Origin: Microbacterium aerolatum
GTDB taxonomy: Bacteria > Actinomycetota > Actinomycetes > Actinomycetales > Microbacteriaceae
Assembly: GCF_007988825.1 (NCBI RefSeq)
Contig: NZ_BJUW01000003.1
Coordinates: 1-64,000 of the forward strand
Length of the DNA: 64,000 nucleotides
Direction of reading: 5' to 3'
Shown: piece by piece, positions 1 through 64,000 of the stretch
Layout: every line of letters begins with the position of its first letter
How positions within the stretch are numbered: position 1 is the first letter of the stretch
Translations under genes and position numbers: made by a program
The notes under the pieces: model-generated
The model's database searches: none
Told to the model about the DNA's origin: nothing
What the model saw: only the letters and a program-made list of their open reading frames with translations

Positions 1-403
1 CATGTCGGCATTCGCCGAAAGCGAGACCGAGGGCGTCGACTCGCTCGACGACGTGCCGAAGTATGTGTTCTCCTCCACGCTCAAAGAGCCGCTCACCTGG
101 GCGAACTCCACGCTTGTGAGGGAGGATGCCGTCGCATTCGTGCGCACGCTGAAGGAGACCTCCGACCGGCCGCTGCGGACTCTCGGCAGCGTATCGCTGT
201 GCCGTGCGCTGCTGCTGGCCGGACTGGTCGACCGATACCGGGTGGTCATCTTCCCCGTCATCACGGGTGCCACCGGCCAGGAGCGCATTTTCGACGGGTA
301 CCCCGACGTGCGCCTGGATCTCATCGAATCGCGCACCTTCGACGACCGCAGCCAGCTGCTCGAGTACATCCCCACGGTTCTCGACGCGCCTCCCGGAGGC
401 TGA
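1..403 (+). CDS. Dihydrofolate reductase / RibD C-terminal-domain family protein (5' end outside window)
   Basis: The reading frame is open from the left edge, so the true start probably lies upstream; the ATG at 2 is likely internal. The visible 133 residues match the second half of the RibD_C/DHFR-like fold: a strand-turn around the 'GSVSLCRALLLAGLVD' segment, then 'RVVIFPVITGATGQERIFDG', and a C-terminal strand ending near 'LLEYIPTV'. Family members are usually 180-200 residues and reduce small pterin- or pyrimidine-like substrates with NADPH, but the individual substrate is rarely known. The next gene begins 4 nt after the stop, so the two are probably cotranscribed. The family call is fairly secure; no specific function is claimed. 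Confidence 0.75.
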   Translation, partial: MSAFAESETEGVDSLDDVPKYVFSSTLKEPLTWANSTLVREDAVAFVRTLKETSDRPLRTLGSVSLCRALLLAGLVDRYRVVIFPVITGATGQERIFDGYPDVRLDLIESRTFDDRSQLLEYIPTVLDAPPGG

Positions 404-407
404 GTTC

Positions 408-998
408 ATGGGCATCCACGTCGACGACGAGACGCGCGAGCGGGTGCGCGCCGCCTTCGCCGAGGTCGAGCGAGCGGACTTCCTTCCGGACGAGGTGAGG
501 CACCTCGCCGACGCCGACCGCCCGGTCATGATCGGATGGGATGCCACGAACTCGCAGCCGTCGACCGTCGCCCGGATGCTGGAACTGCTCGCCGTCCGTC
601 CCGGTGATCGCGTGCTCGACGTCGGCAGTGGCTCGGGCTGGACGACGGCGCTGCTCGCGCACCTCGCCGGCCCCGACGGGACCGTGATCGGCGTGGAACG
701 GGTGCCGGAGCTCGTGGAGTTCGGCCGAGGCCGGCTGTCCACGGCGGACATCGACGCCCGCATCGAGCAGGCGACCACCGGGATGCTGGGGCTCCCGGCA
801 TCCGCGCCGTTCGACCGCATCCTGGTCTCCGCCGATTTCGGACGCGTGCCGGACGCGCTCATCGACCAGCTCGCGGACGGCGGACGTATGGTCGCGCCGG
901 TCTCCGGAGCGATGACCGTCACGGATGCGAGAGACGGCCGCGTGCGGCGCCGGCACGATGCCGGGCTCTACAGCTTCGTTCCGCTGAGGGAGGACTGA
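408..998 (+). CDS. Protein-L-isoaspartate O-methyltransferase-like protein
   Basis: A 196-residue class I SAM-dependent methyltransferase. The SAM motif I 'VLDVGSGSGWTTALLAHL' lies near residues 67-84, followed by the acidic SAM-ribose segment 'VIGVERVPEL'. The N-terminal 'ADFLP' and 'PVMIGWDATNSQPSTVARML' stretch is characteristic of PCMT, which methylates isoaspartyl residues in damaged proteins to allow repair. The start at 408 has a GGAGG ribosome site 9 nt upstream that overlaps the end of the previous gene; an earlier in-frame ATG at 204 lies entirely within that gene and was rejected. Length is typical (about 190-215). Other small-protein methyltransferases of this fold cannot be excluded. 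Confidence 0.85.
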   Translation: MGIHVDDETRERVRAAFAEVERADFLPDEVRHLADADRPVMIGWDATNSQPSTVARMLELLAVRPGDRVLDVGSGSGWTTALLAHLAGPDGTVIGVERVPELVEFGRGRLSTADIDARIEQATTGMLGLPASAPFDRILVSADFGRVPDALIDQLADGGRMVAPVSGAMTVTDARDGRVRRRHDAGLYSFVPLRED

Positions 999-1019
999 GG
1001 GGCAGCGCCGCGTGGGCGG

Positions 1020-1244
1020 TCAGGGCCGTACGCGGACCGTTCGGCCCTCGAAAGTGACGAGGTCGCCGTCGTGGAGTTGACGCCCGCGGCGGCGCTCCTC
1101 CTCGCCGTTCACGTCCACGTAGCCGTCGATGATGACCTCTTTGGCGTCTCCGCCGGAGTCGAGCAGGCCCGAGAACTTGAGGAATTGGCCGAGGCGGATG
1201 ACATCGCCTCCGATGGATACGTCGTCGATCGGATCGTTCGTCAT
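1020..1244 (-). CDS. Small S4-domain RNA-binding protein
   Basis: A 74-residue stand-alone S4 domain. 'IRLGQFLKFSGLLDSGGDAK' is the S4 helix-turn-helix RNA-binding surface, and 'VDVNGEEERRRGRQLHDGD' follows the usual VxVNGxxxxRR(G)xKLxxGD pattern. Proteins of this size (YaaA/RlbA type) bind structured RNA and are often associated with ribosomes. It is the last gene of a leftward run ribM, J-domain gene, this gene, with 27 nt between it and the J-domain stop, so it may share the FMN-riboswitch transcript. The domain call is secure; the RNA target is unknown. Confidence 0.8.
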   Translation of the reverse strand: MTNDPIDDVSIGGDVIRLGQFLKFSGLLDSGGDAKEVIIDGYVDVNGEEERRRGRQLHDGDLVTFEGRTVRVRP

Positions 1245-1271
1245 GGCTGAATGCTAACTTTTCCGGCGCCG

Positions 1272-2207
1272 TCAGACGAAGCGCACGGTGTGCTGCAGCC
1301 GGGTGCGGACGTCGAAGAGCTCATTGCCGCCGATGTCGCGGGCACCGGGAACGCCCTGGCGCAGCACCATGCTCAGTGCGCTGCGGCGCACGACGACGAC
1401 GGGCACGCCGCGCACCTTGCCGAGAGCGGTGACGGCCTGGTCGAGGTCGTCGTCGGGCAGGACGATGATCGCCCCGCCGAAGCGGACCTTCGCGGCGCGG
1501 GCGACGACCCGCATGCGTCCGAGGAGGGTGGCGACCGGTGCTCGCCCGTCGACGCCGCGACCGATGATCTCGCCGCGTCGGAAGCGGACGACCTCGGCGA
1601 AGTCCTCCGACATGACCCCGTACAGGCCGGACGGGCTGAGGACCAAGTGATCGAGCTTGTCGGCGGGATCGGTTCCCACGGCGACGTCGTGCCAGACCGT
1701 GAATCCCATGCCGAGGTCGGAGACGGTGCTCGCGGTCGCCTCCTCCGCGAGGGCGTCGGCGAGCAGGCGCCGGATCTCGAGCGGCGCGCTTCGCACCAGC
1801 GCCGGGTCGTACGGGTTGGGGACGTCGACGCCGTGGCCTGCCCATTCCCGGATGAGTGCGAGGTAGCGCTCGCGGCGCCAGCCGCCGGGGTGTCCGTATG
1901 CGCGTGCCTTCGGGCGGGTGTCGGTGCGCGGCGCCGGCGCGCGCCAGCCGCTCCAGTCCTGCTCTTCGGTGGTGGTGCTGGATGTCGTGGCGAAGCCGTG
2001 GCCGCGGTCATAGGCGGCGCGCCCCTCCGGGGTGCCGACCAGTTCCCACGCCCGCTGGACCTGGATGAACGCGGAGGCGTCACCGCCGGCATCCGGATGG
2101 GTCTGCCGCAGACGAAGGCGGAACGCACGCTTGATCTCTTCGGCAGTAGCGCTCGGATCGACGCCGAGCACCTCGTATGCGGAGGCGGAGAGCGGGCTGT
2201 CGAACAT
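1272..2207 (-). CDS. J-domain (DnaJ-like) protein with a long uncharacterised C-terminal region
   Basis: 311 residues. A J domain occupies residues about 9-68: 'SAYEVLGVDPSATAEEIKRA' and the essential HPD tripeptide in 'QTHPDAGG'. It lacks the Gly/Phe region, zinc fingers and client-binding domains of true DnaJ. The following ~240 residues are of no family I recognise; they contain a possible nuclease-related-like alpha/beta stretch ('LDHLVLSPSGLYGV' to 'VPVVVVRR'). It should recruit an Hsp70 (DnaK) through HPD. Its ATG overlaps the ribM stop by 1 nt (TGATG), so translation is probably coupled to ribM and hence to the FMN riboswitch. No link between a J protein and flavins is known to me. Confidence 0.8.
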   Translation of the reverse strand: MFDSPLSASAYEVLGVDPSATAEEIKRAFRLRLRQTHPDAGGDASAFIQVQRAWELVGTPEGRAAYDRGHGFATTSSTTTEEQDWSGWRAPAPRTDTRPKARAYGHPGGWRRERYLALIREWAGHGVDVPNPYDPALVRSAPLEIRRLLADALAEEATASTVSDLGMGFTVWHDVAVGTDPADKLDHLVLSPSGLYGVMSEDFAEVVRFRRGEIIGRGVDGRAPVATLLGRMRVVARAAKVRFGGAIIVLPDDDLDQAVTALGKVRGVPVVVVRRSALSMVLRQGVPGARDIGGNELFDVRTRLQHTVRFV

Positions 2208-2923
2208 CAGTCCCTATTATCGTCGGCACTGCTGATGCGCGGGTCGGGCATGATCGTGTCGATGTGCGGTTTGGCGCCCGCCTGCGCTCGCCACCAGACG
2301 AAGAAGCCGATGGCGGTGAAGACGCCGTAGAAGACGTACATGAACCCGGTGGCGTAGTACCCCGCGCTGAACAGCAGAGGCACCCCGACCACGTCGACGG
2401 CGATCCAGATGAGCCAGAACTCCGTCCACCCCTTGGCCATCCCGTAGGTCGCGAGCAGCGAGCCGACGAAGGTCCAGGCGTCCGCCCACACCGGTTCGTA
2501 GGAGCCGAGCACGCGGAACAGGGGAGTGAGGGCGACGGTGCCGATGACCAGGGTGAGGACCAGCCCGACGCGCGCGCCGTTCGAGGCCCAGCGGGGCGTG
2601 ACCTGGCCGGTATCGGCTGCCGCTTGTCGCCAGCGGATCCATCCGTAGATCGCGACGGCGATGAACATGACCTGACGTCCGGCCTGGCCGAGCAGGTTCG
2701 GCAGCGAATGCTCTGGGCTGAGGATGGAGCCGAGGAAGACGGTGAGCAGCAGCAGATTGCCGACGATGCCGACCGGCCACGCCCAGATCTTGCGACGCAT
2801 ACCGCCGAGGGCGCTGGCGAGGCCGAAGATGTTGCCGACGACCTCGCGGATGAGGAGCGTCTGCCCGCCGGGCAGCATCCACTGCGAGTTGAAGGCGTCG
2901 ACCAGCCAGCGCAGCAGTTCCAT
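2207..2923 (-). CDS. ribM: PnuC-family riboflavin transporter RibM
   Basis: 238 residues, strongly hydrophobic, with about 6-7 membrane segments of the PnuC family. 'WPVGIVGNLLLLTVFLG' and 'AVAIYGWIRWRQ' correspond to the conserved PnuC vitamin-transport signature. PnuC proteins carry nicotinamide riboside or other vitamins. The FMN riboswitch directly upstream points to the riboflavin branch (RibM/PnuX), known from corynebacteria and streptomycetes, which imports riboflavin by facilitated diffusion. The ATG at 2923 is preceded by a GAGGGGG ribosome site, and that site is buried in a hairpin (2931-2956). The stop overlaps the next gene's ATG. Substrate assignment rests mainly on the riboswitch. 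Confidence 0.88.
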   Translation of the reverse strand: MELLRWLVDAFNSQWMLPGGQTLLIREVVGNIFGLASALGGMRRKIWAWPVGIVGNLLLLTVFLGSILSPEHSLPNLLGQAGRQVMFIAVAIYGWIRWRQAAADTGQVTPRWASNGARVGLVLTLVIGTVALTPLFRVLGSYEPVWADAWTFVGSLLATYGMAKGWTEFWLIWIAVDVVGVPLLFSAGYYATGFMYVFYGVFTAIGFFVWWRAQAGAKPHIDTIMPDPRISSADDNRD

Positions 2924-2930
2924 CGTGATC

Positions 2931-2956
2931 CCCCTCGGAGTCGTCTTCTCCGGGGG
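2931..2956 (-). promoter_or_regulatory. Hairpin sequestering the ribM ribosome-binding site
   Basis: On the minus strand, bases 2956-2948 pair with 2940-2931 over a 7-nt loop: GGAG/CTCC plus one C-G pair, one bulged A, then CCCC/GGGG. The 3' arm contains the ribM Shine-Dalgarno GAGGGG. The 5' arm (CCCCGGAG, 2955-2948) is also perfectly complementary, over 8 bp, to CTCCGGGG at 3120-3113, which overlaps the P1 stem of the riboswitch. This is a plausible ligand-dependent sequestor/anti-sequestor switch acting on translation. Confidence 0.7.
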
Positions 2957-2999
2957 CGATGAGGGCAGTGCGTCGCGTCACCGCGACAGCTCCGCCATC

Positions 3000-3123
3000 G
3001 TGCTTCTCCCATCCAGACTGTGACTGTCGGTACCGGAATTCCACCGGTTCAACCTCGGCCCCGTAGGGGCCTCGGGTCGCGGACTTTGACCGCCGGTTCG
3101 GAATTTCACCGACCCCGGAGCAC
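3000..3123 (-). promoter_or_regulatory. FMN riboswitch (RFN element) upstream of ribM
   Basis: The minus-strand RNA carries the near-invariant RFN blocks in order: GGTCGGTGAAATTCC, GAACCGGCGGTCAAAGTCC, a variable GC-rich stem, CCGGTGGAATTCCGGTACCG, ACAGTCACAGTCTGGATG and GGGAGAAGCAC. The P1 helix closes with GTGCT (3123-3119) pairing AGCAC (3004-3000). These blocks form the six-helix junction that binds FMN. It lies 77 nt before the ribM start. No U-rich terminator hairpin follows, so translational rather than transcriptional control is inferred. Confidence 0.96.
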
Positions 3124-3199
3124 GTGTGTGTTCAGGGGAACTCTACTCCTTGCGGTCCGCGTTCCTGGATGGCCGGGGGCGTCTGCGTAGTGTGATCGC

Positions 3200-3631
3200 A
3201 TGGACAAGACCGAGATGATCGCGTACGTGAGCGAGCAGCGCCACGCGGTGGTGTCGACCCTGGGCGCGGACGGCCGCCCACAGGCCGCCTACCTTCCGCT
3301 CACCGCGACGGATGCCGGCGAGCTGGTGTTCGACGCGAAACTGGACTCGCGCAAGATCTCCAACATCCGGCGCGACCCGCGCATCGCCGTCGTCATGGGG
3401 GGCGCGGATGGTGCGACGTTGCAGATCGAGGGACACGCCGACGTGCTCGACGGCAGTGAGGCCGCGCGTTATGGCGAGCAATACCTGCGCGCCTTTCCTG
3501 AGTTCACTGATTCGGTGCGCGGCCGCTCCGTCGTGATCGTGCGGGTTCGTCCGGAGTGGGCACGGTTCAGTGATTTTCGCGGTGTCGAAGCGGCTGTGGA
3601 AGAGGTGCCGCTGCCGGAGAATCGCCTCTGA
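3200..3631 (+). CDS. PPOX-class (pyridoxamine 5'-phosphate oxidase-like) split-barrel protein
   Basis: 143 residues with the FMN/F420-binding split beta-barrel fold. 'HAVVSTLGADGRPQAAYLPL' near residues 13-32 is the typical first hairpin, followed by 'SRKISNIRRDPRIAVVMG', the helix and strand lining the cofactor site, and a C-terminal 'VRPEWARFSDF' typical of the family. Members bind FMN, F420 or heme and reduce varied substrates. The gene is transcribed away from the FMN riboswitch on the other strand; the shared flavin theme may be coincidental. The family call is good; cofactor and substrate are not decided by the sequence. Confidence 0.78.
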   Translation: MDKTEMIAYVSEQRHAVVSTLGADGRPQAAYLPLTATDAGELVFDAKLDSRKISNIRRDPRIAVVMGGADGATLQIEGHADVLDGSEAARYGEQYLRAFPEFTDSVRGRSVVIVRVRPEWARFSDFRGVEAAVEEVPLPENRL

Positions 3632-3687
3632 TCCGTGAGGAGACACGCGAGCCCCGTCACCTCCGCAACGGCTTGTCGCAAAGAAGG

Positions 3688-4608
3688 TCAGTGGGCCGCG
3701 ACCTGCGCGGGCGACTCGCCGCCCTCGGTGAACGAGGGGCGCTTGCCCAGCATCCGCCCGATCAGGAGCACCACGCCGACGACGATCAGCCCGACGATGA
3801 GCCCGGCCACGGCGGACACGATCGTCTCGCCGATCCACGCGATCACGCCGCCCGCCGGAGCGAGGAAGTCATGGATCCCGTGCAGCATGTCGCTGAAGAA
3901 CACCACGCCGACCTCGCCGAGATTCGCCAGCAGCAGGTGACCGCCGACCCACAGCATCGCGACGGTTCCGACCACGCTGATGACCCGGAACACCGCCGGC
4001 ATCGATCGCACGATCCTGGTGCCCGTGTGCCGCACGCGTCGGGACGGGTTCTTGGCCATCTTCAGCCCGATGTCGTCGATCTTGACCAGCAGCGCCACGG
4101 CGCCGTACACGATCAATGTCATCAGCAGTGCGATCACCGCGAGGATGACGAGCGTCATCCCGAGGCTCAGTCCCGCGTCGAGGTTCGACAGCGAGATGAG
4201 CATGATCTCGGTGGAGAGGATCAGGTCGGTGCGGATCGCCCCGAACACGAGTTTGTTCTCGTTGCGGGGGCCGTCATCCGCGTGTTCGTGATGGAACCCG
4301 AACCACTCCAGCACCTTCTCCGCGCCCTCGAAGCACAGGTACGTGCCGCCGATGATCAGCAGGAACGGCAGCACCCACGGTGCGAACGCGGTCAGCAGCA
4401 GCGCGATCGGGATGATGATCACGAACTTGTTCACCAGCGAGCCGAGGGTGATCTTCGCCACGACGGGCAGCTCGCGCGCGGGTGTGATCCCCTGCACGTA
4501 CTGCGGCGTCACAGCGGCGTCGTCGATGACGACTCCGGCGGATTTCGCGGACGCCTTCAGCGCCGCGCTCAGGATGTCGTCGACGACAGCGAGCAGACCA
4601 ACCGACAT
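3688..4608 (-). CDS. DUF808 family membrane protein
   Basis: 306 residues, matching the DUF808 (YedI-like) family end to end: N-terminal 'GLLAVVDDILSAALKASAKS', the conserved 'VTPQYVQGITPARELPVV', then 'IIGGTYLCFEGAEKV' and several membrane segments to 'VVLLIGRMLG'. The family is widespread in proteobacteria and actinobacteria, and its function is unknown. The ATG at 4608 has a strong GGGGG ribosome site 5-9 nt upstream. The gene stands alone between a PPOX-class gene and an SDR, with no obvious operon partner. Confidence 0.85.
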   Translation of the reverse strand: MSVGLLAVVDDILSAALKASAKSAGVVIDDAAVTPQYVQGITPARELPVVAKITLGSLVNKFVIIIPIALLLTAFAPWVLPFLLIIGGTYLCFEGAEKVLEWFGFHHEHADDGPRNENKLVFGAIRTDLILSTEIMLISLSNLDAGLSLGMTLVILAVIALLMTLIVYGAVALLVKIDDIGLKMAKNPSRRVRHTGTRIVRSMPAVFRVISVVGTVAMLWVGGHLLLANLGEVGVVFFSDMLHGIHDFLAPAGGVIAWIGETIVSAVAGLIVGLIVVGVVLLIGRMLGKRPSFTEGGESPAQVAAH

Positions 4609-4661
4609 GCGTCCCCCTGTGAGGCCTCACCGAACTTCAGGAAAGCAACACTACTGCCACC

Positions 4662-5492
4662 TCACGAGCGTCCCGTGAACTCATCCATCGACGAGTACAC
4701 CTTGAACACCTGGCGGGCCAGGACGTCCCATGCCCTCGTCGGCAGAACTCCGCGCAGCGCCATCGACAGCTTCACCGTCCACGGCCGCAGCACCATCGGT
4801 GTTCCGCGCAGCATCCCGTTCCATGCGACCGCGGTCGCGTGCCGGGGCGTCATGATCGGCGTGAGCAGCGGCCCCCGCGCGCCCGCGAACATGCCCGTCG
4901 AGATGTAGCTCGGGCAGAACGTCGTCACCTTGACATGCCCGTGACCGTGCGCGGCGAGTTCGAGGCGCACCGATTCGCTCCAGCCGATCATCGCCCACTT
5001 GGATGCCGCGTACACGCTCATGTTCGGATTGGCCAGGGTTCCGGCGGCAGAGGCGATGTTGAGGATGCGCTTGGGGCGGGTCGTGTCGGCGATCATGTCC
5101 GGCAGCACCTCGCGCGTGAGCCACATCGCCGCGAGCGTGTTGATACGCATGGTCGCCTCGATGTCGCGTTCGGGATCGTGATCCCAGAACGCCTTGCCGC
5201 GCACGATTCCGGCGTTGTTGATCACGACATCCGGTGCGCCCACGTCTGCGCGCACGCGCTGCAGACCCGAGACGATCTCGTCGTGGCGCGACACGTCCAC
5301 CCGGTAGGCGCGCACGTCCACGCCGGAGCGGGAGAGGTCGGCGGCGAGAGCGGTGGCGGCATCCTCATCGATGTCCCACAGCGCGACGGCGCGAGCACGC
5401 GCGGCGACCGCGCGCCGGGCGTAGAGCTCACCCATGCCGCGGGCGGCGCCGGTGATGAGGACGAGAGCGTCGGTGATCGGGTTCTCAGTCAT
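4662..5492 (-). CDS. Short-chain dehydrogenase/reductase (SDR)
   Basis: 276 residues from the ATG at 5492; an upstream in-frame ATG at 5600 adds 36 residues without SDR character and was rejected. The NAD(P)-binding motif TGxxxGxG reads 'TGAARGMG', followed by 'NNAG' and the catalytic Ser in 'NIASAAG' and Tyr/Lys in 'YAASK'. SDRs of this classical type oxidise or reduce alcohol/carbonyl groups. The C-terminal ~50 residues ('MVLRPWTVKLSMALRGVLPT') resemble lipid- or membrane-associated SDRs. No nearby pathway genes suggest a substrate. Confidence 0.85.
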   Translation of the reverse strand: MTENPITDALVLITGAARGMGELYARRAVAARARAVALWDIDEDAATALAADLSRSGVDVRAYRVDVSRHDEIVSGLQRVRADVGAPDVVINNAGIVRGKAFWDHDPERDIEATMRINTLAAMWLTREVLPDMIADTTRPKRILNIASAAGTLANPNMSVYAASKWAMIGWSESVRLELAAHGHGHVKVTTFCPSYISTGMFAGARGPLLTPIMTPRHATAVAWNGMLRGTPMVLRPWTVKLSMALRGVLPTRAWDVLARQVFKVYSSMDEFTGRS

Positions 5493-5615
5493 GCGTGAAA
5501 CCGTACGGGGTGCCCGCTCCCGGCCGGGGATCGTTGTGACAGACCGAACATGCCGGCGGCCTTTCGTCGGCCGTGGACGCTCGAAATCGACGAAAACCAT
5601 CTCACACGCGGGCGG

Positions 5616-5993
5616 TCACCCGACCCGCGATCGGATGCTGAGACCGGGCTTGCGCTGATGCACCGAGAAGTAGCGCAGCCCCTCTTCGCCGGCGATGAAC
5701 CTGCGCTGCGACCTCGGGGGCAGCCAGACGATTCCGCCGGGTTCGAGGGCGATGGCATCCGTCTCGGTCTCGAGCGTTCCGGAACCCGTGAGCACCACGA
5801 TCAGGACGTCCAGCTCCGGTCCGGTGTGCGTGCGGATCTCGTCGCCGGCCGGCAGCGCGATCACGTTCGCGTCGAGACCGCGCTCGGCGGGCTCGAGGCG
5901 CCAGGCCGATCCGGCCTCGGCGGCGGAAGCGGTGAGGGCGTCGCCCACGATGCGGGGCATCTCGCGTGCGGCAGCAGCAGCGTCGGCATCCAT
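5616..5993 (-). CDS. Cupin-domain protein
   Basis: 125 residues from the ATG at 5993, which has a GGAGG ribosome site 7 nt upstream; an earlier in-frame start at 6050 lacks one. Cupin motif 1 appears as 'IRTHTGPELDVLIVVLTGSG' and motif 2 as 'GGIVWLPPRSQRRFIAGEEG'. The usual metal-binding His/Glu set is only partly kept (one His in motif 1; the second His is replaced in 'PPRSQR'). It may therefore be a sensory or non-catalytic cupin. The ligand is unknown, and the gene is monocistronic. Confidence 0.75.
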   Translation of the reverse strand: MDADAAAAAREMPRIVGDALTASAAEAGSAWRLEPAERGLDANVIALPAGDEIRTHTGPELDVLIVVLTGSGTLETETDAIALEPGGIVWLPPRSQRRFIAGEEGLRYFSVHQRKPGLSIRSRVG

Positions 5994-6197
5994 GGGTGTC
6001 CTCCGATCGGGGCGTTCCTCCCAGCCTGGCATTCGAAGCCGTGAACTCACAGCGCGCGTTCAGCCCCACGGGACCAAAACCGGCACCGCTGCGGTTGCAA
6101 TCAGTGACGCCGCAGCCAGCGACGCTGGAAGAGGACCGGACGAAGAGGAGTACGGTCGGTACGCAGCCTCTTCGACGCCACCACCAAGGAGAACGCA

Positions 6198-6731
6198 ATG
6201 ACAGACCCCGGCACCATCACCCGCACAGCCGGCACCGAGACCGCCGTCCTCGCCGGCGGCTGCTTCTGGGGCATGGAAGACCTCATCCGCCGCCAGCCCG
6301 GCGTGCTCGACACCCGCGTCGGCTACACCGGCGGCGAGAACGCCAACGCGACGTATCGCAACCACCCCGGTCACGCCGAGGCGGTGGAGATCGTGTTCGA
6401 CCCGGCTGCGACCACGTATCGCGACATCCTGGCGTTCTTCTTCCAGATCCACGACCCGTCGACGCTCGACCGCCAGGGCAACGATGTCGGCTCGAGCTAC
6501 CGTTCGGCGATCTTCCCGCTCAGCCCCGAGCAGGAGCAGGTCGCTCGCGACACGATCGCCGACGTCGACGCCTCGGGCCTCTGGCCCGCCAAGGCCGTCA
6601 CCGCGATCGAGCCGGAGGGCCCGTTCTGGGAGGCCGAGCCCGAGCACCAGGACTATCTGATCAGGATCCCGAACGGATACACCTGCCACTTCCCGCGTGC
6701 GGGCTGGGTGCTTCCCAAGCGCGACGCCTGA
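6198..6731 (+). CDS. msrA: Peptide-methionine (S)-S-oxide reductase MsrA
   Basis: 177 residues, the usual MsrA length. The catalytic motif '[10 protein letters not shown]' carries the nucleophilic Cys, and '[16 protein letters not shown]', '[12 protein letters not shown]', '[20 protein letters not shown]' and 'YRSAIF' are MsrA hallmarks. It reduces the S-diastereomer of methionine sulfoxide in oxidised proteins, normally with thioredoxin. The ATG at 6198 follows AAGGAG at 7 nt spacing. The C-terminus '[13 protein letters not shown]' has no obvious resolving Cys. A strong bidirectional terminator follows immediately. Confidence 0.95.
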
Positions 6732-6734
6732 GCC

Positions 6735-6789
6735 CAGGTCGCAGAAACCGCCGCCACGGGATGCCGTCAGCGGCGGTTTCTGCGACCTG
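6735..6789. terminator. Bidirectional terminator between msrA and the alcohol dehydrogenase gene
   Basis: A perfect 20-bp inverted repeat (6735-6754 with 6770-6789) with a 15-nt loop lies between two convergent genes. It begins 3 nt after the msrA stop and ends 18 nt before the stop of the opposite gene. The arms contain GAAACCGCCGC and GCGGCGGTTTC, giving short A/T-rich shoulders on both sides. The symmetrical position between convergent stops favours a terminator over an operator. Confidence 0.85.
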
Positions 6790-6807
6790 AACCGCGCGCG
6801 GCGGCCA

Positions 6808-7857
6808 TCAGCCCCGGAGCGTCTCGATGTCGATCACGAAGCGGTAGCGCACGTCGGATGCCAGCACTCGAGCCCAGGCCTCGTTGACCTGGTCGGCCGA
6901 GGTGATCTCGACCTCGGGGGCGATGCCGTGCTCGGCGCAGAAGTCGAGCATCTCCTGGGTCTCGGCGATGCCGCCGATGTTGGATCCCGCGAACGAGCGC
7001 CGACGGCCGATCAGCGTGCCGGCACGAACGCCCATCGGCTCGGACGGAGCGCCGACGTTGACGAGCGTGCCGTCGAGCGCGAGCAGCTTCAGGTGCGCGT
7101 CCAGGTCGATCGCGGCGGACACCGAATTGATGATCAGGTCGAACTCGTTCCGCAGGGTGCGGAACGTCTCGCGATCCTCGGTCGCGAAGTAGTGGTCGGC
7201 GCCCAGCTTCAGCGCGTCGTCCCGCTTCGCCTCGGAGCGTGAGAGCACCGTGACCTCCGCCCCCATCGCGTGGGCGATCTTGACGGCCATGTGGCCGAGC
7301 CCGCCGAGACCGATCACGGCGACCTTCTTGCCGGGGCCGGCGTTCCAGTGGCGCAGCGGCGAATAGGTGGTGATGCCGGCGCACAGCAGCGGCGCCGCCT
7401 TCTCGAACGGGATCGCCTCCGGCACGCGCAGCACGAAGCCCTCCGTGACCACCACGGAGGTGGCGTACCCGCCCTGGGTGATCGTGCCGTCGACGTCCTT
7501 CGCGGCGTACGTTCCGGTCGCACCGTTCTCGCAGTACTGCTCGGCCCCTGCCGCGCAGCTCGCGCACTCGCCGCAGGAGTTGACCAGGCATCCGACGCCG
7601 ACCCGGTCGCCGACGGCGAAGTTCGTGACCTCGGATCCCACCTCGGCGACGGTGCCGACGATCTCGTGTCCGACGGTCAGGGGATACGGCTGCGGACCCC
7701 AGTCGCCCTGCACCGTGTGGATGTCGGAGTGGCAGATGCCCGCCCAGCGGATGTCGATGCGCACATCCTTCGCGCCGACGTCGCGGCGTTCGACTGTGCC
7801 GGTGAACAGCGGATCGGTGGCGGAGGGCGCGACGATGGCAGGAATCACAGTGGACAT
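6808..7857 (-). CDS. Zinc-dependent NAD(P) alcohol dehydrogenase (cinnamyl-alcohol/YahK type)
   Basis: 349 residues of the medium-chain dehydrogenase family. '[20 protein letters not shown]' and 'VGHEIVGTV' provide the catalytic zinc ligands Cys and His/Glu. The structural-zinc cysteines lie in '[15 protein letters not shown]', and the Rossmann motif is '[15 protein letters not shown]'. This subgroup reduces aldehydes to alcohols with NADPH. The -10-like TACGCT (7869-7864) stands 6 nt before the ATG with no ribosome site, so a leaderless mRNA is likely. The physiological substrate is unknown. Confidence 0.88.
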
Positions 7858-7896
7858 GTTCCGAGCGTAGACCGGATGCCGGTACCCCGGCAGTCG

Positions 7897-8703
7897 TCAG
7901 GTCTCGGTCGTGCTGAGGAAGGCCAGTGCAGCCTCCTTGAAGGCCCGCGAGCCCGGAGCGTTGAAGTGGTGGCGGCCGGGGATCTCGAAGAACCGCCCGT
8001 TCGGCGCGGCGCTCGAGAGCGTACGCGAGCCCTCGATGATGGCATCCTCGGATCCCGTCGCGAACAGGATCGGCCGCGTCGGGGCGTTCGCCGGGTCGGG
8101 ATCGACGGTGCGAGTGGTCCGCATGCCCTCGGCGAGGGCGAGCAGGGAGCGCAGGTCGTTGCCTGGCACCCGCTCGGTGAGCGCGATGTAGTTCTGCGTC
8201 GTCCGGTCGGTGACCGACGTGCCGTCCGCGACGTACGCGCGCACCTGGTCGAGGTCGAGTCTTTCGAGCGGGATGCCGTCGGGCACGCCGCCCAGCACAG
8301 CGCGCTCGATGCGCTGCGGAAGGTCGCGCACGACCTCCCAGCCCACCCGTGACCCGAGCGAATACCCGACGTAGAACGCCTCCTCGACGAGGTAGGTGTC
8401 CATCACGGTCTCGACATCGGCCACGAGCGTGCGGATCGCATAGGCGTCCGGCTCGTGCGGCTTGTCGCTGGCGCCGTGGCCGCGCTGGTCGAGCGCGAGC
8501 ACCCGGTAGCCGGCCCTGGTCAGCTCGCGCACCCAGCCGGTGAGCACCCAGTTGTCCCGGACGTTCGAGGCGAAGCCGTGCACGATGACGACCACCGGCG
8601 CATCGACATCGCCCCAGGTGTAGGTCGCCAGGCGCGTTCCGTCGGCGGCGTAGACGAGCTGCGGATCCGGCATCCGCGACAGTTCGGAGAGAGGTACGGC
8701 CAC
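7897..8703 (-). CDS. Alpha/beta hydrolase
   Basis: About 268 residues from a GTG at 8703; an ATG at 8673 ('MPDPQLVYAADG') is an alternative start and the choice is uncertain. The oxyanion segment 'VIVHGFASNVRDNW', the nucleophile elbow 'VGYSLGSR' (GxSxG) and the C-terminal His in 'IPGRHHFNAPG' define an alpha/beta-hydrolase. The acid is probably the Asp in 'ATGSEDAIIEG'. The fold covers esterases, lipases and C-C hydrolases, and the substrate cannot be read from the sequence. Confidence 0.82.
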   Translation of the reverse strand: MAVPLSELSRMPDPQLVYAADGTRLATYTWGDVDAPVVVIVHGFASNVRDNWVLTGWVRELTRAGYRVLALDQRGHGASDKPHEPDAYAIRTLVADVETVMDTYLVEEAFYVGYSLGSRVGWEVVRDLPQRIERAVLGGVPDGIPLERLDLDQVRAYVADGTSVTDRTTQNYIALTERVPGNDLRSLLALAEGMRTTRTVDPDPANAPTRPILFATGSEDAIIEGSRTLSSAAPNGRFFEIPGRHHFNAPGSRAFKEAALAFLSTTET

Positions 8704-8837
8704 CCCTCCATCATGGCCTCATGCGCGTGCGACGGCGGTTTCTTGGACCCGTTTCAGTAACATCATCCTTTCGGCTGATGCGGGGCTGCGCCGAAGACCG
8801 TACCTTGAGAGTGACGGAGGCGACCGGGGGGGTCAGA

Positions 8838-9230
8838 ATGTCAACGATAGGTGTGGTGCGCGACCTTGCAGAGGTCTTCCTGTGGATCGGACTGGCGGGA
8901 GCAGGACTCGCCATGCTGTGCGCGATCGCCGTGGTCGTGGCGCTCGCTCTCGGAGCCGCAGGTGTGACCGGGGGAGCGGTGGCGGTGTGGATCGGCGGAG
9001 CGATGCTCAGCCTGACGCCGGGCTTCTCCGGCCAGTGGATTCCCGCGCTCGTCGCGGCCGGCGCCCTCGTGGCGGCGCTCGTGCTCGGTGCGATCGCGCG
9101 CACGGTGGTCCGAAGGTTCGAAGCGCGTCCCAAGCCTGAACCGGTGGCAGTGACCGCGCCCACTGCGGCACCCTCCGCACCCCGGCGAATCGTCGGCGTG
9201 CGCACTGTCGCTTCCGAATCGATTCGATAG
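8838..9230 (+). CDS. Small two-to-three-TM membrane protein, unknown function
   Basis: 130 residues from the ATG at 8838; a GGGGGGG run 5-11 nt upstream supports this start over an in-frame ATG at 8721. Hydrophobic segments lie at about 13-40 ('FLWIGLAGAGLAMLCAIAVV' begins the first) and 65-88 ('ALVAAGALVAALVLGAIA'), followed by a basic, Pro/Ala-rich cytoplasmic tail. I recognise no family. It precedes the MATE gene in the same direction by 66 nt, so cotranscription is possible. Confidence 0.6.
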   Translation: MSTIGVVRDLAEVFLWIGLAGAGLAMLCAIAVVVALALGAAGVTGGAVAVWIGGAMLSLTPGFSGQWIPALVAAGALVAALVLGAIARTVVRRFEARPKPEPVAVTAPTAAPSAPRRIVGVRTVASESIR

Positions 9231-9296
9231 ACTGGGGCGCCCGCCGGTCGCCGGCGGCCGATCCCCCGATCTCCGTTCCGGAAGCTCTTTCTCCGT

Positions 9297-10769
9297 ATGG
9301 CCACCTCCCTCACCACTGGCCGCCCCTGGCGCGTCATCCTCGCATTCTCCGTGCCGCTGCTCATCGGCAACGTCGTGCAGCAGCTCTATCAGGTCGTCGA
9401 CACGATCGTCGTCGGGCGCGAACTCGGCGTGAACTCGCTCGCCGCTGTCGGCGCCACCGGAAGTCTGCTGTTCCTGCTGCTCGGCTTCGCGTGGGGCATG
9501 ACCAGCGGTTTCGCCATCCCGACCGCGCAGGCGTTCGGCGCGAAGGATGCCGCGGCGGTCCGCCGCTCGGTCGCCACCGGCACGCTGCTCTCGGCGGTCG
9601 CCAGCATCCTCATCACCATCGGCGGTCCGCTGCTGGCAGAGCCCGTCCTCGTGCTGATGCGCACGCCCCCCGAGCTGCTCGCCGAGGCGACCTTGTTCAC
9701 GCAGATCAGCTTCCTCGGCGGCGGCGCGACCATGTTCTTCAACTACCTGTCCGCCATCATCCGCGCGATCGGCGACTCGAAGACGCCGCTGATCTTCCTC
9801 ACGATCGCCTGCGCGCTGAACGTCGTGCTCGTCATCGTCCTGGTCGGGCCGGTCGGCTGGGGCGTCGCCGGAGCGGCGCTCGCGACCGTGGTCGCGCAGG
9901 CGGTCTCGGTGCTGCTGTGCCTCGAGTTCGTCAGGCGCCGGATGCCGGTGCTGCACGTGCGGCGCGCGGACTGGAAGATCACCAGGAACGACATCGCCGA
10001 CCATCTGCGGCTCGGACTGCCGATGGGCTTCCAGGCGTCCATCATCGCGATCGGAACGCTCGTCGTGCAGGTGGCGCTCAACGTCCTCGGTGCCGAAGCC
10101 GTCGCGGCGTACACGACCGCGTCGCGCGTGGACAGCCTCGCCACGGCGCTGCTCGCATCCCTGGGCCTCGCCGTGTCGATGTACGTGGCGCAGAACTTCG
10201 GCGGCCGGCGCCCTGACCGCATCCGCACCGGCGTGAAGCAGGCGACCGTGATGGCGATCATCGCCTCGCTCGTGCTCGGCGTCGTGCTCATCGCGTTCGG
10301 CACACACCTGGTGCGGCTGTTCGTGGGCGAAGGGTCGGACGAGGTCGTCGAGCTCGCCCACCTGATGCTCATCATCAACGGCTCGACCTACGCGCTGCTG
10401 GGCGTGCTGTTCGTGCTGCGCGGTGCGCTGCAGGGTCTCGGACAGGCGATGATCCCGACCATCACCGGTGTGGTCGAGCTGTTCATGCGCGTCGGCGCCG
10501 CAGTGGTGCTGGGCGCTCTGCTGGGCTTCGGGGGCGTCGCGATGAGCAACCCGCTCGCCTGGGTCGGCGCAGTCGTGATCCTGATCCCGGCCTACGTGCG
10601 CGCGCACCGGGCGCTGGCGAAGATGCCGGTCGATCCGCTCGAGCCGACGCTGACCACCCCGATCGCCATCGTCGGACCGGACAACAGCTCGCTCAACGTG
10701 GATGTCGTGGTCACGCAGGCCGTTCCCGTGGTCGTCGAGCGGCGCTGGAAGAAGCTCCTCCGTCGCTGA
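9297..10769 (+). CDS. MATE family efflux transporter
   Basis: 490 residues with about 12 membrane segments in two repeats. The N-terminus 'VPLLIGNVVQQLYQVVDTIV' and 'VGATGSLLFLLLGFAWGMTS' are MATE signatures, and the second half repeats the pattern at 'GLPMGFQASIIAIGTLVVQV'. MATE proteins export cationic drugs or metabolites using Na+ or H+ gradients. The last ~50 residues are a charged cytoplasmic tail ending 'VVERRWKKLLRR'. It resembles the DinF/NorM-related group common in Gram-positives; the substrate is unknown. Confidence 0.9.
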   Translation: MATSLTTGRPWRVILAFSVPLLIGNVVQQLYQVVDTIVVGRELGVNSLAAVGATGSLLFLLLGFAWGMTSGFAIPTAQAFGAKDAAAVRRSVATGTLLSAVASILITIGGPLLAEPVLVLMRTPPELLAEATLFTQISFLGGGATMFFNYLSAIIRAIGDSKTPLIFLTIACALNVVLVIVLVGPVGWGVAGAALATVVAQAVSVLLCLEFVRRRMPVLHVRRADWKITRNDIADHLRLGLPMGFQASIIAIGTLVVQVALNVLGAEAVAAYTTASRVDSLATALLASLGLAVSMYVAQNFGGRRPDRIRTGVKQATVMAIIASLVLGVVLIAFGTHLVRLFVGEGSDEVVELAHLMLIINGSTYALLGVLFVLRGALQGLGQAMIPTITGVVELFMRVGAAVVLGALLGFGGVAMSNPLAWVGAVVILIPAYVRAHRALAKMPVDPLEPTLTTPIAIVGPDNSSLNVDVVVTQAVPVVVERRWKKLLRR

Positions 10770-10779
10770 GAGGGCGCCG

Positions 10780-11244
10780 CTACCCGAGCACGCCGCGGCC
10801 GTCGCGTAACTCGAAGACCAGCTGCGTCTCGGTGCCGCGGACGACCGGATGCACCGTGATGTGCTCGAGCACGATGTCGCGGAGCGCGGTGGCATCCTGC
10901 ACGGCGACGTGCACGAGGAAGTCGTCGACGCCGGCGACGTGGAACACCCGCAGAACCCGAGGCGTCGCGACGAGTGCGTCGAACAGCGCGTTGACCTTCT
11001 CGCCGGTGTGGTTGGCCAGGCGTACCTTGATGATCGCCTCGAGCGGATAGCCGAGCGCGGCGTCGTCGAGCCGGATGCGCGTGCCGCGGATGATGCGGCG
11101 ATCGCGAAGGCTGCGCACCCGGTGCGCACAGGTGGACTCGGCGAGCCCGAGCTGCTGCGCGAGAGCCTTGTTGGTCAGGTCGGCGCGCGCTTCGAGCGCG
11201 GCGAGGATCTCGAGGTCGATCTCGTCGAGTTGCGGTTTCGTCAA
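10780..11244 (-). CDS. Lrp/AsnC family transcriptional regulator
   Basis: 154 residues from a TTG at 11244, chosen because GGAGGAG lies 6 nt upstream and the protein then begins at the HTH; upstream in-frame sequence lies in the facing promoter and gene. The HTH 'ALAQQLGLAESTCAHRVRSL' (about 20-45) is the Lrp type, and the C-terminal RAM ligand-binding domain runs from about 65 to the end ('VFHVAGVDDFLVHVAVQD'). Lrp proteins sense amino acids. It is divergent from a PLP trans-sulfuration enzyme, an arrangement like mdeR-mdeA of pseudomonads, so a sulfur amino acid ligand is a reasonable guess. Confidence 0.88.
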   Translation of the reverse strand: MTKPQLDEIDLEILAALEARADLTNKALAQQLGLAESTCAHRVRSLRDRRIIRGTRIRLDDAALGYPLEAIIKVRLANHTGEKVNALFDALVATPRVLRVFHVAGVDDFLVHVAVQDATALRDIVLEHITVHPVVRGTETQLVFELRDGRGVLG

Positions 11245-11277
11245 TCTCGTCTCCTCCGTGGCGTCGCTGCCTGCTGA

Positions 11278-11290
11278 AGAATGCCATTCT
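11278..11290. promoter_or_regulatory. Candidate Lrp operator palindrome
   Basis: AGAATGCCATTCT is a perfect 13-bp palindrome in the 112-bp divergent region between the Lrp-type gene (11244, leftward) and the trans-sulfuration gene (11357, rightward). Lrp-family proteins commonly bind such AT-flanked dyads in divergent promoters. The assignment is by position only. Confidence 0.45.
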
Positions 11291-11356
11291 GGCCGATTTC
11301 GTGGCGGATGCTGTCGAATTGCCCCATCCGGATTGCGGTTCCGGCAACGTGGAAGC

Positions 11357-12568
11357 ATGAGTCTGCATCCCGACACCGTTGCCGTGCACAGCGGGCGCGA
11401 TGACCTCGCCGCCCTCGGCGTGCACGCCCTGCCGATCGATCTGTCCACCACGAACCCGTTGCCCGACGTCGAGCGCGGCGGCGACTCCTATGAGGCGATG
11501 GCCGGCGGCGGCCGCCCGATCGATGACGGCAGTCTGGTGTACGCCCGCCTGTGGAATCCGACCGTCGCGCGGTTCGAGGATGCGCTTGCCGAGATGGAGC
11601 ACGCCGAGGCATCCGTCGCCTTCTCCTCGGGCATGGCGGCGATGACCGCGGCGATCCTCGCGATGACCTCCGCGACGGGCAGGCGGCACGTCGTGGCCGT
11701 CCGGCCGCTGTACGGCGGCACCGACCATCTGCTCGGCACTGGCCTGCTCGGCACCGAGGCGACCTACTGCCATCCGTCGGAGGTGGGTGCCAGCATCCGC
11801 CCCGACACCGGACTCGTCATCGTCGAGACGCCCGCGAACCCCACGCTCGACCTCGTCGACATCGCGGCCGTCGTCGCGGCAGCCGGCGACGTCCCCGTGG
11901 TCGTGGACAACACCTTCGTGACGCCGATCCTGCAGAACCCGCTCGACCACGGGGCGGCGATGTCGCTGCACAGCGCGACGAAGTATCTCGGCGGCCACGG
12001 CGACGTGATCGCCGGCGTCGTCGCGTGCAGCGAGGAGATCGCCGAGGCGCTGCGCCGGGTTCGCGCGGTGACCGGTGGCCTGCTGCATCCGCTCGGTGCC
12101 TACCTTCTCCACCGAGGCCTCACCACACTGCCGGTGCGCATGCGCCAGCAGCAGGAGAACGCGCGGCAGATCGTGCAATGGCTGATCGATCAGCCCGAGG
12201 TCGACGAGGTGTTCTTCCCTGGGCTCACCGGCGACCCGCAGGGCATCCTCGATCGCCAGATGCGAGGCACGGGAGCCATGATCGCGATGCGCATGCGCGG
12301 GGGATACGCCGCCGCGAGCGCCGTGGCCTCCGCCGTGCAGCTGTTCACGCACGCCGTGTCGCTGGGCGGGGTGGACTCGCTCATCCAGCATCCCGCAGCG
12401 CTCACCCATCGTCCCGTTCCCGCCGACGCGCGTCCGGATGCCGACGTCCTGCGCCTGTCGATCGGCCTCGAGAACGCGGGTGACCTCATCGCCGATCTGT
12501 CGCATGCTTTCGCGCGGTTGTCCACCCCTGTCTCTCCCTTCGGGCAGAAGGTAGCGTCGCACCTGTAG
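11357..12568 (+). CDS. Cys/Met-metabolism PLP enzyme (cystathionine gamma-lyase / methionine gamma-lyase type)
   Basis: 403 residues from the ATG at 11357. The PLP-binding lysine is in 'HSATKYLGGHGDV'. 'YARLWNPTVARFEDALAEME', 'FSSGMAAMTAAILAM' and 'VVDNTFVTPILQNPLDHGA' are family signatures, and the C-terminal 'VSLGGVDSLIQHPAALTH' closes the active site. Members catalyse gamma- or beta-elimination/replacement on homocysteine, cystathionine, cysteine or methionine. Divergence from an Lrp-type regulator favours a degradative role (for example methionine gamma-lyase) over biosynthesis, but the substrate-defining Cys of classical MGL was not located. An alcohol dehydrogenase gene follows by 49 nt. 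Confidence 0.85.
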   Translation: MSLHPDTVAVHSGRDDLAALGVHALPIDLSTTNPLPDVERGGDSYEAMAGGGRPIDDGSLVYARLWNPTVARFEDALAEMEHAEASVAFSSGMAAMTAAILAMTSATGRRHVVAVRPLYGGTDHLLGTGLLGTEATYCHPSEVGASIRPDTGLVIVETPANPTLDLVDIAAVVAAAGDVPVVVDNTFVTPILQNPLDHGAAMSLHSATKYLGGHGDVIAGVVACSEEIAEALRRVRAVTGGLLHPLGAYLLHRGLTTLPVRMRQQQENARQIVQWLIDQPEVDEVFFPGLTGDPQGILDRQMRGTGAMIAMRMRGGYAAASAVASAVQLFTHAVSLGGVDSLIQHPAALTHRPVPADARPDADVLRLSIGLENAGDLIADLSHAFARLSTPVSPFGQKVASHL

Positions 12569-12617
12569 GCCGACATCCCGCCGTCGAGCGGAGATACGCA
12601 ACCGAGCAGGAGGCATC

Positions 12618-13673
12618 ATGCGTGCAGTCGTTTTCGAGAAGTGGAAGACCCCGCCGACCGTCAGCGAGGTCGACAAGCCCACACCCGGTCCCGGCGAGGT
12701 TCTTCTGAAGGTCGCCGGTGCAGGCGCCTGCCACTCCGACGTCGCGGTCTATCAGGACTACGACGAGAGCATGGGCATGACGCAGCTCGAGCCGTCGTAC
12801 ATCCTGGGTCACGAGACATCCGGGTGGATCGAGGAGCTCGGCGAGGGCGTCACCGGACTGGCCAAGGGCGATGCGTTCCTGGTCTACGGTCCGATCGGCT
12901 GCGGGCACTGCGCTCCGTGCTCCCGCGGCCAGGACACCTACTGCGAGAACGTCGCGGACATGCCGTACATGGCGTCGGGCCTCGGCCGCGACGGCGGCAT
13001 GGCCGAGTACATGACGGTTCCGGCGCGCAATCTCGTGCCGCTGGGCGACGCGGACCCGTACGCGGCGGCACCGCTGGCGGATGCCGGCCTCACCCCGTAT
13101 CACGCCATCAAACTGTCGCTGCCGAAGCTGGCAGGCGGAGGGAAGACGGCCCTCGTGATCGGGCTGGGCGGACTCGGGCTCGTCGCCGTGCAGATCCTCA
13201 AGGCGATCACGGGAGCCACGGTCATCGCGACCGACATGAAGCCGGAGGCCATGGCGCGCGCCGAGGAGTTCGGCGCGGTCACCGTTCCCGGCGGTGAGGG
13301 GCAGGCCGACCGCATCCGCGAACTCACCGGCGGCAAGGGCGTGACGGCGGTCTTCGATTTCGTCGGCGTCGCGCCGACCATCGCGCTCGCCGCATCCGTC
13401 GTCGCGCGCCAGGGCCGGCTGACCGTCGTGGGCATCGCGGGCGGCGAGTTCGCCTGGAACTTCTTCAAGGTGCCGTACGAGGTGGACTTCACCAGCACCT
13501 ACTGGGGCACGATCGAGGAGCTTCATGAGGTCGCCGCGCTCTACCGTGCGGGACAGATCTCGCCGGATGTCGAGTACTACGAGATGGATGACGCCCTCGA
13601 GGCCTATCGCAAGCTCGAGGCCGGTGAGCTCTCAGGCCGAGCCGTGGTGACCCCGAACGGCCGCGCCGCCTGA
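12618..13673 (+). CDS. Zinc-dependent alcohol dehydrogenase
   Basis: 351 residues of the medium-chain dehydrogenase family. The catalytic zinc site is in 'GACHSDVAVY' and 'LGHETSGW', and the structural-zinc cysteines in 'CGHCAPCSRGQDTYC'. The Rossmann motif '[17 protein letters not shown]' is followed by 'IATDMKPEAMARAEEFGAVT', whose Asp favours NAD+. It resembles AdhA-like ethanol or secondary-alcohol dehydrogenases of actinobacteria. The ATG at 12618 follows GCAGGAGG with 5 nt spacing. Its last 42 bp overlap the convergent metal-transporter permease gene. Confidence 0.88.
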   Translation: MRAVVFEKWKTPPTVSEVDKPTPGPGEVLLKVAGAGACHSDVAVYQDYDESMGMTQLEPSYILGHETSGWIEELGEGVTGLAKGDAFLVYGPIGCGHCAPCSRGQDTYCENVADMPYMASGLGRDGGMAEYMTVPARNLVPLGDADPYAAAPLADAGLTPYHAIKLSLPKLAGGGKTALVIGLGGLGLVAVQILKAITGATVIATDMKPEAMARAEEFGAVTVPGGEGQADRIRELTGGKGVTAVFDFVGVAPTIALAASVVARQGRLTVVGIAGGEFAWNFFKVPYEVDFTSTYWGTIEELHEVAALYRAGQISPDVEYYEMDDALEAYRKLEAGELSGRAVVTPNGRAA

Positions 13674-14525
13674 CCTGAGCGCATTCCGCTGGCGCAAGCG
13701 CCTGCCGATCACGCCCTGACGCGGTGAGAACAGATACACGAGGGCGAACACGCATCCCTGCACGACGACCACGAGCCCGCCGGATGCCGCGTCGATCCAG
13801 TAGCTGAGATAGATGCCGACGACGCTGCACGCCGCCGAGAGGACGGGTGCGATCACCAGCATCCGCCCGAACCGGTCGGTCAGCAGGTACGCCGTGGCGC
13901 CGGGGATGATCAGCATCGCCACCACCAGGACGACGCCGACCACCTGCAGCGCGACGACGGCGGTGAGCGCCAGCACGCCCAGCAGCAGTGCGCCGAGCAT
14001 CCGCGGTGAGAGTCCGATCGCGAAGGCGTGGGTCGGGTCGAACGCGTAGAGGGTGAGGTCGCGGCGTTTGACGACGAGCACGGTGAACGCGACGGCGGCG
14101 AGGATCGCGATCTGCAGCAGATCGGCATCCGAGACGCCGAGGATGTTGCCGAAGATGATGTGGTTCAGGTCGGTCTGGCTGGGGGTCATCGAGATCATCA
14201 CGAGTCCCAGCGCGAACAGGGTGCTGAACACGATGCCGATCGCGGCATCCTCCTTGACCCGGCTCGTGCCGCGGATGAGACCGATCAGTGCCACCGCGAG
14301 CAGCCCGAACACCAGGGCGCCGATCGCGAACGGAGCCCCGAGCACGTAGGCGATCACGACGCCGGGCAGGACGGCGTGCGAGACGGCATCCCCCATCAGC
14401 GACCACCCGACCAGCACCAGCCAGCACGACAACAGCGCGCACACGACCGCGGCGATCACGGTCGTCACCAGAGCGCGCACCATGAAGTCGTACTGCAGGG
14501 GCTCTGCGATCCAGTCCCAGATCAT
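13632..14525 (-). CDS. Metal ABC transporter permease (ABC-3 family, Mn/Fe type)
   Basis: 297 residues with about 8 membrane segments of the ABC-3 (ZnuB/MntB/SitD) family. 'SLMGDAVSHAVLPGVVIAYV' is the signature region, and 'AIGIVFSTLFALGLVMIS' and 'GVVLVVAMLIIPGATAYLLT' are conserved helices. It forms the channel for the ATPase and binding protein encoded just upstream; its ATG overlaps the ATPase stop by 4 nt. The C-terminal extension beyond 'YLFSPRQG' is basic and overlaps the 3' end of the convergent dehydrogenase gene. The operator type suggests Mn or Fe rather than Zn, for which a separate znu operon is present. Confidence 0.9.
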   Translation of the reverse strand: MIWDWIAEPLQYDFMVRALVTTVIAAVVCALLSCWLVLVGWSLMGDAVSHAVLPGVVIAYVLGAPFAIGALVFGLLAVALIGLIRGTSRVKEDAAIGIVFSTLFALGLVMISMTPSQTDLNHIIFGNILGVSDADLLQIAILAAVAFTVLVVKRRDLTLYAFDPTHAFAIGLSPRMLGALLLGVLALTAVVALQVVGVVLVVAMLIIPGATAYLLTDRFGRMLVIAPVLSAACSVVGIYLSYWIDAASGGLVVVVQGCVFALVYLFSPRQGVIGRRLRQRNALRSGGAAVRGHHGSA

Positions 14526-15262
14526 GACGGTCCCCCCTGGTCGCCGCTCGGGTCGAGACCGAACGCCCGCGACAGGTTAGCCGGCTCCAGCGCTGCATCG
14601 ACCGAACCGTGGAACAGCACCCGACGCAGCAGCAGCACGGCCTCGTCGGCGAGCGAGGGCAGCGCGTGCAGGTCGTGCGTCGACACCAGCACGGTGCTTC
14701 CGGCTGCCGCGAGCTCGCGCAGCAGACGGACGATGGTGGCCTCGCTGCGCTTGTCGACGCCCGCGAACGGTTCGTCCAGCAGCAGGATGCCGGCGCCCTG
14801 CGCGATGCCGCGGGCGACGAAGGCGCGCTTGCGCTGGCCGCCGGACAGCTGCCCGATCTGCCGGTCGGCGAGGTCGGTGAGCTCGACCCGCTCCAGCGCC
14901 TCGGCGACGGCATCGCGATCCGCCGGTCGCGCTCGCCGCAGGAATCCCTGACGCCCGTACCTGCCCATCATCACGACGTCGCGCACCGAGACGGGGAACG
15001 CCCAGTCGACGTCCTCGCTCTGGGGCACGTACCCGACGCGGCCGCGCCGGCGGGCGGATGCCGGGTCGCCGCCGTCGATCGTCACGGTGCCGGATGCCGG
15101 ATGCACCAGCCCCAGGATCGTCTTGAAGAGCGTCGATTTGCCGGAGCCGTTCATGCCGATCAGTCCGGTCACGCGCCCCGATTCGACCGTCAGGGACACA
15201 TCGTCGAGGGCGAGCACATCGCCGTAACGGACCGTCGCGCCGGCGACCTCGATGCTGCTCAC
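14522..15262 (-). CDS. Metal ABC transporter ATP-binding protein
   Basis: 246 residues. Walker A is 'GMNGSGKST', the Q-loop lies in 'GYVPQSEDVDWAFP', the ABC signature is 'LSGGQRKRAFVA', Walker B is 'ILLLDEPFAGVD' and the H-switch is in 'VSTHDLHALP'. The 'PQSEDVDWAFPVSVRDVVMM' stretch is typical of manganese/iron importers of the MntB/SitB/TroB group. It overlaps the binding-protein gene (4 nt) and the permease gene (4 nt), so the three form a tight operon. It energises import at the inner face of the membrane. Confidence 0.92.
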   Translation of the reverse strand: MSSIEVAGATVRYGDVLALDDVSLTVESGRVTGLIGMNGSGKSTLFKTILGLVHPASGTVTIDGGDPASARRRGRVGYVPQSEDVDWAFPVSVRDVVMMGRYGRQGFLRRARPADRDAVAEALERVELTDLADRQIGQLSGGQRKRAFVARGIAQGAGILLLDEPFAGVDKRSEATIVRLLRELAAAGSTVLVSTHDLHALPSLADEAVLLLRRVLFHGSVDAALEPANLSRAFGLDPSGDQGGPS

Positions 15263-16188
15263 GATCCGCTCCCCGAACCGCCTCGGCTCGTGAGACCGGC
15301 GACGATCGTGTCGGCGTCGTGGCGCAGAAGGTCCAGATACGTCGGCACCGGACCGTCGGTCATGGAGAGGGAATCGACGTACAGGATGCCGCCGAAGTCC
15401 GCGCCGGTGGCCTCGACCACCTGCTGCATCGCGCGATCCGAGACGGTCGACTCGCAGAAGACCGCCGGCACGTCGTTCTCCTCGACGAACTCGATCGTGG
15501 CTGCGATCTGCCGTGGAGTCGCCTGCTGCTCGGCGTTGACCGGCCAGATGTACGCCTCGGTCAATTCGGCATCCCTCGCGAGGTAGGAGAAGGCGCCCTC
15601 GCAGGTGACCAGCGCGCGCTGCGCCTTCGGCAGTTCGGAGAGCTCCGCGACCAGATCGTCGTGCACCCGCTGCAGCTCGCCCTTGTACGCCTCCGCGTTG
15701 GCGGCGTAGTCGTCGGCGTTCCGCGGGTCGAGATCGGCGAAGGCGGCGGCCATGTTGTCGGCGTAGATCTGCACGTTCAGGGGGCTCATCCAGGCATGCG
15801 GATTGGGCTTGCCGGCGTAGGCGTCCGCCGTGATGTCCATCACCTCGATGCCGTCCGAGACGACCACGTGCGACACGTGCACCGAATCCATGAACTGCGC
15901 GAACCAGGCCTCGAGGTTCAGCCCGTTGTCGAGGATCAGCTCGGCCTCTGCGGCTTGACGCACATCTCCGGGGGTCGGCTCATAGCCGTGGATCTCGGCG
16001 CCGGGCTTGGTGATCGACTCCACGCGCAGATGGTCGCCGGCGATGTTCTGTGCGATGTCGGCGAGCACGGTGAAGGTCGTCAGCACGACGGGGCGTTCGT
16101 CGCGCGGAGCATCCTGAGTCGAGCATCCCGTGAGCGCGGCGGTGCCCAGAAGCGCGAGCGCGGCCAAGCGACGGACAGATTTAGGCAC
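15259..16188 (-). CDS. Metal ABC transporter substrate-binding lipoprotein (Mn/Fe type)
   Basis: 309 residues from a GTG at 16188. The lipobox 'ALTGC' near residue 22 marks a lipoprotein. Cluster A-I metal-binding features are visible: 'GAEIHGYEPTPGDV' (His), 'NPHAWMSPLNVQIYADNM' (His), an acidic residue in 'CEGAFSYLARD', and 'LYVDSLSM' (Asp). The set His-His-Glu-Asp is that of PsaA/MntC Mn/Fe receptors, and the long His-rich loop of zinc receptors is absent. Promoter and start codon appear fused (leaderless), with DtxR-like boxes covering them. Confidence 0.9.
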   Translation of the reverse strand: MPKSVRRLAALALLGTAALTGCSTQDAPRDERPVVLTTFTVLADIAQNIAGDHLRVESITKPGAEIHGYEPTPGDVRQAAEAELILDNGLNLEAWFAQFMDSVHVSHVVVSDGIEVMDITADAYAGKPNPHAWMSPLNVQIYADNMAAAFADLDPRNADDYAANAEAYKGELQRVHDDLVAELSELPKAQRALVTCEGAFSYLARDAELTEAYIWPVNAEQQATPRQIAATIEFVEENDVPAVFCESTVSDRAMQQVVEATGADFGGILYVDSLSMTDGPVPTYLDLLRHDADTIVAGLTSRGGSGSGS

Positions 16189-16223
16189 ACCGAAAATCTA
16201 TCTTTTAGGCGTGACGAAAACAA
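16180..16223 (-). promoter_or_regulatory. Leaderless promoter of the metal-importer operon with two DtxR/MntR-like boxes
   Basis: Minus-strand -35 TTGTTT (16223-16218), 17-nt spacer, -10 TAGATT (16200-16195), then 6 nt to the GTG at 16188. Two copies of TTTAGGCNNNNCGAAAA (plus-strand 16180-16196 and 16204-16220, 24 bp apart) cover the start codon/-10 edge and the spacer/-35 edge. Each is an imperfect palindrome of the type bound by DtxR-family metalloregulators. Metal-dependent repression is inferred. Confidence 0.65.
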
Positions 16224-16249
16224 CTGTCGTCCACGTTGTCGGCCGTGCA

Positions 16250-16272
16250 CCTGTTGACATGTCGTCAACAGG
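16250..16272. promoter_or_regulatory. Perfect 9-bp-arm palindrome, candidate operator
   Basis: CCTGTTGAC (16250-16258), a 5-nt centre ATGTC, then GTCAACAGG (16264-16272). It lies between the metal-importer promoter and the heptad-repeat membrane protein gene. The shape suits a TetR-type dimer site; no regulator gene is adjacent. It contains TTGACA, a possible -35, but no convincing -10 follows at 17 nt. Confidence 0.5.
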
Positions 16273-16407
16273 CTTTGGAGGGTCAGCACATAAAACGGAG
16301 TCTCACCGCTCGCGAAACTTGGTTCCCGGCGTCAAAGTCCCGGTCCGCCGCGCGATCCCGCCCATACACTCGCCGTGGCAACGACGCCACCGACCTCTGG
16401 AGCCTCA

Positions 16408-17961
16408 ATGACGAGTTCTACGCCCCACGCGCACGGCAATGGCATGCGCATCACCGTCACCATCCTCGGACTGCTACTGGCAGCGATGGTGATCATCTTC
16501 TTCATGACCACGGGAAAGATCGCCGCGGGAGCGGCCGAGCTCTCCGACGGAACGGTGACCGCGCGGGACGGCTCATCCGACCTCGCCGCCGGTGCCGAAG
16601 AGCTCTCGGCCGGTGCCGACAAGCTCGCCTCGGGAACGGAGGAGCTCGCCGCCGGCGCGACGACCGCCCACGAGGGATCCGAGAAGGTCGCCGCGGGCGC
16701 CCTGAGCGCACAGGCCGGCGCCGATTCACTGGCCGCCGGCGCGGGCACTCTCGCCGCGGGCGCCTCGAGCGCAGAGACAGGGGCCGGTCGGCTCAGCGCG
16801 GGAGCGCAGTCGGCGCTCACCGGTGCGCAGGATCTCACGGCGGGTCTGCTCAAGGCCGACGTCGGCGCCCAGTCGGCGATCGCCGGGGCGCAGAAGCTCT
16901 CCGGCGGCGCGCAGGGCGTGGATGCCGGCGCCAAGTCCGTGGTCGCCGGAATGACCGCGCTGTCGGACGGTGTCGCGGGGGCGCATCAGTACTCCAGTGC
17001 CGTGTCCACGGCCGCGAGCGGCTTCAGCGCGCAGCTCTCGGACGCCGTCACCCCCGAGCTGCAGACTCTCGCGAGCGATGGCGCAATTGCAGCGATCACC
17101 GCGGCGGCGACCGACGCCCCGGTGAACTCGCAGAAGCTGGCCGACTCCCTCGCCGCACTCGCTGCCGCGAACCCCACAGATATGCAGCTTCAGCAGCTCG
17201 CCGCGCTTGCGGCGGGAGTCGATGCGCAGGTCGACGGCATCGCCGGAGCGGCAAAGGTGGCACCGCAGCTGGCGAAGGGAACCATCGCAGCGGCCAGCGG
17301 CGCGCAGCAGGTCGCCGGCGGGGTGAACGCGATCGTGAACGGCGATGCCTCGAAGGGCTGGCCCGGCACGGTCGCACTGGTCGACGTCAAGAAGGGCGCA
17401 CCGGCGCTTCTGGAGGGTGCCAAGACCCTTAAGGCGGGCACCTCCCAGCTCTCCGCCGGTGCGCAGCAGCTCGCCACAGGCCTGCAGCCGCTCAAGGCGG
17501 GAACGTCCGAGCTCACGGCGGGCGCCAGCCGTCTCGCGGGCGGTCTCACCACGCTCTCAGACGGTGCGGCGTCGCTGCACGACGGCTCCGTGCGCCTCAA
17601 CTCGGGTGCCGCCAGCCTGGACGAGGGCGCGACTCGGCTCGCCGAGGGCGCGGCGACGCTGCAGCGCGGTGCCGCCGATCTCAACACCGGTATCGGCAAG
17701 CTCTCCGAGGGCGCGGAGACCGCGGCGTCCGGCTCGAGCGATCTCGCCGACGGCGGTGTCAAGGTCAAGACGGGTGCCGCCGATCTCGCCGCCGGCAACG
17801 GACTCATCGCCGACGGGTCCGGCACGCTCGCCACGGCGACCGCCGGGGCGGCGCCGTCGATGCTGCCCTGGATGCTCGGGGTCGCCCTCATCGGGCTCAT
17901 CGGAATCGGACTCTGGGTCGGTCACCGCATCAGCCACCGGCGAGCGCTCGCCGCGGCGTAG
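16408..17961 (+). CDS. Heptad-repeat membrane protein with YhgE/Pip-like stalk
   Basis: 517 residues from the ATG at 16408 (GGAG 5 nt upstream; a GTG at 16375 is a weaker alternative). One N-terminal membrane helix lies near residues 14-35 and one at the C-terminus near 487-507. Almost everything between is strict 7-residue repeats of the form LxxGAxx, about 20 in a first block (residues ~40-180) and about 20 in a second (~330-480), separated by a ~140-residue Ala-rich helical spacer. This pattern occurs in the extracellular part of YhgE/Pip-type proteins, but the usual multi-TM transport domain is missing. It is predicted to be a long extracytoplasmic stalk anchored at both ends; function unknown. 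Confidence 0.75.
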   Translation: MTSSTPHAHGNGMRITVTILGLLLAAMVIIFFMTTGKIAAGAAELSDGTVTARDGSSDLAAGAEELSAGADKLASGTEELAAGATTAHEGSEKVAAGALSAQAGADSLAAGAGTLAAGASSAETGAGRLSAGAQSALTGAQDLTAGLLKADVGAQSAIAGAQKLSGGAQGVDAGAKSVVAGMTALSDGVAGAHQYSSAVSTAASGFSAQLSDAVTPELQTLASDGAIAAITAAATDAPVNSQKLADSLAALAAANPTDMQLQQLAALAAGVDAQVDGIAGAAKVAPQLAKGTIAAASGAQQVAGGVNAIVNGDASKGWPGTVALVDVKKGAPALLEGAKTLKAGTSQLSAGAQQLATGLQPLKAGTSELTAGASRLAGGLTTLSDGAASLHDGSVRLNSGAASLDEGATRLAEGAATLQRGAADLNTGIGKLSEGAETAASGSSDLADGGVKVKTGAADLAAGNGLIADGSGTLATATAGAAPSMLPWMLGVALIGLIGIGLWVGHRISHRRALAAA

Positions 17962-17968
17962 GTGACCA

Positions 17969-18008
17969 CGGTCCGCGGGACGGGGCGCACAGCCCCGCCT
18001 GCGGACCG
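17969..18008 (+). terminator. Hairpin terminator after the heptad-repeat protein gene
   Basis: CGGTCCGC (17969-17976) pairs with GCGGACCG (18001-18008), continued inward by three pairs, a bulged A and CGGGGC/GCCCCG over a 5-nt loop: about 17 bp in all. It lies 8 nt after the stop and before the clpP promoter region. There is no strong U tract, as is common in actinobacteria. Confidence 0.7.
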
Positions 18009-18012
18009 CCGC

Positions 18013-18041
18013 TCTGCTCACGGCGGAACGGCTGTGAGCAG
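18013..18041 (+). promoter_or_regulatory. PopR/ClgR-like activator box upstream of the clpP pair
   Basis: TCTGCTCACGGCGGA (18013-18027) matches the PopR box TCTGCC-N3-GGCAGA, as I recall it from Streptomyces, at 10 of 12 positions. The outer repeat CTGCTCAC...GTGAGCAG (18014-18021 and 18034-18041) adds a second half-site. The box centre is about 63 bp before the clpP start; a CAGGCT -10-like element at 18071-18076 stands 6 nt before the ATG, so this is an activator-type position. Confidence 0.6.
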
Positions 18042-18082
18042 ATTCCGGCGCGGGCACTCGTGGCCAGGCGCAGGCTGAAGCC

Positions 18083-18727
18083 ATGAGTGAAGAGAACCCC
18101 GTCCCGCAGTTCAGCCCCGAGGCCAGACGCGCCCTGTTCCACGACCGGATCCTGGTGCTCGACGGCGCCCTCGACGACGACAACGGCACGCTGCTGATGA
18201 CGCAGCTGCTCACCCTGTCTGCCGAGGATCCCGCGGCCGACATCGCCCTGTGGATCCACTCGCCGGGCGGCTCCGTGCCGTCGATGCTGGCGATCCGCGA
18301 CATCATCCAGCTGATCCCCAACGACGTTGCCACCCTCGCGCTCGGAGTCGCCGCGAGCGCAGGGCAGTTCCTCCTCTCCGGCGGCACGAAGGGCAAGCGC
18401 CGGGCGCTGCCCCACGCCCGCGTCCTCATGCATCAGGGCTCGGCGGGCATCGGCGGCTCCGCCGTCGAGATCGAGGTGCAGGCCGACGATCTGCGGCAGA
18501 TGCGCGACACCGTGCTCGGACTCATCTCCGACGACACCGGTCAGCCGGTGGAGCGCATCTTCGAGGACTCTCTGCATGACCGCTGGTACACCGCCGACGA
18601 GGCACAGGAGTACGGCTTCATCGACGAGATCGTCACGTCGATCGCCGAGGTCTTCCCCCGCCGCCGCGCACGGGTCGGATTGGGATCGGATGCCGCGGCA
18701 TCCGCCCGGGAAGGAGCGAACTCATGA
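18083..18727 (+). CDS. ClpP-family serine protease subunit, catalytic triad intact (ClpP3/P4-like)
   Basis: 214 residues. The triad can be read: Ser92 in 'GVAASAGQ', His117 in 'VLMHQG' and Asp162 in 'IFEDSLHD'. 'IHSPGGSV' forms the oxyanion/substrate strand, and 'YTADEAQEYGFIDEIV' is the conserved C-terminal helix. ClpP forms a tetradecameric chamber fed by Clp ATPases. The gene overlaps the next clpP-like gene by 4 nt (ATGA), and no clpX or clpC is adjacent. The arrangement with a facing PopR/ClgR-type regulator resembles the clpP3-clpP4 module of Streptomyces, not the clpP1P2-clpX housekeeping locus. Confidence 0.9.
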   Translation: MSEENPVPQFSPEARRALFHDRILVLDGALDDDNGTLLMTQLLTLSAEDPAADIALWIHSPGGSVPSMLAIRDIIQLIPNDVATLALGVAASAGQFLLSGGTKGKRRALPHARVLMHQGSAGIGGSAVEIEVQADDLRQMRDTVLGLISDDTGQPVERIFEDSLHDRWYTADEAQEYGFIDEIVTSIAEVFPRRRARVGLGSDAAASAREGANS

Positions 18728-19320
18728 GCAGCTACACGATCCCGAACGTCATCGCGCAGCATCCCCGAGGTGAGCGCGTGATGGACGTCTACTCGCACCT
18801 GCTCGCCGAGCGTGTCATCTACCTCGGCACCGGAATCGACGCCGGCGTCGCGAACGCGCTGATCGCGCAGCTGCTGCATCTGGACGCCGACAGCCCCGAC
18901 ACCGGCATCCAGTGCTACATCAACAGCGAGGGTGGCGACCCCGGCGCCGCGCTCGCGATCTACGACACGTTGCAGCACATCCGCCCGGCCGTCGCGACGA
19001 CCGTCGTGGGCCAGGCGATCGGGCCGGCGGCGCTCCTCGTGGCGGCCGGGGCGGCGGGGCAGCGGGCGGCGCTCGCCCACGCCCGTATCGTGCTGCACCA
19101 ACCGGCAGGACAGTCGCGCGGAGCGATCCCCGACCTCATCATCGCCGCCGACGAAGTCGTGCGAGTACGTTCCGATCTCGAGACGATCCTGGCGAGGCAC
19201 ACCGGCCGAACCGTGCAGGACCTGCGTGCCGACACCGACCGGGATCGGGTGTTCACGGCATCCGCCGCCCTGGACTACGGCCTCATCGACACGGTCCTCG
19301 GCGAGCGGACGGCGGCCTGA
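18724..19320 (+). CDS. ClpP-like subunit lacking the catalytic serine
   Basis: 198 residues of ClpP fold: 'VIYLGTGID', 'CYINSEGGDPGAALAIYDTL' and 'LDYGLIDTVL'. Aligned with the canonical VGQAASMGAFLLAAG, this protein reads 'VGQAIGPAALLVAAG', so the nucleophilic Ser is Gly100 and the flanking Ala/Met are Ile/Pro. His125 ('VLHQPAG') and Asp170 ('LRADTDRD') remain. It should not cleave peptides itself, but it could form a mixed ring with the upstream active subunit, as ClpR or non-catalytic ClpP paralogs do in plastids and cyanobacteria. Its start overlaps the upstream stop, implying matched synthesis. Confidence 0.9.
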   Translation: MSSYTIPNVIAQHPRGERVMDVYSHLLAERVIYLGTGIDAGVANALIAQLLHLDADSPDTGIQCYINSEGGDPGAALAIYDTLQHIRPAVATTVVGQAIGPAALLVAAGAAGQRAALAHARIVLHQPAGQSRGAIPDLIIAADEVVRVRSDLETILARHTGRTVQDLRADTDRDRVFTASAALDYGLIDTVLGERTAA

Positions 19321-19321
19321 C

Positions 19322-19669
19322 TCAGGCCGCGAGGGCGAGTGCGCCTCGGCCGGCGGACACGGCAGCGGATACCGGCGCCGAGACCGCACGCAGCTCGTCG
19401 GCCACGCTGCTGGCGAGCTCGATGAGCGTCGTGTCCAGGGCCCCCGCGATCGCGGCGATCATCTCGCTGGACGGCTCCTTCAGCCCGCGCTCGACCTCGG
19501 AGAGGTACTGCGGCGAGACGCCGGCCTTGGCAGCCGTCTCGCTGAGCGTCTCCTCGTTTCCGTGCCGCCGACGACGCAGCTGATCACCGAGCACGTGACG
19601 CCAGAGCGGCTCGGGCCTGCTCGGCGGGCGGTGATTCGAGGGACGGGGGAACGCGACGATCTCGGCCAT
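19322..19669 (-). CDS. PopR/ClgR-type XRE-family activator of clp genes
   Basis: 115 residues. An XRE helix-turn-helix occupies about 25-90: 'LSETAAKAGVSPQYLSEVER' plus 'GLKEPSSEMIAAIAGALD' closely match ClgR/PopR regulators. The C-terminus ends 'RGALALAA'; a terminal Ala-Ala is the feature by which Streptomyces PopR and ClgR are recognised and degraded by Clp protease. It is convergent with the clpP pair, 1 nt from its stop. A PopR-like box lies upstream of both its own promoter and the clpP promoter, consistent with a local activator under proteolytic feedback. Whether it is closer to PopR or ClgR is undecided. Confidence 0.85.
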   Translation of the reverse strand: MAEIVAFPRPSNHRPPSRPEPLWRHVLGDQLRRRRHGNEETLSETAAKAGVSPQYLSEVERGLKEPSSEMIAAIAGALDTTLIELASSVADELRAVSAPVSAAVSAGRGALALAA

Positions 19670-19674
19670 GCCTC

Positions 19675-19726
19675 ACGCTAACCCCGCGATCGGATGCCGT
19701 GACAGCGGTTCTGCTCAGAGCAGAAC
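19675..19726 (-). promoter_or_regulatory. Regulator promoter with perfect PopR-like palindrome
   Basis: Minus-strand -10 TAGCGT (19680-19675) is 5 nt from the ATG at 19669. GTTCTGCTCAGAGCAGAAC (19708-19726) is a perfect 19-bp palindrome containing TCTGCT-CAG-AGCAGA, centred about 48 bp upstream of the expected transcription start. It also begins 12 nt past the stop of the upstream esterase gene, so a terminator role is an alternative; no U tract is seen. Confidence 0.6.
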
Positions 19727-19737
19727 GCCAGGCCGCG

Positions 19738-20724
19738 TCAGCCGGCCAGCCGCTCCGCGAGGAACGCCGCCTGCTTCTCCCACTGCACGCCGAGGCCGCC
19801 CTCGTGCTCGTTGAAGGCGTACTCGACGATGTCCGCGACACCGCCCCAGTGGTTGCGTGCGGCATACACGGTCGACGGCGGGCACACCGGATCCATGAGC
19901 GCCACGGAGAAGAGTGCGGGCGCGGTGGCACGGCGGGCGAGGCTCACACCGTCGAAGTACGACAGCGTCTGGAAGGTGCGCTCGGCGGCACCCCGGTGGA
20001 CGGAGAGGTAGCGGACGATCTCACGATAGGGATCGCGGTCTGTCAGCCCGACGGAGCGCTCGAAGTGGCACAGGAACGGAACATCGGGCATCGCGGCGAT
20101 CAGTCCGGTGGAGAGCGCGGCGGCGGCGATCGTGATCCCGCCACCCTGGCTCGTGCCGGTGACCGCCACCCGTGAGGCGTCGATCCGGTCGAGCGAGCGG
20201 ATCGCATCGATCGCGAGAACCGCGTCGGTGTACACCCGGCGGTAGTAGTACTCGTTCGGGTCGTGGATCCCGCGGGTCATGAACCCGGGGATGGCCGGTC
20301 CGGAGCCATACGGATCGGGAGTGACGCCGCCGGTTCCCCACCCGCTGCCCTGGCCGCGGGTGTCCATGAAGAAGTGCGCGTAACCGGATGCCGCCCATCC
20401 CAGCCGCTCGTGCGGCAGCCCGCGGCCGCCGCCGTACCCGTTGTACTCGACGACGGCAGGAAGAGGCTCGTCCACATCCGCAGGCAGCAGAAGCCAGCCG
20501 CCGATCGGGTCGCCACCGAAACCGCTGAAGGTGACGTCATAGACCTCGACGGACTGCAGCGGCGAGTCGATGCGACGCAGCCGGATGGGCTGGGCGAGCG
20601 CGCGGGACTCCGCGAGCGTCTGCTCCCAGAAGTCGTCGAGATCGGCGGGCTCGGCCACCTCGGGCCGGTAAGTGCGCAGCTCTTCTGCGGGCAGGTCGAA
20701 ACGCGGCATCGCGGGATCCTTCAC
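19738..20724 (-). CDS. Acetylxylan esterase / cephalosporin-C deacetylase-like (AXE1, CE7)
   Basis: 328 residues, the usual CE7 length. The N-terminal 'LDDFWEQTLAESRA' and 'VYDVTFSGFGGDPIGGWLLL' precede the CE7 'RGQGS' motif in 'MDTRGQGSGWG'. The nucleophile elbow is 'VTGTSQGGG' (GxSQG), the acid is in 'ALMDPVCPP' and the terminal His in 'YAFNEHEGG'. CE7 enzymes deacetylate xylo-oligosaccharides and other small acetyl esters, usually in the cytoplasm as hexamers; no signal peptide is present here. The substrate beyond acetyl esters is not determined. Confidence 0.92.
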   Translation of the reverse strand: MKDPAMPRFDLPAEELRTYRPEVAEPADLDDFWEQTLAESRALAQPIRLRRIDSPLQSVEVYDVTFSGFGGDPIGGWLLLPADVDEPLPAVVEYNGYGGGRGLPHERLGWAASGYAHFFMDTRGQGSGWGTGGVTPDPYGSGPAIPGFMTRGIHDPNEYYYRRVYTDAVLAIDAIRSLDRIDASRVAVTGTSQGGGITIAAAALSTGLIAAMPDVPFLCHFERSVGLTDRDPYREIVRYLSVHRGAAERTFQTLSYFDGVSLARRATAPALFSVALMDPVCPPSTVYAARNHWGGVADIVEYAFNEHEGGLGVQWEKQAAFLAERLAG

Positions 20725-20939
20725 TCGGGGGACTTCGGCAGTTTAGCGACTGAGCAGCGACCGGCCAGGACGACGACCGGCCGCCTATCCGCCCTCACGG
20801 TTCCGATACAGAGTTGTGCTCATTAGGCTGGTGCCCGAGCCTCACGACTCGTCTCCCCCTGTCTGCTGCGAGCCGAACGCCCTGCGCCGATCACTGGTGC
20901 CATGGAGCGCGCGGCGAGCATCGCTCCGAAAGGTGTCCC

Positions 20940-22394
20940 ATGAACGACTCCGAGAACCGCACCGACGAGCAGGGGGCGGACTTCTTCGACCAGCTCGCGC
21001 AGGGGCAGACCCGCGAACAGGGCAGCTTCACGATCGGCTTCCGCGGGTACGACCGCGGAGAGGTGGATGCCGCGATCGCGGGTCTGCGCATGCAGGTGCA
21101 GCGCGCGGATGCCGAACTCGCAGAGGCCCGCGCCGGCGTCGACCGCGACGTCGAGGCCGTGCGGTCGGAAGTCGAAGCCGTCCGCTCGGAGAGTGAGGAG
21201 CGGATCGCCGAGAGCGAGGAGCGCATCGCCGAGATCGAGAAGCAGCAGCAGGAGCGCATCGACGAGGCCCGAGCCGAAGACGAGAAGCGGATCGCCGCCC
21301 TCGAGGCCGATCTCGCCGCCGCCCGCGCGCAGGTCGACGAAGCCGAGCAGCAGGTCACCGCGCTGTCGAACGAGCTCGTCGACAGTCCGCGCAGCGAAGA
21401 GGACACCGAGGGGTCCCGACTGCAGTTCGAGGCCGTTCTCCGGGTCGCCGAGGAGCAGGCCTCCGTCCTGATCCAGAACGCGGCCGTCCAGGCCGAGCGT
21501 CTGCTGGAGGCCGCACGCGAAGAAGCCGACGGCCGTCGCGCAGAGCTCGCCGCCGAGGTCGACCGCGTCACCACCCAGGCGCAGCACGACGCCGACCAGG
21601 TGCGGCTGCGCATCGACACCGAGTACACGGCGCACGAGGCGCGCATCGAGCGCGAGGCCGCGCACGCCACCGAGAAGGTCAACCAGGCCGAGCAGGAGGC
21701 CGCGACCATCCGCACCGAGGCCGAGAAGGGCGCGGCCGCGCTGCGCTCGATGGTCACCCGTGAGACGACGCAGCAGCGAGCGGATGCCGAACGCGAGGTC
21801 CGCGAGATGAATGCACGCGTGCTCGAGTTCGAAGAGACCCTCACCCGCCGGCAGGACGACGCGCAGCAGGAGTTCCTGCTGCTGCACAACCAGGCCGTCG
21901 CGCACGCCGAACGCATCACCGCCGACGCGAACGAACAGGTCACCTCGTCGCTGGAGCACTCCAAGCGCATCTCGGCGAAGGCCGACGACTACGAGCGGCT
22001 CATGCGCTCGCAGGCGCAGGCGATCGAGGCCGACGCGCAGGTGCGCGCCCGCGAGACCCTCGATCGCGCGCGCCAGAAGGCGCAGAAGATCGTCAGCACC
22101 GTCACGGGTCACACCACCGACGTGCTGCGCGATGCCGAGGACCGCACCCGCCAGCTGCGCTGGCAGCAGCAGCAGCTGAACAGCTTCATGGCCGAGGTGC
22201 GAGAGCTGATCCGCCCGGAGGGCGTGGTCGACACGGATGCCTCTGACGGCGACACCGAGGATGCCGACGACGTGGACGCCCTGGAAGAGGGCGACGAGGT
22301 CATCGAGATCGCACCCGAGGACGAAGAGGACGACTCCGAGGAGTCCGACGACGACGAAGACGAGGACGAGGACTCCGACGAGGACGACGACTGA
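20940..22394 (+). CDS. DivIVA-like coiled-coil cytoskeletal protein with acidic tail
   Basis: 484 residues from the ATG at 20940. Residues about 18-50 ('IGFRGYDRGEVDAAIAGLRM') match the DivIVA membrane-binding N-terminus (the RGYDxxEVDxFL motif). A continuous coiled coil rich in Glu/Ala/Arg follows to about 430, then a highly acidic tail of ~55 residues ending in an Asp/Glu run. Such proteins (DivIVA/Wag31, FilP/Scy relatives) organise polar growth or form filaments. Its length exceeds Wag31 (about 260), so it is more likely a FilP/Scy-like scaffold than the essential DivIVA. A strong terminator follows. Confidence 0.75.
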   Translation: MNDSENRTDEQGADFFDQLAQGQTREQGSFTIGFRGYDRGEVDAAIAGLRMQVQRADAELAEARAGVDRDVEAVRSEVEAVRSESEERIAESEERIAEIEKQQQERIDEARAEDEKRIAALEADLAAARAQVDEAEQQVTALSNELVDSPRSEEDTEGSRLQFEAVLRVAEEQASVLIQNAAVQAERLLEAAREEADGRRAELAAEVDRVTTQAQHDADQVRLRIDTEYTAHEARIEREAAHATEKVNQAEQEAATIRTEAEKGAAALRSMVTRETTQQRADAEREVREMNARVLEFEETLTRRQDDAQQEFLLLHNQAVAHAERITADANEQVTSSLEHSKRISAKADDYERLMRSQAQAIEADAQVRARETLDRARQKAQKIVSTVTGHTTDVLRDAEDRTRQLRWQQQQLNSFMAEVRELIRPEGVVDTDASDGDTEDADDVDALEEGDEVIEIAPEDEEDDSEESDDDEDEDEDSDEDDD

Positions 22395-22412
22395 CCGGGC
22401 TCAGAACCTCTC

Positions 22413-22450
22413 GGAAGGGCACCGCGGCGAATCTGCCGTGGTGCCCTTCC
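22413..22450 (+). terminator. Strong hairpin terminator after the coiled-coil gene
   Basis: A 16-bp stem (22413-22428 with 22435-22450; one G-U pair) and a 6-nt loop GAATCT, starting 18 nt after the stop. It separates this gene from the LacI-controlled GH43-like gene. Confidence 0.88.
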
Positions 22451-22482
22451 TATGTCCGGGCGGTACACGCCACAGCATCCGG

Positions 22483-22516
22483 ATAATGCGAAAAACCGCC
22501 AAATAATGCGCATTAT
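22483..22516 (+). promoter_or_regulatory. LacI-type operator upstream of the GH43-like gene
   Basis: ATAATGCGCATTAT (22503-22516) is a perfect 14-bp palindrome with the central CpG typical of LacI/PurR-family sites. A half-site ATAATGCG (22483-22490) precedes it by 20 bp. The identical 14-mer stands upstream of the lacI gene at 31411-31424. Confidence 0.8.
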
Positions 22517-24287
22517 GGCCGTGACGGCGACAGCACCGCCTGCGTACGATCGGGCGCTGTAACGCTGGGCATCCGCCCTGCCTGAGCGGCGCCGACGCCG
22601 GCGCCGAAAGGAGCAGTCCATGGCCATTCGAAGACGAATCGCCGCGGCGACAGCCGCATTGGCGCTCGTCATGACCGTGTTAGTCGCCGGTGCCGGTGCG
22701 AACGCGGCATCTGCAGCGACAGACGACGAGCTGCCGGTCTTCACGACGCAGGGACCGATCATCGATCGGTTCACCGATGACACCTGGAACCCGGGCAATG
22801 AGTTCATCTTCCCCTCGGTGTTCCATGCCGGTGAACATCTCGATGATCCGCTCGGCGAGTGGTACGTCTACTACGCCCCGCACGATGCGCCGGGCGGCAT
22901 AAACCTCATGTACGCCGATTCGCTGAACGGGCCATGGACGCAGTACGAGACCAATCCGCTCGTGTCGAACGTGTGGGAGGGCATCTACGACGTCTCGCAT
23001 GTCTCGGCGCCGGATGCCGTCTGGAACGAGGACACCGGCCAGGTGTTCCTGTACTTCCACGGCGAGAACACCACCGACCGCTATGCGACCTCGGCCGACG
23101 GCGTGCACTTCGACTACGGCGGGGTCGTGATGACGACCGAGCAGTTCGGTCAGAACGCCACCGAGACCTCGTACAACCGCATCTTCCCGAACCCGTTCCC
23201 CGAGAACGGATGGGAGTACGCGATGTTCTTCATGGTCAACGACACCTCGAACGTGCGCCGCATCGGGCTCGCCTACTCGCACGACATGGTCGACTGGGAG
23301 GCCCAGCCCGGTTGGGTCGTCGAGCCCACCGCGGTGGAGGGCACGAACGTGGCCGGCCCCGAGATCTGGGAGTGGAACGGCGTGCAGTACGTGCTCTACG
23401 GATCGAGCTCGGGGACGATCTTCGCGAAGCGGCTGGATGAGAATCTGCGCAGCGTGGGCGATCCGATGCCCCTGTACATCCCGAGTCCGTTCCCGCCGGA
23501 GGAGGGCCGCACCAGCTCACCGCAGATCGTCGAGGAGGACGGCGTCACCCACCTGATCTTCGAGATCGGCGGACGCAGCGGCACCACGCTCGCCCACGCC
23601 GTGCTCGACCCCGACGGAGTCCGCGATCCGCTCAACACCCGCCCGGACGATCCGATGTACGAGCAGTGCACAGCAGAGGGATCCGACGAGTTCGACGGTG
23701 AGTCGCTCGCAGACGCCTGGTCGGTCGTCCGGGACGGCGCCGATCGCATCCGCGTCGAGAACGGCGCGCTCGTGCTCTCGTCGCCGACGACGTCGATCGA
23801 CGGGGCGACGATCCCGCAGCTGCCCGTGCCGGATGGCGCGTGGGAGGTGACGACCGAGCTGGAGTATGCGCCGGCCGCGCAGTATCAGCAGGCCGGACTC
23901 GTGCTCTACCGCGACGACGCGAACAACGCCAAGCTCGTCTGGTCGTTCGCCAAGCAGGGCCAGCGGTTCGACTTCACCTGGAAGAACAACGGCAAAGAAC
24001 GATTCGACAGCTGGACATGGGAGGACAGCGTGTTCCCGCCCGCCGACATGGGCGGCACCGTGTGGCTGCGAGTGACCGGTGACGACGAGTGGATCACGGC
24101 ATCGCTCTCCACAGACGGCACGAAGTTCATCCGGATCGGGCAGCCGATCGAGACGGACGTGCTCGCACCCACCGGTGTCGGCGTGTCCGCCTTCAGGGGG
24201 GCGACCGCTGCGCCCGACATCGATGCCCGGTTCGACTGGCTCCGGTTCACCCCGAACGAGGACGAGCTGGCCGCGTGCGCAGAGGGC

Positions 24288-24407
24288 ACGGACCCCGGAA
24301 CCGACCCGGGCACGGACCCCGGAACCGACCCGGGAACCGACCCGGGAACTGATCCCGGAACGGACCCCGGAACCGACCCGGGAACGGATCCCGGAACGGA
24401 CCCGGGG
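24288..24407 (+). repeat. Ten 12-bp repeats encoding TDPG
   Basis: Ten in-frame copies of a 12-bp unit (ACxGAyCCsGGm type) encode Thr-Asp-Pro-Gly, a rigid linker between the DUF1349 domain and the C-terminal surface domain. Synonymous drift between copies shows the array is not brand-new, but its length is likely to vary between strains. Confidence 0.9.
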
Positions 24408-24554
24408 ACCTCCGGCCCGGAGGGTGCCGTGGCATCCGCCTCGGTCGCGCAGGGCGAGACGCAGACCGTCTCGGCCGGCGGGTTCGTACCCGGCGAGCGT
24501 GTCACCGGGGTGATGCGTTCCGATCCGCTTCCGCTGGGCACGCGGATCGCGGAC

Positions 24555-24648
24555 GCCGACGGCTCGGTGTCGTTCGCATGGACGATCCCTGCTGACACCG
24601 AGCCGACGGCTCGGTGTCGTTCGCATGGACGATCCCTGCTGACACCGA
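24555..24648 (+). repeat. Exact 47-bp tandem duplication causing a frameshift
   Basis: Bases 24555-24601 and 24602-24648 are identical. 47 is not a multiple of three, so the second copy is read in a different frame and the protein ends 20 bp later. Without one copy the reading frame joins '...PADTE' to 'VGTHTVTLTGAQ' and runs to the anchor. The perfect identity implies a very recent event. Confidence 0.93.
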
Positions 24649-24925
24649 AGTCGGCACCCACACGGTGACGCTGACCGGTGCGCAGTCGGGAGCGGTGACG
24701 ATCTCCTTCGAGGTGACCGGCGCAGCGGTGAGCGGTGGCGACGCGAGTCTCGCGTCCACCGGTGCCGACTCCATGCCTGCCCTGTCGCTCGGCGCGCTAC
24801 TGCTCCTGCTCGGTCTCGGGGTGGCGCTGGTGGCACGTCGCCGCAGAGTCTGACCCCGAACCCGGCCGTGACGTGATGCGATGCGGATCGCCCACGCCAC
24901 GGCCGGGTGGTCATAGCCTTGGGTC

Positions 24926-25750
24926 ATGTCACATCTTGTGAGCGCGAACGAGCTGGCAGAACTGATCCGTGCGGGAGGCGTGCGCACCCTCGACGTGCGC
25001 TGGAAGCTGGGCCGTACGGATGGCCAGGACCAATATCTCGCCGGTCACGTCCCTGGTGCGGTGTTCGTCGATCTGAAGGACGAATTGTCCCGGCACGGCC
25101 GGCCGGACGAGGGACGGCATCCCCTCCCGTCGACCGAGCAGGTCCAGAACGCCGCCCGCCGGTGGGGAATCGACGACGGCGACACGGTCGTCGCCTACGA
25201 TGACGCCGGCGGAGGGCCGGCCGCGCGCGCCTGGTGGCTGCTGCGGAAGGGCGGCGTCGACGTGCGCGTGCTGGACGGCGGATGGGCGGCCTGGCAGGCA
25301 GCGGGCGGCGACATCGAGAGCGGATCCGTCGAATACACCGCGGGCACGGTGACCCTCGACGACATCTCGGCCGACAGCCTCACGATCGACGACGCCGCGG
25401 CCTTCCCCGAGCGCGGCGTGCTCATCGATGTGCGCGCCGCAGAGCGGTTCCGCGGCGAGACCGAACCCATCGATCCGATCGCCGGGCACATCCCCGGGGC
25501 CGTGAACCTTCCCGACACCGTGCACGTCGCCGAGGACGGAATGCTGCGCGACCTTGACGAGATCCGCGCCGCATTCGCCGAAGCGGGCGTGACCGAAAGC
25601 ACTCCGGTCGCCGCGTACTGCGGCTCCGGAGTCACGGCGGCCCACACGGCACTCATCCTCGCCGAGGCCGGGATCGACGCGAAGCTGTTCCACGGGTCAT
25701 GGAGCCAGTGGTCGAACTCCCCCGACCGCCCGATCGCGACGGGGGAGTAG
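24926..25750 (+). CDS. Sulfurtransferase (thiosulfate / 3-mercaptopyruvate, two rhodanese domains)
   Basis: 274 residues with two rhodanese domains: an inactive N-terminal one (~1-125; 'LDVRWKLGRTDGQDQYLAGH', 'VVAYDDAGG') and a catalytic C-terminal one (~150-270; 'VLIDVRAAERFRGETEPIDP'). The active loop 'YCGSGVTA' holds the persulfide Cys; CGSGVT is the 3-mercaptopyruvate sulfurtransferase form. It moves sulfane sulfur to thiols or cyanide. TAGCCT at 24914-24919 lies 6 nt before the ATG, suggesting a leaderless mRNA. It sits between LacI-regulated genes but carries no copy of their operator. Confidence 0.92.
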   Translation: MSHLVSANELAELIRAGGVRTLDVRWKLGRTDGQDQYLAGHVPGAVFVDLKDELSRHGRPDEGRHPLPSTEQVQNAARRWGIDDGDTVVAYDDAGGGPAARAWWLLRKGGVDVRVLDGGWAAWQAAGGDIESGSVEYTAGTVTLDDISADSLTIDDAAAFPERGVLIDVRAAERFRGETEPIDPIAGHIPGAVNLPDTVHVAEDGMLRDLDEIRAAFAEAGVTESTPVAAYCGSGVTAAHTALILAEAGIDAKLFHGSWSQWSNSPDRPIATGE

Positions 25751-25762
25751 CGACAGCTCCGC

Positions 25763-26698
25763 TTACCCCTTCAGCCCGGAGTGCGCGAGCCCCTGCACGA
25801 ACTGCTTCTGCGCGAACAGGAAGACCAGCAGCACGGGCACCACGGTGAGCGTGGTCGCCGCGAGCTGCACGTTCCACATCGGGCCGCCGTAGGCGTCCAC
25901 GTACTGGGTCAGCGCTTGCGGCAGCGTGAACATGTCCTTGCTGGAGAGGTACACGATCGGCTCGAGGTACAGGTTCCACGACTTCAGGAACGTGAAGATC
26001 GCCACAGCCGCCAGCGCAGGCCGGGACAGCGGGAACGCGATCCGCCAGAAGATGCCCCATCGTCCGAGGCCGTCCATGCGTCCCGCCTCCTCCAGCTCGG
26101 TGGGGAGACCGAGGAAGAACTGCCGCATGATGAAGATCGACAGCACCGCAGGGGCTCCGAAGATCGGGATGACGATGAGCGGCCAGTGGGTGTTGATCAG
26201 TCCCATGCCGTTCACCAGACGGAACAGTGGCACGATCGTCACCTCGCTGGGCACGAGCAGTCCGACCAGCACGATCAGGAAGAGCGCGTTCGCGCCGGGG
26301 AAGCGGATCCGCGCGAACGCGTAACCGGCCATCGCCGCGACCAGCAGCGTCCCGACCGTGACGATGACCGCGATGTAGAGGCTGTTCCAGTACTGCTGCG
26401 CGAACGGCTGCAGCCGGAAGACCGCCCCGTACGCATCGAAGCTCGGATTCTCCGGCCAGAGCGTCGGCACCTTCCGCAGGATCTCGCTCATCGGCTTCAG
26501 GCTGGAGGTCGCCATCCACCAGGTGGGGAGGATGAACGGGATGCTGATCACCGCGAGCAGCACGATCAGGGCGACCGAGGTCCACCGGCGCTTCGTCCGG
26601 GAGGAACCTGCCGGAACGCGGCGAGGACGGTGTGCCGATTCGGTGACGACGGCGGTGGTGTCCAGATCGTCGGGGGCCGTCGGGGCATCAGTTCTCAT
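25763..26698 (-). CDS. Carbohydrate ABC transporter permease (MalG type)
   Basis: 311 residues with six membrane segments. The ABC-permease EAA loop is 'EEAGRMDGLGRWGIFWRIAF' followed by 'PLSRPALAAVAIF', and the C-terminus 'AQKQFVQGLAHSGLKG' is the typical MalG-like ending. The N-terminal ~35 residues are charged and cytoplasmic. It overlaps the MalF-type gene by 11 nt and is the last gene of the leftward lacI operon. It forms one half of the import channel; no ATPase gene is present locally. Confidence 0.93.
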   Translation of the reverse strand: MRTDAPTAPDDLDTTAVVTESAHRPRRVPAGSSRTKRRWTSVALIVLLAVISIPFILPTWWMATSSLKPMSEILRKVPTLWPENPSFDAYGAVFRLQPFAQQYWNSLYIAVIVTVGTLLVAAMAGYAFARIRFPGANALFLIVLVGLLVPSEVTIVPLFRLVNGMGLINTHWPLIVIPIFGAPAVLSIFIMRQFFLGLPTELEEAGRMDGLGRWGIFWRIAFPLSRPALAAVAIFTFLKSWNLYLEPIVYLSSKDMFTLPQALTQYVDAYGGPMWNVQLAATTLTVVPVLLVFLFAQKQFVQGLAHSGLKG

Positions 26699-27662
26699 GG
26701 AACACCCACCTCTTTCGCGTCTGCCATTGGATGAGGGTGAGGATCAGGACGATGACGAACAGCAGCACCGAGACGCCGCTGGCGTACCCGAAGTCGTTGA
26801 ACCGGAACGCCTGCTGATACAGGTAGTACACGAGCACCGTCGTCGAGTTGCCGGGGCCGCCGCCGGTGAGCACGGCGATCTGGGCGAACACCTCGAGGGA
26901 ACCGACGATGGTCAGGATCGACACGAGCAGGATGGTCGGACTGATCATCGGGAGCGTGATCGACCGGAACCGGCGCCATGCGCCGGCGCCGTCGATGCGT
27001 GCGGCCTCCATGATCTCCTCCGGCACGCCCTGGAGCGCCGCCAGGAAGAGGATCATGTTCATGCCGACGTTCTTGAACACCTGGACGATGATCACCGAGA
27101 GCATCGCGGTGAAGTCCTGACGCAGCCAGTTCGGGCCGTCGATGCCGATCAGCGAAAGGAAGCCGTTGATGCCGCCGTCCGCCTGCAGCAGGAAGCTCCA
27201 GACGATCGTCCACGCGACCAGCGACACCACGACCGGCGAGAAGAAGAAGGTGCGGAAGGTCGTCGTCCCCGGCAGCTTCTGATTCAGCATCACTGCGAGG
27301 AACAGCGCCAGGGCGATGTTCACAACGACCAGCCCGATCGAGAACCACAGGCTCGCGAGCAGCGAGTCGTGCAGACCCTGGTCCGACAGCATCCGCTCGT
27401 AATTGTCGGTGCCCGAGAACACGAAGGTGTTCGCCAGCACATTCCAATCGTGCAGCGAGAACCAGGACACGGCGACCAGCGGCGCGATGACGAACGCAAG
27501 CGCCCCGAGCACGGCCGGGGCGACCATCGTGTAGCCGACCACCCAGTCGCGCCGTGCGAGGGCGGAGCGACGCGGGCGACCAGCCGCGGAGCGGCGAGGA
27601 CGGTCCGGCTGTCCCCTCCGCTCCGCGGTATCGGCCGTCGACCTGACGGCGGTGGAGGTCAT
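26688..27662 (-). CDS. Carbohydrate ABC transporter permease (MalF type)
   Basis: 324 residues. The N-terminal ~35 residues are a basic cytoplasmic stretch ('RRSAAGRPRRSALARRDW'), then six membrane segments. The EAA loop reads 'MEAARIDGAGAWRRFRSITL'. 'GGPGNSTTVLVYYLYQQAF' is typical of sugar permeases that pair with MalG-type partners. Its start is 6 nt after the solute-binding-protein stop. The substrate is probably an oligosaccharide or glycoside, by context with the GH43-like protein and the FAD oxidoreductase. Confidence 0.92.
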   Translation of the reverse strand: MTSTAVRSTADTAERRGQPDRPRRSAAGRPRRSALARRDWVVGYTMVAPAVLGALAFVIAPLVAVSWFSLHDWNVLANTFVFSGTDNYERMLSDQGLHDSLLASLWFSIGLVVVNIALALFLAVMLNQKLPGTTTFRTFFFSPVVVSLVAWTIVWSFLLQADGGINGFLSLIGIDGPNWLRQDFTAMLSVIIVQVFKNVGMNMILFLAALQGVPEEIMEAARIDGAGAWRRFRSITLPMISPTILLVSILTIVGSLEVFAQIAVLTGGGPGNSTTVLVYYLYQQAFRFNDFGYASGVSVLLFVIVLILTLIQWQTRKRWVFHEN

Positions 27663-27668
27663 GCGCTC

Positions 27669-28550
27669 TCAGCCCTCCAGCAGCGGGGTGATCGTGGCGC
27701 AGGTGTCCTCGAGCACGGCCTCGACGTCGGCGTCAGCGGTCCACAGCGCGTCGAGCTCGGCGCGGACGACATCTTGCAGCTTCGCGAAGTTCGCGTGCGT
27801 CGGCTTGGTGACGGCATCCTGGATGCCTTCGACGACCACAGCCTGGAGCTGCTCCTCGCTGAGCTTCGGGTTGGCAGCTCCCAGCGTCTGGGCGTTCAGC
27901 AGCGACTCGCGCGGCGGCGGGAAGTACGTCGCGAGCTTCTCGGCGTTCTCCGGATTGGTGAAGTAGGCCAGGAAGTCCGCGGCGATGGTGGGATGCTCCG
28001 CGTTCGCGAACACGCCGATGCCGGCCTGCCCGATCACGTTCTGCTTGCCCTCGGGCCCGGCGGGAAGCGGGACGATGTCCCAGGCGAACGAGTCGTCCAG
28101 GGCGGATGCGCGGCTGATCTGCGTGATCGTCATCGCCGACTCTCCGGCGAAGAAGTCGGCGGTCACGCCGGGGCCGGGGATCGCCTTGTCGGCGAAGACC
28201 GCGTCATGGACCCACGTCATGGCGTCGACCATGGCCGGATCCGTGAACGTGCACTGCGTGCCATCCTCGCTCCACGGGGCGGCATCCCAGCCCTCCGCGA
28301 ACGGGATCGGCTCGAACGTGACCTCGGCGACGAGATCCGGGTTCTCCGCGATGTAGGCGTCGGCGATCTCCTGGAACAGGGCCAGTTGCGTCTCGTCGGC
28401 TGTCCAGACCGCCATGCGCAGGTCGACGGGCTCGTCGGGCGTCTCGGCCTCGCCCGCGGAGCCGCTGCATCCGGCAAGGACCAGGGCGACGGCGGCGATG
28501 CCGGCACCCGCCGTCAGCGACAGGCGTCGTCGTGAGGTCTGAGGGCTCAT
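27669..28550 (-). CDS. Sugar ABC transporter solute-binding lipoprotein, apparently internally deleted
   Basis: 293 residues; family-1 sugar-binding proteins normally have about 410-450. A lipobox 'LVLAGC' at residues ~23-28 and the first lobe strand/helix ('VDLRMAVWTADETQLALFQE', 'NPDLVAEVTFEPIPFAE') are present. The sequence then jumps straight to a late segment, 'GWDAAPWSEDGTQCTFTDP', that in relatives follows ~120 further residues, including the 'GTAPDV' region and the trans-lobe hinge. The rest is normal to the C-terminus. The frame is kept, so a protein can be made, but the sugar-binding cleft should be incomplete. I infer an in-frame deletion; comparison with close relatives would settle it. 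Confidence 0.75.
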   Translation of the reverse strand: MSPQTSRRRLSLTAGAGIAAVALVLAGCSGSAGEAETPDEPVDLRMAVWTADETQLALFQEIADAYIAENPDLVAEVTFEPIPFAEGWDAAPWSEDGTQCTFTDPAMVDAMTWVHDAVFADKAIPGPGVTADFFAGESAMTITQISRASALDDSFAWDIVPLPAGPEGKQNVIGQAGIGVFANAEHPTIAADFLAYFTNPENAEKLATYFPPPRESLLNAQTLGAANPKLSEEQLQAVVVEGIQDAVTKPTHANFAKLQDVVRAELDALWTADADVEAVLEDTCATITPLLEG

Positions 28551-28603
28551 GCTTTCTCCTTCTCTGTGGTTTCTTCTGTGTGATCTCGGGTCGGGGTGCG
28601 AAG

Positions 28604-30229
28604 TCAGTAGGCGTACACGCGGCCGTCGGGCCAGTGCCGCTCGATGCCCGTGGCATCCAGTTCGGCCTGGTAGTCGGCGAGCTTCCCGGAATCGGCGTGC
28701 ACCTCGTGCGGGGTCGTCCCGCCGGCGGCGCAGTAGGCGGCCAGGTGGCCGGCGGCCTCGCCGATGTTCCACTCCACCGGGTGCAGGCGATAGCAGCCGT
28801 TGGTGATGTGCGTGGTGCCGATGTTCTTGTTGGCGGCGAGCAGGTTCACGGTGCGCTGCGGGATGAGCGCGCCCAGCGGGATCTCGAACGGCGTGGATGC
28901 CACGTCGATGTAGGTGTCTCCGCCGGTCGAGGGGTGCAGGTCGATCCGGTACATGCCGACGCCGACCGACTCCTCGTACCTGGTGGCTCCGGCGTCGCCG
29001 CGGACCGCGTACGACACGTCGTTCTCAGTGATCGTGGTGAGGGCACGGATGCGGCGCGACTCGCGGTGGTACGGGGCCTGGGCGAGACCGTCCGCAGAGC
29101 CCATCACGTCGGGCCGGAGCCGGAGCCCCGGGAAGCCGGTGCCGCCGTCGGGGCGGGGCGCCTCGGTCTGCATCCAGTACAGCATCGACAGGCTCAGTTG
29201 CCGTGCGTCCTCGTAGCGCTCGAGTTCGGTCTCGCGCGGGACGTCCAGCACGTGTTCGAGGAAGTAGTCGATGCTGGGCCAGTTCACCAGCGAGATGTCG
29301 CTCTTGTAGAAGCCGGGAGTGAACAGGTCGCGGGCGGCGATGCGCCGGAAGAACCAGAGGTTCTGGTCGCCGGCGTTCTTGGACTGATCCGCGTCGACGG
29401 CGAGGGCGTCATCGCCCGGGTTCGGGTCGAAAGCGCGGGTGTCGATCGCGAGGGTGCGCGGGTTGGGCGCCGTCCACGACAGGAGCGGGTGCCCCTGCCA
29501 CGCCGACGGGGCGTACTCGCGCCAGAAGTCGTAGCGGGCCGGGCGCTCGATCGTGTGGTCGCCTTCGATGTGCTCGACGGCGAAGCACACGCTGAGAGCC
29601 TGCACGTTGTCGGGCTGGGCGGACTCCGGTGCGCTGGGCTCTCCGGTCTCTGCCCGCGACTCGAAGCCCGTCACGTAGTCGGTGCCGGTCAGGGGCAGCA
29701 GCTCCCCGGTCTCGGTCGCGTCGAGCACGTAGGCGGCACGGACGGTGATGTCCTCCTCGCCGATCTCGGAGGCGAGAGTGACGGAGGTCACGCGCTCCTC
29801 GTTGGTCGTCGCGGCGATCGGCCGGCGGCGCCGGAGCAGCGTGATCCGCCCGGCAGAGCGGTGAGGCGCGAGCATCTCCTCCAGTACGCCCACCGCGATG
29901 CGCGGCTCGTGGCACAGCTTCGATACCCAGCCGGCGCCGGGGTTCAGGTCGACGCGGTCGCGTGCCGCGTCGATGAGCGGGTAGCGGCGGCGGTACACGT
30001 CGCGGATGCCGTCGCGCAGCGCCCGGTAGCGGGCGGTGATGCCGAACTCCTCGACCCACGGGTGCTCATCCGGCGGCACCGCCTGTGAGGTGAGCTGGCC
30101 GCCGATCCATTCGAACTCCTCGGTCAGGATCACCTTCGCTCCGCGGTCGGCGGCGGCGAGGGCGGCGGCGACGCCGCCGAGGCCCGCTCCGACGATGAGG
30201 ATGTCGGTGGTGAGGTCAGGATCGGTCAC
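28604..30229 (-). CDS. FAD-dependent oxidoreductase (FAD_oxidored / PF12831-like)
   Basis: 541 residues from a GTG at 30229, preceded by GAAGGA inside the lacI end. The dinucleotide-binding motif '[20 protein letters not shown]' starts at residue ~9, followed by 'EEFEWIGGQLTSQAVPPDEH', a signature of the PF12831 group, and a second FAD contact in 'AAYVLDATETGELLPLTGTD'. Relatives are found in glycoside-utilisation loci and are presumed to oxidise sugar derivatives. It overlaps lacI by 14 nt and precedes the solute-binding protein by 53 nt. The substrate is unknown; its presence suggests an oxidised or glycosidic sugar is the target of the operon. Confidence 0.85.
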   Translation of the reverse strand: MTDPDLTTDILIVGAGLGGVAAALAAADRGAKVILTEEFEWIGGQLTSQAVPPDEHPWVEEFGITARYRALRDGIRDVYRRRYPLIDAARDRVDLNPGAGWVSKLCHEPRIAVGVLEEMLAPHRSAGRITLLRRRRPIAATTNEERVTSVTLASEIGEEDITVRAAYVLDATETGELLPLTGTDYVTGFESRAETGEPSAPESAQPDNVQALSVCFAVEHIEGDHTIERPARYDFWREYAPSAWQGHPLLSWTAPNPRTLAIDTRAFDPNPGDDALAVDADQSKNAGDQNLWFFRRIAARDLFTPGFYKSDISLVNWPSIDYFLEHVLDVPRETELERYEDARQLSLSMLYWMQTEAPRPDGGTGFPGLRLRPDVMGSADGLAQAPYHRESRRIRALTTITENDVSYAVRGDAGATRYEESVGVGMYRIDLHPSTGGDTYIDVASTPFEIPLGALIPQRTVNLLAANKNIGTTHITNGCYRLHPVEWNIGEAAGHLAAYCAAGGTTPHEVHADSGKLADYQAELDATGIERHWPDGRVYAY

Positions 30230-31319
30230 GAATGGGTCCTTCGGTTTCGGTGCGGATGGATGCCGGAGCCGGGGCGAGCGATTCGCCGTCGGCCTCGGGA
30301 CAGTCGAGGATCTGGTGCAGGTCGGCGTCGTCCAGCGCAGTGGCGCTCGGGCCGCGGCCGCCTCCCCTCTCCCGCTCGACGATGCGGGAGAGGAGCACGA
30401 GGGCGCGCGCGCCCATCTCCTCACGGGGGACGGTGAACCCGGACCACCGGCGGGAGCCTCTGCTCTGGTGGATCGGCTGGCCAAGCAGCAGCATCGAGAT
30501 ATCCCGCGGCACGTGCAGGCCGCGTGCCTCCAGCGCCTCCGCGAGCTCGTCCGGTGCGTTGTCGGGGGCGACGAGGATGCCGGTGAGCCGGCGCTCGGCG
30601 ATCTCCTCCGCACCGACAGCCACGTCGTGTACGTCGACGAAACGCAGCGGCAGCCCATGAGCGCGCATGGCCTGGCGATAGCCCTCGACACGGTCCAGCG
30701 TCGACTGATCGGAGCCCTGGAGTCCCGCATACCCGATGCGCCGGTGACCCGCAGCGACGAGGCGTTCGACCTGGCGCGCGGTGGCTGCGACGTAGTCTGC
30801 GCCGACGTACGGGAGGACGCGTCCCTCACTGGCGCGCTTGCCGACGAACACGAACGGGTAGTTGGTGTCGAGCAGATGCTGGAGCTCGCCCTGGTCCTCG
30901 TGCTGTCCCAGCAGCAGGCATCCGTCGGCGATGCCGAGGCGCTGCCACCCGTCTCGGGCGAGCTGGCGCCGGCCGTCGACCACGCGTGCGGAGGTGAACA
31001 GCAGCATGTCGACGCCGAGCTGCTCTGCGGCGTGCTCGATGCCGACGAGGAACGCTCCGTAGAAGTCCTGGCCGCCGCGGGGGAACGTCGCTTCGTAGGT
31101 GAACACGCCGAGGATCTGATTGCGGCCGCCGGCCAGACGCTGGGCGACCGGGTTCGCGGAGTAGCCGGTGATGCGGATGGCGTCGAGGACGCGGCTGCGC
31201 GTCTCTTCCGAGATGCGCACCCCGGCGGGGGCGCTGCCGTTGAGGACGAAACTCACGGTGGACTGGCTGACGCCGGCCATCGCGGCGACATCGGCCTGCG
31301 TGAAGCGGTGACGCGGCAT
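30216..31319 (-). CDS. LacI family transcriptional regulator
   Basis: 367 residues. The LacI HTH and hinge occupy about 1-60: 'FTQADVAAMAGVSQSTVSFV' and 'YSANPVAQRLAGGRNQI'. A periplasmic-binding-like effector domain follows (~65-340), with a ~25-residue acidic/Pro-rich tail. The start at 31319 has GAGGAGG 4-10 nt upstream. The palindrome ATAATGCGCATTAT lies 92 bp upstream of its start and again before the GH43-like gene, so it is expected to repress itself, the operon behind it and the GH43-like gene. The effector is probably the imported saccharide. Confidence 0.93.
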   Translation of the reverse strand: MPRHRFTQADVAAMAGVSQSTVSFVLNGSAPAGVRISEETRSRVLDAIRITGYSANPVAQRLAGGRNQILGVFTYEATFPRGGQDFYGAFLVGIEHAAEQLGVDMLLFTSARVVDGRRQLARDGWQRLGIADGCLLLGQHEDQGELQHLLDTNYPFVFVGKRASEGRVLPYVGADYVAATARQVERLVAAGHRRIGYAGLQGSDQSTLDRVEGYRQAMRAHGLPLRFVDVHDVAVGAEEIAERRLTGILVAPDNAPDELAEALEARGLHVPRDISMLLLGQPIHQSRGSRRWSGFTVPREEMGARALVLLSRIVERERGGGRGPSATALDDADLHQILDCPEADGESLAPAPASIRTETEGPIRDRS

Positions 31320-31410
31320 CGATCCTCCTCGATCGGACGCTCAGGGCGGTGGGGAACTCGGGTGTGACGAGAAAGCAGTCTGCTGGCGAGGCTGCGGAGG
31401 GGTCAAGCTG

Positions 31411-31424
31411 ATAATGCGCATTAT
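31411..31424 (-). promoter_or_regulatory. LacI-type operator upstream of lacI and its operon
   Basis: ATAATGCGCATTAT, identical over all 14 bases to the site at 22503-22516. A degenerate half-site (ATAATACG on the minus strand, 31480-31473) lies about 50 bp further upstream. This 176-bp intergenic region (31320-31495) contains no gene. Confidence 0.82.
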
Positions 31425-31495
31425 TTGCGACGAGCACGGGCGTGCGAGGCCGAACCACGGCAGCCCGAATTCGTATTATCAGGACGGGCGGAACA

Positions 31496-32407
31496 TCAGT
31501 CCCGCTCGTCGTAGCCCCATCGCAGCACGAGCATCCCCGGTCCCCAGTTCTGGCGAACCTGGTGGATCGACGTCGCCCCGTCAAGGTCGAGCGGGGTCAC
31601 GGTCGTGGCGGAGGGCGTCTCCTCGACCTCTTCGATCCATGCCGGCAGGGCGTCGGGGTGAAAGCGGGTCCACAGCACCAGTTCGCGCGCCCGGCGTGCG
31701 ACGCCGTGCCCGGTCTCATGAGTGGACGGATACCCTGGCGGGAACTCCAGCTTCCACTCCAGCATGGTCGTCTGCGCCGGGCCGAGCGGACGCTCGAGTT
31801 CGAACATCGCGCCGTGCACCTCGCCGCTCGGATGGGAATGGCGCCGCGAGATGTGTCCGCCCGAGACGACACTGAAGATCGGCGCGGGGGTGCGGACGCC
31901 GGGCGTGAGGTCGAGGTATGGCACGTTCGTGATCGTGCCCGACGTGCATTGCAGCAGGGTGCGGGTGGTGCGCGAGATCACGCTTCCGTCGGCGGCGACC
32001 TCGGTCACAGCCGTGGTCGACACGTCACGACCGGGGTCCATCGCAGGGGCGCCGAGTGCGATGAACGTCTCGGTGGTCGCCTGTTCCAGGCGGGCCTGCT
32101 CGAGCGGGTACTGCGGCGTTCCGATCGGCCCGACGCGCTGGTTGGGGCCGATCTGTGAGAGCAGAGTGCCGACCTCGAGCCCGAGCAGCGTCTCGAGTTC
32201 CTCGACAGCGGCGAGGGACTGGGCGCCCTCAGGGCGGCGGGCGCCCGAGCGCCAGTAGCTGAGTGTGGCGGCAGCCACCGGGTTGCCGCTCGCCGCGAGC
32301 CGTTCCCGAAGCCACGCCAGAGTGACGCGGCGGGCATCGATCGCGGCCCGCAGGGTCGCTGAGAATTCCGGACGATGCTCCGTAGGGGTGGTGTGCTCTG
32401 CCGGCAT
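31496..32407 (-). CDS. HTH (XRE-like) regulator with unrecognised C-terminal domain
   Basis: 303 residues from the ATG at 32407 (GGGAAGGG 5-12 nt upstream). Residues ~12-75 form an HTH: 'AIDARRVTLAWLRERLAASG', 'AATLSYWRSGARRPEGAQ', then a helical 'ELETLLGLEVGTLLSQIG'. The remaining ~220 residues are mixed alpha/beta with 'GGHISRRHSHPSGEVHGAMF' (His-rich) and 'TGHGVARRARELVLWTRFHP', not matching a family I know. The layout 'HTH plus sensor' recurs in actinobacterial genomes with no known ligand. It is convergent with nothing and faces the usp gene across 284 bp. Confidence 0.6.
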   Translation of the reverse strand: MPAEHTTPTEHRPEFSATLRAAIDARRVTLAWLRERLAASGNPVAAATLSYWRSGARRPEGAQSLAAVEELETLLGLEVGTLLSQIGPNQRVGPIGTPQYPLEQARLEQATTETFIALGAPAMDPGRDVSTTAVTEVAADGSVISRTTRTLLQCTSGTITNVPYLDLTPGVRTPAPIFSVVSGGHISRRHSHPSGEVHGAMFELERPLGPAQTTMLEWKLEFPPGYPSTHETGHGVARRARELVLWTRFHPDALPAWIEEVEETPSATTVTPLDLDGATSIHQVRQNWGPGMLVLRWGYDERD

Positions 32408-32691
32408 CACAGCCCTTCCCTGGGTATGTGACGGGTGACGACGTAATCTCGAGCATACGACCAGACCAGGATGCCTCGGGCCCGAGGCGCCCTGCGCCGG
32501 TCGAGCGGTAGGACGTGGCAGTTGGGCCCGATTCTGCACACGCCTCCGCCGACGCAGCGCTCTCCTGCGTGCAATGCGGGGTTCGTGGATCGTTCTGGGG
32601 GAGCATCCGCTGAGCCCCGCATGTGCGCGCGGGGCGATCGGTCTGCCCGGTCAGCGCCCGTGCCGCTAGCCTCATGGTAGGAGGACTCACC

Positions 32692-33534
32692 ATGAGCGCA
32701 AAGATCGTCGTCGGCATCGAACAGACTTCTGCAGGGGAGCGCGCGCTCGCGTGGGCCGCCCAACGGGCGCACCAGTTCGAACGTGAGCTGCTGATCGTCT
32801 CCGTCATCGGCGGTGCGCTGGGCGTGGTCGGCGAGGGCGAACTGCTCGCGGAATCCGAGCGACTGACCGATGAGTGGCTCACCGCTCAGGCCGATGCGCT
32901 GCGCCCGACCGGCCTCACGGTGGCAACCGCCGTGCTTCATGGCGACCCGGTGACACAGCTCGCCGAGGCCTCGGCCGGCGGTGAGATGCTCGTGATCGGC
33001 AGCGATTACCGCGGCCCCGATGAGGGTCCTGCTCGCGGCATCCGCGGCATCCGTATCGCGTCTGCCGCAGCGGTGCCGGTCGTGGTCGTACCGGATCGCG
33101 ATGTCACCGGGGGCACGGGGGTCGTCGTCGGCGTGGACGGCTCGCCGGTCTCGGAAGCGGCCATCGCGTTCGCGGCCGCCGAGGCGGACCGCCTGCGCGA
33201 ACCTCTCATCGCGGTGACGGTCTGGACGCCGATGGCCGCGAAGCCGCGCAACGCGCTGATGTACTCCGACGCGTACCTGGAGGCCCTCGAACACGCAGCC
33301 GAGGAGACCCTCGCCCTGTCGATCGCCGGTCTTCGCGGAAAGTACCCCGACCTCGAGATCCTGACGAAGGTGCTGCGCGGGTACCCCTCCGCGATCATCA
33401 ATGATCTCGCCGCCGAGGCCCGACTCGCAGTCGTCGGCTCCCACGGCCGCGGTGCGATCGCCCGCTTCTTCCTCGGCTCGATCAGCCACGAGGTGCTCAC
33501 GCACCTGCGGACGGCGACAGCCGTGGTGCGGTAG
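32692..33534 (+). CDS. Tandem universal stress protein (two Usp domains)
   Basis: 280 residues with two Usp domains (~1-140 and ~145-280). The ATP-binding loop G-2x-G-9x-G(S/T) is clear only in the second domain: 'VVGSHGRGAIARFFLGSISH' starts it; the first has the divergent 'VIGSDYRGPDEG'. The ATG at 32692 follows AGGAGGA. Tandem Usp proteins in actinobacteria respond to hypoxia, starvation or oxidative stress. The 284-bp upstream region (32408-32691) holds a TAGCCT -10-like box at 32667-32672 and nothing else I recognise. Confidence 0.92.
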   Translation: MSAKIVVGIEQTSAGERALAWAAQRAHQFERELLIVSVIGGALGVVGEGELLAESERLTDEWLTAQADALRPTGLTVATAVLHGDPVTQLAEASAGGEMLVIGSDYRGPDEGPARGIRGIRIASAAAVPVVVVPDRDVTGGTGVVVGVDGSPVSEAAIAFAAAEADRLREPLIAVTVWTPMAAKPRNALMYSDAYLEALEHAAEETLALSIAGLRGKYPDLEILTKVLRGYPSAIINDLAAEARLAVVGSHGRGAIARFFLGSISHEVLTHLRTATAVVR

Positions 33535-33612
33535 GGCCGCCTGCCGCAGCCGGTGCTCCCCCTCCGCGGCCCCGCGTAGACTGGAGGGACCACTTCGGAC
33601 CGAGGAATCGTC

Positions 33613-34257
33613 ATGTCTGCCCCAGCTCGCGCGTTCACCGTGCGCCACGTCCAATTGCTGCGCGCGCTCTTCGCAGCGGCGGCAGCGCTCATGATCACGT
33701 TCTCGCCGGATCATTCCGCCGTCATCGGCTTCTCCGTCTTCGGCGGGTTCGCCGCCGCGAGCGGGTTCATCCTGATCCTGGCCGCCTGGGTCGTGGCATC
33801 CGCCGGCAACCGTTGGCCCTTCATCCTCCTGGCCGCCCTCGACCTCGCCGCCGCAATTGTGAGCGGCATCCCGACCTGGCGCACGGATGCCGCATTCTTC
33901 ATCGTCGTGATCGTCTGGGCCGCGGCGACCGGTCTGGTCGAGCTCATCGCCGGTCTTCGCGCACGACGCACCGATCCCGGTGCGAAGGATGCCATGACGA
34001 TCGGTGCGCTGGGTCTGGTGCTGGCCGTCGTCCTCCTGCTCATCCCGGCCGATTACGTCCTGCAGTACTCGGTCGGCCCCGAAGCGCTGACGCTTTCCGG
34101 GATCATCCTCGCCGTCGGCATGTTCGGCGGGTACTCGGCGATCGTCGCGGTCTTCCTCGCGATCGCTGGGTTCTCGCCACGCCGCGCCGCGCCGGTGAAG
34201 GATGCTGAGACCGCCGACGCCGCGAGCGATTCGGTCGACACGGGAGGAGCCGCGTGA
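33613..34257 (+). CDS. Integral membrane protein (HdeD/DUF308-like)
   Basis: 214 residues with about six membrane segments in three hairpins, e.g. 'AVIGFSVFGGFAAASGFILI', 'FILLAALDLAAAIVSGIPTW' and 'AMTIGALGLVLAVVLLLIP'. The pattern of short paired helices resembles the HdeD/DUF308 group. The last ~25 residues are acidic and cytoplasmic. Its TGA overlaps the GTG of the next gene (GTGA). TAGACT at about 33577 may be its -10. Function is unknown. Confidence 0.65.
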   Translation: MSAPARAFTVRHVQLLRALFAAAAALMITFSPDHSAVIGFSVFGGFAAASGFILILAAWVVASAGNRWPFILLAALDLAAAIVSGIPTWRTDAAFFIVVIVWAAATGLVELIAGLRARRTDPGAKDAMTIGALGLVLAVVLLLIPADYVLQYSVGPEALTLSGIILAVGMFGGYSAIVAVFLAIAGFSPRRAAPVKDAETADAASDSVDTGGAA

Positions 34258-34628
34258 GCGAGAAGAAGTCCACCCGCCGGGAGCTGCTGCGTCCGCTGCA
34301 TCTGCTCGGCATCGCCCTGGCCGCCGGCGTGTTCGCCACGGTCGTGACCCTCGTGTCGACGGGGGCCTTCACGGCACGCGTCAACAACGCGATCGCCAGC
34401 GGCACGTATCAGGGGCTGACGCCGGTAGGCCTCGGCCTCGTCGTCGGCGGAGGCGCGTTCATCGTGACGCTGCTGATCATGTCGATGCTGATCCTCGCCG
34501 TCGACCCTCGCGAGTATCAGGAGAAGACCCTCGACCGGCCCGTGCTGTTCGACGAGGAGTCCGACGGCACGCCGTCCTCCGACGCCAAGAGTCAGGGTTC
34601 CGCTGGCGCCGAGCCTTCGGCATCCTGA
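34254..34628 (+). CDS. Two-TM membrane protein, unknown function
   Basis: 124 residues from a GTG overlapping the previous stop by 4 nt, so it is translationally coupled to the HdeD-like gene. Two membrane helices (~15-37, 'LLGIALAAGVFATVVTLVST'; ~60-83, 'GLGLVVGGGAFIVTLLIMSM') and a charged, Ser/Asp-rich C-terminal tail of ~35 residues are visible. No family is recognised. It is probably a partner of the upstream membrane protein. Confidence 0.6.
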   Translation: MSEKKSTRRELLRPLHLLGIALAAGVFATVVTLVSTGAFTARVNNAIASGTYQGLTPVGLGLVVGGGAFIVTLLIMSMLILAVDPREYQEKTLDRPVLFDEESDGTPSSDAKSQGSAGAEPSAS

Positions 34629-34643
34629 CCCGCGGAGCGCGCC

Positions 34644-36026
34644 CTACTTAGCGAGGCGCTCGGCGATGCCCGTGTAGGTCACCGGAGTGAGAGCGAGCAG
34701 ACGCTGCTTCGCGGCATCCCCGATCTCGAGGGTCTCGACGAACTCGGCCAGTTCCGCAGCCCCGACGCGGTGCCCGCGGGTGAGCTCCTTCAGCAGCGCA
34801 TAGGGGTCGCTGATCGTGGAGCGGCCGGCGACGACTTCGGCACGGATGACCGTCTGGATCGCCTCGGCGAGGACCTCCCAGTTGTGGTCGAGGTCATCGA
34901 GCAGCACCTCGCGGGCGAGCGAGATCTCGCCCAGCCCGCGGCGCAGGTTGTCCAGCGCGAGCAGTGAGTGCCCGAACGCGACGCCGATGTTGCGCTGCGT
35001 GGTCGAGTCGGTGAGGTCGCGCTGCATCCGCGAGGTCACCAGCGTCTGCGAGAGCGAGCCCAGCAGGGCCGCCGAGAGCTCGAGGTTCGCCTCGGCGTTC
35101 TCGAACCGGATCGGGTTGATCTTGTGCGGCATGGTCGACGACCCGGTCGCGCCCGCGACGGGGATCTGCGTGAAGTAGCCGATCGAGATGTAGGTCCAGA
35201 TGTCGGTCGCCAGGTTGTGCAGGATGCCGCCGGCGTGACGCACCCGGTCGTACAGCTCGACCTGCCAGTCGTGCGATTCGATCTGAGTGGTGAGGATGTT
35301 GAAGCCCAGACCCAGTCCCTCGACGTACTCGCGTGCGATCGTCGGCCAGTCGGCGTCGGGGTCGGCCGAGAGGTGCGCGGACCAGGTTCCGGTCGCGCCG
35401 GAGAACTTCGCCAGGTAGTCGGATGCCGCGATCTGCTCGCGCACGCGCTCCAGGCGCCACGCGAAGACCGCGAGCTCCTTGCCCATCGTCGAGGGGGTGG
35501 CGGGCTGTCCGTGCGTGCGGGAGAGCATGGCGGCATCCGCGTGCTCCACCCCGAGTTCGCGCAGCTTCGCGATCACGGCATCCAGCGCCGGCAGCCAGAC
35601 GTTCTCGACCGCGCGCTTGACGGTCAGGGCGTACGAGACCGAGTTGACGTCCTCGCTGGTGCAGGCGAAGTGGGTGAGCTCGGCGATGGCGTCCAGGCCC
35701 AGCAACGACAGGCGGTCGCGCACGAGATACTCGACGGCCTTGACGTCGTGACGGGTGACGGCTTCCTTCTCCGCCAGCCAGTCGATCTCGGCCTGGCCGA
35801 AGTCGCGGTACAGGCCGCGCAGGCGATCCTTGTCAGCCTCGGCGAGCGGCGCGGTGCCGAACATCGACCGATCGGTCAGCGCGATGAGCCACTCGACCTC
35901 GACCTCGACCCGAGCGCGGTTCAGGCCCGCCTCGGAGAGGTAGTCGCCGAGCGGGGCGACGGCCGGACGGTAGCGTCCGTCGAGGGGGCTGAGCGGCTGG
36001 ACGGGGAAGGCGTTCGGGGAAGTCAG
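34644..36026 (-). CDS. purB: Adenylosuccinate lyase PurB, apparent CTG start
   Basis: 460 residues if initiated at CTG 36026-36024, which lies 6 nt after a perfect AGGAGG (36038-36033). This adds the conserved N-terminus 'VQPLSPLDGRY' and 'SEAGLNRARVEVEVEWL', which PurB needs; the first ATG (35864) would remove these 54 residues. No in-frame ATG, GTG or TTG lies in between. Signature loop: 'GSSTMPHKINPIRFEN', with catalytic Ser; the general-acid His lies in 'LSRTHGQPATPS'. PurB cleaves SAICAR and adenylosuccinate to fumarate plus AICAR/AMP. The tyrosine phosphatase gene converges in direction (same strand) 23 nt upstream. Confidence 0.95.
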   Translation of the reverse strand: MTSPNAFPVQPLSPLDGRYRPAVAPLGDYLSEAGLNRARVEVEVEWLIALTDRSMFGTAPLAEADKDRLRGLYRDFGQAEIDWLAEKEAVTRHDVKAVEYLVRDRLSLLGLDAIAELTHFACTSEDVNSVSYALTVKRAVENVWLPALDAVIAKLRELGVEHADAAMLSRTHGQPATPSTMGKELAVFAWRLERVREQIAASDYLAKFSGATGTWSAHLSADPDADWPTIAREYVEGLGLGFNILTTQIESHDWQVELYDRVRHAGGILHNLATDIWTYISIGYFTQIPVAGATGSSTMPHKINPIRFENAEANLELSAALLGSLSQTLVTSRMQRDLTDSTTQRNIGVAFGHSLLALDNLRRGLGEISLAREVLLDDLDHNWEVLAEAIQTVIRAEVVAGRSTISDPYALLKELTRGHRVGAAELAEFVETLEIGDAAKQRLLALTPVTYTGIAERLAK

Positions 36027-36049
36027 GGGAATCCTCCTGATCGGGCCCC

Positions 36050-36577
36050 TCAGATCCGGGGCGTGGAGCGGGGCGTCGTGCGGCTCTGACGAAGCGCGGG
36101 CTCGAGCTGCCGGAACAGGCCTCGGGTCGCGGTCTCAATCATAGCCAGCACCGCGTCGAACATCGTGGTGTCCGCGTAGTAGGGGTCGGGCACATCGAGG
36201 CCGTCGGCGTCGCGATCGTAGGCGAGCAGCAACGTCACCTTGCCCTCCTGATCCTCGTCACGCGCCCACTCCCGGAGGATCCGCTCGTGCGTGCGATCGA
36301 GGGCGACGACGAGATCGTTCTCCTCGAAGGATGCCGCGGTGAACTGCTTCGCGCGGTGCTTCGAGCCGTCGTAGCCGCGGCGGTCCAGCGCCTCGAGGGT
36401 GCGCTCGTCGGCGCGCTCGCCGACGTGCCACTCGCCCGTGCCCGCGCTGCTGGAGACGATGAGCGGCCCCACTCCCTGATGCTCTGCCAGATCGCGGAAC
36501 ACCGCCTCGGCCATCGGCGAGCGGCAGATGTTCCCCGTGCACACGAAGATGACGCGGAAGGGATCGGACGGGGACAC
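36050..36577 (-). CDS. Low-molecular-weight protein-tyrosine phosphatase
   Basis: 175 residues from a GTG at 36577. The P-loop 'VCTGNICRSP' (CX5RS) carries Cys13 and Arg19, and the general acid is in 'VPDPYYADTTMFD'. 'SSSAGTGEWHVGERADERTL' is the usual second loop. Length and motifs match actinobacterial LMW-PTPs (PtpA-like), which dephosphorylate protein tyrosines or act in polysaccharide synthesis. It precedes purB on the same strand by 23 nt and may be cotranscribed with it, as in several Microbacteriaceae-like gene orders (recalled, not checked). Confidence 0.92.
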   Translation of the reverse strand: MSPSDPFRVIFVCTGNICRSPMAEAVFRDLAEHQGVGPLIVSSSAGTGEWHVGERADERTLEALDRRGYDGSKHRAKQFTAASFEENDLVVALDRTHERILREWARDEDQEGKVTLLLAYDRDADGLDVPDPYYADTTMFDAVLAMIETATRGLFRQLEPALRQSRTTPRSTPRI

Positions 36578-36725
36578 CCGTCCATTCTGCCGCTCACGGC
36601 CGCTTGTGCACACCTTCGAATACGTCGTCGCGTCTTCTTCTGCACATCGTCGTCGCGACCGGACCTGTACCCGGTTCGCGGATTTCGCGGTTCGGCGGGT
36701 CGCCGGGGCGGCGCATCCTGGGGGC

Positions 36726-36989
36726 ATGCTCAACATCATCGCGGCCGACGGGTGGAGTTCGGATGCCCTCTGGTCCTGGTACTGCGCCCGTCGCGCCCTG
36801 GGCGAAGCGCTCTCCGCGCTCGAGGACGCCGGTGCCGCGCTGCTGCCCCTCGTCGACGCCAGCGAATGGCACGCCAAGGGCGTCATGGCGCTGCACGAGC
36901 TCATCGTCGAGGCGAGGGCGCGGACCGCCTCGGAGGTCGGCGAGCTGAACAGCAGGCTCTGGGAGATCGACGCCCTGGCGGCCTCATGA
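36726..36989 (+). CDS. Small helical ESX/WXG-like protein
   Basis: 87 residues from the ATG at 36726. Predicted as two long helices around 'LVDASEWHAKGVMALHELI', where a Trp followed by a small residue resembles the WXG turn of ESX-type substrates, but the motif is W-H-A rather than W-x-G. Its stop overlaps the start of the hydrolase gene by 4 nt (ATGA). Small helical proteins paired with a larger effector are typical of type VII secretion cargo. No ESX machinery gene is in the window, so this is inference. Confidence 0.55.
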   Translation: MLNIIAADGWSSDALWSWYCARRALGEALSALEDAGAALLPLVDASEWHAKGVMALHELIVEARARTASEVGELNSRLWEIDALAAS

Positions 36990-38290
36990 GCGACGGACTG
37001 GAGATCACCCACGGCGGCGCGATCGCCGTTGACCCCGAGGCGCTGCGCACTGTCGCCGACGCGCTGGTCGCGCTGGCTCCGAGGTTCGCGGATGCCGCGT
37101 CCGCTGTGCGCCGAGCGCACGGGTGCCTGGTGAATCTGCCGATGGCTGCGACCCGGGTCGACACGGTCGCGTTGTGGGGGAGCGCGGACCGCGCGGAGGA
37201 GTTGCACGAGGAGTGCCGCACGGCGGGGGAGAACACGCGGCTGATGGCCGACGTCTACGAACTCGTCGAGCGACGGGCCGAGCTCGATGCTCTCGCGATC
37301 CAGGGAGCGCCGCCGACGGATGCCCTTCTCGACCGGATCGCGGAGCTCGAGGCATCCGACCCGCGCGTCGTCGAGATGGAGAAGTGGTTGATCGCAGAGT
37401 GGGAGAAGAGGCGGTTCGAGGGGCTGGACGAGCAGTTCGATCTGGGCAATCTGTGGCCCGGTCACGGCGTGGGCTCCGACCTGGGGGTGATCATCGGGTT
37501 GGCGGCGGCGATCGGCGCTTCGGGGATGGGAAGGCTTCCGCCGAAAGCGACGCTGTCGGGCAGCGGTGGGCCGGTTTCGGTGACGCCGGTGCGGACGACT
37601 TCACCGATCGGCCCGCCTACGAGCATCGCCGAGGCGCTGCGGCGGTTCCCCGATTCGTCCGGCGCGCAGCTCAAGGTGGAGAAGTACACGATGGCGGACG
37701 GGACCAGCCGTTTCATCCTGTACTCGAAGGGCACGCAGCCGAGCAGCGTCATCGACCCGGACGAGCCGTTCGACATGCAGTCGAATCTCGAGCTCTACAC
37801 CGGACAGGAGTCGGCTTCGTATGCGGCGACCGTCGATGCCCTGAAGGCGGCCGGCGCACAGCCCGGTGACGAGGTCCACGTCTACGCGCACTCGCAGGGT
37901 GCGATGAATGCCGCGTACCTGTCATCGGGCAGCGAGTTCGACGTCAGCGTGCAGGTGACCGCAGGAAGCCCGCTCCGTCCGACGCTCGACGAGGATCAGC
38001 TGCTGATCGCACTGGAGCACACGGATGACATGGTGAACAGCCTCGCCGGGGGCGGGTTGCCCGGCGGGTCGGGATCGCCCGACAGTCTCGTCGTCACACG
38101 TGTCGGCGACCCCGCTGTCCACGTGCACGACGTGTGGCTGCATCCGCACATGATGGAGGGCTACACCGAGACCGCCGAGATGGTCGACGCGTCCGACGAC
38201 GTACGTCTCGAGGCCTGGCGGGACAAGACAAGAGAACTGGGCGAGGCCGTGTCGATCGAGTCGACGGAGTACGTCGCGAAGCGGGAGTGA
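36986..38290 (+). CDS. Helical N-terminus fused to alpha/beta-hydrolase-like domain (possible T7SS effector)
   Basis: 434 residues. The first ~150 residues are alpha-helical and ESX/DUF-like ('PEALRTVADALVALAPRFAD', then 'AEELHEECRTAGENTRLMAD'). A hydrophobic stretch at 167-180 and a linker follow, then an alpha/beta-hydrolase domain with the elbow 'VHVYAHSQGAMNAAYL' (GxSxG variant A-H-S-Q-G, Ser303) and a terminal His candidate in 'VHVHDVWLHPHMM'. The domain order resembles actinobacterial T7SS-linked lipases/esterases (DUF1023-like). Its coupling to the small helical gene supports a secreted pair. Immunity or toxicity is not evident. Confidence 0.65.
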   Translation: MSDGLEITHGGAIAVDPEALRTVADALVALAPRFADAASAVRRAHGCLVNLPMAATRVDTVALWGSADRAEELHEECRTAGENTRLMADVYELVERRAELDALAIQGAPPTDALLDRIAELEASDPRVVEMEKWLIAEWEKRRFEGLDEQFDLGNLWPGHGVGSDLGVIIGLAAAIGASGMGRLPPKATLSGSGGPVSVTPVRTTSPIGPPTSIAEALRRFPDSSGAQLKVEKYTMADGTSRFILYSKGTQPSSVIDPDEPFDMQSNLELYTGQESASYAATVDALKAAGAQPGDEVHVYAHSQGAMNAAYLSSGSEFDVSVQVTAGSPLRPTLDEDQLLIALEHTDDMVNSLAGGGLPGGSGSPDSLVVTRVGDPAVHVHDVWLHPHMMEGYTETAEMVDASDDVRLEAWRDKTRELGEAVSIESTEYVAKRE

Positions 38291-38295
38291 TCGCG

Positions 38296-38697
38296 TCAGT
38301 CGCGGCGCTTGCGCTTCTGCGGGCGCAGGATGGCTCCGAACACGGCGTTGATGATCGTGATGATGATCGCCGCGACGACGCCCCACCAGAACGACTCGAC
38401 GGTCAGGCCCCAGCCGAACCCGGAGGTGATCCACGCGGTCAGCCAGAGCAGGAACCCGTTGATGATGAAGCCGATGAGGCCGAGGGTGAGGATGTACAGC
38501 GGGAACGCCACGATCTTGATGACCGTTCCGATGATCGTGTTGACCAGGGCGAAGATGGCCGCGACCGCGAGCAGCGTCAGCACGAGCTGCAGCGTCTCGC
38601 CCGGGGCGAACGGCCGGATCTGCACCTGCAGCGCAGGGATCAGCGTCACCACCCAGATGGCGAATGCGTTGACGATGACTCGGATGATGAAGCGCAT
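38296..38697 (-). CDS. Phage-holin-4_2-superfamily (YvlD-like) membrane protein
   Basis: 133 residues with four membrane helices: 'IIRVIVNAFAIWVVTLI', 'LTLLAVAAIFALVNTII', 'LYILTLGLIGFIINGFLLWL' and 'GVVAAIIITIINAVFGAIL', ending in a basic tail 'RPQKRKRRD'. This is the arrangement of the phage_holin_4_2/YvlD family, which is chromosomal and widespread; no phage genes are nearby. Function is poorly known (envelope stress in Bacillus). It is convergent with the hydrolase gene, 5 nt apart. Confidence 0.85.
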   Translation of the reverse strand: MRFIIRVIVNAFAIWVVTLIPALQVQIRPFAPGETLQLVLTLLAVAAIFALVNTIIGTVIKIVAFPLYILTLGLIGFIINGFLLWLTAWITSGFGWGLTVESFWWGVVAAIIITIINAVFGAILRPQKRKRRD

Positions 38698-38775
38698 GGT
38701 GCGTTCAGTCTGGCACGATCGCGTTCACAGCGGGCAGGTGCCGCAGAATCTGCGACAGTTCGAAGCAAGGAGCCG

Positions 38776-39138
38776 TCAGCGGATGTGCGCGCCGAACGCC
38801 TCGGCGATCTCTGTGAGGCTTGCCTGATTCTGCGCAGCGCGGAGCACGAGCGCGAACGCTGTCTCGACGTCCATGTCGATCACCACGCCGTTCAGTTCAA
38901 GAAACGTCAGAGTGATCACCCACGAGAACCGCTTGTTTCCGTCGAAGAGTGGATGGTTCTGACTCAGCGACGAGAGCAGGGCCGCTGCTTTGACTTCGAG
39001 TTCGGGGTACGCCTCGGTGCCGAACATCGAGCTGGAGGGCCGCGCGAGGGCAGACGACAGAAGTCCGATGTCGCGCACGTGAAGACCCAGCGCTTCGAGC
39101 ACACCGACCGCATGTGGGAGCTCGACGTAGACGGTCAT
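38776..39138 (-). CDS. Doc family toxin (Fic fold)
   Basis: 120 residues from the ATG at 39138. The core motif 'NHPLFDGNKR' (His62) is the Doc form of HxFx(D/N)GNKR. N-terminal 'VYVELPHAVGVLEALG' and 'RDIGLLSSALARP' are also typical. Doc toxins phosphorylate EF-Tu and halt translation. The gene overlaps the upstream antitoxin stop by 4 nt. The antitoxin is a ribbon-helix-helix protein rather than Phd, a known alternative partnership. The Fic-type inhibitory helix is not visible in either protein. Confidence 0.88.
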   Translation of the reverse strand: MTVYVELPHAVGVLEALGLHVRDIGLLSSALARPSSSMFGTEAYPELEVKAAALLSSLSQNHPLFDGNKRFSWVITLTFLELNGVVIDMDVETAFALVLRAAQNQASLTEIAEAFGAHIR

Positions 39139-39341
39139 GCGTCTTCGAGCTTCTTCATCAGTTCGGAGTATCGATCGGCCACATCGAGTGCGATGGTCAC
39201 TGCCTGCTCGGTCGTCACTTCCTCGCGGAGGAAACGGTCGGCAGCTTGGATGAGAAGCGCATGCTTCGACGTGTGCCGCCGAGCTGCGAGCTCGCCGAGG
39301 CGCTGATCCAGCTCTTCCGGAAGCCGCACGTTCATCGCCAT
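39135..39341 (-). CDS. Ribbon-helix-helix (CopG/RHH-like) antitoxin
   Basis: 68 residues. The N-terminal strand-helix-helix 'MAMNVRLPEELDQRLGELAA' and 'RRHTSKHALLIQAADRFLRE' form the RHH DNA-binding unit, and the C-terminal ~25 residues are a free helix suited to neutralising the toxin. The ATG at 39341 has no ribosome site; TACCAT 6 nt upstream suggests a leaderless mRNA. Gene order antitoxin-toxin with a 4-nt overlap is canonical. Longer upstream in-frame sequence belongs to the antisense of hisC. Confidence 0.85.
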   Translation of the reverse strand: MAMNVRLPEELDQRLGELAARRHTSKHALLIQAADRFLREEVTTEQAVTIALDVADRYSELMKKLEDA

Positions 39342-39356
39342 ACCAAAATGGTACCA
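39341..39356 (-). promoter_or_regulatory. Antitoxin operator overlapping -10 and start codon
   Basis: TACCAAAATGGTACCA holds two overlapping dyads: TACCA-AAA-TGGTA and TGGTACCA. On the minus strand it includes the -10 TACCAT (39353-39348) and touches the ATG. It is positioned for autorepression by the RHH antitoxin. Confidence 0.6.
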
Positions 39357-39404
39357 CCGTGAATCCCGTCGGCACCAGGCTTCCACGCTCGTAGACTCGG
39401 ACTC

Positions 39405-40475
39405 GTGACCGAGCCGATCCTTCCCCGCATCCGCCCAGAGATCGCCGCCCTCGCGCCGTACCGGCAGGGCAAGCAGGCGGGCCCCGATGCGTTCAAGCTC
39501 TCCAGCAACGAGAACCCGTTCGAGCCGTTGCCCTCGGTGCTCGAGGCGCTTCGGGGAACGACCCCGGTCAATCGATACCCGGATGCCACTGCCACCCGCC
39601 TGCGCGAGCGCCTCGCCGCCCGCTACGGTGTGAGCCTCGACGAGGTGCACGTCGCCAGCGGCAGCGTCGCGATCCTCTACCAGCTCGTGCAGGCCGCGGC
39701 GTCCGTTGGCGACGAGGTCGTCTACGCGTGGCGCTCCTTCGAGGCGTACCCCGGGCTGGTGCTGGTCTCCGGCGCGACCGGCGTGCAGGTTCCACTCGCC
39801 GAGGGCGGCCGTCACGACCTCGACGCCATGGCGGATGCCGTCACCGACCGCACACGCGCCGTCATCGTCTGCACGCCGAACAATCCCACCGGACCCATCG
39901 TCACCGGCGCCGAGTTCGAGGCGTTCGTGAACCGCGTGCCGCAGGACGTCCTCATCATCCTCGACGAGGCGTACGCGGAGTTCGTCACCGCAGAAGGCGC
40001 TGTCGACGGGCTCGGTGAGCGGGTGTTCGAGCAGCACCCTAACGTCGTCGTGCTGCGCACGTTCTCCAAGGCGTACGGGCTCGCCGGACTCCGAGTCGGC
40101 TATGCGGTCGGTCACGCGAAGGTCCTGGATGCCGCCCGCTCCACCGGCATCCCGCTGTCGGTCACCTCCGCCGCCGAGGTCGCGGCGATCGCGAGCCTCG
40201 ACGCAGAGGCCGAGCTGCTCGATCGCGTCGCCGTGATCGTCGACCGGCGTACCGCGCTCGCCGAGGGACTGCGCGCCCAGGGGTGGGACGTGCCAGACAC
40301 GCAGTCGAACTTCGTCTGGCTGCCCGCCGGCGCGCGCACGGACGAGATCGCCGACGCCTTCCGCGCCGCCGACATCGTGGTTCGGCCATTCTCGGGCGAC
40401 GGCATCCGCATCTCCGTCGGCGAGCAGGAGTCGATCGAGAAGGTGCTGCGGGTGGCCGCGGCAGCCCGGCAATAA
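39405..40475 (+). CDS. hisC: Histidinol-phosphate aminotransferase (HisC-like)
   Basis: 356 residues from a GTG at 39405. '[20 protein letters not shown]' is the HisC N-terminal signature. The PLP lysine lies in '[16 protein letters not shown]', '[10 protein letters not shown]' and '[10 protein letters not shown]' position the cofactor, and '[14 protein letters not shown]' binds the substrate phosphate/carboxylate. It transfers the amino group to imidazole acetol phosphate in histidine synthesis. Actinobacterial paralogs (Pat) act on aromatic amino acids and share these motifs; no other his genes are adjacent, so Pat is a real alternative. TAGACT (39392-39397) lies 7 nt before the start: probably leaderless. 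Confidence 0.85.
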
Positions 40476-40524
40476 GGCGCCATTCTCTGCATTCCGGGCA
40501 CTTGCAAGGGCGTCCTAGCTATAC

Positions 40525-40553
40525 GTGACGGGGCATGCGAGGGCGGCTAGCGT
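40525..40553 (+). promoter_or_regulatory. Leaderless promoter of the 2-oxoacid dehydrogenase operon
   Basis: -35 GTGACG (40525-40530), 17-nt spacer, -10 TAGCGT (40548-40553), then 6 nt to the GTG at 40560, which should coincide with the transcription start. No Shine-Dalgarno sequence is present. Confidence 0.6.
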
Positions 40554-40559
40554 GGAACG

Positions 40560-41687
40560 GTGACCTCGTCAGAGACCTCAATCGTCCGCGTACTGGAGGC
40601 GGACGGCCGCTACGCGCCGAACGCCGCCGCCGAGCAGTACCTCCCCCTGATCGAAGCGATCAGCGATGCGGAGCTGGAGCAGTTCTACCGCGACATGGTC
40701 GTCATCCGCGCCATCGACAACCAGGCGACCAACCTGCAACGACAGGGGCAGCTCGCCCTGTGGCCGCCGAGCCGCGGTCAGGAAGCGGCGCAGGTCGGTT
40801 CGGCCAGGGCCGCGCGCGCCCAGGACACGCTCTTCCCGTCGTACCGCGAGCACGCGGTGACTCGCATCCGCGGAGTCGACACCCTGGGGATCATCAAGCT
40901 CATGCGCGGGGTCTCGCACGGCGGCTGGGATCCGACCGATCCGGTGAACGGCAACACCCGGCTGTACACGCTGGTGCTCGGTTCGCAGACGCTGCACGCC
41001 ACCGGCTACGCCATGGGCCTGAACTTCGACGGCCGCTCCGGCACCGGCGACCCTGAGCGCGACGAGGCCGTGATCGTCTACTACGGCGACGGCGCCTCCA
41101 GCCAGGGCGACGTGCACGAGGCGATGGTCTTCGCCGCCAGCTATCAGGCACCGACAGTGTTCTTCCTGCAGAACAACCAGTGGGCGATCTCCGTGCCCGT
41201 CTCGACCCAGACGCGAGTGCCGTTCGCGCAGCGCAGCAGCGGTTATGGCATCCCGAGCGTCCGCGTCGACGGCAACGACGTCCTCGCCAGCTTCGCCGTC
41301 TCGCGAGTGGCGCTCGACGAGGCGCGTGCGGGCAAGGGGCCACGCGCGATCGAGGCCGAGACGTACCGGCTCGGCGCGCACACGACCAGCGACGATCCGA
41401 CCAAGTACCGCACCAGCGACGAGGAGAAGTCCTGGGAGCTGCGCGATCCGATCGCGCGCATGCGTGCGTTCCTGGAGGGCAAGGGTGCTGCGGTGTCCTT
41501 CTTCGAAGACGCGGATGCCGAGGCGGCCGCCGCCGCGGACGACCTGCGCGTTCGCACCCTCGAGCTCGGCCCGCCGCCCGCGAACACGGTCTTCGACCAC
41601 GTCTACAGCGAACCGCATCCGCTGATCGACGAGCAGCGCGCGTGGCGCGAACGATACGAGGCCTCGTTCGAGGGAGGAGCGCAGTGA
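40560..41687 (+). CDS. 2-oxoacid dehydrogenase E1 alpha subunit (branched-chain type)
   Basis: 375 residues from a GTG. The thiamine diphosphate motif 'YYGDGASSQGDVHEAMVFAA' (GDG...N variant) and 'FLQNNQWAISVPVSTQTR' are the E1-alpha core, and 'RDMVVIRAIDNQATNLQRQG' is the N-terminal signature. The phosphorylation-loop region 'YRLGAHTTSDDPTKYRTSDE' is typical of branched-chain/acetoin-type enzymes. Because actinobacteria use homodimeric AceE for pyruvate, a branched-chain 2-oxoacid dehydrogenase is more likely. It overlaps the E1-beta gene by 4 nt. Confidence 0.9.
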   Translation: MTSSETSIVRVLEADGRYAPNAAAEQYLPLIEAISDAELEQFYRDMVVIRAIDNQATNLQRQGQLALWPPSRGQEAAQVGSARAARAQDTLFPSYREHAVTRIRGVDTLGIIKLMRGVSHGGWDPTDPVNGNTRLYTLVLGSQTLHATGYAMGLNFDGRSGTGDPERDEAVIVYYGDGASSQGDVHEAMVFAASYQAPTVFFLQNNQWAISVPVSTQTRVPFAQRSSGYGIPSVRVDGNDVLASFAVSRVALDEARAGKGPRAIEAETYRLGAHTTSDDPTKYRTSDEEKSWELRDPIARMRAFLEGKGAAVSFFEDADAEAAAAADDLRVRTLELGPPPANTVFDHVYSEPHPLIDEQRAWRERYEASFEGGAQ

Positions 41688-42664
41688 CGCTTGAGACGAT
41701 GCCCTTCGCGAAGGCGCTCAACGCCGGGCTGCGCAAGGCCATGGAAGACGACCCTCGCGTGCTCATGATGGGCGAGGACATCGGCAAGCTCGGCGGAGTG
41801 TTCCGCATCACCGAGCATCTGCAGCGCGACTTCGGCGAGAAGCGCGTGCTCGACACCCCGCTCGCCGAGTCCGGCATCGTCGGCACGGCCATCGGGCTGG
41901 CGATGGCCGGGTTCCGTCCGGTGATCGAGATCCAGTTCGACGGGTTCGTGTTCCCCGCGTTCGATCAGATCACCACACAGCTCGCGAAGCTCACGAACCG
42001 GCACGAGGGTGCTGTGTCGATGCCCATCGTGATCCGGATCCCGTACGGCGGACACATCGGCGCCGTCGAGCATCACCAGGAGAGCCCTGAGGCCTACTTC
42101 GCGCACACACCCGGACTGCGCGTGGTGTCCCCGTCGACGCCGAACGACGCGTACTGGATGATCCAGGAGGCCATCGCCTCGAACGACCCGATCATCTTCA
42201 TGGAGCCCAAGAGCCGCTACTGGCAGAAGGGCGAGGTCGAGATCGAGCAGTCGGCCGCGCCGCTGCACGCATCGCGCGTCGTGCGCACCGGGACCGACAT
42301 CACCCTGGTCGGTCACGGCGCGATGGTCACCACGCTGCTGCAGGCCGCGGCGATCGCCGAGGGCGAGGGGACGAGCTGCGAGGTCGTGGACGTGCGCTCG
42401 CTGTCGCCCGTCGACTACGGCCCCATCCTCGACTCCACCCGCAAGACGGGCCGGATGGTCTACGCGCAGGAGGCGTCCGGCTTCACGAGCGTGGGCAGCG
42501 AGATCGCCGCCACCGTCATGGAGCGCGCGTTCTATGCGCTGGAGGCTCCGGTGCTGCGGGTGTCGGGCTACGACACCCCGTTCCCGCCCGCCAAGCTCGA
42601 GGGGACCTTCCTGCCGGATGCCGACCGCATCCTCGAAGCGGTCGACCGATCCATGGCCTACTGA
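41684..42664 (+). CDS. 2-oxoacid dehydrogenase E1 beta subunit
   Basis: 326 residues from a GTG overlapping the E1-alpha stop, with GGAGG 6-10 nt upstream. '[20 protein letters not shown]' and '[20 protein letters not shown]' are the E1-beta N-terminal motifs; the catalytic-site Glu is in 'MMGEDIG', and '[20 protein letters not shown]' lines the active site. It forms the alpha2-beta2 E1 that decarboxylates 2-oxoacids and acylates the lipoyl arm of E2. The E2 gene follows after 22 nt. Confidence 0.93.
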
Positions 42665-42686
42665 CTCTCCGATCGAAGGGCACCTC

Positions 42687-44030
42687 ATGACAACGCAGAA
42701 CTTCAACCTCCCCGACGTCGGCGAGGGTCTGACCGAGGCCGAGATCGTGGCCTGGAAGGTCGCCCCCGGCGACACCGTCGCGATCAATGACGTGCTCGTC
42801 GAGATCGAGACGGCGAAGTCGCTCGTGGAGCTGCCGTCCCCGCATGCGGGCGTCGTCGGCGAACTGCTGGTGAGCGAGGGGACGACCGTCGAGGTCGGGT
42901 CGCCGATCATCAGCTTCGTGTCGGATGCCGGGCCCGCGGCCACCCCGCCCAACCCCGCACCGGCGGGCGAGGAGACCGGAGGATCGGTCCTGGTCGGCTA
43001 CGGCACCGGCGCCGGTGCGACCTCGCGCCGTACCCGTCCCGCCATTCGCCCGGTGCGCTCCTCGGTGGGCGTGATCGCGAAGCCGCCGATCCGCAAGCTC
43101 GCCCGCGACCTCGGCGTCGACCTGTCGTCGGTCACCCCCACCGGGTCCGATGGCGAGGTCACGCGTGACGACGTCGTGGGGCACGCGGCGCAGGCGAGCG
43201 TGTTCCGCAACATCGAGACGCCGGAGTGGGGCGACGTGCGCGAGGAGATCGTGCCGGCGCCGTCCAGCGCGCCGGTCGGGCTCGCGCGCGGCATCGCGCC
43301 GACGCAGAGCCAGATCGGAGCGGATGCCGAGCGCACCGAGTCCATCCCGGTCAAGGGCGTGCGCAAGGTCAGCGCCTCGGCGATGGTGCAGAGCGCGTAC
43401 TCCGCGCCGCATGTCACGGTGTGGAAGGAAGTCGACGCGACGCGCTCGATGGAGCTCGTCAAGCGTCTCAAGGCCTCGCCGGACTACGCCGACATCAAGG
43501 TGTCGCCGCTGCTGATCGTCGCCCGCGCCGTGATCTGGGCCGTGCGCCGGAATCCCATGGTCAACGCCGCCTGGGTCGAGACCGAGAACGGTGCCGAGAT
43601 CGCCGTGCGGCACTACGTGAACCTCGGCATCGCCGCCGCGACCCCGCGCGGGCTGCTCGTCCCGAACATCAAGGACGCGCAGGAGCTCAGCATGAAGGAC
43701 CTCGCCCGCGCCCTGAACCGCCTCACCCTCACGGCCCGCGACGGCAAGACGCCACCGGCCGACCAGCAGGGCGGCACGTTCACGATCACCAACATCGGCG
43801 TGTTCGGGATGGATGCCGGCACCCCGATCATCAACCCCGGCGAGGCCGGGATCCTCGCCATGGGCACGATCAGCCAGAAGCCGTGGGTCGTCGACGGCGA
43901 GGTCCGCCCGCGTTACGTCACCACGGTCGCCGGATCGTTCGACCATCGCGTCGTGGACGGCGACGGCATGAGCCGATTCATCGCGGATGTCGCCGCGATT
44001 CTTGAGGAGCCCGCGCTACTGGTCGACTGA
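42687..44030 (+). CDS. Dihydrolipoamide acyltransferase (E2) of the 2-oxoacid dehydrogenase
   Basis: 447 residues. A lipoyl domain at ~1-80 has the lipoylated Lys44 in '[14 protein letters not shown]'. A peripheral-subunit (E3/E1)-binding domain at ~132-168 reads '[20 protein letters not shown]'. The acyltransferase core (~215-447) ends with '[15 protein letters not shown]', whose His (~420) and Asp (~424) are catalytic. There is only one lipoyl domain. No E3 (lpd) gene is in the operon; a shared E3 elsewhere is expected. Convergent ROK gene begins 32 nt downstream. Confidence 0.94.
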
Positions 44031-44062
44031 CGCTCCTCGATCCGCCGGGCGTGCAGCTCCGG

Positions 44063-45283
44063 CTACGCGCGCACGCTGAGCCGCTGCTCGGCCAGCTGAG
44101 GAACGGCGCGCTCGCGCGCGGCGCGGCGGGCCGTCACGACCGCCCCGACCGAGACGACCTCCGCACCGAGCGTCGAGGCGAGGATCTCCGGGGCGGGCAG
44201 GTGCAGCTCCTCGGGCAGGATGCGTCGTGCGGCGGCGAGCACCGGTTCGATGCTCTCGGCGACCGCGCCGCACACGACCACTCGCGCGGGGTCGTACATG
44301 CTGCCGAGCACTCCGACGATGCGGGCGAGGGTCGCGCCGACGCGGTCGGCGACGAGTACGGCATCCGCATCTCCTGACGCGGCGAGCGTGAGCACAAGAC
44401 GCGGATCGATGCGGTCTTCCGCGACCAGGCGACCGAGGGCACCGTCCGTCGAGACGTCTCCCGCGGCGACGGCGTGCCGCGCGACATCCTGGACGGAGTA
44501 CGGCAGGCCGACGGCCGATCCGACGCCCATGATGTGGTCGAAGACGACACCTTCGCCGACACCGCCGTGCGCGCCGTGCAGCACATGCCCGTCGACGACG
44601 ACTCCGCCGCCGTACCGCTCGCTGGCGAGCAGGGCGACGTAGTCCCGGCATCCGATCGCTGCCCCGAGCGCCCCCTCTGCGATCGCGGCGAGTTGAGCGT
44701 CGTTCTTGACCTCGACGACGGGCGCCCATGCGCTCAGCGCCTCGGCCAGGCCGGGGTTGGTGCGCTCCCAGAACCCCTCCGGATGCGGGGGCGAGATGCC
44801 GTTGCGGTCGACAGGCGCCGCCACTCCAGCACATACCGCCAGCACGTGGTCAGGGCTGACTCCCGCTTCGTCGAGCGCAGTTCTGACCTGCTCGACGATC
44901 AGCTCTCGTCGCACCGATGCCGGCTGCGTCCGGTCGACCTCGACCCGATGGTGCACAAGCGTCCGGTCGAGGGCGTCGGCGACCGTCACGGCGAGGTGCG
45001 TATAGCCGGCGTCGATGCCGACGACGGCGCCGAGGTCGGGGGAGATGGCGAAGCGTCGCGCGGGGCGGCCGGAACGGTAGCTGCCCGCGACCCGCGCGTT
45101 GGGGAGCTCGTGCAGCACATTCGCGCCGAGCAGCGTCTCGATGGCGTCGATCGCCGTCGACCGGGTCAGGGCGGTGTGCGCCATCACATCGGTCGCGGTG
45201 AACTCACCGCCCTCCCAGGCGAAGTCGAGCACGGCCCCGACGCTTGCGCGGCCGGTGCCGAGATCTGCGGAGACTTCTATCAC
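44063..45283 (-). CDS. ROK family transcriptional regulator
   Basis: 406 residues from a GTG at 45283. A winged HTH lies at ~25-70 ('HTALTRSTAIDAIETLLGAN'), followed by a ROK sugar-kinase-like domain: ATP/phosphate motif 'VVGIDAGYTHLAVTVADALD' and 'GGVGEGVVFDHIMG'. The ROK zinc-binding CXCGXXGCXE motif is not visible, so sensing without zinc is likely. It is divergent from a maltose-type importer, with an AGTAAAT dyad between them. It is predicted to repress that operon until its sugar binds. Confidence 0.9.
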   Translation of the reverse strand: MIEVSADLGTGRASVGAVLDFAWEGGEFTATDVMAHTALTRSTAIDAIETLLGANVLHELPNARVAGSYRSGRPARRFAISPDLGAVVGIDAGYTHLAVTVADALDRTLVHHRVEVDRTQPASVRRELIVEQVRTALDEAGVSPDHVLAVCAGVAAPVDRNGISPPHPEGFWERTNPGLAEALSAWAPVVEVKNDAQLAAIAEGALGAAIGCRDYVALLASERYGGGVVVDGHVLHGAHGGVGEGVVFDHIMGVGSAVGLPYSVQDVARHAVAAGDVSTDGALGRLVAEDRIDPRLVLTLAASGDADAVLVADRVGATLARIVGVLGSMYDPARVVVCGAVAESIEPVLAAARRILPEELHLPAPEILASTLGAEVVSVGAVVTARRAARERAVPQLAEQRLSVRA

Positions 45284-45329
45284 GCCTCTTGCCTTCCTGT
45301 CACCCGAGTGAGAGAGTACCGTTCATCAG

Positions 45330-45354
45330 AGTAAATTCGCTCATTAGATTTACT
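45330..45354. promoter_or_regulatory. Candidate ROK operator
   Basis: AGTAAAT (45330-45336) and ATTTACT (45348-45354) form a perfect 7-bp-arm inverted repeat with an 11-nt spacer, in the divergent region between the ROK gene and the sugar importer. AT-rich dyads with this spacing are typical of NagC/Mlc-like ROK sites. Confidence 0.6.
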
Positions 45355-45383
45355 TTGTGAATCTATCGGTCGGAAGGACGAAG

Positions 45384-46727
45384 GTGTCTGAGAAACGAAT
45401 ACGGTTGGCCCGGCTGACCGCTGGGGCCATGGGGCTCGCGATGGTCGGTGCCGCGCTCACGAGCTGCGCCGCGGGCTCAGGAGCGGAGACCATCCGCTTC
45501 ACCTTCAGCAAACGCGAGGCCATCGAGTTCATGACCGATCTCGTCTCCGAGTACAACTCCTCCCAGAGCGACGTCAGGGTCGAGATCGACACATCCGGGG
45601 TCGACGTCGTCTCCGCGAGTTTCGTGCGCGGCAACCCGCCGGACATCATGCTCGGCAACTACAACTACGAGATCGCCCGGTTCGTGCAGCGGTGCGCCCT
45701 GACGGATCTCTCCGACACGGATGCTGCGGCGAACATCCGCGACGATCTGCAGCCCCTCATGGACCAGTACGGCTCCTGTGAGGGCCGCACGAGCGCCCTG
45801 CCGTACTCGGTGATGGCGGCGTCCGTCATCTACAACAAGGAGATCTTCGACGCTCAGGGCCTCGAGGTGCCGCAGACCTGGGATGAGCTCATCGCCGTCT
45901 GCGATCAGCTGAAGGCCGCCGGCATCGACCCGTTCTACGGCACCTTCAAGGACGACTGGACCGTCGGTCAGGGCTGGTACGACTACACCGCGGGCGGATC
46001 GGTCGATGTGATCGAATTCTTCGACGCGCTCGCCGAAGAGGGTGCCGAGGTCGGACCGGACTCGGCCGTGTCGTTCCAAAAGGATTTCGCAGAGCCCATG
46101 GAGCGCATGATGCAGCTCGTGGACGGCTACACGAACGCGGATGCTGCAAGCCGCGGCTACGGCGACGGCAACCTCGCCTTCGCCAACGGCGAGGCGGCGA
46201 TGTACTTGCAGGGGCCGTGGGCCTTCAGCGAGATCGCCAAGACCTCGCCCGACCTGCCGCTCGGCACCTTCCCCCTCCCGATGACCGACGACCCCGCCGA
46301 CCTGGGGGTGCGCGTCAACATGGATCTCGCCGCGATGATCCCCGAGGGCTCGCGCCATCAGGAGGCCGCGCGCGACTTCCTCGAGTTCCTCTACGAACCA
46401 CAGAACATCGAGGAGTACAACGCCTCCCAGCTCGGCTTCACCCCGACGAAGGACGCCCCAGCCCCGGACGACCCGCGCATCGAGGGGATGATCGAGTACT
46501 ACGACAACGGTCAGATCTATCAGGGGCCGTCCGTGCTCGTGCCCAAGACGTTGCCGATCTTCAACTACGCCCAGGCGATGGTGCTCGGCGCGTCCACGGA
46601 ATCCACGCTGCGCACCATGGACGCCGACTGGGCCCGCATCGCCTTCCGGGCCCCCATCCCTTCCACTCAGGACAACGCGAACGGCGAAGCATCAGCGATC
46701 GGCGAGACAGAGGAGTCCGCGCCATGA
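45384..46727 (+). CDS. Sugar ABC transporter solute-binding lipoprotein (maltose/alpha-glucoside type)
   Basis: 447 residues from a GTG at 45384, chosen for GAAGGA 6-11 nt upstream; a GTG at 45357 lies inside the operator. Lipobox 'ALTSC' at ~28-32. Family-1 features are complete: 'REAIEFMTDLVSEYNSSQSD', 'FVRGNPPDIMLGNYNYEIAR', 'YSVMAASVIYNKEIFDAQGL' and 'GYGDGNLAFANGEAAMYLQG'. Full length contrasts with the truncated homolog at 27669-28550. It captures a sugar outside the membrane and delivers it to the two permeases that follow. Confidence 0.93.
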   Translation: MSEKRIRLARLTAGAMGLAMVGAALTSCAAGSGAETIRFTFSKREAIEFMTDLVSEYNSSQSDVRVEIDTSGVDVVSASFVRGNPPDIMLGNYNYEIARFVQRCALTDLSDTDAAANIRDDLQPLMDQYGSCEGRTSALPYSVMAASVIYNKEIFDAQGLEVPQTWDELIAVCDQLKAAGIDPFYGTFKDDWTVGQGWYDYTAGGSVDVIEFFDALAEEGAEVGPDSAVSFQKDFAEPMERMMQLVDGYTNADAASRGYGDGNLAFANGEAAMYLQGPWAFSEIAKTSPDLPLGTFPLPMTDDPADLGVRVNMDLAAMIPEGSRHQEAARDFLEFLYEPQNIEEYNASQLGFTPTKDAPAPDDPRIEGMIEYYDNGQIYQGPSVLVPKTLPIFNYAQAMVLGASTESTLRTMDADWARIAFRAPIPSTQDNANGEASAIGETEESAP

Positions 46728-47647
46728 CCACCACGAGCACGAGCACGACCGCCATCGTGACCGGCGGTGAGCGCAAGCTCCGCCGCCACACGCGACGCGT
46801 CGAGCCGATCTACTACCTGTTCCTGCTGCCGACGCTCGTGATCTTCACTCTCGCGATCACGGTGCCCGGGGTGGTCGGCATCTTCTTCAGCTTCACGGAC
46901 TCGATCGGGATCGGCGAGTGGAGCTTCAACGGTTTCACGAACTACATCGCGCTGTTCAGCGACCCGGCGATCCTGCAGAGCTACCTCTTCACGTTCGGCT
47001 TCTCGATCGCCACCGTGATCGTGGTCAACGTGATCGCGTTCCTGCTCGCGGTCGGACTCACCTCGCGCATCCGCTTCAAGACCGGGCTGCGGACGATCTT
47101 CGTCATCCCGATGGTGATCTCGGGCATCATCATCGCCTACGTGTTCAACTTCCTCTTCTCGAACTCGCTCCCTACCGCCGGGGCCGCCATCGGCATCCCG
47201 TGGCTCGAGACGAGTCTGCTGGCGAACCCCGATCTCGCGTGGGTCGCGATCGTCATCGTCACGGCATGGCAGGCGGTGCCGGGAACACTGCTCATCTACA
47301 TCGCGGGTCTGCTCTCGGTCCCCGGCGAGGTGTACGAGGCGGCGAGCATCGACGGCGCGAGCAAGTCCCAGCAGCTCACCCGCATCACCATCCCGCTCGT
47401 CGCCGGTTACGTCGTGATCAACGTGATCCTCGGGTTCAAGGGCTTCCTGAACGCCTACGACATCATCGTCGGACTCACGAACGGCGGACCGGGAACCTCC
47501 ACCCGCAGCGTCGCGATGACGATCATCGCGGGCTTCAACGGCGGCGACTACGCCTACCAGATGGCCAACGCGACCATCTTCTTCATCGTCGCCGTGCTCA
47601 TCTCCCTCCTCCAGCTGTCGCTGACGCGCGGAAGGAACGCACTCTGA
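46724..47647 (+). CDS. Sugar ABC transporter permease (MalF type)
   Basis: 307 residues, ATG overlapping the binding-protein stop by 4 nt. Six membrane segments follow a Thr/Ser-rich N-terminus. 'EAASIDGASKSQQLTRITIP' is the EAA loop that contacts the ATPase, and 'GLTNGGPGTSTRSVAMTII' is a family hallmark. Its stop overlaps the next ATG by 1 nt (TGATG). It pairs with the MalG-type gene that follows. Confidence 0.93.
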   Translation: MTTTSTSTTAIVTGGERKLRRHTRRVEPIYYLFLLPTLVIFTLAITVPGVVGIFFSFTDSIGIGEWSFNGFTNYIALFSDPAILQSYLFTFGFSIATVIVVNVIAFLLAVGLTSRIRFKTGLRTIFVIPMVISGIIIAYVFNFLFSNSLPTAGAAIGIPWLETSLLANPDLAWVAIVIVTAWQAVPGTLLIYIAGLLSVPGEVYEAASIDGASKSQQLTRITIPLVAGYVVINVILGFKGFLNAYDIIVGLTNGGPGTSTRSVAMTIIAGFNGGDYAYQMANATIFFIVAVLISLLQLSLTRGRNAL

Positions 47648-48525
47648 TGTCGACGCAGACCATCACCACCGTCACGGCCGACGGCAAGAAGCCCCGCATG
47701 AGGATGGAGCGCGTCAACTGGTCGGGCACGATCATCCTGATCCTGTGCACGGTCACCGTGCTGCTGCCGCTGTACGTGACCATCTCGATGTCCCTGAAGA
47801 CGACGGAGCAGGCGGTCGATGGCAACGCCTTCTCGCTGCCGGCGCCGTTCAGCTTCGACGGGTTCGTCGAAGCGTGGAACCTGACGAAGTTCCCCGTCGG
47901 AGCCGGCATCTCGTTGCTGGTCACCGCTGGCACCGTGGCAGCGACGATCGTGCTCGCCGCGTTCGCCTCCTACGCGATCGTCCGCAACTGGGACCGCCGG
48001 CTGTTCCGCTACTCGTTCTTCTACCTGCTGGCGGCGATGTTCATCCCGTTCCCGGTGGTCGCGCTGCCGCAGATCCAGCTCACCGGACGCGTCGGGCTCG
48101 ACAACCCGCTCGGGGTGATCATCCTCGCCACGATGTTCCAGCTGAGCTTCAGCGTCCTGCTATTCACGGCGTTCCTGCGCTCCATTCCGATCGAACTCGA
48201 GGAGAGCGCTCGCATCGACGGCGCCTCCACCTGGCAGACGTTCTGGAGGCTGATCTTCCCGCTGCTCGCGCCGATGAGCGCGACGGTCGGCATCTTCGCC
48301 TTCCTCTACGCGTGGAACGACTTCATGATGCCGTCGCTGATCATCTCCGACCCGGCGCTGCAGACGCTGCCGGTGCGTCAGAACCTGTTCCAGAACCAGT
48401 TCAGCAACAACTACAACGTGTCGTTCGCCTCGTATCTCATGGCTATGGCACCCGCGATCCTGGCCTATCTGTTCACGCAGCGCTTCGTCATGGAGGGCGT
48501 CACGCAGGGCGCCGTCAAGGGCTGA
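47647..48525 (+). CDS. Sugar ABC transporter permease (MalG type)
   Basis: 292 residues with six membrane segments. 'LEESARIDGASTWQTFWRLI' followed by 'FPLLAPMSATVG' is the EAA loop, and the C-terminus 'YLFTQRFVMEGVTQGAVKG' is typical of MalG relatives. It completes the import channel. The alpha-glucosidase gene follows after 36 nt with its own AAGGAG site, so import and hydrolysis are coexpressed. Confidence 0.93.
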   Translation: MSTQTITTVTADGKKPRMRMERVNWSGTIILILCTVTVLLPLYVTISMSLKTTEQAVDGNAFSLPAPFSFDGFVEAWNLTKFPVGAGISLLVTAGTVAATIVLAAFASYAIVRNWDRRLFRYSFFYLLAAMFIPFPVVALPQIQLTGRVGLDNPLGVIILATMFQLSFSVLLFTAFLRSIPIELEESARIDGASTWQTFWRLIFPLLAPMSATVGIFAFLYAWNDFMMPSLIISDPALQTLPVRQNLFQNQFSNNYNVSFASYLMAMAPAILAYLFTQRFVMEGVTQGAVKG

Positions 48526-48561
48526 GCCAGACCACCACAAGGAAAAGGAGCACCACACCTC

Positions 48562-50253
48562 ATGACCGACTCGCTTCTCACCGAGATCCGCGAAGACGAC
48601 ACGACGGCAGCGTGGTGGCGGCAGGCCGCCGTCTACCAGATCTACCCCCGCAGCTTCGCCGACGCGAATGGCGACGGGATCGGCGACATCCCCGGCATCC
48701 TCTCTCGCGTCGACTACCTGGCTGAGCTGGGCATCGATGCGGTCTGGCTGAGCCCGTTCTATCCCTCCGCGCTCGCCGACGGAGGATACGACGTCGCCGA
48801 CTACCGAGACGTCGACCCGCGGCTGGGAACGCTCGCCGATTTCGACGCGATGGTCGAGGCGCTGCACGCGCGCGGCATCCACGTCGTCGTCGACATCGTG
48901 CCGAACCACTCGTCCGACCAGCACGAGTGGTTCCAGGAGGCGCTCGCCGCCGGCCGCGGCTCGGCTGAGCGCGAGCGGTACATCTTCCGCGAGGGAGTCG
49001 GTGCCGACGGTTCAGAACCGCCGACGGACTGGGTGTCGGTGTTCGGCGGCAGCGCCTGGGAGCGCGTCGAGGACGGGCAGTGGTACCTGCACAACTTCGC
49101 CAAGGAGCAGCCCGACTTCAACTGGGACCACCCCGAGGTGCGGGCGGACTTCCTCGAGACGCTGCGCTTCTGGTCCGATCGCGGGGTCGACGGGTTCCGC
49201 ATCGACGTCGCCCACATGCTGACGAAGGACCTCAGCGAACCGTTGCCCTCGCGCGACGAGCTCGACGCCATCGACCGCACGTCGGGCAGCCATCCGCTCA
49301 TCGACCGCGACGACGTCCACGAGATCTACGCCGAGTGGCGCCAGCTGTTCAACTCGTACGATCCGCCGCGCACCGCTGTGGCCGAGGCCTGGGTCGACAC
49401 CCCGGAGCGTCGGGCGCGCTACGCCTCGGCCGAGGGGCTCGGGCAGGCGTTCAACTTCGACCTGCTGGTGGCGGACTTCGATGCGGCCCAGTTCCGCGAG
49501 ATCATCGTCGACAATCTCGAGCAAGCGCAGCGCACCGGATCATCGACGACATGGGTGCTCTCCAACCACGACGTGACCCGCCACGCCACCCGGTACGGCC
49601 TCGCCCCGCTGCAGGGACGCGCCGTGAAACAGGGTGCCGAGTGGGTCGCCGCCGGAGGTCCGGTCGAACTGCTCGACCGAGACCGCGGACTGCGGCGCGC
49701 GAATGCCGCGTCGCTGCTGCTGCTGGGTCTGCCGGGCAGCGCCTACCTCTACCAGGGTGAGGAGCTCGGCCTGCACGAGGTGGCCGAAATCCGGCCCGAG
49801 GATCGTCAGGATCCCGCATTCTTCCGCGGCGCCGAGTTCGACGGGCTGGGGAGAGACGGATGCCGGGTGCCGCTGCCGTGGACCGCCGACGGCGTCTCCT
49901 TCGGCTTCGGTTCAGCACCCGCGCATCTACCCCAGCCGGACTGGTTCGCCGCCCACGCGGTGGATGCGCAGGCATCCGACCCCTCGTCGACCCTGTCGCT
50001 GTACCGCGAGGCGCTGCGCCTGCGGCACCCGCTGCAGACGGGGGAGACGCTGGAGTGGATCGAGACCGGTCGTGCGGACGTGCTGCGATTCGCGCGCCCG
50101 AATGGATGGCAGGTCGTGACGAACTTCGGGTCCGAGCCCTTCGACCTCGGCGAGGATGCCGCGGACGTCGTGCTGACGAGCAGGGCGCTGGAGGGCTCGA
50201 CGCTTGCAGCGGAAACGACCGCCTGGATCGCTCCGGGGTCCGATCGCCACTGA
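48562..50253 (+). CDS. GH13 alpha-glucosidase (oligo-1,6-glucosidase/AglA-like)
   Basis: 563 residues, cytoplasmic. GH13 regions: 'DIVPNHSSDQHEWF' (region I), 'GFRIDVAHML' with nucleophile Asp215, 'VAEAWVDTP' with acid/base Glu275, and 'VLSNHDVTRH' with the transition-state Asp337. 'VYQIYPRSFADANGDGIGD' is the N-terminal strand of GH13 subfamilies acting on alpha-1,4/1,6 disaccharides. It hydrolyses the imported alpha-glucoside (maltose, isomaltose, trehalulose or similar). Last gene of the ROK-controlled operon. Confidence 0.94.
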   Translation: MTDSLLTEIREDDTTAAWWRQAAVYQIYPRSFADANGDGIGDIPGILSRVDYLAELGIDAVWLSPFYPSALADGGYDVADYRDVDPRLGTLADFDAMVEALHARGIHVVVDIVPNHSSDQHEWFQEALAAGRGSAERERYIFREGVGADGSEPPTDWVSVFGGSAWERVEDGQWYLHNFAKEQPDFNWDHPEVRADFLETLRFWSDRGVDGFRIDVAHMLTKDLSEPLPSRDELDAIDRTSGSHPLIDRDDVHEIYAEWRQLFNSYDPPRTAVAEAWVDTPERRARYASAEGLGQAFNFDLLVADFDAAQFREIIVDNLEQAQRTGSSTTWVLSNHDVTRHATRYGLAPLQGRAVKQGAEWVAAGGPVELLDRDRGLRRANAASLLLLGLPGSAYLYQGEELGLHEVAEIRPEDRQDPAFFRGAEFDGLGRDGCRVPLPWTADGVSFGFGSAPAHLPQPDWFAAHAVDAQASDPSSTLSLYREALRLRHPLQTGETLEWIETGRADVLRFARPNGWQVVTNFGSEPFDLGEDAADVVLTSRALEGSTLAAETTAWIAPGSDRH

Positions 50254-50259
50254 TCGCAT

Positions 50260-50289
50260 TTGATAACGGTTCTCATTAGCGTTTAGAGT
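50260..50289 (+). promoter_or_regulatory. znuA promoter with Zur-like box
   Basis: TGATAACGGTTCTCA (50261-50275) is a 15-bp near-perfect palindrome (arms TGATAAC / GTTCTCA, one mismatch) resembling actinobacterial Zur sites. It overlaps the -35 TTGATA (50260-50265). The -10 TAGAGT (50284-50289) is 18 nt further on and 6 nt from the ATG at 50296, so the mRNA should be leaderless. Zinc-loaded Zur would block the -35. Confidence 0.8.
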
Positions 50290-50295
50290 GGGAAC

Positions 50296-51288
50296 ATGAA
50301 GAAGCCCGTCGTCGTCCTCGCCCTCGCATCCGTCACCGCCCTCGGGCTGGCCGGATGCTCCGCCCCGGCATCGGGGGAGGGCGGCGACGACGGTCTCATC
50401 CACGTCACCGCCAGCACCAACATCTACGGATCGCTGGTCGAGCAGATCGGCGGCGAGCGGGTCGACGTCACCACGATCATCGACTCGGCATCACAGGACC
50501 CGCACTCCTACGAGGCCACGGCCCGCGACCGCCTCGCCGTGCAGGATGCCGACCTGATCGTCGAGAACGGGGGCGGCTATGACGCCTTCATCGACACGCT
50601 GCTCGACGGCTCCGACGCGCACGTGTTCACGGCGGCGGAGTTCTCGCACGACTTCCCCGGCAACGAGGGTCACGACGAGCCGGATGCCGGAGCCGATGAG
50701 GACGCGCACGACCACGATCACGCCGATGAGGAGGAAGGCCACGAGGGCCACGACCACATCGAGGGCTTCAACGAGCACGTCTGGTTCGATCCGCACACGA
50801 TGATCCACGTCGTCGAGGGCCTCGCCGAGGAGCTCGGCGAGATCGACCCCGATGGCGCCGAAGACTTCGCCGCCGCCGCCGACGAGATCATCGCCGACCT
50901 CGAAGGGGCCGAGGCGGAGCTCGAGACCATCAAGACGGAGGCGGACGGGGCAGGTGTGTTCATGACCGAACCGCTCCCCGGATACATCGCCGTGGCCGCC
51001 GGCCTCACCGATCTCACGCCCGAGGGCTTCGCCGAGTCGGTGGAGGAGGGCAGCGACGTCGCGCCGGCGACTTTGCTGGATGCGCTCGAAGTCATCGAGA
51101 GCGGTGACGTGAAGGTGCTGCTCACCAACGCGCAGACCGGCGGGGCCGAGACGGAGCGCGTCGAAGCGGCCGCTGAGGCCGCCGGCATCCCGGTCGTGGC
51201 GTTCACCGAGCTGCTCGAGGACGGATCGTCGTACTCTGAATGGATGCACGACGCGATTCAGAGCCTCGCCGACGCACTCCGTTCGTGA
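50296..51288 (+). CDS. znuA: Zinc ABC transporter substrate-binding lipoprotein ZnuA-like
   Basis: 330 residues. Lipobox 'LGLAGC' near residues 15-20. 'DPHSYEATARDRLAVQDAD' carries the first metal His. An acidic/His-rich loop at ~125-160 ('DAHDHDHADEEEGHEGHDHI') is the hallmark of zinc rather than manganese receptors, followed by 'EHVWFDPHTMIHVVEG' with the second His. It binds zinc outside the membrane for the ZnuC-ZnuB importer. It is the first gene of the Zur-box operon; its TGA overlaps the znuC GTG. Confidence 0.93.
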   Translation: MKKPVVVLALASVTALGLAGCSAPASGEGGDDGLIHVTASTNIYGSLVEQIGGERVDVTTIIDSASQDPHSYEATARDRLAVQDADLIVENGGGYDAFIDTLLDGSDAHVFTAAEFSHDFPGNEGHDEPDAGADEDAHDHDHADEEEGHEGHDHIEGFNEHVWFDPHTMIHVVEGLAEELGEIDPDGAEDFAAAADEIIADLEGAEAELETIKTEADGAGVFMTEPLPGYIAVAAGLTDLTPEGFAESVEEGSDVAPATLLDALEVIESGDVKVLLTNAQTGGAETERVEAAAEAAGIPVVAFTELLEDGSSYSEWMHDAIQSLADALRS

Positions 51289-52169
51289 GTGCGGCCCTTC
51301 GGCCGCTGAGCCCGTCGAAGCGTCAGGGACCGGGAGAGAGGCCCATCCTCGAGATCGAGGGTGCGGCCCTGCGCCGCGACGACCGCGAGCTGTGGTCCGG
51401 CCTCGATCTGACCGTCGAACCCGGCGAGTTCATCGCGGTGCTCGGACCATCCGGATCAGGCAAGACCACCCTGCTGCGCGCGATCCTCGGCCTGCAGCCG
51501 CTGAGCGGCGGACGCATCCGGGTCGCCGGACAGCCCGTGCAGCGCGGCAACCCGCGCATCGGATACATCCCGCAGCAGCGTCCCCTGCCGCCCGACACCA
51601 GCATGCGCGCCCGTGACGTCGTCGCCCTCGGTGTGAACGGTACCCGCTTCGGGCTGCCGATCCCGCGCCGAGGCGACCGGGCCCGGGTCGACGCCCTGCT
51701 CGAAGGAGTCGGTGCGTCGCACTACGCCGATCGCCGGGTCGGACTCCTCTCCGGAGGGGAGCAGCAACGGCTGCGGGTCGGCCAAGCACTCGCTGACAAG
51801 CCGACGCTGCTGCTGTGCGACGAGCCCCTGTCGAACCTCGACCTCGCCAACCAGGTCGGCGTGACCGAGATCATCGACCGGCAGCGCAAGCAGCGCGATG
51901 CCGCCGTGCTCTTCGTCACGCACGACATCAACCCGATCCTCGGCCGCGTCGACCGCATCCTCTACATCGCCGGCGGCCGGTTCGTGCTCGGCACCCCGGA
52001 CGAGGTGCTGCAGAGCCGCGTGCTCACCGATCTCTACGGCACCCCCGTGTTCGTGCTGCGGGCAGGTGACCGGCTGGTCGTCGTCGGCGCCCCCGACGCC
52101 GAGGCGCATCACGAACACCACGATCACGACGCATCCGCCGACTCCGCGAACGAAGGCGGATTCGCATGA
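51285..52169 (+). CDS. znuC: Zinc ABC transporter ATPase ZnuC-like
   Basis: 294 residues from a GTG overlapping the znuA stop by 4 nt. Walker A 'LGPSGSGKTTLLRAI', signature 'LLSGGEQQRLRVGQALADKP', Walker B 'LLLCDEPLSNLD' and H-loop 'FVTHDINPIL'. Its first ~17 residues ('ALRPLSPSKRQGPGERP') are encoded by a REP-like repeat, so the native start may once have been nearer 'ILEIEGAAL'. The His-rich C-terminus 'EAHHEHHDHDA' may hold zinc. The znuB ATG overlaps its stop. Confidence 0.92.
   Translation: MSAALRPLSPSKRQGPGERPILEIEGAALRRDDRELWSGLDLTVEPGEFIAVLGPSGSGKTTLLRAILGLQPLSGGRIRVAGQPVQRGNPRIGYIPQQRPLPPDTSMRARDVVALGVNGTRFGLPIPRRGDRARVDALLEGVGASHYADRRVGLLSGGEQQRLRVGQALADKPTLLLCDEPLSNLDLANQVGVTEIIDRQRKQRDAAVLFVTHDINPILGRVDRILYIAGGRFVLGTPDEVLQSRVLTDLYGTPVFVLRAGDRLVVVGAPDAEAHHEHHDHDASADSANEGGFA
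51306..51320 (+). repeat. REP-like repeat core inside the 5' end of znuC
   Basis: CTGAGCCCGTCGAAG differs at one base from CTGAGCCTGTCGAAG at 54775-54789. This core recurs in many actinobacterial genomes as a dispersed palindrome-like repeat (from memory). Here it is translated as 'LSPSKR' in the non-conserved N-terminal extension of ZnuC. Confidence 0.6.
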
Positions 52170-53056
52170 TCGCGCCGCTGTTCGACTGGGGGGACGTCTT
52201 CTCGTTCCAGGACTACGGCGCGCTCGTCGCGCTGCTCGCGAACTCGATCGTCGCCGGCGCCGTGCTCGGCATCGTCGGCGGCCTCATCGGCGTCTTCGTC
52301 ATGCAGCGCGACCTCGCGTTCGCCGTGCACGGGGTCAGCGAGCTTTCGTTCGCCGGCGCCGCGGCGGCGCTGCTGTTCGGCGGCAGCGTGGTCGCCGGAT
52401 CCCTCGGAGGGGCGCTCGTCGCGGCGATCCTGATCGGCATCCTGGGGTCGAAGGCTCGTGACCGCAATTCGATCGTCGGCGTGCTCATGCCGTTCGGCCT
52501 GGGCCTGGGCATCCTGTTCCTGTCGCTGTATGACGGACGCACCGCCAACCGGTTCAGCCTGCTCACCGGACAGATCGTCTCGGTCTCCAGCCCGGACCTC
52601 GGTTGGCTGATCGGCATCAGCGCGTTCGTGCTCGTGGGCCTCCTGCTGATGTGGAATCCGCTGCGCTTCGACTCGCTCGACCCTGTTGCGGCATCCGCCC
52701 GCGGCATCCCGACGCGCTTCGTGAGCCTGGCGTTCATGGTGCTGCTCGGCCTCATCGTCGCCGTCAGCGTTCACATCATCGGCGCGCTGCTGGTCATGGC
52801 GCTGCTGGTGACGCCGGCCGCTGCGGCGATGCGCGTGAGCGCAGGCCCGCTGGCCGTGCCGCTGCTGGCGGCGCTGTTCGGTTTCGTCTCGGCCGTCGGC
52901 GGCATCCTGCTCGCGCTCGCCGGGACCCTTCCGGTCAGCCCGTACATCACCACGATCTCGTTCCTGATCTATGTCGGATGCTGGGTCGCGCAGCGTATTC
53001 GGAACCGGGTGCGCCGTTCCGCTGCTCCCAGGACCGGCACAACGCTTCCGGCCTAG
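52166..53056 (+). CDS. znuB: Zinc ABC transporter permease ZnuB-like
   Basis: 296 residues, ABC-3 family, about 8 membrane helices. 'RDLAFAVHGVSELSFAGAAA' is the signature region and 'IIGALLVMALLVTPAAAAMR' the conserved late helix. The C-terminal ~20 residues are basic. Its ATG overlaps the znuC stop (ATGA). The zur gene follows after 10 nt but with its own -10 box. The Znu assignment rests on the His-rich receptor and the Zur gene. Confidence 0.92.
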   Translation: MIAPLFDWGDVFSFQDYGALVALLANSIVAGAVLGIVGGLIGVFVMQRDLAFAVHGVSELSFAGAAAALLFGGSVVAGSLGGALVAAILIGILGSKARDRNSIVGVLMPFGLGLGILFLSLYDGRTANRFSLLTGQIVSVSSPDLGWLIGISAFVLVGLLLMWNPLRFDSLDPVAASARGIPTRFVSLAFMVLLGLIVAVSVHIIGALLVMALLVTPAAAAMRVSAGPLAVPLLAALFGFVSAVGGILLALAGTLPVSPYITTISFLIYVGCWVAQRIRNRVRRSAAPRTGTTLPA

Positions 53057-53066
53057 AATCTCGGGT

Positions 53067-53480
53067 ATGGCTCAGCGGAACACCTGGCAGCGCGAACGCG
53101 TGCGCGAAGCGCTCGGCGACGCGCGCGGATTCGTCAGCGCCCAGAGCCTGCATGCCACCCTCCGCGAGGAGAACACCGGCATCGGACTCGCCACCGTGTA
53201 CCGCGCCCTGTCGGGCCTCGCGGCATCCGGTGACGCCGACTCGCTGCAGAGCCCCGAGGGCGAGGCGCTCTACCGCGCCTGCTCGACCGAAGGCCACCAC
53301 CACCACCTGATCTGCCGCTCCTGCGGGCTCACGGTCGAGATCGAGGCGAAGGACGTCGAGGCCTGGGCCAAGCGGACCGCCTCCCTGCACGGATTCAGCG
53401 AAGCCGAACACGTCGTCGACATCTTCGGCCTGTGCACGCCGTGCGCCAAGCAGCGGGCGGCCGCCGAAGGCTCGGCGTGA
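53067..53480 (+). CDS. zur: Fur-family zinc regulator Zur
   Basis: 137 residues. Winged HTH ~10-75: 'LHATLREENTGIGLATVYRA'. The sensory segment 'STEGHHHHLICRSCG' supplies His ligands and the first CxxC pair, and 'FGLCTPCAKQ' the second, forming the structural zinc site of Fur/Zur proteins. Location directly behind znuACB identifies it as Zur. TAGAAT (53054-53059) is 7 nt from the ATG, suggesting a private leaderless promoter in addition to read-through. It overlaps the next GTG by 4 nt. Confidence 0.93.
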   Translation: MAQRNTWQRERVREALGDARGFVSAQSLHATLREENTGIGLATVYRALSGLAASGDADSLQSPEGEALYRACSTEGHHHHLICRSCGLTVEIEAKDVEAWAKRTASLHGFSEAEHVVDIFGLCTPCAKQRAAAEGSA

Positions 53481-54523
53481 GCACCAGCGCGCCCACGCGG
53501 ACGCCGCGTACGGCCCAGGCTCCGCACCCTTCGAGAGGGTCCGGGCGCTCGCCGTGGATCGGTGTCGCGATCGGCGTGGTCGTCATCGCCGCGCTCTTCC
53601 TGATCGACCGGTTCGCCCCCGCGCTGTTCCAGGATGCGCTGCCCACCCGGGCGCAGGACGGTCTCACGCTCGCCCTGAGCGTCCTGATCGAGGCGCTGCC
53701 GTTCGTGGTGCTCGGCGTCGTGCTCTCGATCGTCGTGCAGGTGTGGCTGCCGCCGAACCTGATCCAGCGCTGGCTGCCGCGCAGCGGCTGGGCGCGCAGA
53801 GCCGTGCTGTCGCTGCTCGGGATGCTGATCCCGGTCTGCGAGTGCGGGAACGTCCCGTTCGCCCGCGGCCTCATGATGCGCGGTCTCGCACCCGCGGAGG
53901 CGATGACCTTCCTCATCGCCGCCCCGATCGTGAACCCCATCGTGATCATCACGACGCACGCCGCGTTCGGTTTCGACGGCGGCATCCTCGTCATCCGCCT
54001 CATCGGCGGCTACCTGATCGCCAACCTCATCGGCTGGATCTACAGCCGTCACCCCGACCCCGACGCCATGCTCACCCGTCAGTTCACCGCGACGTGCGAG
54101 CGGGTCACGCACGAGCACGGCACACCGACCCGCCGGAGCCTGACGCAGTTCATCATCGAGCTGCGCGCGGTCATGCCGGCGCTCGTGATCGGCTCTGCGC
54201 TCGCCGGTGCCGTGCAGGTGCTCGTTCCGCGCGACATGCTCCTCGCGATCGGATCGAACCCCGTGCTGTCGATCGTCGCGATGATGGCGCTGGCGATGAC
54301 GGTCGCGATCTGCTCGAACGTCGACGCCTTCTTCGCCCTGTCGTTCGCGTCGACGTTCTCGTCGGGCGCGCTGATCGCGTTCCTGCTCGTCGGACCGCTG
54401 GTCGACATCAAGATGCTCGCGCTGCTGCGCACCACCTTCACCGCGCGCAGCCTGGTGGGCGTGGTCGCGGTGGTGCTCATGAGCGCGTTCGCGATCGGGA
54501 TCGGGGTGAACGTCTTTGGCTGA
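53477..54523 (+). CDS. YraQ/UPF0718 family permease
   Basis: 348 residues from a GTG overlapping the zur stop. About eight membrane segments. The family signature 'IPVCECGNVPFARGLMMRGL' with its Cys-x-Cys, and 'MTFLIAAPIVNPIVIITTHA', appear in the first half and are echoed at 'VAICSNVDAFFALSFA'. UPF0718 members are putative thiol/metal-linked permeases. Encoded between zur and a TIGR03943-like partner, it probably belongs to zinc homeostasis; transport substrate is unproven. Confidence 0.88.
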   Translation: MSTSAPTRTPRTAQAPHPSRGSGRSPWIGVAIGVVVIAALFLIDRFAPALFQDALPTRAQDGLTLALSVLIEALPFVVLGVVLSIVVQVWLPPNLIQRWLPRSGWARRAVLSLLGMLIPVCECGNVPFARGLMMRGLAPAEAMTFLIAAPIVNPIVIITTHAAFGFDGGILVIRLIGGYLIANLIGWIYSRHPDPDAMLTRQFTATCERVTHEHGTPTRRSLTQFIIELRAVMPALVIGSALAGAVQVLVPRDMLLAIGSNPVLSIVAMMALAMTVAICSNVDAFFALSFASTFSSGALIAFLLVGPLVDIKMLALLRTTFTARSLVGVVAVVLMSAFAIGIGVNVFG

Positions 54524-55310
54524 GTCGCGCACGATCCGCTGGTCCGCCGTCGGTACCCGCTGGCTGGGCATCGGCCTCGCCTCGATCATCGCCGTCGTCA
54601 CACTCGGGCTGGGCTTGTCCGGTCAGCTCACCCTGTACATCAGCCCCGAGTCGATCTGGTTCGCCTGCGCGGGTGCGGTCGTCGTGCTCCTCGGCGCGAT
54701 CTGGTCGTTCACGCTGCCGCTCGGAACCGAATCGGATCACGGCCATGACCACGGGATGCCTTCGGCGGCGGTCACTGAGCCTGTCGAAGTGTCCACGGCA
54801 TCCCGCCGTCGCACGCTGACTCTCGTCGGCACCGTCTCGGCGGGCGTCGTCGCGAGCGGTGTCGTGGTCGCGGCACTCGTGCTGCCTCCCGCGTCGCTGT
54901 CGGTGGAACTTGCGATGTCGCGCGCCGATGCCGACCCGACGCTGTTCGCCGGTGCCGACACTCCTACTCTCGGCGTCGCCGACACCACCACCTTCGGCGT
55001 CGGGGAGTGGTCGAGCGTCTTCGCGACCGCGTCCCGTCCCGAGGCATACGACGGCTCGCCCGTCACGCTGGTCGGGTTCGTCACGCCGGGCGACGCGGAT
55101 GCCGTCAACCTGACCCGCATGATCATCACCCACTGCGTGATCGACGCGCAGCCCGCCGCGGTTCCGGTGACGATGGATGCCGACGAGTACGGCACTGGAC
55201 AGTGGGTCGAGGTCACCGGCACGGTCAAGGCGGACGCCGACGGATCGCTGCGGGTGCTCCCGACGTCGGTCGTGACCATCGATGAGCCCGGGGACCCGTA
55301 TGAGTACTGA
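54516..55310 (+). CDS. TIGR03943/DUF1980-like membrane protein (partner of YraQ permease)
   Basis: 264 residues from a TTG at 54516 that overlaps the permease stop by 8 nt. Two N-terminal helices (~12-32, ~42-65), a His-rich segment 'ESDHGHDHGMP', a third helix (~100-125), then an extracytoplasmic C-terminal domain with 'VTLVGFVTPGDADAVNLTRM' and 'ITHCVIDAQPAAVPVTM', conserved in this family. These proteins occur almost always next to a UPF0718 permease. A REP-like repeat is inserted at the 'TEPVEVS' position between helix 2 and helix 3. Confidence 0.85.
   Translation: MAESRTIRWSAVGTRWLGIGLASIIAVVTLGLGLSGQLTLYISPESIWFACAGAVVVLLGAIWSFTLPLGTESDHGHDHGMPSAAVTEPVEVSTASRRRTLTLVGTVSAGVVASGVVVAALVLPPASLSVELAMSRADADPTLFAGADTPTLGVADTTTFGVGEWSSVFATASRPEAYDGSPVTLVGFVTPGDADAVNLTRMIITHCVIDAQPAAVPVTMDADEYGTGQWVEVTGTVKADADGSLRVLPTSVVTIDEPGDPYEY
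54775..54789 (+). repeat. REP-like repeat core inside the TIGR03943-like gene
   Basis: CTGAGCCTGTCGAAG, translated as part of 'TEPVEVS', the usual in-frame reading of this dispersed actinobacterial repeat. It falls in a non-conserved linker after the His-rich segment. Compare 51306-51320. Confidence 0.6.
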
Positions 55311-56916
55311 GGACCGGTCCGGGGCAGAGCCGCCGCGGACGCGCGCCGAGGCGCGCGCCGCGCGCGAGGCCGCCGAGCGGGCGGCTGCGGAGGCTGAAGA
55401 GAGGCTTCGACTCCCTTCGGTCGCTCACCCCGTTTCGTCTGCGGAGGCTTCGCCTCCTCCGCTCAACGAACCGCAACAGCAGCCCGCGCAGCCTCCGCTC
55501 AACGACCCGCGGGGGGAGTCTCCGCAGAACGACCCGCAGCCCTCCCCGCGCGACCGGCGTCGGTTCCTGTACACGATCCTCGCGGTCGTCGGCGTGCTGG
55601 CCGTCGTGGTCGTGGGCCTCGGCGCGGTCAGTCTGTTCCAGGGACCCCGGATCAGTCAGGTGCAGGTCGACCCGCGCGAGGCGATCCAGGTGTCGGGCAG
55701 TCGCGTCATCCTCACCGCGAACCAGGCGCTGGAGGAGATCGACGAGTCCCAGGTCACGGTCGAGCCGGCGGTGCCGTTCACCGTCGACGCCGCAGGGCGC
55801 AACGTCGGCATCCGCTTCACCGTCCCGCTCGACGACACGACCGAATACACCGTCAAGGTGGCGGGAGTCACCGGAAGCGGGGGCGGACCGGCATCCGACC
55901 TGTCGACGACGTTCACGACCCCCGCCGCCGAGATCTTCCTGCTGAACCGCTCCGACGATGACGACTCGATCTTCCGCACCGACCTCACCGGTGAGAAGGC
56001 CGTCCCGGTCTTCACCCACCCCCGCATCAACGACTACCGGGCGACATCCACTTCGCTGGTCGTCGCGGTCGAGGACGGCGACAGCTCCCGCATTCTCGTC
56101 ATGGATCGCGATGGCGAGAACGTGCGCGAGCTCCCTCTTCCCGGCGACGGCTACGTGAGCTCGGTACAGGTGTCCGAGCGCGGCGGACTGGTCGGCTACA
56201 CGTACTCCGACAAGGACCTCACTGAGGACAGCGGCCGGGCCAGCGTGCTCGTGACGCAGCCGCTGAGCGGCGAAGGCGAGCCGCAGATCGTCACGGTCGG
56301 CGAGGAGGAGGCGAGTATCGCCGAATGGCAGTTCGTGCCCGACTCGGCGGCCGTGCTGTTCATCGACTTCGCCGGCACGCTCTCCCTCGATGACCGCTCC
56401 GGCGATGCCGGGGCGCAGAACATGGGGCTCGCGATGCGTCTGCTCGGCGTCTCGCGCGGCACGTACACCGCCGTCATCGAGCGCGTCGACCAGAGCATCG
56501 TGGAGCTGAACCTCGCCGACGGCTCGGAGGAGCCGCTCGCGGCATCCGATCCCGACTACGGCCCTGCGACCGAGATCACCCCGTTCCCCGGCGGAACGCT
56601 GCGCCATGTCGTCGCCCGCGATGCGGACGGGCTGCCCACCGGGCAGGCGATCATCCGCGTCGACGAAGAGGGCAAAGCCGAGCCGCTGATGGACGTCGAG
56701 TCCGGAAACGCGATCCTGCAGGCCTGCGCGTCGCCGAGCGGGCAGTACGCCGCGGTGACGGTGGCGCCGAACCTACCCGAGAACGCCTACGACGACATGC
56801 TCGTCCCGCTGCCCAAGACCCTCGAGACGCACCTGTTCGACCTGCGAAGCGGCGAGGAGCTCGTCGCTCTGACCGGCTTCGACGCGTCGTGGTGCCAGAT
56901 GGCGCCGTCGTTCTGA
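55300..56916 (+). CDS. Membrane-anchored protein with extracytoplasmic beta-propeller-like region
   Basis: 538 residues from the ATG at 55300, overlapping the previous stop by 11 nt. The N-terminal ~88 residues are charged then Pro-rich, and part of them (~35-82) is encoded by repetitive DNA. One membrane helix (~89-112, 'LYTILAVVGVLAVVVVGLGA'), an Ig-like segment (~120-205, 'YTVKVAGVTGSGGGPASDLS') and then repeated WD40/TolB-like strands ('SIFRTDLTGEKAVPVFTHPR', 'RILVMDRDGENVRELPLPGD') follow. No family is assigned; a sensor or binding role outside the membrane is plausible. It abuts the DNA glycosylase gene. Confidence 0.7.
   Translation: MSTEDRSGAEPPRTRAEARAAREAAERAAAEAEERLRLPSVAHPVSSAEASPPPLNEPQQQPAQPPLNDPRGESPQNDPQPSPRDRRRFLYTILAVVGVLAVVVVGLGAVSLFQGPRISQVQVDPREAIQVSGSRVILTANQALEEIDESQVTVEPAVPFTVDAAGRNVGIRFTVPLDDTTEYTVKVAGVTGSGGGPASDLSTTFTTPAAEIFLLNRSDDDDSIFRTDLTGEKAVPVFTHPRINDYRATSTSLVVAVEDGDSSRILVMDRDGENVRELPLPGDGYVSSVQVSERGGLVGYTYSDKDLTEDSGRASVLVTQPLSGEGEPQIVTVGEEEASIAEWQFVPDSAAVLFIDFAGTLSLDDRSGDAGAQNMGLAMRLLGVSRGTYTAVIERVDQSIVELNLADGSEEPLAASDPDYGPATEITPFPGGTLRHVVARDADGLPTGQAIIRVDEEGKAEPLMDVESGNAILQACASPSGQYAAVTVAPNLPENAYDDMLVPLPKTLETHLFDLRSGEELVALTGFDASWCQMAPSF
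55399..55538 (+). repeat. Repetitive, low-complexity insert in coding sequence
   Basis: Contains GAGGCTTCGACTCCCTTCGG, the self-complementary GGAGGCTTCGCCTCC, and three variants of CTCCGCTCAACGACCC (at about 55457, 55491 and, as CTCCGCAGAACGACCC, 55520). It encodes a Pro/Asn-rich linker before the membrane helix. It looks like accumulated intergenic-type repeats that became coding. Confidence 0.6.
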
Positions 56917-57578
56917 TGACGCTGCGCCGTGCCACGAGGAGCGAGCTCGAGGGACTGCCGCTCGAGGTCGCACCGCGCCTGCTCGGCGCGGAGCTGCGCA
57001 CCGTCGTCGACGACGTCGAGGTACGGCTGCGCATCACCGAGGTCGAGGCCTACCACGGCCAGGGGACGGGAGACGTGGCCGACCCGGGATCGCACGCCCG
57101 CATGGGCCGCACGGCCCGCAACGCCACGATGTGGGGCGAGCCGGGTCACCTCTACGTGTACCTGAGTCACGGCATCCACTCGTGCGTGAACGTCGTATGC
57201 GGGCCGGAAGGCACCGCGGGTGGTGTGCTGCTGCGCGCCGGCTCCGTCATCGAGGGGGCGGATGCCGCGGCGCTGCGCTCGGGTCGTGCAGGGCGCGACC
57301 TCGCGCGCGGTCCCGGCCGATTGGGGCAGGTGTCAGGCCTGCGGCATCCGGTTCATGACGGGGTCGATGCCGTCACCGGATCGGAGCTGAACGGCGCCCG
57401 AGCCGAGTTGTGGTGGGGGTCTGAACCCGCCGGCGTCGTGTCCGGGCCGCGCGTCGGCGTCGCGGGTATCGCAGGGACGGATGCCTTCCCCTGGCGCTTC
57501 TGGATCGAGGGGGAGCGGAGCGTCTCACCGTTCCGCTGGGGCCGCGGCGCTGCCGAAGCGCAGGCCATGCTAGACTGA
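56916..57578 (+). CDS. 3-methyladenine DNA glycosylase (MPG/AAG family)
   Basis: 220 residues from the ATG at 56916 (TGATG overlap with the previous stop). 'LPLEVAPRLLGAELR' and 'ITEVEAYHGQGTGDVADPGS' (catalytic Glu in TEVEAY) are the AAG signature, followed by 'GHLYVYLSHGIHSCVNVVCG' and 'GPGRLGQVSGL'. It excises alkylated purines. The family also includes bacterial homologs annotated Mpg/yxlJ. Length is standard. It precedes rpmB by 125 nt, which include an 8-bp-arm inverted repeat. Confidence 0.93.
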   Translation: MTLRRATRSELEGLPLEVAPRLLGAELRTVVDDVEVRLRITEVEAYHGQGTGDVADPGSHARMGRTARNATMWGEPGHLYVYLSHGIHSCVNVVCGPEGTAGGVLLRAGSVIEGADAAALRSGRAGRDLARGPGRLGQVSGLRHPVHDGVDAVTGSELNGARAELWWGSEPAGVVSGPRVGVAGIAGTDAFPWRFWIEGERSVSPFRWGRGAAEAQAMLD

Positions 57579-57586
57579 CTCCTTGT

Positions 57587-57608
57587 CTGTGCACACTCCT
57601 GTGCACAG
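57587..57608. promoter_or_regulatory. Inverted repeat upstream of rpmB
   Basis: CTGTGCAC (57587-57594), 6-nt spacer, GTGCACAG (57601-57608). TAGACT at 57571-57576 just before it could be the -10 of the ribosomal-protein operon, placing the repeat in the 5' leader. Alternatively it terminates the glycosylase transcript, as it starts 8 nt after that stop. No Zur-like motif is present in this region. Confidence 0.45.
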
Positions 57609-57703
57609 TTCGTGTGCTGTCCGATTCCGCAGGGGTCGGCGGCGCGCAGACAAGGGATCTTGGGTGAGGCCGTCCGGTCTCACGGTAATGAAGGAGTAAT
57701 CAC

Positions 57704-57940
57704 ATGGCAGCAGTGTGCCAGGTGACAGGAGCTGTTCCCGGCTTCGGTCACAACATCTCGCACTCGCACCGCCGGACGAAGCGCCGCTTCGACCCGAACG
57801 TGCAGAAGAAGACCTACTACGTGCCCTCGCTCGGTCGTAAGGTCACCCTGAACGTGTCCGCCAAGGGCATCAAGGTGATCGACGCGCGTGGCATCGAGAA
57901 GGTCGTCGCGGACCTCAAGGCGAAGGGTGTGAAGCTCTAA
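57704..57940 (+). CDS. rpmB: 50S ribosomal protein L28 (cysteine-poor form)
   Basis: 78 residues: '[20 protein letters not shown]', '[20 protein letters not shown]' and '[18 protein letters not shown]' are L28. Only one Cys is present, so the zinc-ribbon of the C-plus form is lost. ATG at 57704 follows GAAGGAG with 8 nt spacing. It starts the rpmB-rpmG-rpsN operon and overlaps rpmG by 1 nt. In actinobacteria such C-minus paralogs replace zinc-binding ones when zinc is scarce; here it may equally be the only copy. Confidence 0.95.
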
Positions 57941-58110
57941 TGGCCAAGAAGGCTCAGGACGTACGTCCGATCATCAAGCTCCGTTCGACGGCGGGCACCG
58001 GTTTCACGTATGTGACCAAGAAGAACCGTCGCAACACCCCCGACCGTCTCGTGCTGAAGAAGTACGACCCGGTCGTCCGCAAGCACGTCGAATTCCGAGA
58101 GGAGCGTTGA
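57940..58110 (+). CDS. rpmG: 50S ribosomal protein L33 (cysteine-free form)
   Basis: 56 residues, too short for many gene finders. It reads [20 protein letters not shown], then [20 protein letters not shown] and [15 protein letters not shown]. It lacks the four cysteines of zinc-binding L33. The ATG overlaps the rpmB TAA by 1 nt (TAATG), and the stop is 3 nt before rpsN. It belongs to the large-subunit E-site region with L28. Confidence 0.95.
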
Positions 58111-58113
58111 TCC

Positions 58114-58419
58114 ATGGCTAAGAAGAGCAAGATCGCTCGCAACGAGCAGCGCAAGGTCATCGTCGAGCGCTACGCCGAGCGTCGCCTCGAGCTGAAGAAG
58201 ACCCTCGTCGACCCGAACGCCACCGACGAGGCCCGCGAGGCCGCTCGCGTCGGCCTGCAGAAGCTGCCGCGCAACGCGTCGCCGGTGCGCGTGCGTTCGC
58301 GCGACGCCATCGACGGACGCCCCCGCGGAATGCTGACCAAGTTCGGCATCTCGCGCGTGCGCTTCCGCGACATGGCCCACCGTGGCGAGCTGCCCGGTGT
58401 GACCAAGTCGAGCTGGTAA
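58114..58419 (+). CDS. rpsN: 30S ribosomal protein S14 (long, zinc-independent form)
   Basis: 101 residues: N-terminal '[20 protein letters not shown]', a ~25-residue insertion relative to the short zinc form, and C-terminal '[20 protein letters not shown]' then '[13 protein letters not shown]'. The CxxC pairs are absent ('[11 protein letters not shown]'), so this is the C-minus type. GAGAGGAG precedes the ATG by 9-16 nt. Last gene of the operon; a TTCG-loop terminator follows. Confidence 0.96.
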
Positions 58420-58431
58420 GCATCGCTTGAG

Positions 58432-58463
58432 AAGGGGCGAGGATCTTCGGATCCTCGCCCCTT
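58432..58463 (+). terminator. Terminator of the rpmB-rpmG-rpsN operon
   Basis: A perfect 14-bp stem (58432-58445 with 58450-58463) closed by a TTCG tetraloop, 12 nt after the rpsN stop. Confidence 0.95.
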
Positions 58464-58674
58464 TCGCGTCCCGGAGGCATCCCGGCGCAGCCCGAAAAGT
58501 GTGACTGGAGTGACGAAAGTGACTCGACACGCCCAGAAATCCTCCAAAACCCGCGAAATGACGCGGAAATACGGGCATCGGTTGATACATTCGAGGCGGT
58601 CACTCGACCAACGGGCGGCACCCGCCACCCGAACCACAACTGATGCGACGTGAACTTCGTCGCTGGAGGATGAC

Positions 58675-58962
58675 ATGGCTGACAAGTCCATCACCAAGAC
58701 CGAGCTCGTCGCGAGCATTGCTTCCGCCACCGGCCAGAGCCAGGCCACCGTCTCGGGCGTCCTCGACTCGCTCTTCGCCACGGTCTCTGACGCTGTTGCC
58801 AAGGGCAGCAAGGTCTCCATCCCGGGCTGGATCTCGTTCGAGCAGGTCGACACCGCTGCCCGCACCGGCCGCAACCCGCAGACCGGCGCCGAGATCAAGA
58901 TCCCGGCCGGCAAGCGCGTCAAGGTCACCGCTGGCTCCAAGCTCAAGGCTGCCGTCAAGTAA
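58675..58962 (+). CDS. HU family DNA-binding protein
   Basis: 95 residues, the short HU form without the Lys/Ala-rich tail of mycobacterial HupB. 'KTELVASIASATGQSQATVS' (helix-turn-helix dimer core) and the DNA-arm 'RTGRNPQTGAEIKIPAGKRV' are diagnostic. ATG at 58675 follows TGGAGG. It bends and compacts DNA as a dimer. The 210-bp upstream region (58464-58674) has a possible TTGATA -35 near 58580 but no other element I recognise. Confidence 0.95.
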   Translation: MADKSITKTELVASIASATGQSQATVSGVLDSLFATVSDAVAKGSKVSIPGWISFEQVDTAARTGRNPQTGAEIKIPAGKRVKVTAGSKLKAAVK

Positions 58963-58974
58963 GACAGCTTCCTT

Positions 58975-59008
58975 CACGAAGGCCGTCCCATTCGGGGCGG
59001 CCTTCGTG
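58975..59008 (+). terminator. Terminator of the HU gene
   Basis: A 15-bp stem (58975-58989 with 58994-59008, one U-G pair) and ATTC loop, 12 nt after the HU stop. Confidence 0.93.
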
Positions 59009-59048
59009 CGTGGCGCTGGTGCTGCGGATGCGAGCTTAGGCTTGAGGG

Positions 59049-61070
59049 GTGAGTTCTCCCGGCCCGCGCACCGCGCAATCGACGAGCGCGAGCGGCGCCC
59101 CTTCGTCGTCGTACCGCTCCGCCGGCATCCTGATCCTGGGCACGAGTGCGGCGATCGCTCTCGTCGCGGCGCTCGTCTTCGGCGGCGCTGCCGCACCGCT
59201 CCTGATCGGCGACCCCGGCGACGTGATCCGCTGGAGCCTTCCGGTCGCGCGCCTGGTCAACAACCTCAGCGCCGCCCTCATGATCGGGCCCATGGTGCTC
59301 GCCCTGTTCGCCCTGCGCGCCGGTGAGAAGCCGTTCGAAACGGCCATGGACACGGCATCCATCGGCGCTGCGCTGTTCACGATCTCGTCCGCGGCGACAG
59401 CCTTCCTGACGTTCCTCGCCGCGTTCAACCCGCAGATCAGCCTGGAGGACCAGTTCGGCGAACAGCTGGGACGGTACCTGCTGGAACTCCCGCTCGGCCA
59501 AGCCTGGCTGATCACCACGATCATGGGCGCGGTCGTCACCATCCTCGCCTTCGCCTGGCGGAGCTGGACGCCCACACTCATCACCACGGTGATCGCCCTC
59601 GCCGCTCTGCTGCCGATGGCCCAACAAGGACACTCGGGGGAGCTCTCCGGGCACGTCGTCGCGGTGAACTCGATCCTGCTGCACACCATCGGAGCTGCCG
59701 TCTGGCTCGGCGGCGTCATGCTGCTCGTGGTGCTGCACTTCACGAAGGGCTTCGACGAGCAGGACCTCGTCCGCCGGTACTCAAGCATCGCGATCGCCGC
59801 GTTCTTCGTCGTCGCCGTGTCCGGCATCGTCCGCTCGACCGTCGGCCTCGGCGGCTGGGACGGGCTCTGGTCCCCGTACGGCATCATCATCATCGCCAAG
59901 GCCGTGCTTCTGGGCGGGATCGGCCTGCTCGGCGCCTGGTACCGCATGCGCCTCATCCCGCGCATGCGCGGTGAGCGCGCTTCGCGGTGGTTCTGGATGC
60001 TGATCCTCTGCGAGGTCGCGCTGATGGGACTGGCCTCCGGCGCCGCCGCTGCGCTCGCCCGCACACCTCCGCCCACTGGTGAGTCCGCAGCGACCCGCCA
60101 GACCCCCGCCGAGATCCTCACCCGCTCGTCGCTGCCGCCCGAGTTCACGCTCGAGCGGTGGTTCACCGGCTGGGACTACGACATCCTCTGGGCGCTGGCA
60201 GCCGCGCTCGGTGCGTTCTTCTACCTCGCCGGAGTCTGGCGCCTGCACAAGCGCGGCGACCGCTGGCCGATCCAGCGAACCATCTTCTGGATGCTCGGCC
60301 TCCTTCTGCTGGTCTGGGTCACCTGCGGCCCGATCAACCTGTACCAGGAGTATCTGTTCAGCGTGCACATGCTGGGCCACATGATCCTGTCGATGGCCAT
60401 CCCGCTGCTGCTGGTCTCCGCGGCGCCGATCACGCTGGCGCTCCGCAGCATCCACAAGCGGGACGACGGCACGCGCGGCGGACGCGAATGGATCCTGTGG
60501 GCGGTGCACTCGCCGTTCTCGCGCGTGGTGACGCACCCGTTCGTCGCCGCAGGCATCTTCGTCGGATCACTGTGGGCCTTCTACTTCACCGACCTCGTGC
60601 GCTGGTCCATGTACGAGCACCTCGGCCACGAGTGGATGATCATCCACTTCCTCATCTCCGGCTACCTGTTCGTGATGAGCCTGGTCGGCATCGACCCCGT
60701 GCCGTACCGGCTGCCGTACCCCGGCCGCCTGATCACCCTCATCGCCGTCATGGCCATGCACGCCTTCTTCGGCATGGCGATCATGATGCAGGAGGGGCTG
60801 ATGGTCGCCGAGTGGTTCGGCTCGATGGGTCGCACGTGGGGGCCGACCCCGATGGAGGATCAGTACATCGGCGGCGGCATCGCCTGGTCGGTCGGCGAGA
60901 TCCCGACACTCATCCTTGCGATCACCGTGGCCATCCAGTGGAGCAGAGACGACACGAAGGTGCAGCGCCGCCGCGACCGCCACGCCGATCGCACAGGGGA
61001 GGCCGAGCTCGAAGAGTACAACGCCAAGCTCGCCGCCATCGCCGAACGCGACCAGCGCGCGGGACGCTGA
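59049..61070 (+). CDS. CopD-CtaG fusion: copper import / cytochrome c oxidase assembly protein
   Basis: 673 residues from a GTG. The N-terminal half (~20-330, about 8 helices) is CopD-like: 'VVAVNSILLHTIGAAVWLGG' and 'RYSSIAIAAFFVVAVSGIVR'. The C-terminal half (~360-640) is the caa3-type CtaG domain: 'LFSVHMLGHMILSMAIPLLL', 'YEHLGHEWMIIHFLISGYLF' and 'MAMHAFFGMAIMM', whose His/Met residues suit copper handling. The fusion is common in actinobacteria and supplies copper to the oxidase. TAGGCT (59037-59042), 6 nt before the start, suggests a leaderless mRNA. Confidence 0.93.
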   Translation: MSSPGPRTAQSTSASGAPSSSYRSAGILILGTSAAIALVAALVFGGAAAPLLIGDPGDVIRWSLPVARLVNNLSAALMIGPMVLALFALRAGEKPFETAMDTASIGAALFTISSAATAFLTFLAAFNPQISLEDQFGEQLGRYLLELPLGQAWLITTIMGAVVTILAFAWRSWTPTLITTVIALAALLPMAQQGHSGELSGHVVAVNSILLHTIGAAVWLGGVMLLVVLHFTKGFDEQDLVRRYSSIAIAAFFVVAVSGIVRSTVGLGGWDGLWSPYGIIIIAKAVLLGGIGLLGAWYRMRLIPRMRGERASRWFWMLILCEVALMGLASGAAAALARTPPPTGESAATRQTPAEILTRSSLPPEFTLERWFTGWDYDILWALAAALGAFFYLAGVWRLHKRGDRWPIQRTIFWMLGLLLLVWVTCGPINLYQEYLFSVHMLGHMILSMAIPLLLVSAAPITLALRSIHKRDDGTRGGREWILWAVHSPFSRVVTHPFVAAGIFVGSLWAFYFTDLVRWSMYEHLGHEWMIIHFLISGYLFVMSLVGIDPVPYRLPYPGRLITLIAVMAMHAFFGMAIMMQEGLMVAEWFGSMGRTWGPTPMEDQYIGGGIAWSVGEIPTLILAITVAIQWSRDDTKVQRRRDRHADRTGEAELEEYNAKLAAIAERDQRAGR

Positions 61071-61071
61071 G

Positions 61072-62130
61072 TCAGCTCTCGCCCGGGGAACCCACCCTGA
61101 TCGATGCCGACCCGTCGGGGAGGATCGTGATCGTCCCGTTCACGCGGAACGGAATGTCCTCCGAGACGTGCTCGATCGAGCCGTCGAACAGCGATCGGAT
61201 GTCGGCCTCGATGTGCGCGACCGCGTTGGTCGGGGGGATCATCCACTGTGCGCCGTCGGGCTCGACGGAGACGACCGGCTGCGCGGCGATCGACCACACC
61301 GGCGGCTCGACGAGCCGGTTGTCCACCTTGAGCCCGAACGGGCAGGCGGTCGGCTGCAGAACCTGCTGCGTCGTGCACTCGGTGAGGAACTCCTCGACCC
61401 GGGTCTGCACGACGTCGACGAACTCCTCGGTCGGCACGGTCTGCAGCTCGACCGGCGTCTGCGTGAGCGGCGAATCGGCGAGGATGCTGATGCCGGGCGA
61501 CTTCGCGATTGCGGTGTCGACCGTGACCGAGTACAGCCCCGGGGTGAAGACCAGCAGAGGCAGCGGATCTGCCGCGACGGCCTCGGTGCCGGCAGACGAC
61601 ACCTGACGCCGATCGACCTCGAAGCCGTTCACGGCGAACTGGTCGGCGCCGAGAACCGTGAGAGAGACGGCAGCCAGCGGCGACTGCGTGAAGCGCCAAT
61701 TCGGTGTCACACCCGCCCAACCGTCCTGCTTCACGTGGAAGGTGCTGGTGCCCGGGTGGGAGGCGACGACGTAGGACACCGTCACGGAGGTGACATCGCC
61801 CTCGGTCTTCTCGGCGACGATCTCGACATCGGCGAGCGGTGCGAGCGCCGCCTTGCGCAGCAGCGCCTCTGATGCCGTCGCAGAAATGCCCGACTCCTCG
61901 AGCGCACTGTGGTCGATCGACACCCCTGGGACCCTCAGCGCATCGGCGGCACGGCCTGTCGCGAGCAGATCGAGGTACCGGCCGACGAAGGCCGAGGGGC
62001 CGTAGAACTCCTTGTACAGCATGCTCGTGCCGGCACCGAGAGCGGCGATGAGCAGCACTCCGATGACGGCCAGGGCCGTCAGATCGAACCACAATCGGCG
62101 GCGCCTGGGCGTCGTCGAGGGCTGATCCAT
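61072..62130 (-). CDS. Single-TM membrane-anchored protein, unknown function
   Basis: 352 residues. A short basic N-terminus ('TTPRRRRLWFD') and one helix at ~14-36 anchor a long extracytoplasmic region with beta-rich repeats: 'YLDLLATGRAADALRVPGVS' (NTF2/DUF4878-like start), then two strands-rich modules with two Cys ('FLTECTTQQVLQPTACPFG') probably disulfide-linked. No family is assigned. TAGACT (62142-62137) is 6 nt from the ATG, so it is probably leaderless. It converges on the CtaG gene with 1 nt between stops. Confidence 0.7.
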   Translation of the reverse strand: MDQPSTTPRRRRLWFDLTALAVIGVLLIAALGAGTSMLYKEFYGPSAFVGRYLDLLATGRAADALRVPGVSIDHSALEESGISATASEALLRKAALAPLADVEIVAEKTEGDVTSVTVSYVVASHPGTSTFHVKQDGWAGVTPNWRFTQSPLAAVSLTVLGADQFAVNGFEVDRRQVSSAGTEAVAADPLPLLVFTPGLYSVTVDTAIAKSPGISILADSPLTQTPVELQTVPTEEFVDVVQTRVEEFLTECTTQQVLQPTACPFGLKVDNRLVEPPVWSIAAQPVVSVEPDGAQWMIPPTNAVAHIEADIRSLFDGSIEHVSEDIPFRVNGTITILPDGSASIRVGSPGES

Positions 62131-62193
62131 GGCGCCAGTCTAGGAGGGTCGGCCTGTGACAGTGCCGAGCGTCAGGCCGAGCGGCGACGTACC

Positions 62194-63600
62194 ATGAGAG
62201 TCGTGTCTTTTCCCGCCCTCTCCGACGAACAGCAGGAGTTGTTCCGTCTCATCGAGGACACCAGGGAGCACGTCTTCATCACCGGCCGCGCCGGAACGGG
62301 CAAGTCGACGCTGCTGCAGTACTTCGCCTGGAACACGCAGAAGCAGATCGCGATCTGCGCGCCCACCGGCGTCGCCGCCCTCAACGTCGAGGGACAGACG
62401 ATCCACTCGCTGTTCCGCCTTCCGATCGGCCTGATCGCCGAGAGCGAGATCGAGCAGAACGACGCCACCCGCCGCATCCTGAACGCCATCGACACTCTCG
62501 TGATCGACGAGGTCTCGATGGTGAACGCCGACCTCATGGACGGCATGGACCGTGCCCTGCGCCAGGCCCGAGGACGCCGCGCCGAGCCGTTCGGCGGCGT
62601 GCAGGTCGTGATGTTCGGCGACCCGTACCAGCTCGCGCCGGTACCGCCCCGCGGCGACGAACTGCGCTACGTGCAGGATCACTACCGGTCGTTCTGGTTC
62701 TTCGACGCGAAGGTGTGGGCCGGGGCGACCATGGGGGTCGCCGACGGACTGATCGATCTCGGCCGGCACGGCGCACCGCTGCACGTGCGCGAGCTGGTGC
62801 AGATCCACCGGCAGTCCGACGACGGCTTCAAGTCGATGCTGAACGCCGTGCGCTACGGGCGGGTGACGGCCGAGATCGCCGAGGTGCTCAATCGCCAGGG
62901 CACCCGCACGCCGCCCGACCCGGAGCCGGGCGAGATCCCGATGATCACGCTCGCGACGCGCAACGACATCGTCAACAACATCAACCGGCGTCATCTCGCC
63001 GCGCTCGCGGGCAAGGAGCAGACCGCCAGGGCCGAGATCAACGGCGACTTCGGACGTGGCGACGGCAACTATCCCGCGGATGCCGAGCTGAAGCTCAAGG
63101 TCGGTGCGCAGGTCATGTTCCTCCGCAACGACGTCTCGATGACGGGGGAGCCGCCGCGGTGGGTGAACGGCACGATCGGCACCGTCAAGCGCATCCTCGG
63201 CGGCTCCGTGCGGGTCGAGATCGACGGTGAGGATGTCGATGTCGAGCCCGCCGTCTGGGAGAGGTTCCGCTACTCGTACGACGCGAACTCGAAAACGCTC
63301 AGCCGCGATGTGATCGCGGAGTTCATGCAGTTCCCGCTGCGGCTCGCGTGGGCGGTGACGATCCACAAGTCGCAGGGCAAGACCTACGACCGCGCGGTCA
63401 TCGACCTCGGCGGCGGGGCGTTCGCTCCCGGTCAGACCTATGTGGCCCTGTCCAGGCTCACCTCGCTCGATGGCCTGTACCTGTCACGCCCGCTGCGACC
63501 GAGTGACATCCGCGTCGATCAGGACGTGCGCCGGTTCATGCGCGAGGCGTGGGAGGCACGCCACTCTTCGACGCCGGAAGTGTCCGGACCGAAGGCCTAA
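62194..63600 (+). CDS. PIF1-like ATP-dependent DNA helicase
   Basis: 468 residues from the ATG at 62194; a GTG three codons on is possible. Walker A 'GRAGTGKSTLLQYFAW', motif Ia 'ICAPTGVAALNVEGQTIHSL', Walker B 'TLVIDEVSMVNADLMDGMD' and motif III 'VQVVMFGDPYQLAPVPPRGD' give the superfamily-1B PIF1/RecD order. The C-terminal 'LAWAVTIHKSQGKTYDRAVI' and 'QTYVALSRLTSLDGLYLSRP' are motifs V-VI. It unwinds DNA 5' to 3', often at G-quadruplexes or forks, which is apt for a GC-rich genome. Its stop overlaps the heme oxygenase stop by 4 nt, convergently. Confidence 0.92.
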   Translation: MRVVSFPALSDEQQELFRLIEDTREHVFITGRAGTGKSTLLQYFAWNTQKQIAICAPTGVAALNVEGQTIHSLFRLPIGLIAESEIEQNDATRRILNAIDTLVIDEVSMVNADLMDGMDRALRQARGRRAEPFGGVQVVMFGDPYQLAPVPPRGDELRYVQDHYRSFWFFDAKVWAGATMGVADGLIDLGRHGAPLHVRELVQIHRQSDDGFKSMLNAVRYGRVTAEIAEVLNRQGTRTPPDPEPGEIPMITLATRNDIVNNINRRHLAALAGKEQTARAEINGDFGRGDGNYPADAELKLKVGAQVMFLRNDVSMTGEPPRWVNGTIGTVKRILGGSVRVEIDGEDVDVEPAVWERFRYSYDANSKTLSRDVIAEFMQFPLRLAWAVTIHKSQGKTYDRAVIDLGGGAFAPGQTYVALSRLTSLDGLYLSRPLRPSDIRVDQDVRRFMREAWEARHSSTPEVSGPKA

Positions 63601-64000
63601 GCGGCCAGCCGGCTCCGGTCGAGGTCCTCGAACAGCTCGGTGTTGAACCGGTAGGCCAGCAGCACCTCGTCGATCACGCGCTCGCGTTCCGCGTCATCCC
63701 ACGGGGCGGCATCCAGCTGCTCGCGGTAGACGTCCTTGAACGCTGCCGGGTCGGCGATGTCGTCGAACAGGTAGAAGCCGACGCCGTTGGTCTCGAATCC
63801 GAACCGGCGCTGCATGACCCGGCCGATGAAGATGCCGCCGGACAGGTCGCCGAGGTAGCGCGTGTAGTGATGCGCGACGAAACCGCCCGGCCAGGTGGCG
63901 CCGACCTCGTTGATGCGGGCGACGTAGCGCTCGGTGGTGGGGAGCGGCGCGATCACCGAGCGCCACCCTTCGCCGAGCAGGAAGGCGAGGTCGGCCTCCA
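63597..64000 (-). CDS. Biliverdin-producing heme oxygenase (N-terminus outside window)
   Basis: The frame is open to the right edge; a GTG at 63956 is internal because in-frame codons upstream still fit the family ('DLAFLLGEGWRS'). The visible 134 residues carry 'AHHYTRYLGDLSGG', the distal-helix signature of HmuO/HO-1 that flexes over heme (Gly-Asp-Leu-Ser-Gly-Gly), and 'RRFGFETNGVGFYLFDDIAD'. The N-terminal proximal His lies outside the window. It opens heme to biliverdin, CO and Fe2+ for iron acquisition. Confidence 0.92.
   Translation of the reverse strand, partial: EADLAFLLGEGWRSVIAPLPTTERYVARINEVGATWPGGFVAHHYTRYLGDLSGGIFIGRVMQRRFGFETNGVGFYLFDDIADPAAFKDVYREQLDAAPWDDAERERVIDEVLLAYRFNTELFEDLDRSRLAA

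Follow-up and report, generated by a model that had tools for sequence, protein, structure and literature searches.

Introduction

In the pneumococcal capsule genes (the type 3 locus, cap8E, and tts), spontaneous duplications are reported to control phase variation (Waite 2001 and 2003, as cited in the excerpted text of PMC4022640). For a nine-bp insertion, the same excerpt gives an expected reversion of at most about 10^-5. In isogenic populations of Mycobacterium tuberculosis Erdman, the copy numbers of promoter tandem repeats varied at frequencies of 10^-2 to 10^-3 per chromosome, and a 57-bp tandem repeat is described at the dop promoter (excerpts of PMC12817950). Three of the Xenorhabdus lrp mutations were tandem duplications of 26 to 116 bp; in the sections of PMC6786866 that deal with them, the mutations were judged to be diverse and not phase variation, and revertants nonetheless appeared, many of which were incomplete. 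Class E sortases, for their part, recognize the motif LAXTG (excerpts of PMC5148588).

Here, we describe an exact 47-bp tandem duplication in the gene for a putative secreted enzyme of Microbacterium aerolatum. The duplication places a class E-type wall-sorting signal out of frame, and we argue that it is probably a recent and genuine replication error.

Results

The duplication truncates a putative secreted enzyme

The window that we analyzed is a 64,000-nucleotide stretch of the M. aerolatum genome (assembly GCF_007988825.1, contig NZ_BJUW01000003.1, positions 1 to 64,000). The open reading frame (ORF) list and Pfam searches identified a truncated ORF of 682 amino acids on the plus strand at positions 22620 to 24668, with its stop codon at 24666 to 24668. 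The ORF encodes, in order, a start that resembles a signal peptide when judged by eye, an N-terminal part, a GH43_C2 domain, a Thr-Asp-Pro-Gly linker, the start of an Ig-like region, and 21 out-of-frame residues. "Ig-like" is a label that we gave by eye to the stretch between the linker and the wall anchor.

The GH43_C2 concanavalin-like domain spanned residues 355 to 530 and scored 51.3 bits against a Pfam cut-off of 22.7, and DUF1349 fell barely below its own cut-off (32.1 versus 32.4 bits). The N-terminal part matched no Pfam family at an E value of 0.1. In the case of a GH43 catalytic domain, GH43_C2 was the only model above its Pfam cut-off, and a search of PDB sequences gave no clear catalytic match. 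Specifically, the PDB search matched the linker repeats (circumsporozoite protein); the other matches were weak, and the best useful one was a xylosidase with an E value of 0.056. A structure prediction for residues 1 to 545, made with four sequences, had a mean pLDDT of 39.5, and the model was too poor for use.

The linker was detected in the repeat scan as an in-frame repeat with a period of 12, 24, or 36 bp at 24284 to 24410 (plus strand), and such linkers accounted for most of the genus matches listed. The neighboring genes included an acetyl xylan esterase gene on the minus strand (19738 to 20724) and a gene for a rhodanese-like protein on the plus strand (24926 to 25750). From 25763 to 31319, the minus strand carried genes for two ABC permeases, a solute-binding protein, an FAD oxidoreductase, and a LacI-type regulator. 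A secreted enzyme that acts on polysaccharides is the natural guess for the product of the truncated ORF.

The repeat scan and a comparison of flanking bases placed the two copies of the 47-bp unit on the plus strand at 24555 to 24601 and 24602 to 24648. The copies had zero differences, and the flanking bases lengthened the match at neither side; thus, there were exactly two copies, and direct microhomology was absent at the junction. Since 47 is not divisible by three, the copy number of the unit alters the reading frame, and the frame shift puts the remaining end of the Ig-like region and the LASTG wall anchor out of frame. These results bore out the first-pass annotation, which had described an exact 47-bp duplication that shifts the frame and ends translation at 24668. 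The annotation had also given the one-copy protein a length of 728 residues, a value that agreed with the coordinates by arithmetic only.

We also examined how common such repeats were in the same genome. The scan covered the window and 20 further 20-kb stretches, together 464 kb or 14% of the genome, at periods of 10 to 300 bp. Nine other exact tandem repeats remained once multiples of a shorter period had been removed from the rows. All nine had periods of 10 to 24 bp, and no exact tandem repeat with a period above 24 bp was found in the 464 kb except for the 47-bp duplication. In 51 loci from other genomes (208,687 bases), exact tandem repeats with a period of 15 to 300 bp made up 43 rows, and every one of these periods was divisible by three. 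We gave this count no weight: the loci had been chosen for the enzyme gene or the linker, and the 43 rows include double counts (L005/L034/L042, L006/L043, L007/L044, and multiples of one period).

A class E sorting signal lies intact beyond the frame shift

Translation and profile searches indicated that the region from 24602 to 24853 (plus strand) was open in its own frame and encoded the rest of the Ig-like domain, a LASTG sorting signal (LASTGAD), a hydrophobic helix, the basic end RRRRV, and a stop codon. In its own frame, this tail passed the cut-offs of two NCBIfam anchor models, TIGR01167 (LPXTG_anchor; 23.6 versus 15.9 bits) and NF058582 (27.9 versus 27 bits), and narrowly missed that of Pfam Gram_pos_anchor (19.2 versus 20 bits). 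The tail therefore had the features of a class E sortase substrate, namely an LAXTG motif, a hydrophobic helix, and a basic end. The signal was not in frame with the secreted protein, as the frame of the ORF stops at 24668, and the earlier proposal that the duplication separates the protein from its wall anchor held up.

The genome contained one sortase match (PF04203), which was assigned to class E by NF033747 with a score of 220.8 bits against a cut-off of 160. When the same genome was searched with TIGR01167 at an E value of 0.001, only the tail of the enzyme was matched, and the tail used as a query at an E value of 0.01 found nothing beyond itself and the other repeat copy. Two in-frame LAXTG proteins, with the motifs LAQTGAD (L082; G000:C6, about 732 to 815) and LARTGGG (L083; G000:C1, about 111424 to 111522), were among looser candidates in the part of the genome covered and scored under the curated cut-off of Pfam Gram_pos_anchor. 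Because of these candidates, the class E sortase probably retains further substrates in this genome.

The out-of-frame tail had no further defect beyond the frame shift. We compared it with the tail of the relative L005, with which it shared 40 of 67 residues. Over these 67 codons, dN was 0.36 and dS was 1.03, and over the 631 codons upstream, dN was 0.12 and dS was 0.85. The dN/dS ratios were thus about 0.35 for the tail and 0.14 for the upstream part. These values indicated that purifying selection acted on the tail, less strongly than on the upstream part, for most of the time since the separation from L005. Since the tail was the less conserved part, some relaxation may predate the duplication.

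Aligned relatives carry a single copy of the unit

A protein search of 295 genomes of the genus found strong relatives in 17 other genomes (L005 to L021; E values of 2.5e-92 or better), with the match to L021 spanning residues 4 to 343 only. A search of GTDB contigs added Microbacterium murale (L035) and Microbacterium sp. MPKO10 (L036); it also gave L034, which by length and place is the L005 contig again. The resulting count of 19 distinct relatives leaves aside the partial relatives L022 to L033 and a second relative in G123 (C61:855-2732). Seven of the 19 had an in-frame LAXTG motif near the end (L005, L011, L012, L015, L019, L020, and L036), the anchor-like tail of one (L017) was out of frame, and the other 11 had no anchor.

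Five relatives (L005, L011, L012, L015, and L036) had both the Ig-like region and the anchor in frame and were aligned with the window in a between-species comparison. The unit was present as a single copy in all five, so the repeat was neither kept nor varying among them.

A DNA search of 366 genomes of the genus gave strong matches beyond the window in G123, G095, and G213, and the next match listed had an E value of 1.6e-42. The weaker matches among those listed fell mostly on the linker repeat. Some partial matches, such as those in G260 and G300, reached into the 47-bp repeat. The junction between the copies, searched with up to three mismatches, was found in two of the 366 genomes, this one and G008 (three mismatches, in a place that was not examined), and no other of the 366 was found to have it at this place; such a pattern would miss diverged duplications elsewhere.

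In a tree of residues 1 to 555 (20 rows), L036 and five others formed a clade with a support of 99/99. Within it, the window grouped with four others (95/96), L005 grouped with three (98/96), and L006, L007, and L035 grouped together (88/88). L036, which is anchored, thus branched first, followed by the window and then by L005 (anchored) beside L006, L007, and L035 (not anchored). Across the whole tree, the anchor label required four changes; the window and L017 carry this label because the anchor DNA is present. Given the positions of L036, the window, and L005, the simplest reading of the tree is that the single-copy, anchored form is ancestral in this clade and that the anchor was lost twice, once in the M. 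murale group and once in the window by frame shift.

In the M. murale group (L006, L007, and L035, the closest relatives), a Gly/Asn/His-rich repeat tail replaces the Ig-like domain and the anchor. The tails of these three proteins are built of tandem units of 36 to 48 bp that are 97 to 100% alike. By eye, the same rhodanese-like gene as in the window also lies 3' of the enzyme genes of L007 and L035.

The out-of-frame tail of L017 (G250:C1, about 1210321 to 1212455) breaks in the linker and near a WTIP motif, a motif that is also present at the site in the window. G250 is 76% complete in two contigs, which suggested uncorrected long-read indels; L017 was therefore not counted as a second case and was left out of the five-relative alignment. 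Compared with its close relative L018 (G049), L016 (G100) had a frame break at its C terminus.

The junction of the copies is a perfect palindrome

Inspection of the sequence and its predicted fold revealed an inverted repeat inside the unit (24564 to 24601, plus strand) with 8-bp arms at 24564 to 24571 and 24594 to 24601. The last base of the 3' arm is also the last base of the unit, and as a result, the junction of the two copies reads as a perfect 25-bp palindrome at 24594 to 24618, with arms of 12 bases and its center at 24606. The hairpin of a single unit was only moderately stable (z of -1.84), and 10 of 200 shuffled sequences folded equally well.

We compared the junction with simulated events, a test that was chosen after the junction had been seen and that concerns one junction. 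When tandem duplications of 20 to 100 bp were simulated in the same 464 kb, palindrome arms of at least 12 bases arose at the junction in 19 of 200,000 cases. Simulated 47-bp duplications elsewhere in the gene reached arms of 8 bases in 4 of 1,874 cases and arms of 9 bases in none of the 1,874. Among random 47-mers, 491 of 200,000 contained the inverse of their last 8 bases. The 464 kb held two palindromes with arms of at least 12 bases and no more than one loop base, the junction itself and one in L078. The latter (L078:17548; G000:C1, about 97548) has arms of 19 bases that match perfectly around a single loop base.

Discussion

We consider it probable that the duplication is a recent and real replication error that arose through a hairpin snap-back and caused the loss of anchoring. 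Simple slippage on direct microhomology was considered and set aside, as none was present at the junction. In the proposed route, the 3' end of the new strand would halt at the end of the inverted repeat during copying of the Ig-like part, fold back on the inverted arm, and copy about four bases, the ones with which the unit begins. These four added bases would then re-anneal to the identical four bases located 47 bp upstream, and onward copying would yield an exact tandem duplication. The fifth base, next to the four that re-anneal, differs, as the snap-back model requires. The frame shift deprives the protein of the last part of the Ig-like domain and of its LAXTG anchor and leaves the putative signal peptide, the other domains, and the linker untouched. 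Provided that the truncated protein is produced in active form, the enzyme would then be secreted and, rather than being linked to the wall by the class E sortase, released.

It is also conceivable, albeit unlikely, that the genome has a single copy and that the duplication is an artefact of assembly or sequencing, in which overlapping ends were joined without being merged. The assembly consists of 28 contigs, none of the other genomes compared shares the duplication, and the gene would be sound but for it, all of which fit an artefact. A general problem with the assembly was looked for in the 464 kb and was not found: exact tandem repeats with longer periods were absent elsewhere, which argues against a general tendency toward false duplications there. 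In addition, ordinary reads would be long enough to cover the 94-bp array. A joining error would also have no reason to stop precisely where an inverted repeat ends and to form a 25-bp palindrome, and the position of the palindrome thus favors a real mutational event. If the event was real, it is improbable that it was selected, that is, that release was favored and that the frame shift led independently, as a second route, to the unanchored state seen in the M. murale group. The absence of the Ig-like domain and the anchor from L006, L007, and L035, and the separation in the tree of the loss in that group from the loss in the window, would agree with selection. The case, however, is one allele in one genome, and neutral loss or adaptation to culture predicts the identical sequence.

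The first-pass annotation had proposed that the locus toggles between an anchored and a released form, with a fresh loss or an artefact as alternatives. An evolved phase variation of this kind, in which one-copy and two-copy cells alternate and the enzyme is wall bound or released, seems very unlikely to us, and the two alternatives fit our results better. A perfect repeat of a frame-shifting length in the gene for a surface protein, with the anchor frame still open, speaks for a switch, and there are precedents in the pneumococcal capsule duplications (PMC4022640, excerpts) and in the varying promoter repeats of M. tuberculosis, which is also an actinobacterium (PMC12817950, excerpts). Against these points, the single copy in all five aligned relatives, the confinement of the junction to this genome and one inexact match in G008, and the structure of the repeat, which is a two-copy duplication and not a tract of many short units, do not resemble an evolved switch. 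By eye, the inverted repeat was not preserved in the alignment with L005, and the Xenorhabdus lrp duplications were judged not to be phase variable in the excerpts of PMC6786866. We thus found no evidence of an evolved switch.

In principle, the duplication is revertible: recombination or slippage between the copies could restore the one-copy allele. Longer repeat units revert more often. Regaining the second copy would require another rare event, and the two directions would therefore be unbalanced. A hairpin-seeded hotspot, in which a copy is gained by snap-back and lost by recombination or slippage so that the anchor flips within a clone, is a remote prospect. If switching were nonetheless true, it would place anchoring under phase variation in Microbacterium; a literature search that covered titles and the beginnings of abstracts found no report of phase-variable anchoring in this genus.

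A single replication error through hairpin snap-back, if real, would be a natural example of a junction that seems to record its own mechanism, a hairpin-primed direct duplication. It would also illustrate the ease with which a wall-anchored enzyme becomes a released one, an outcome reached twice in a small clade by the simplest reading of the tree. The 682-residue product should be treated with caution as the normal form of the enzyme.

Several described systems resemble parts of this locus. The tail is like the LAXTG proteins of SrtE1 in Streptomyces coelicolor (excerpts of PMC5148588) in its LASTG motif, hydrophobic helix, and basic tail and in the presence of a class E sortase in the genome, but the Microbacterium signal is not read in the same frame as the protein upstream of it. 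Like the pneumococcal capsule duplications (excerpts of PMC4022640), the duplication is a short tandem duplication within a reading frame that abolishes a function and can, in principle, be lost again; phase variation was reported in the pneumococcal genes, whereas here there is one genome, and the effect is the loss of a wall anchor. The promoter repeats of M. tuberculosis have a similar unit length (57 bp at dop) and occur in an actinobacterium, but they are located in promoters, recur among strains, and were seen to vary in isogenic populations, unlike the Microbacterium case (excerpts of PMC12817950).

Quasipalindrome mutations, or snap-back template switches, are a known class of mutation. 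They correct one arm of an inverted repeat, whereas the product proposed here, from one junction, is a direct 47-bp duplication. The likeness lies in a breakpoint located where an inverted repeat ends and in a junction that completes a longer, perfect palindrome.
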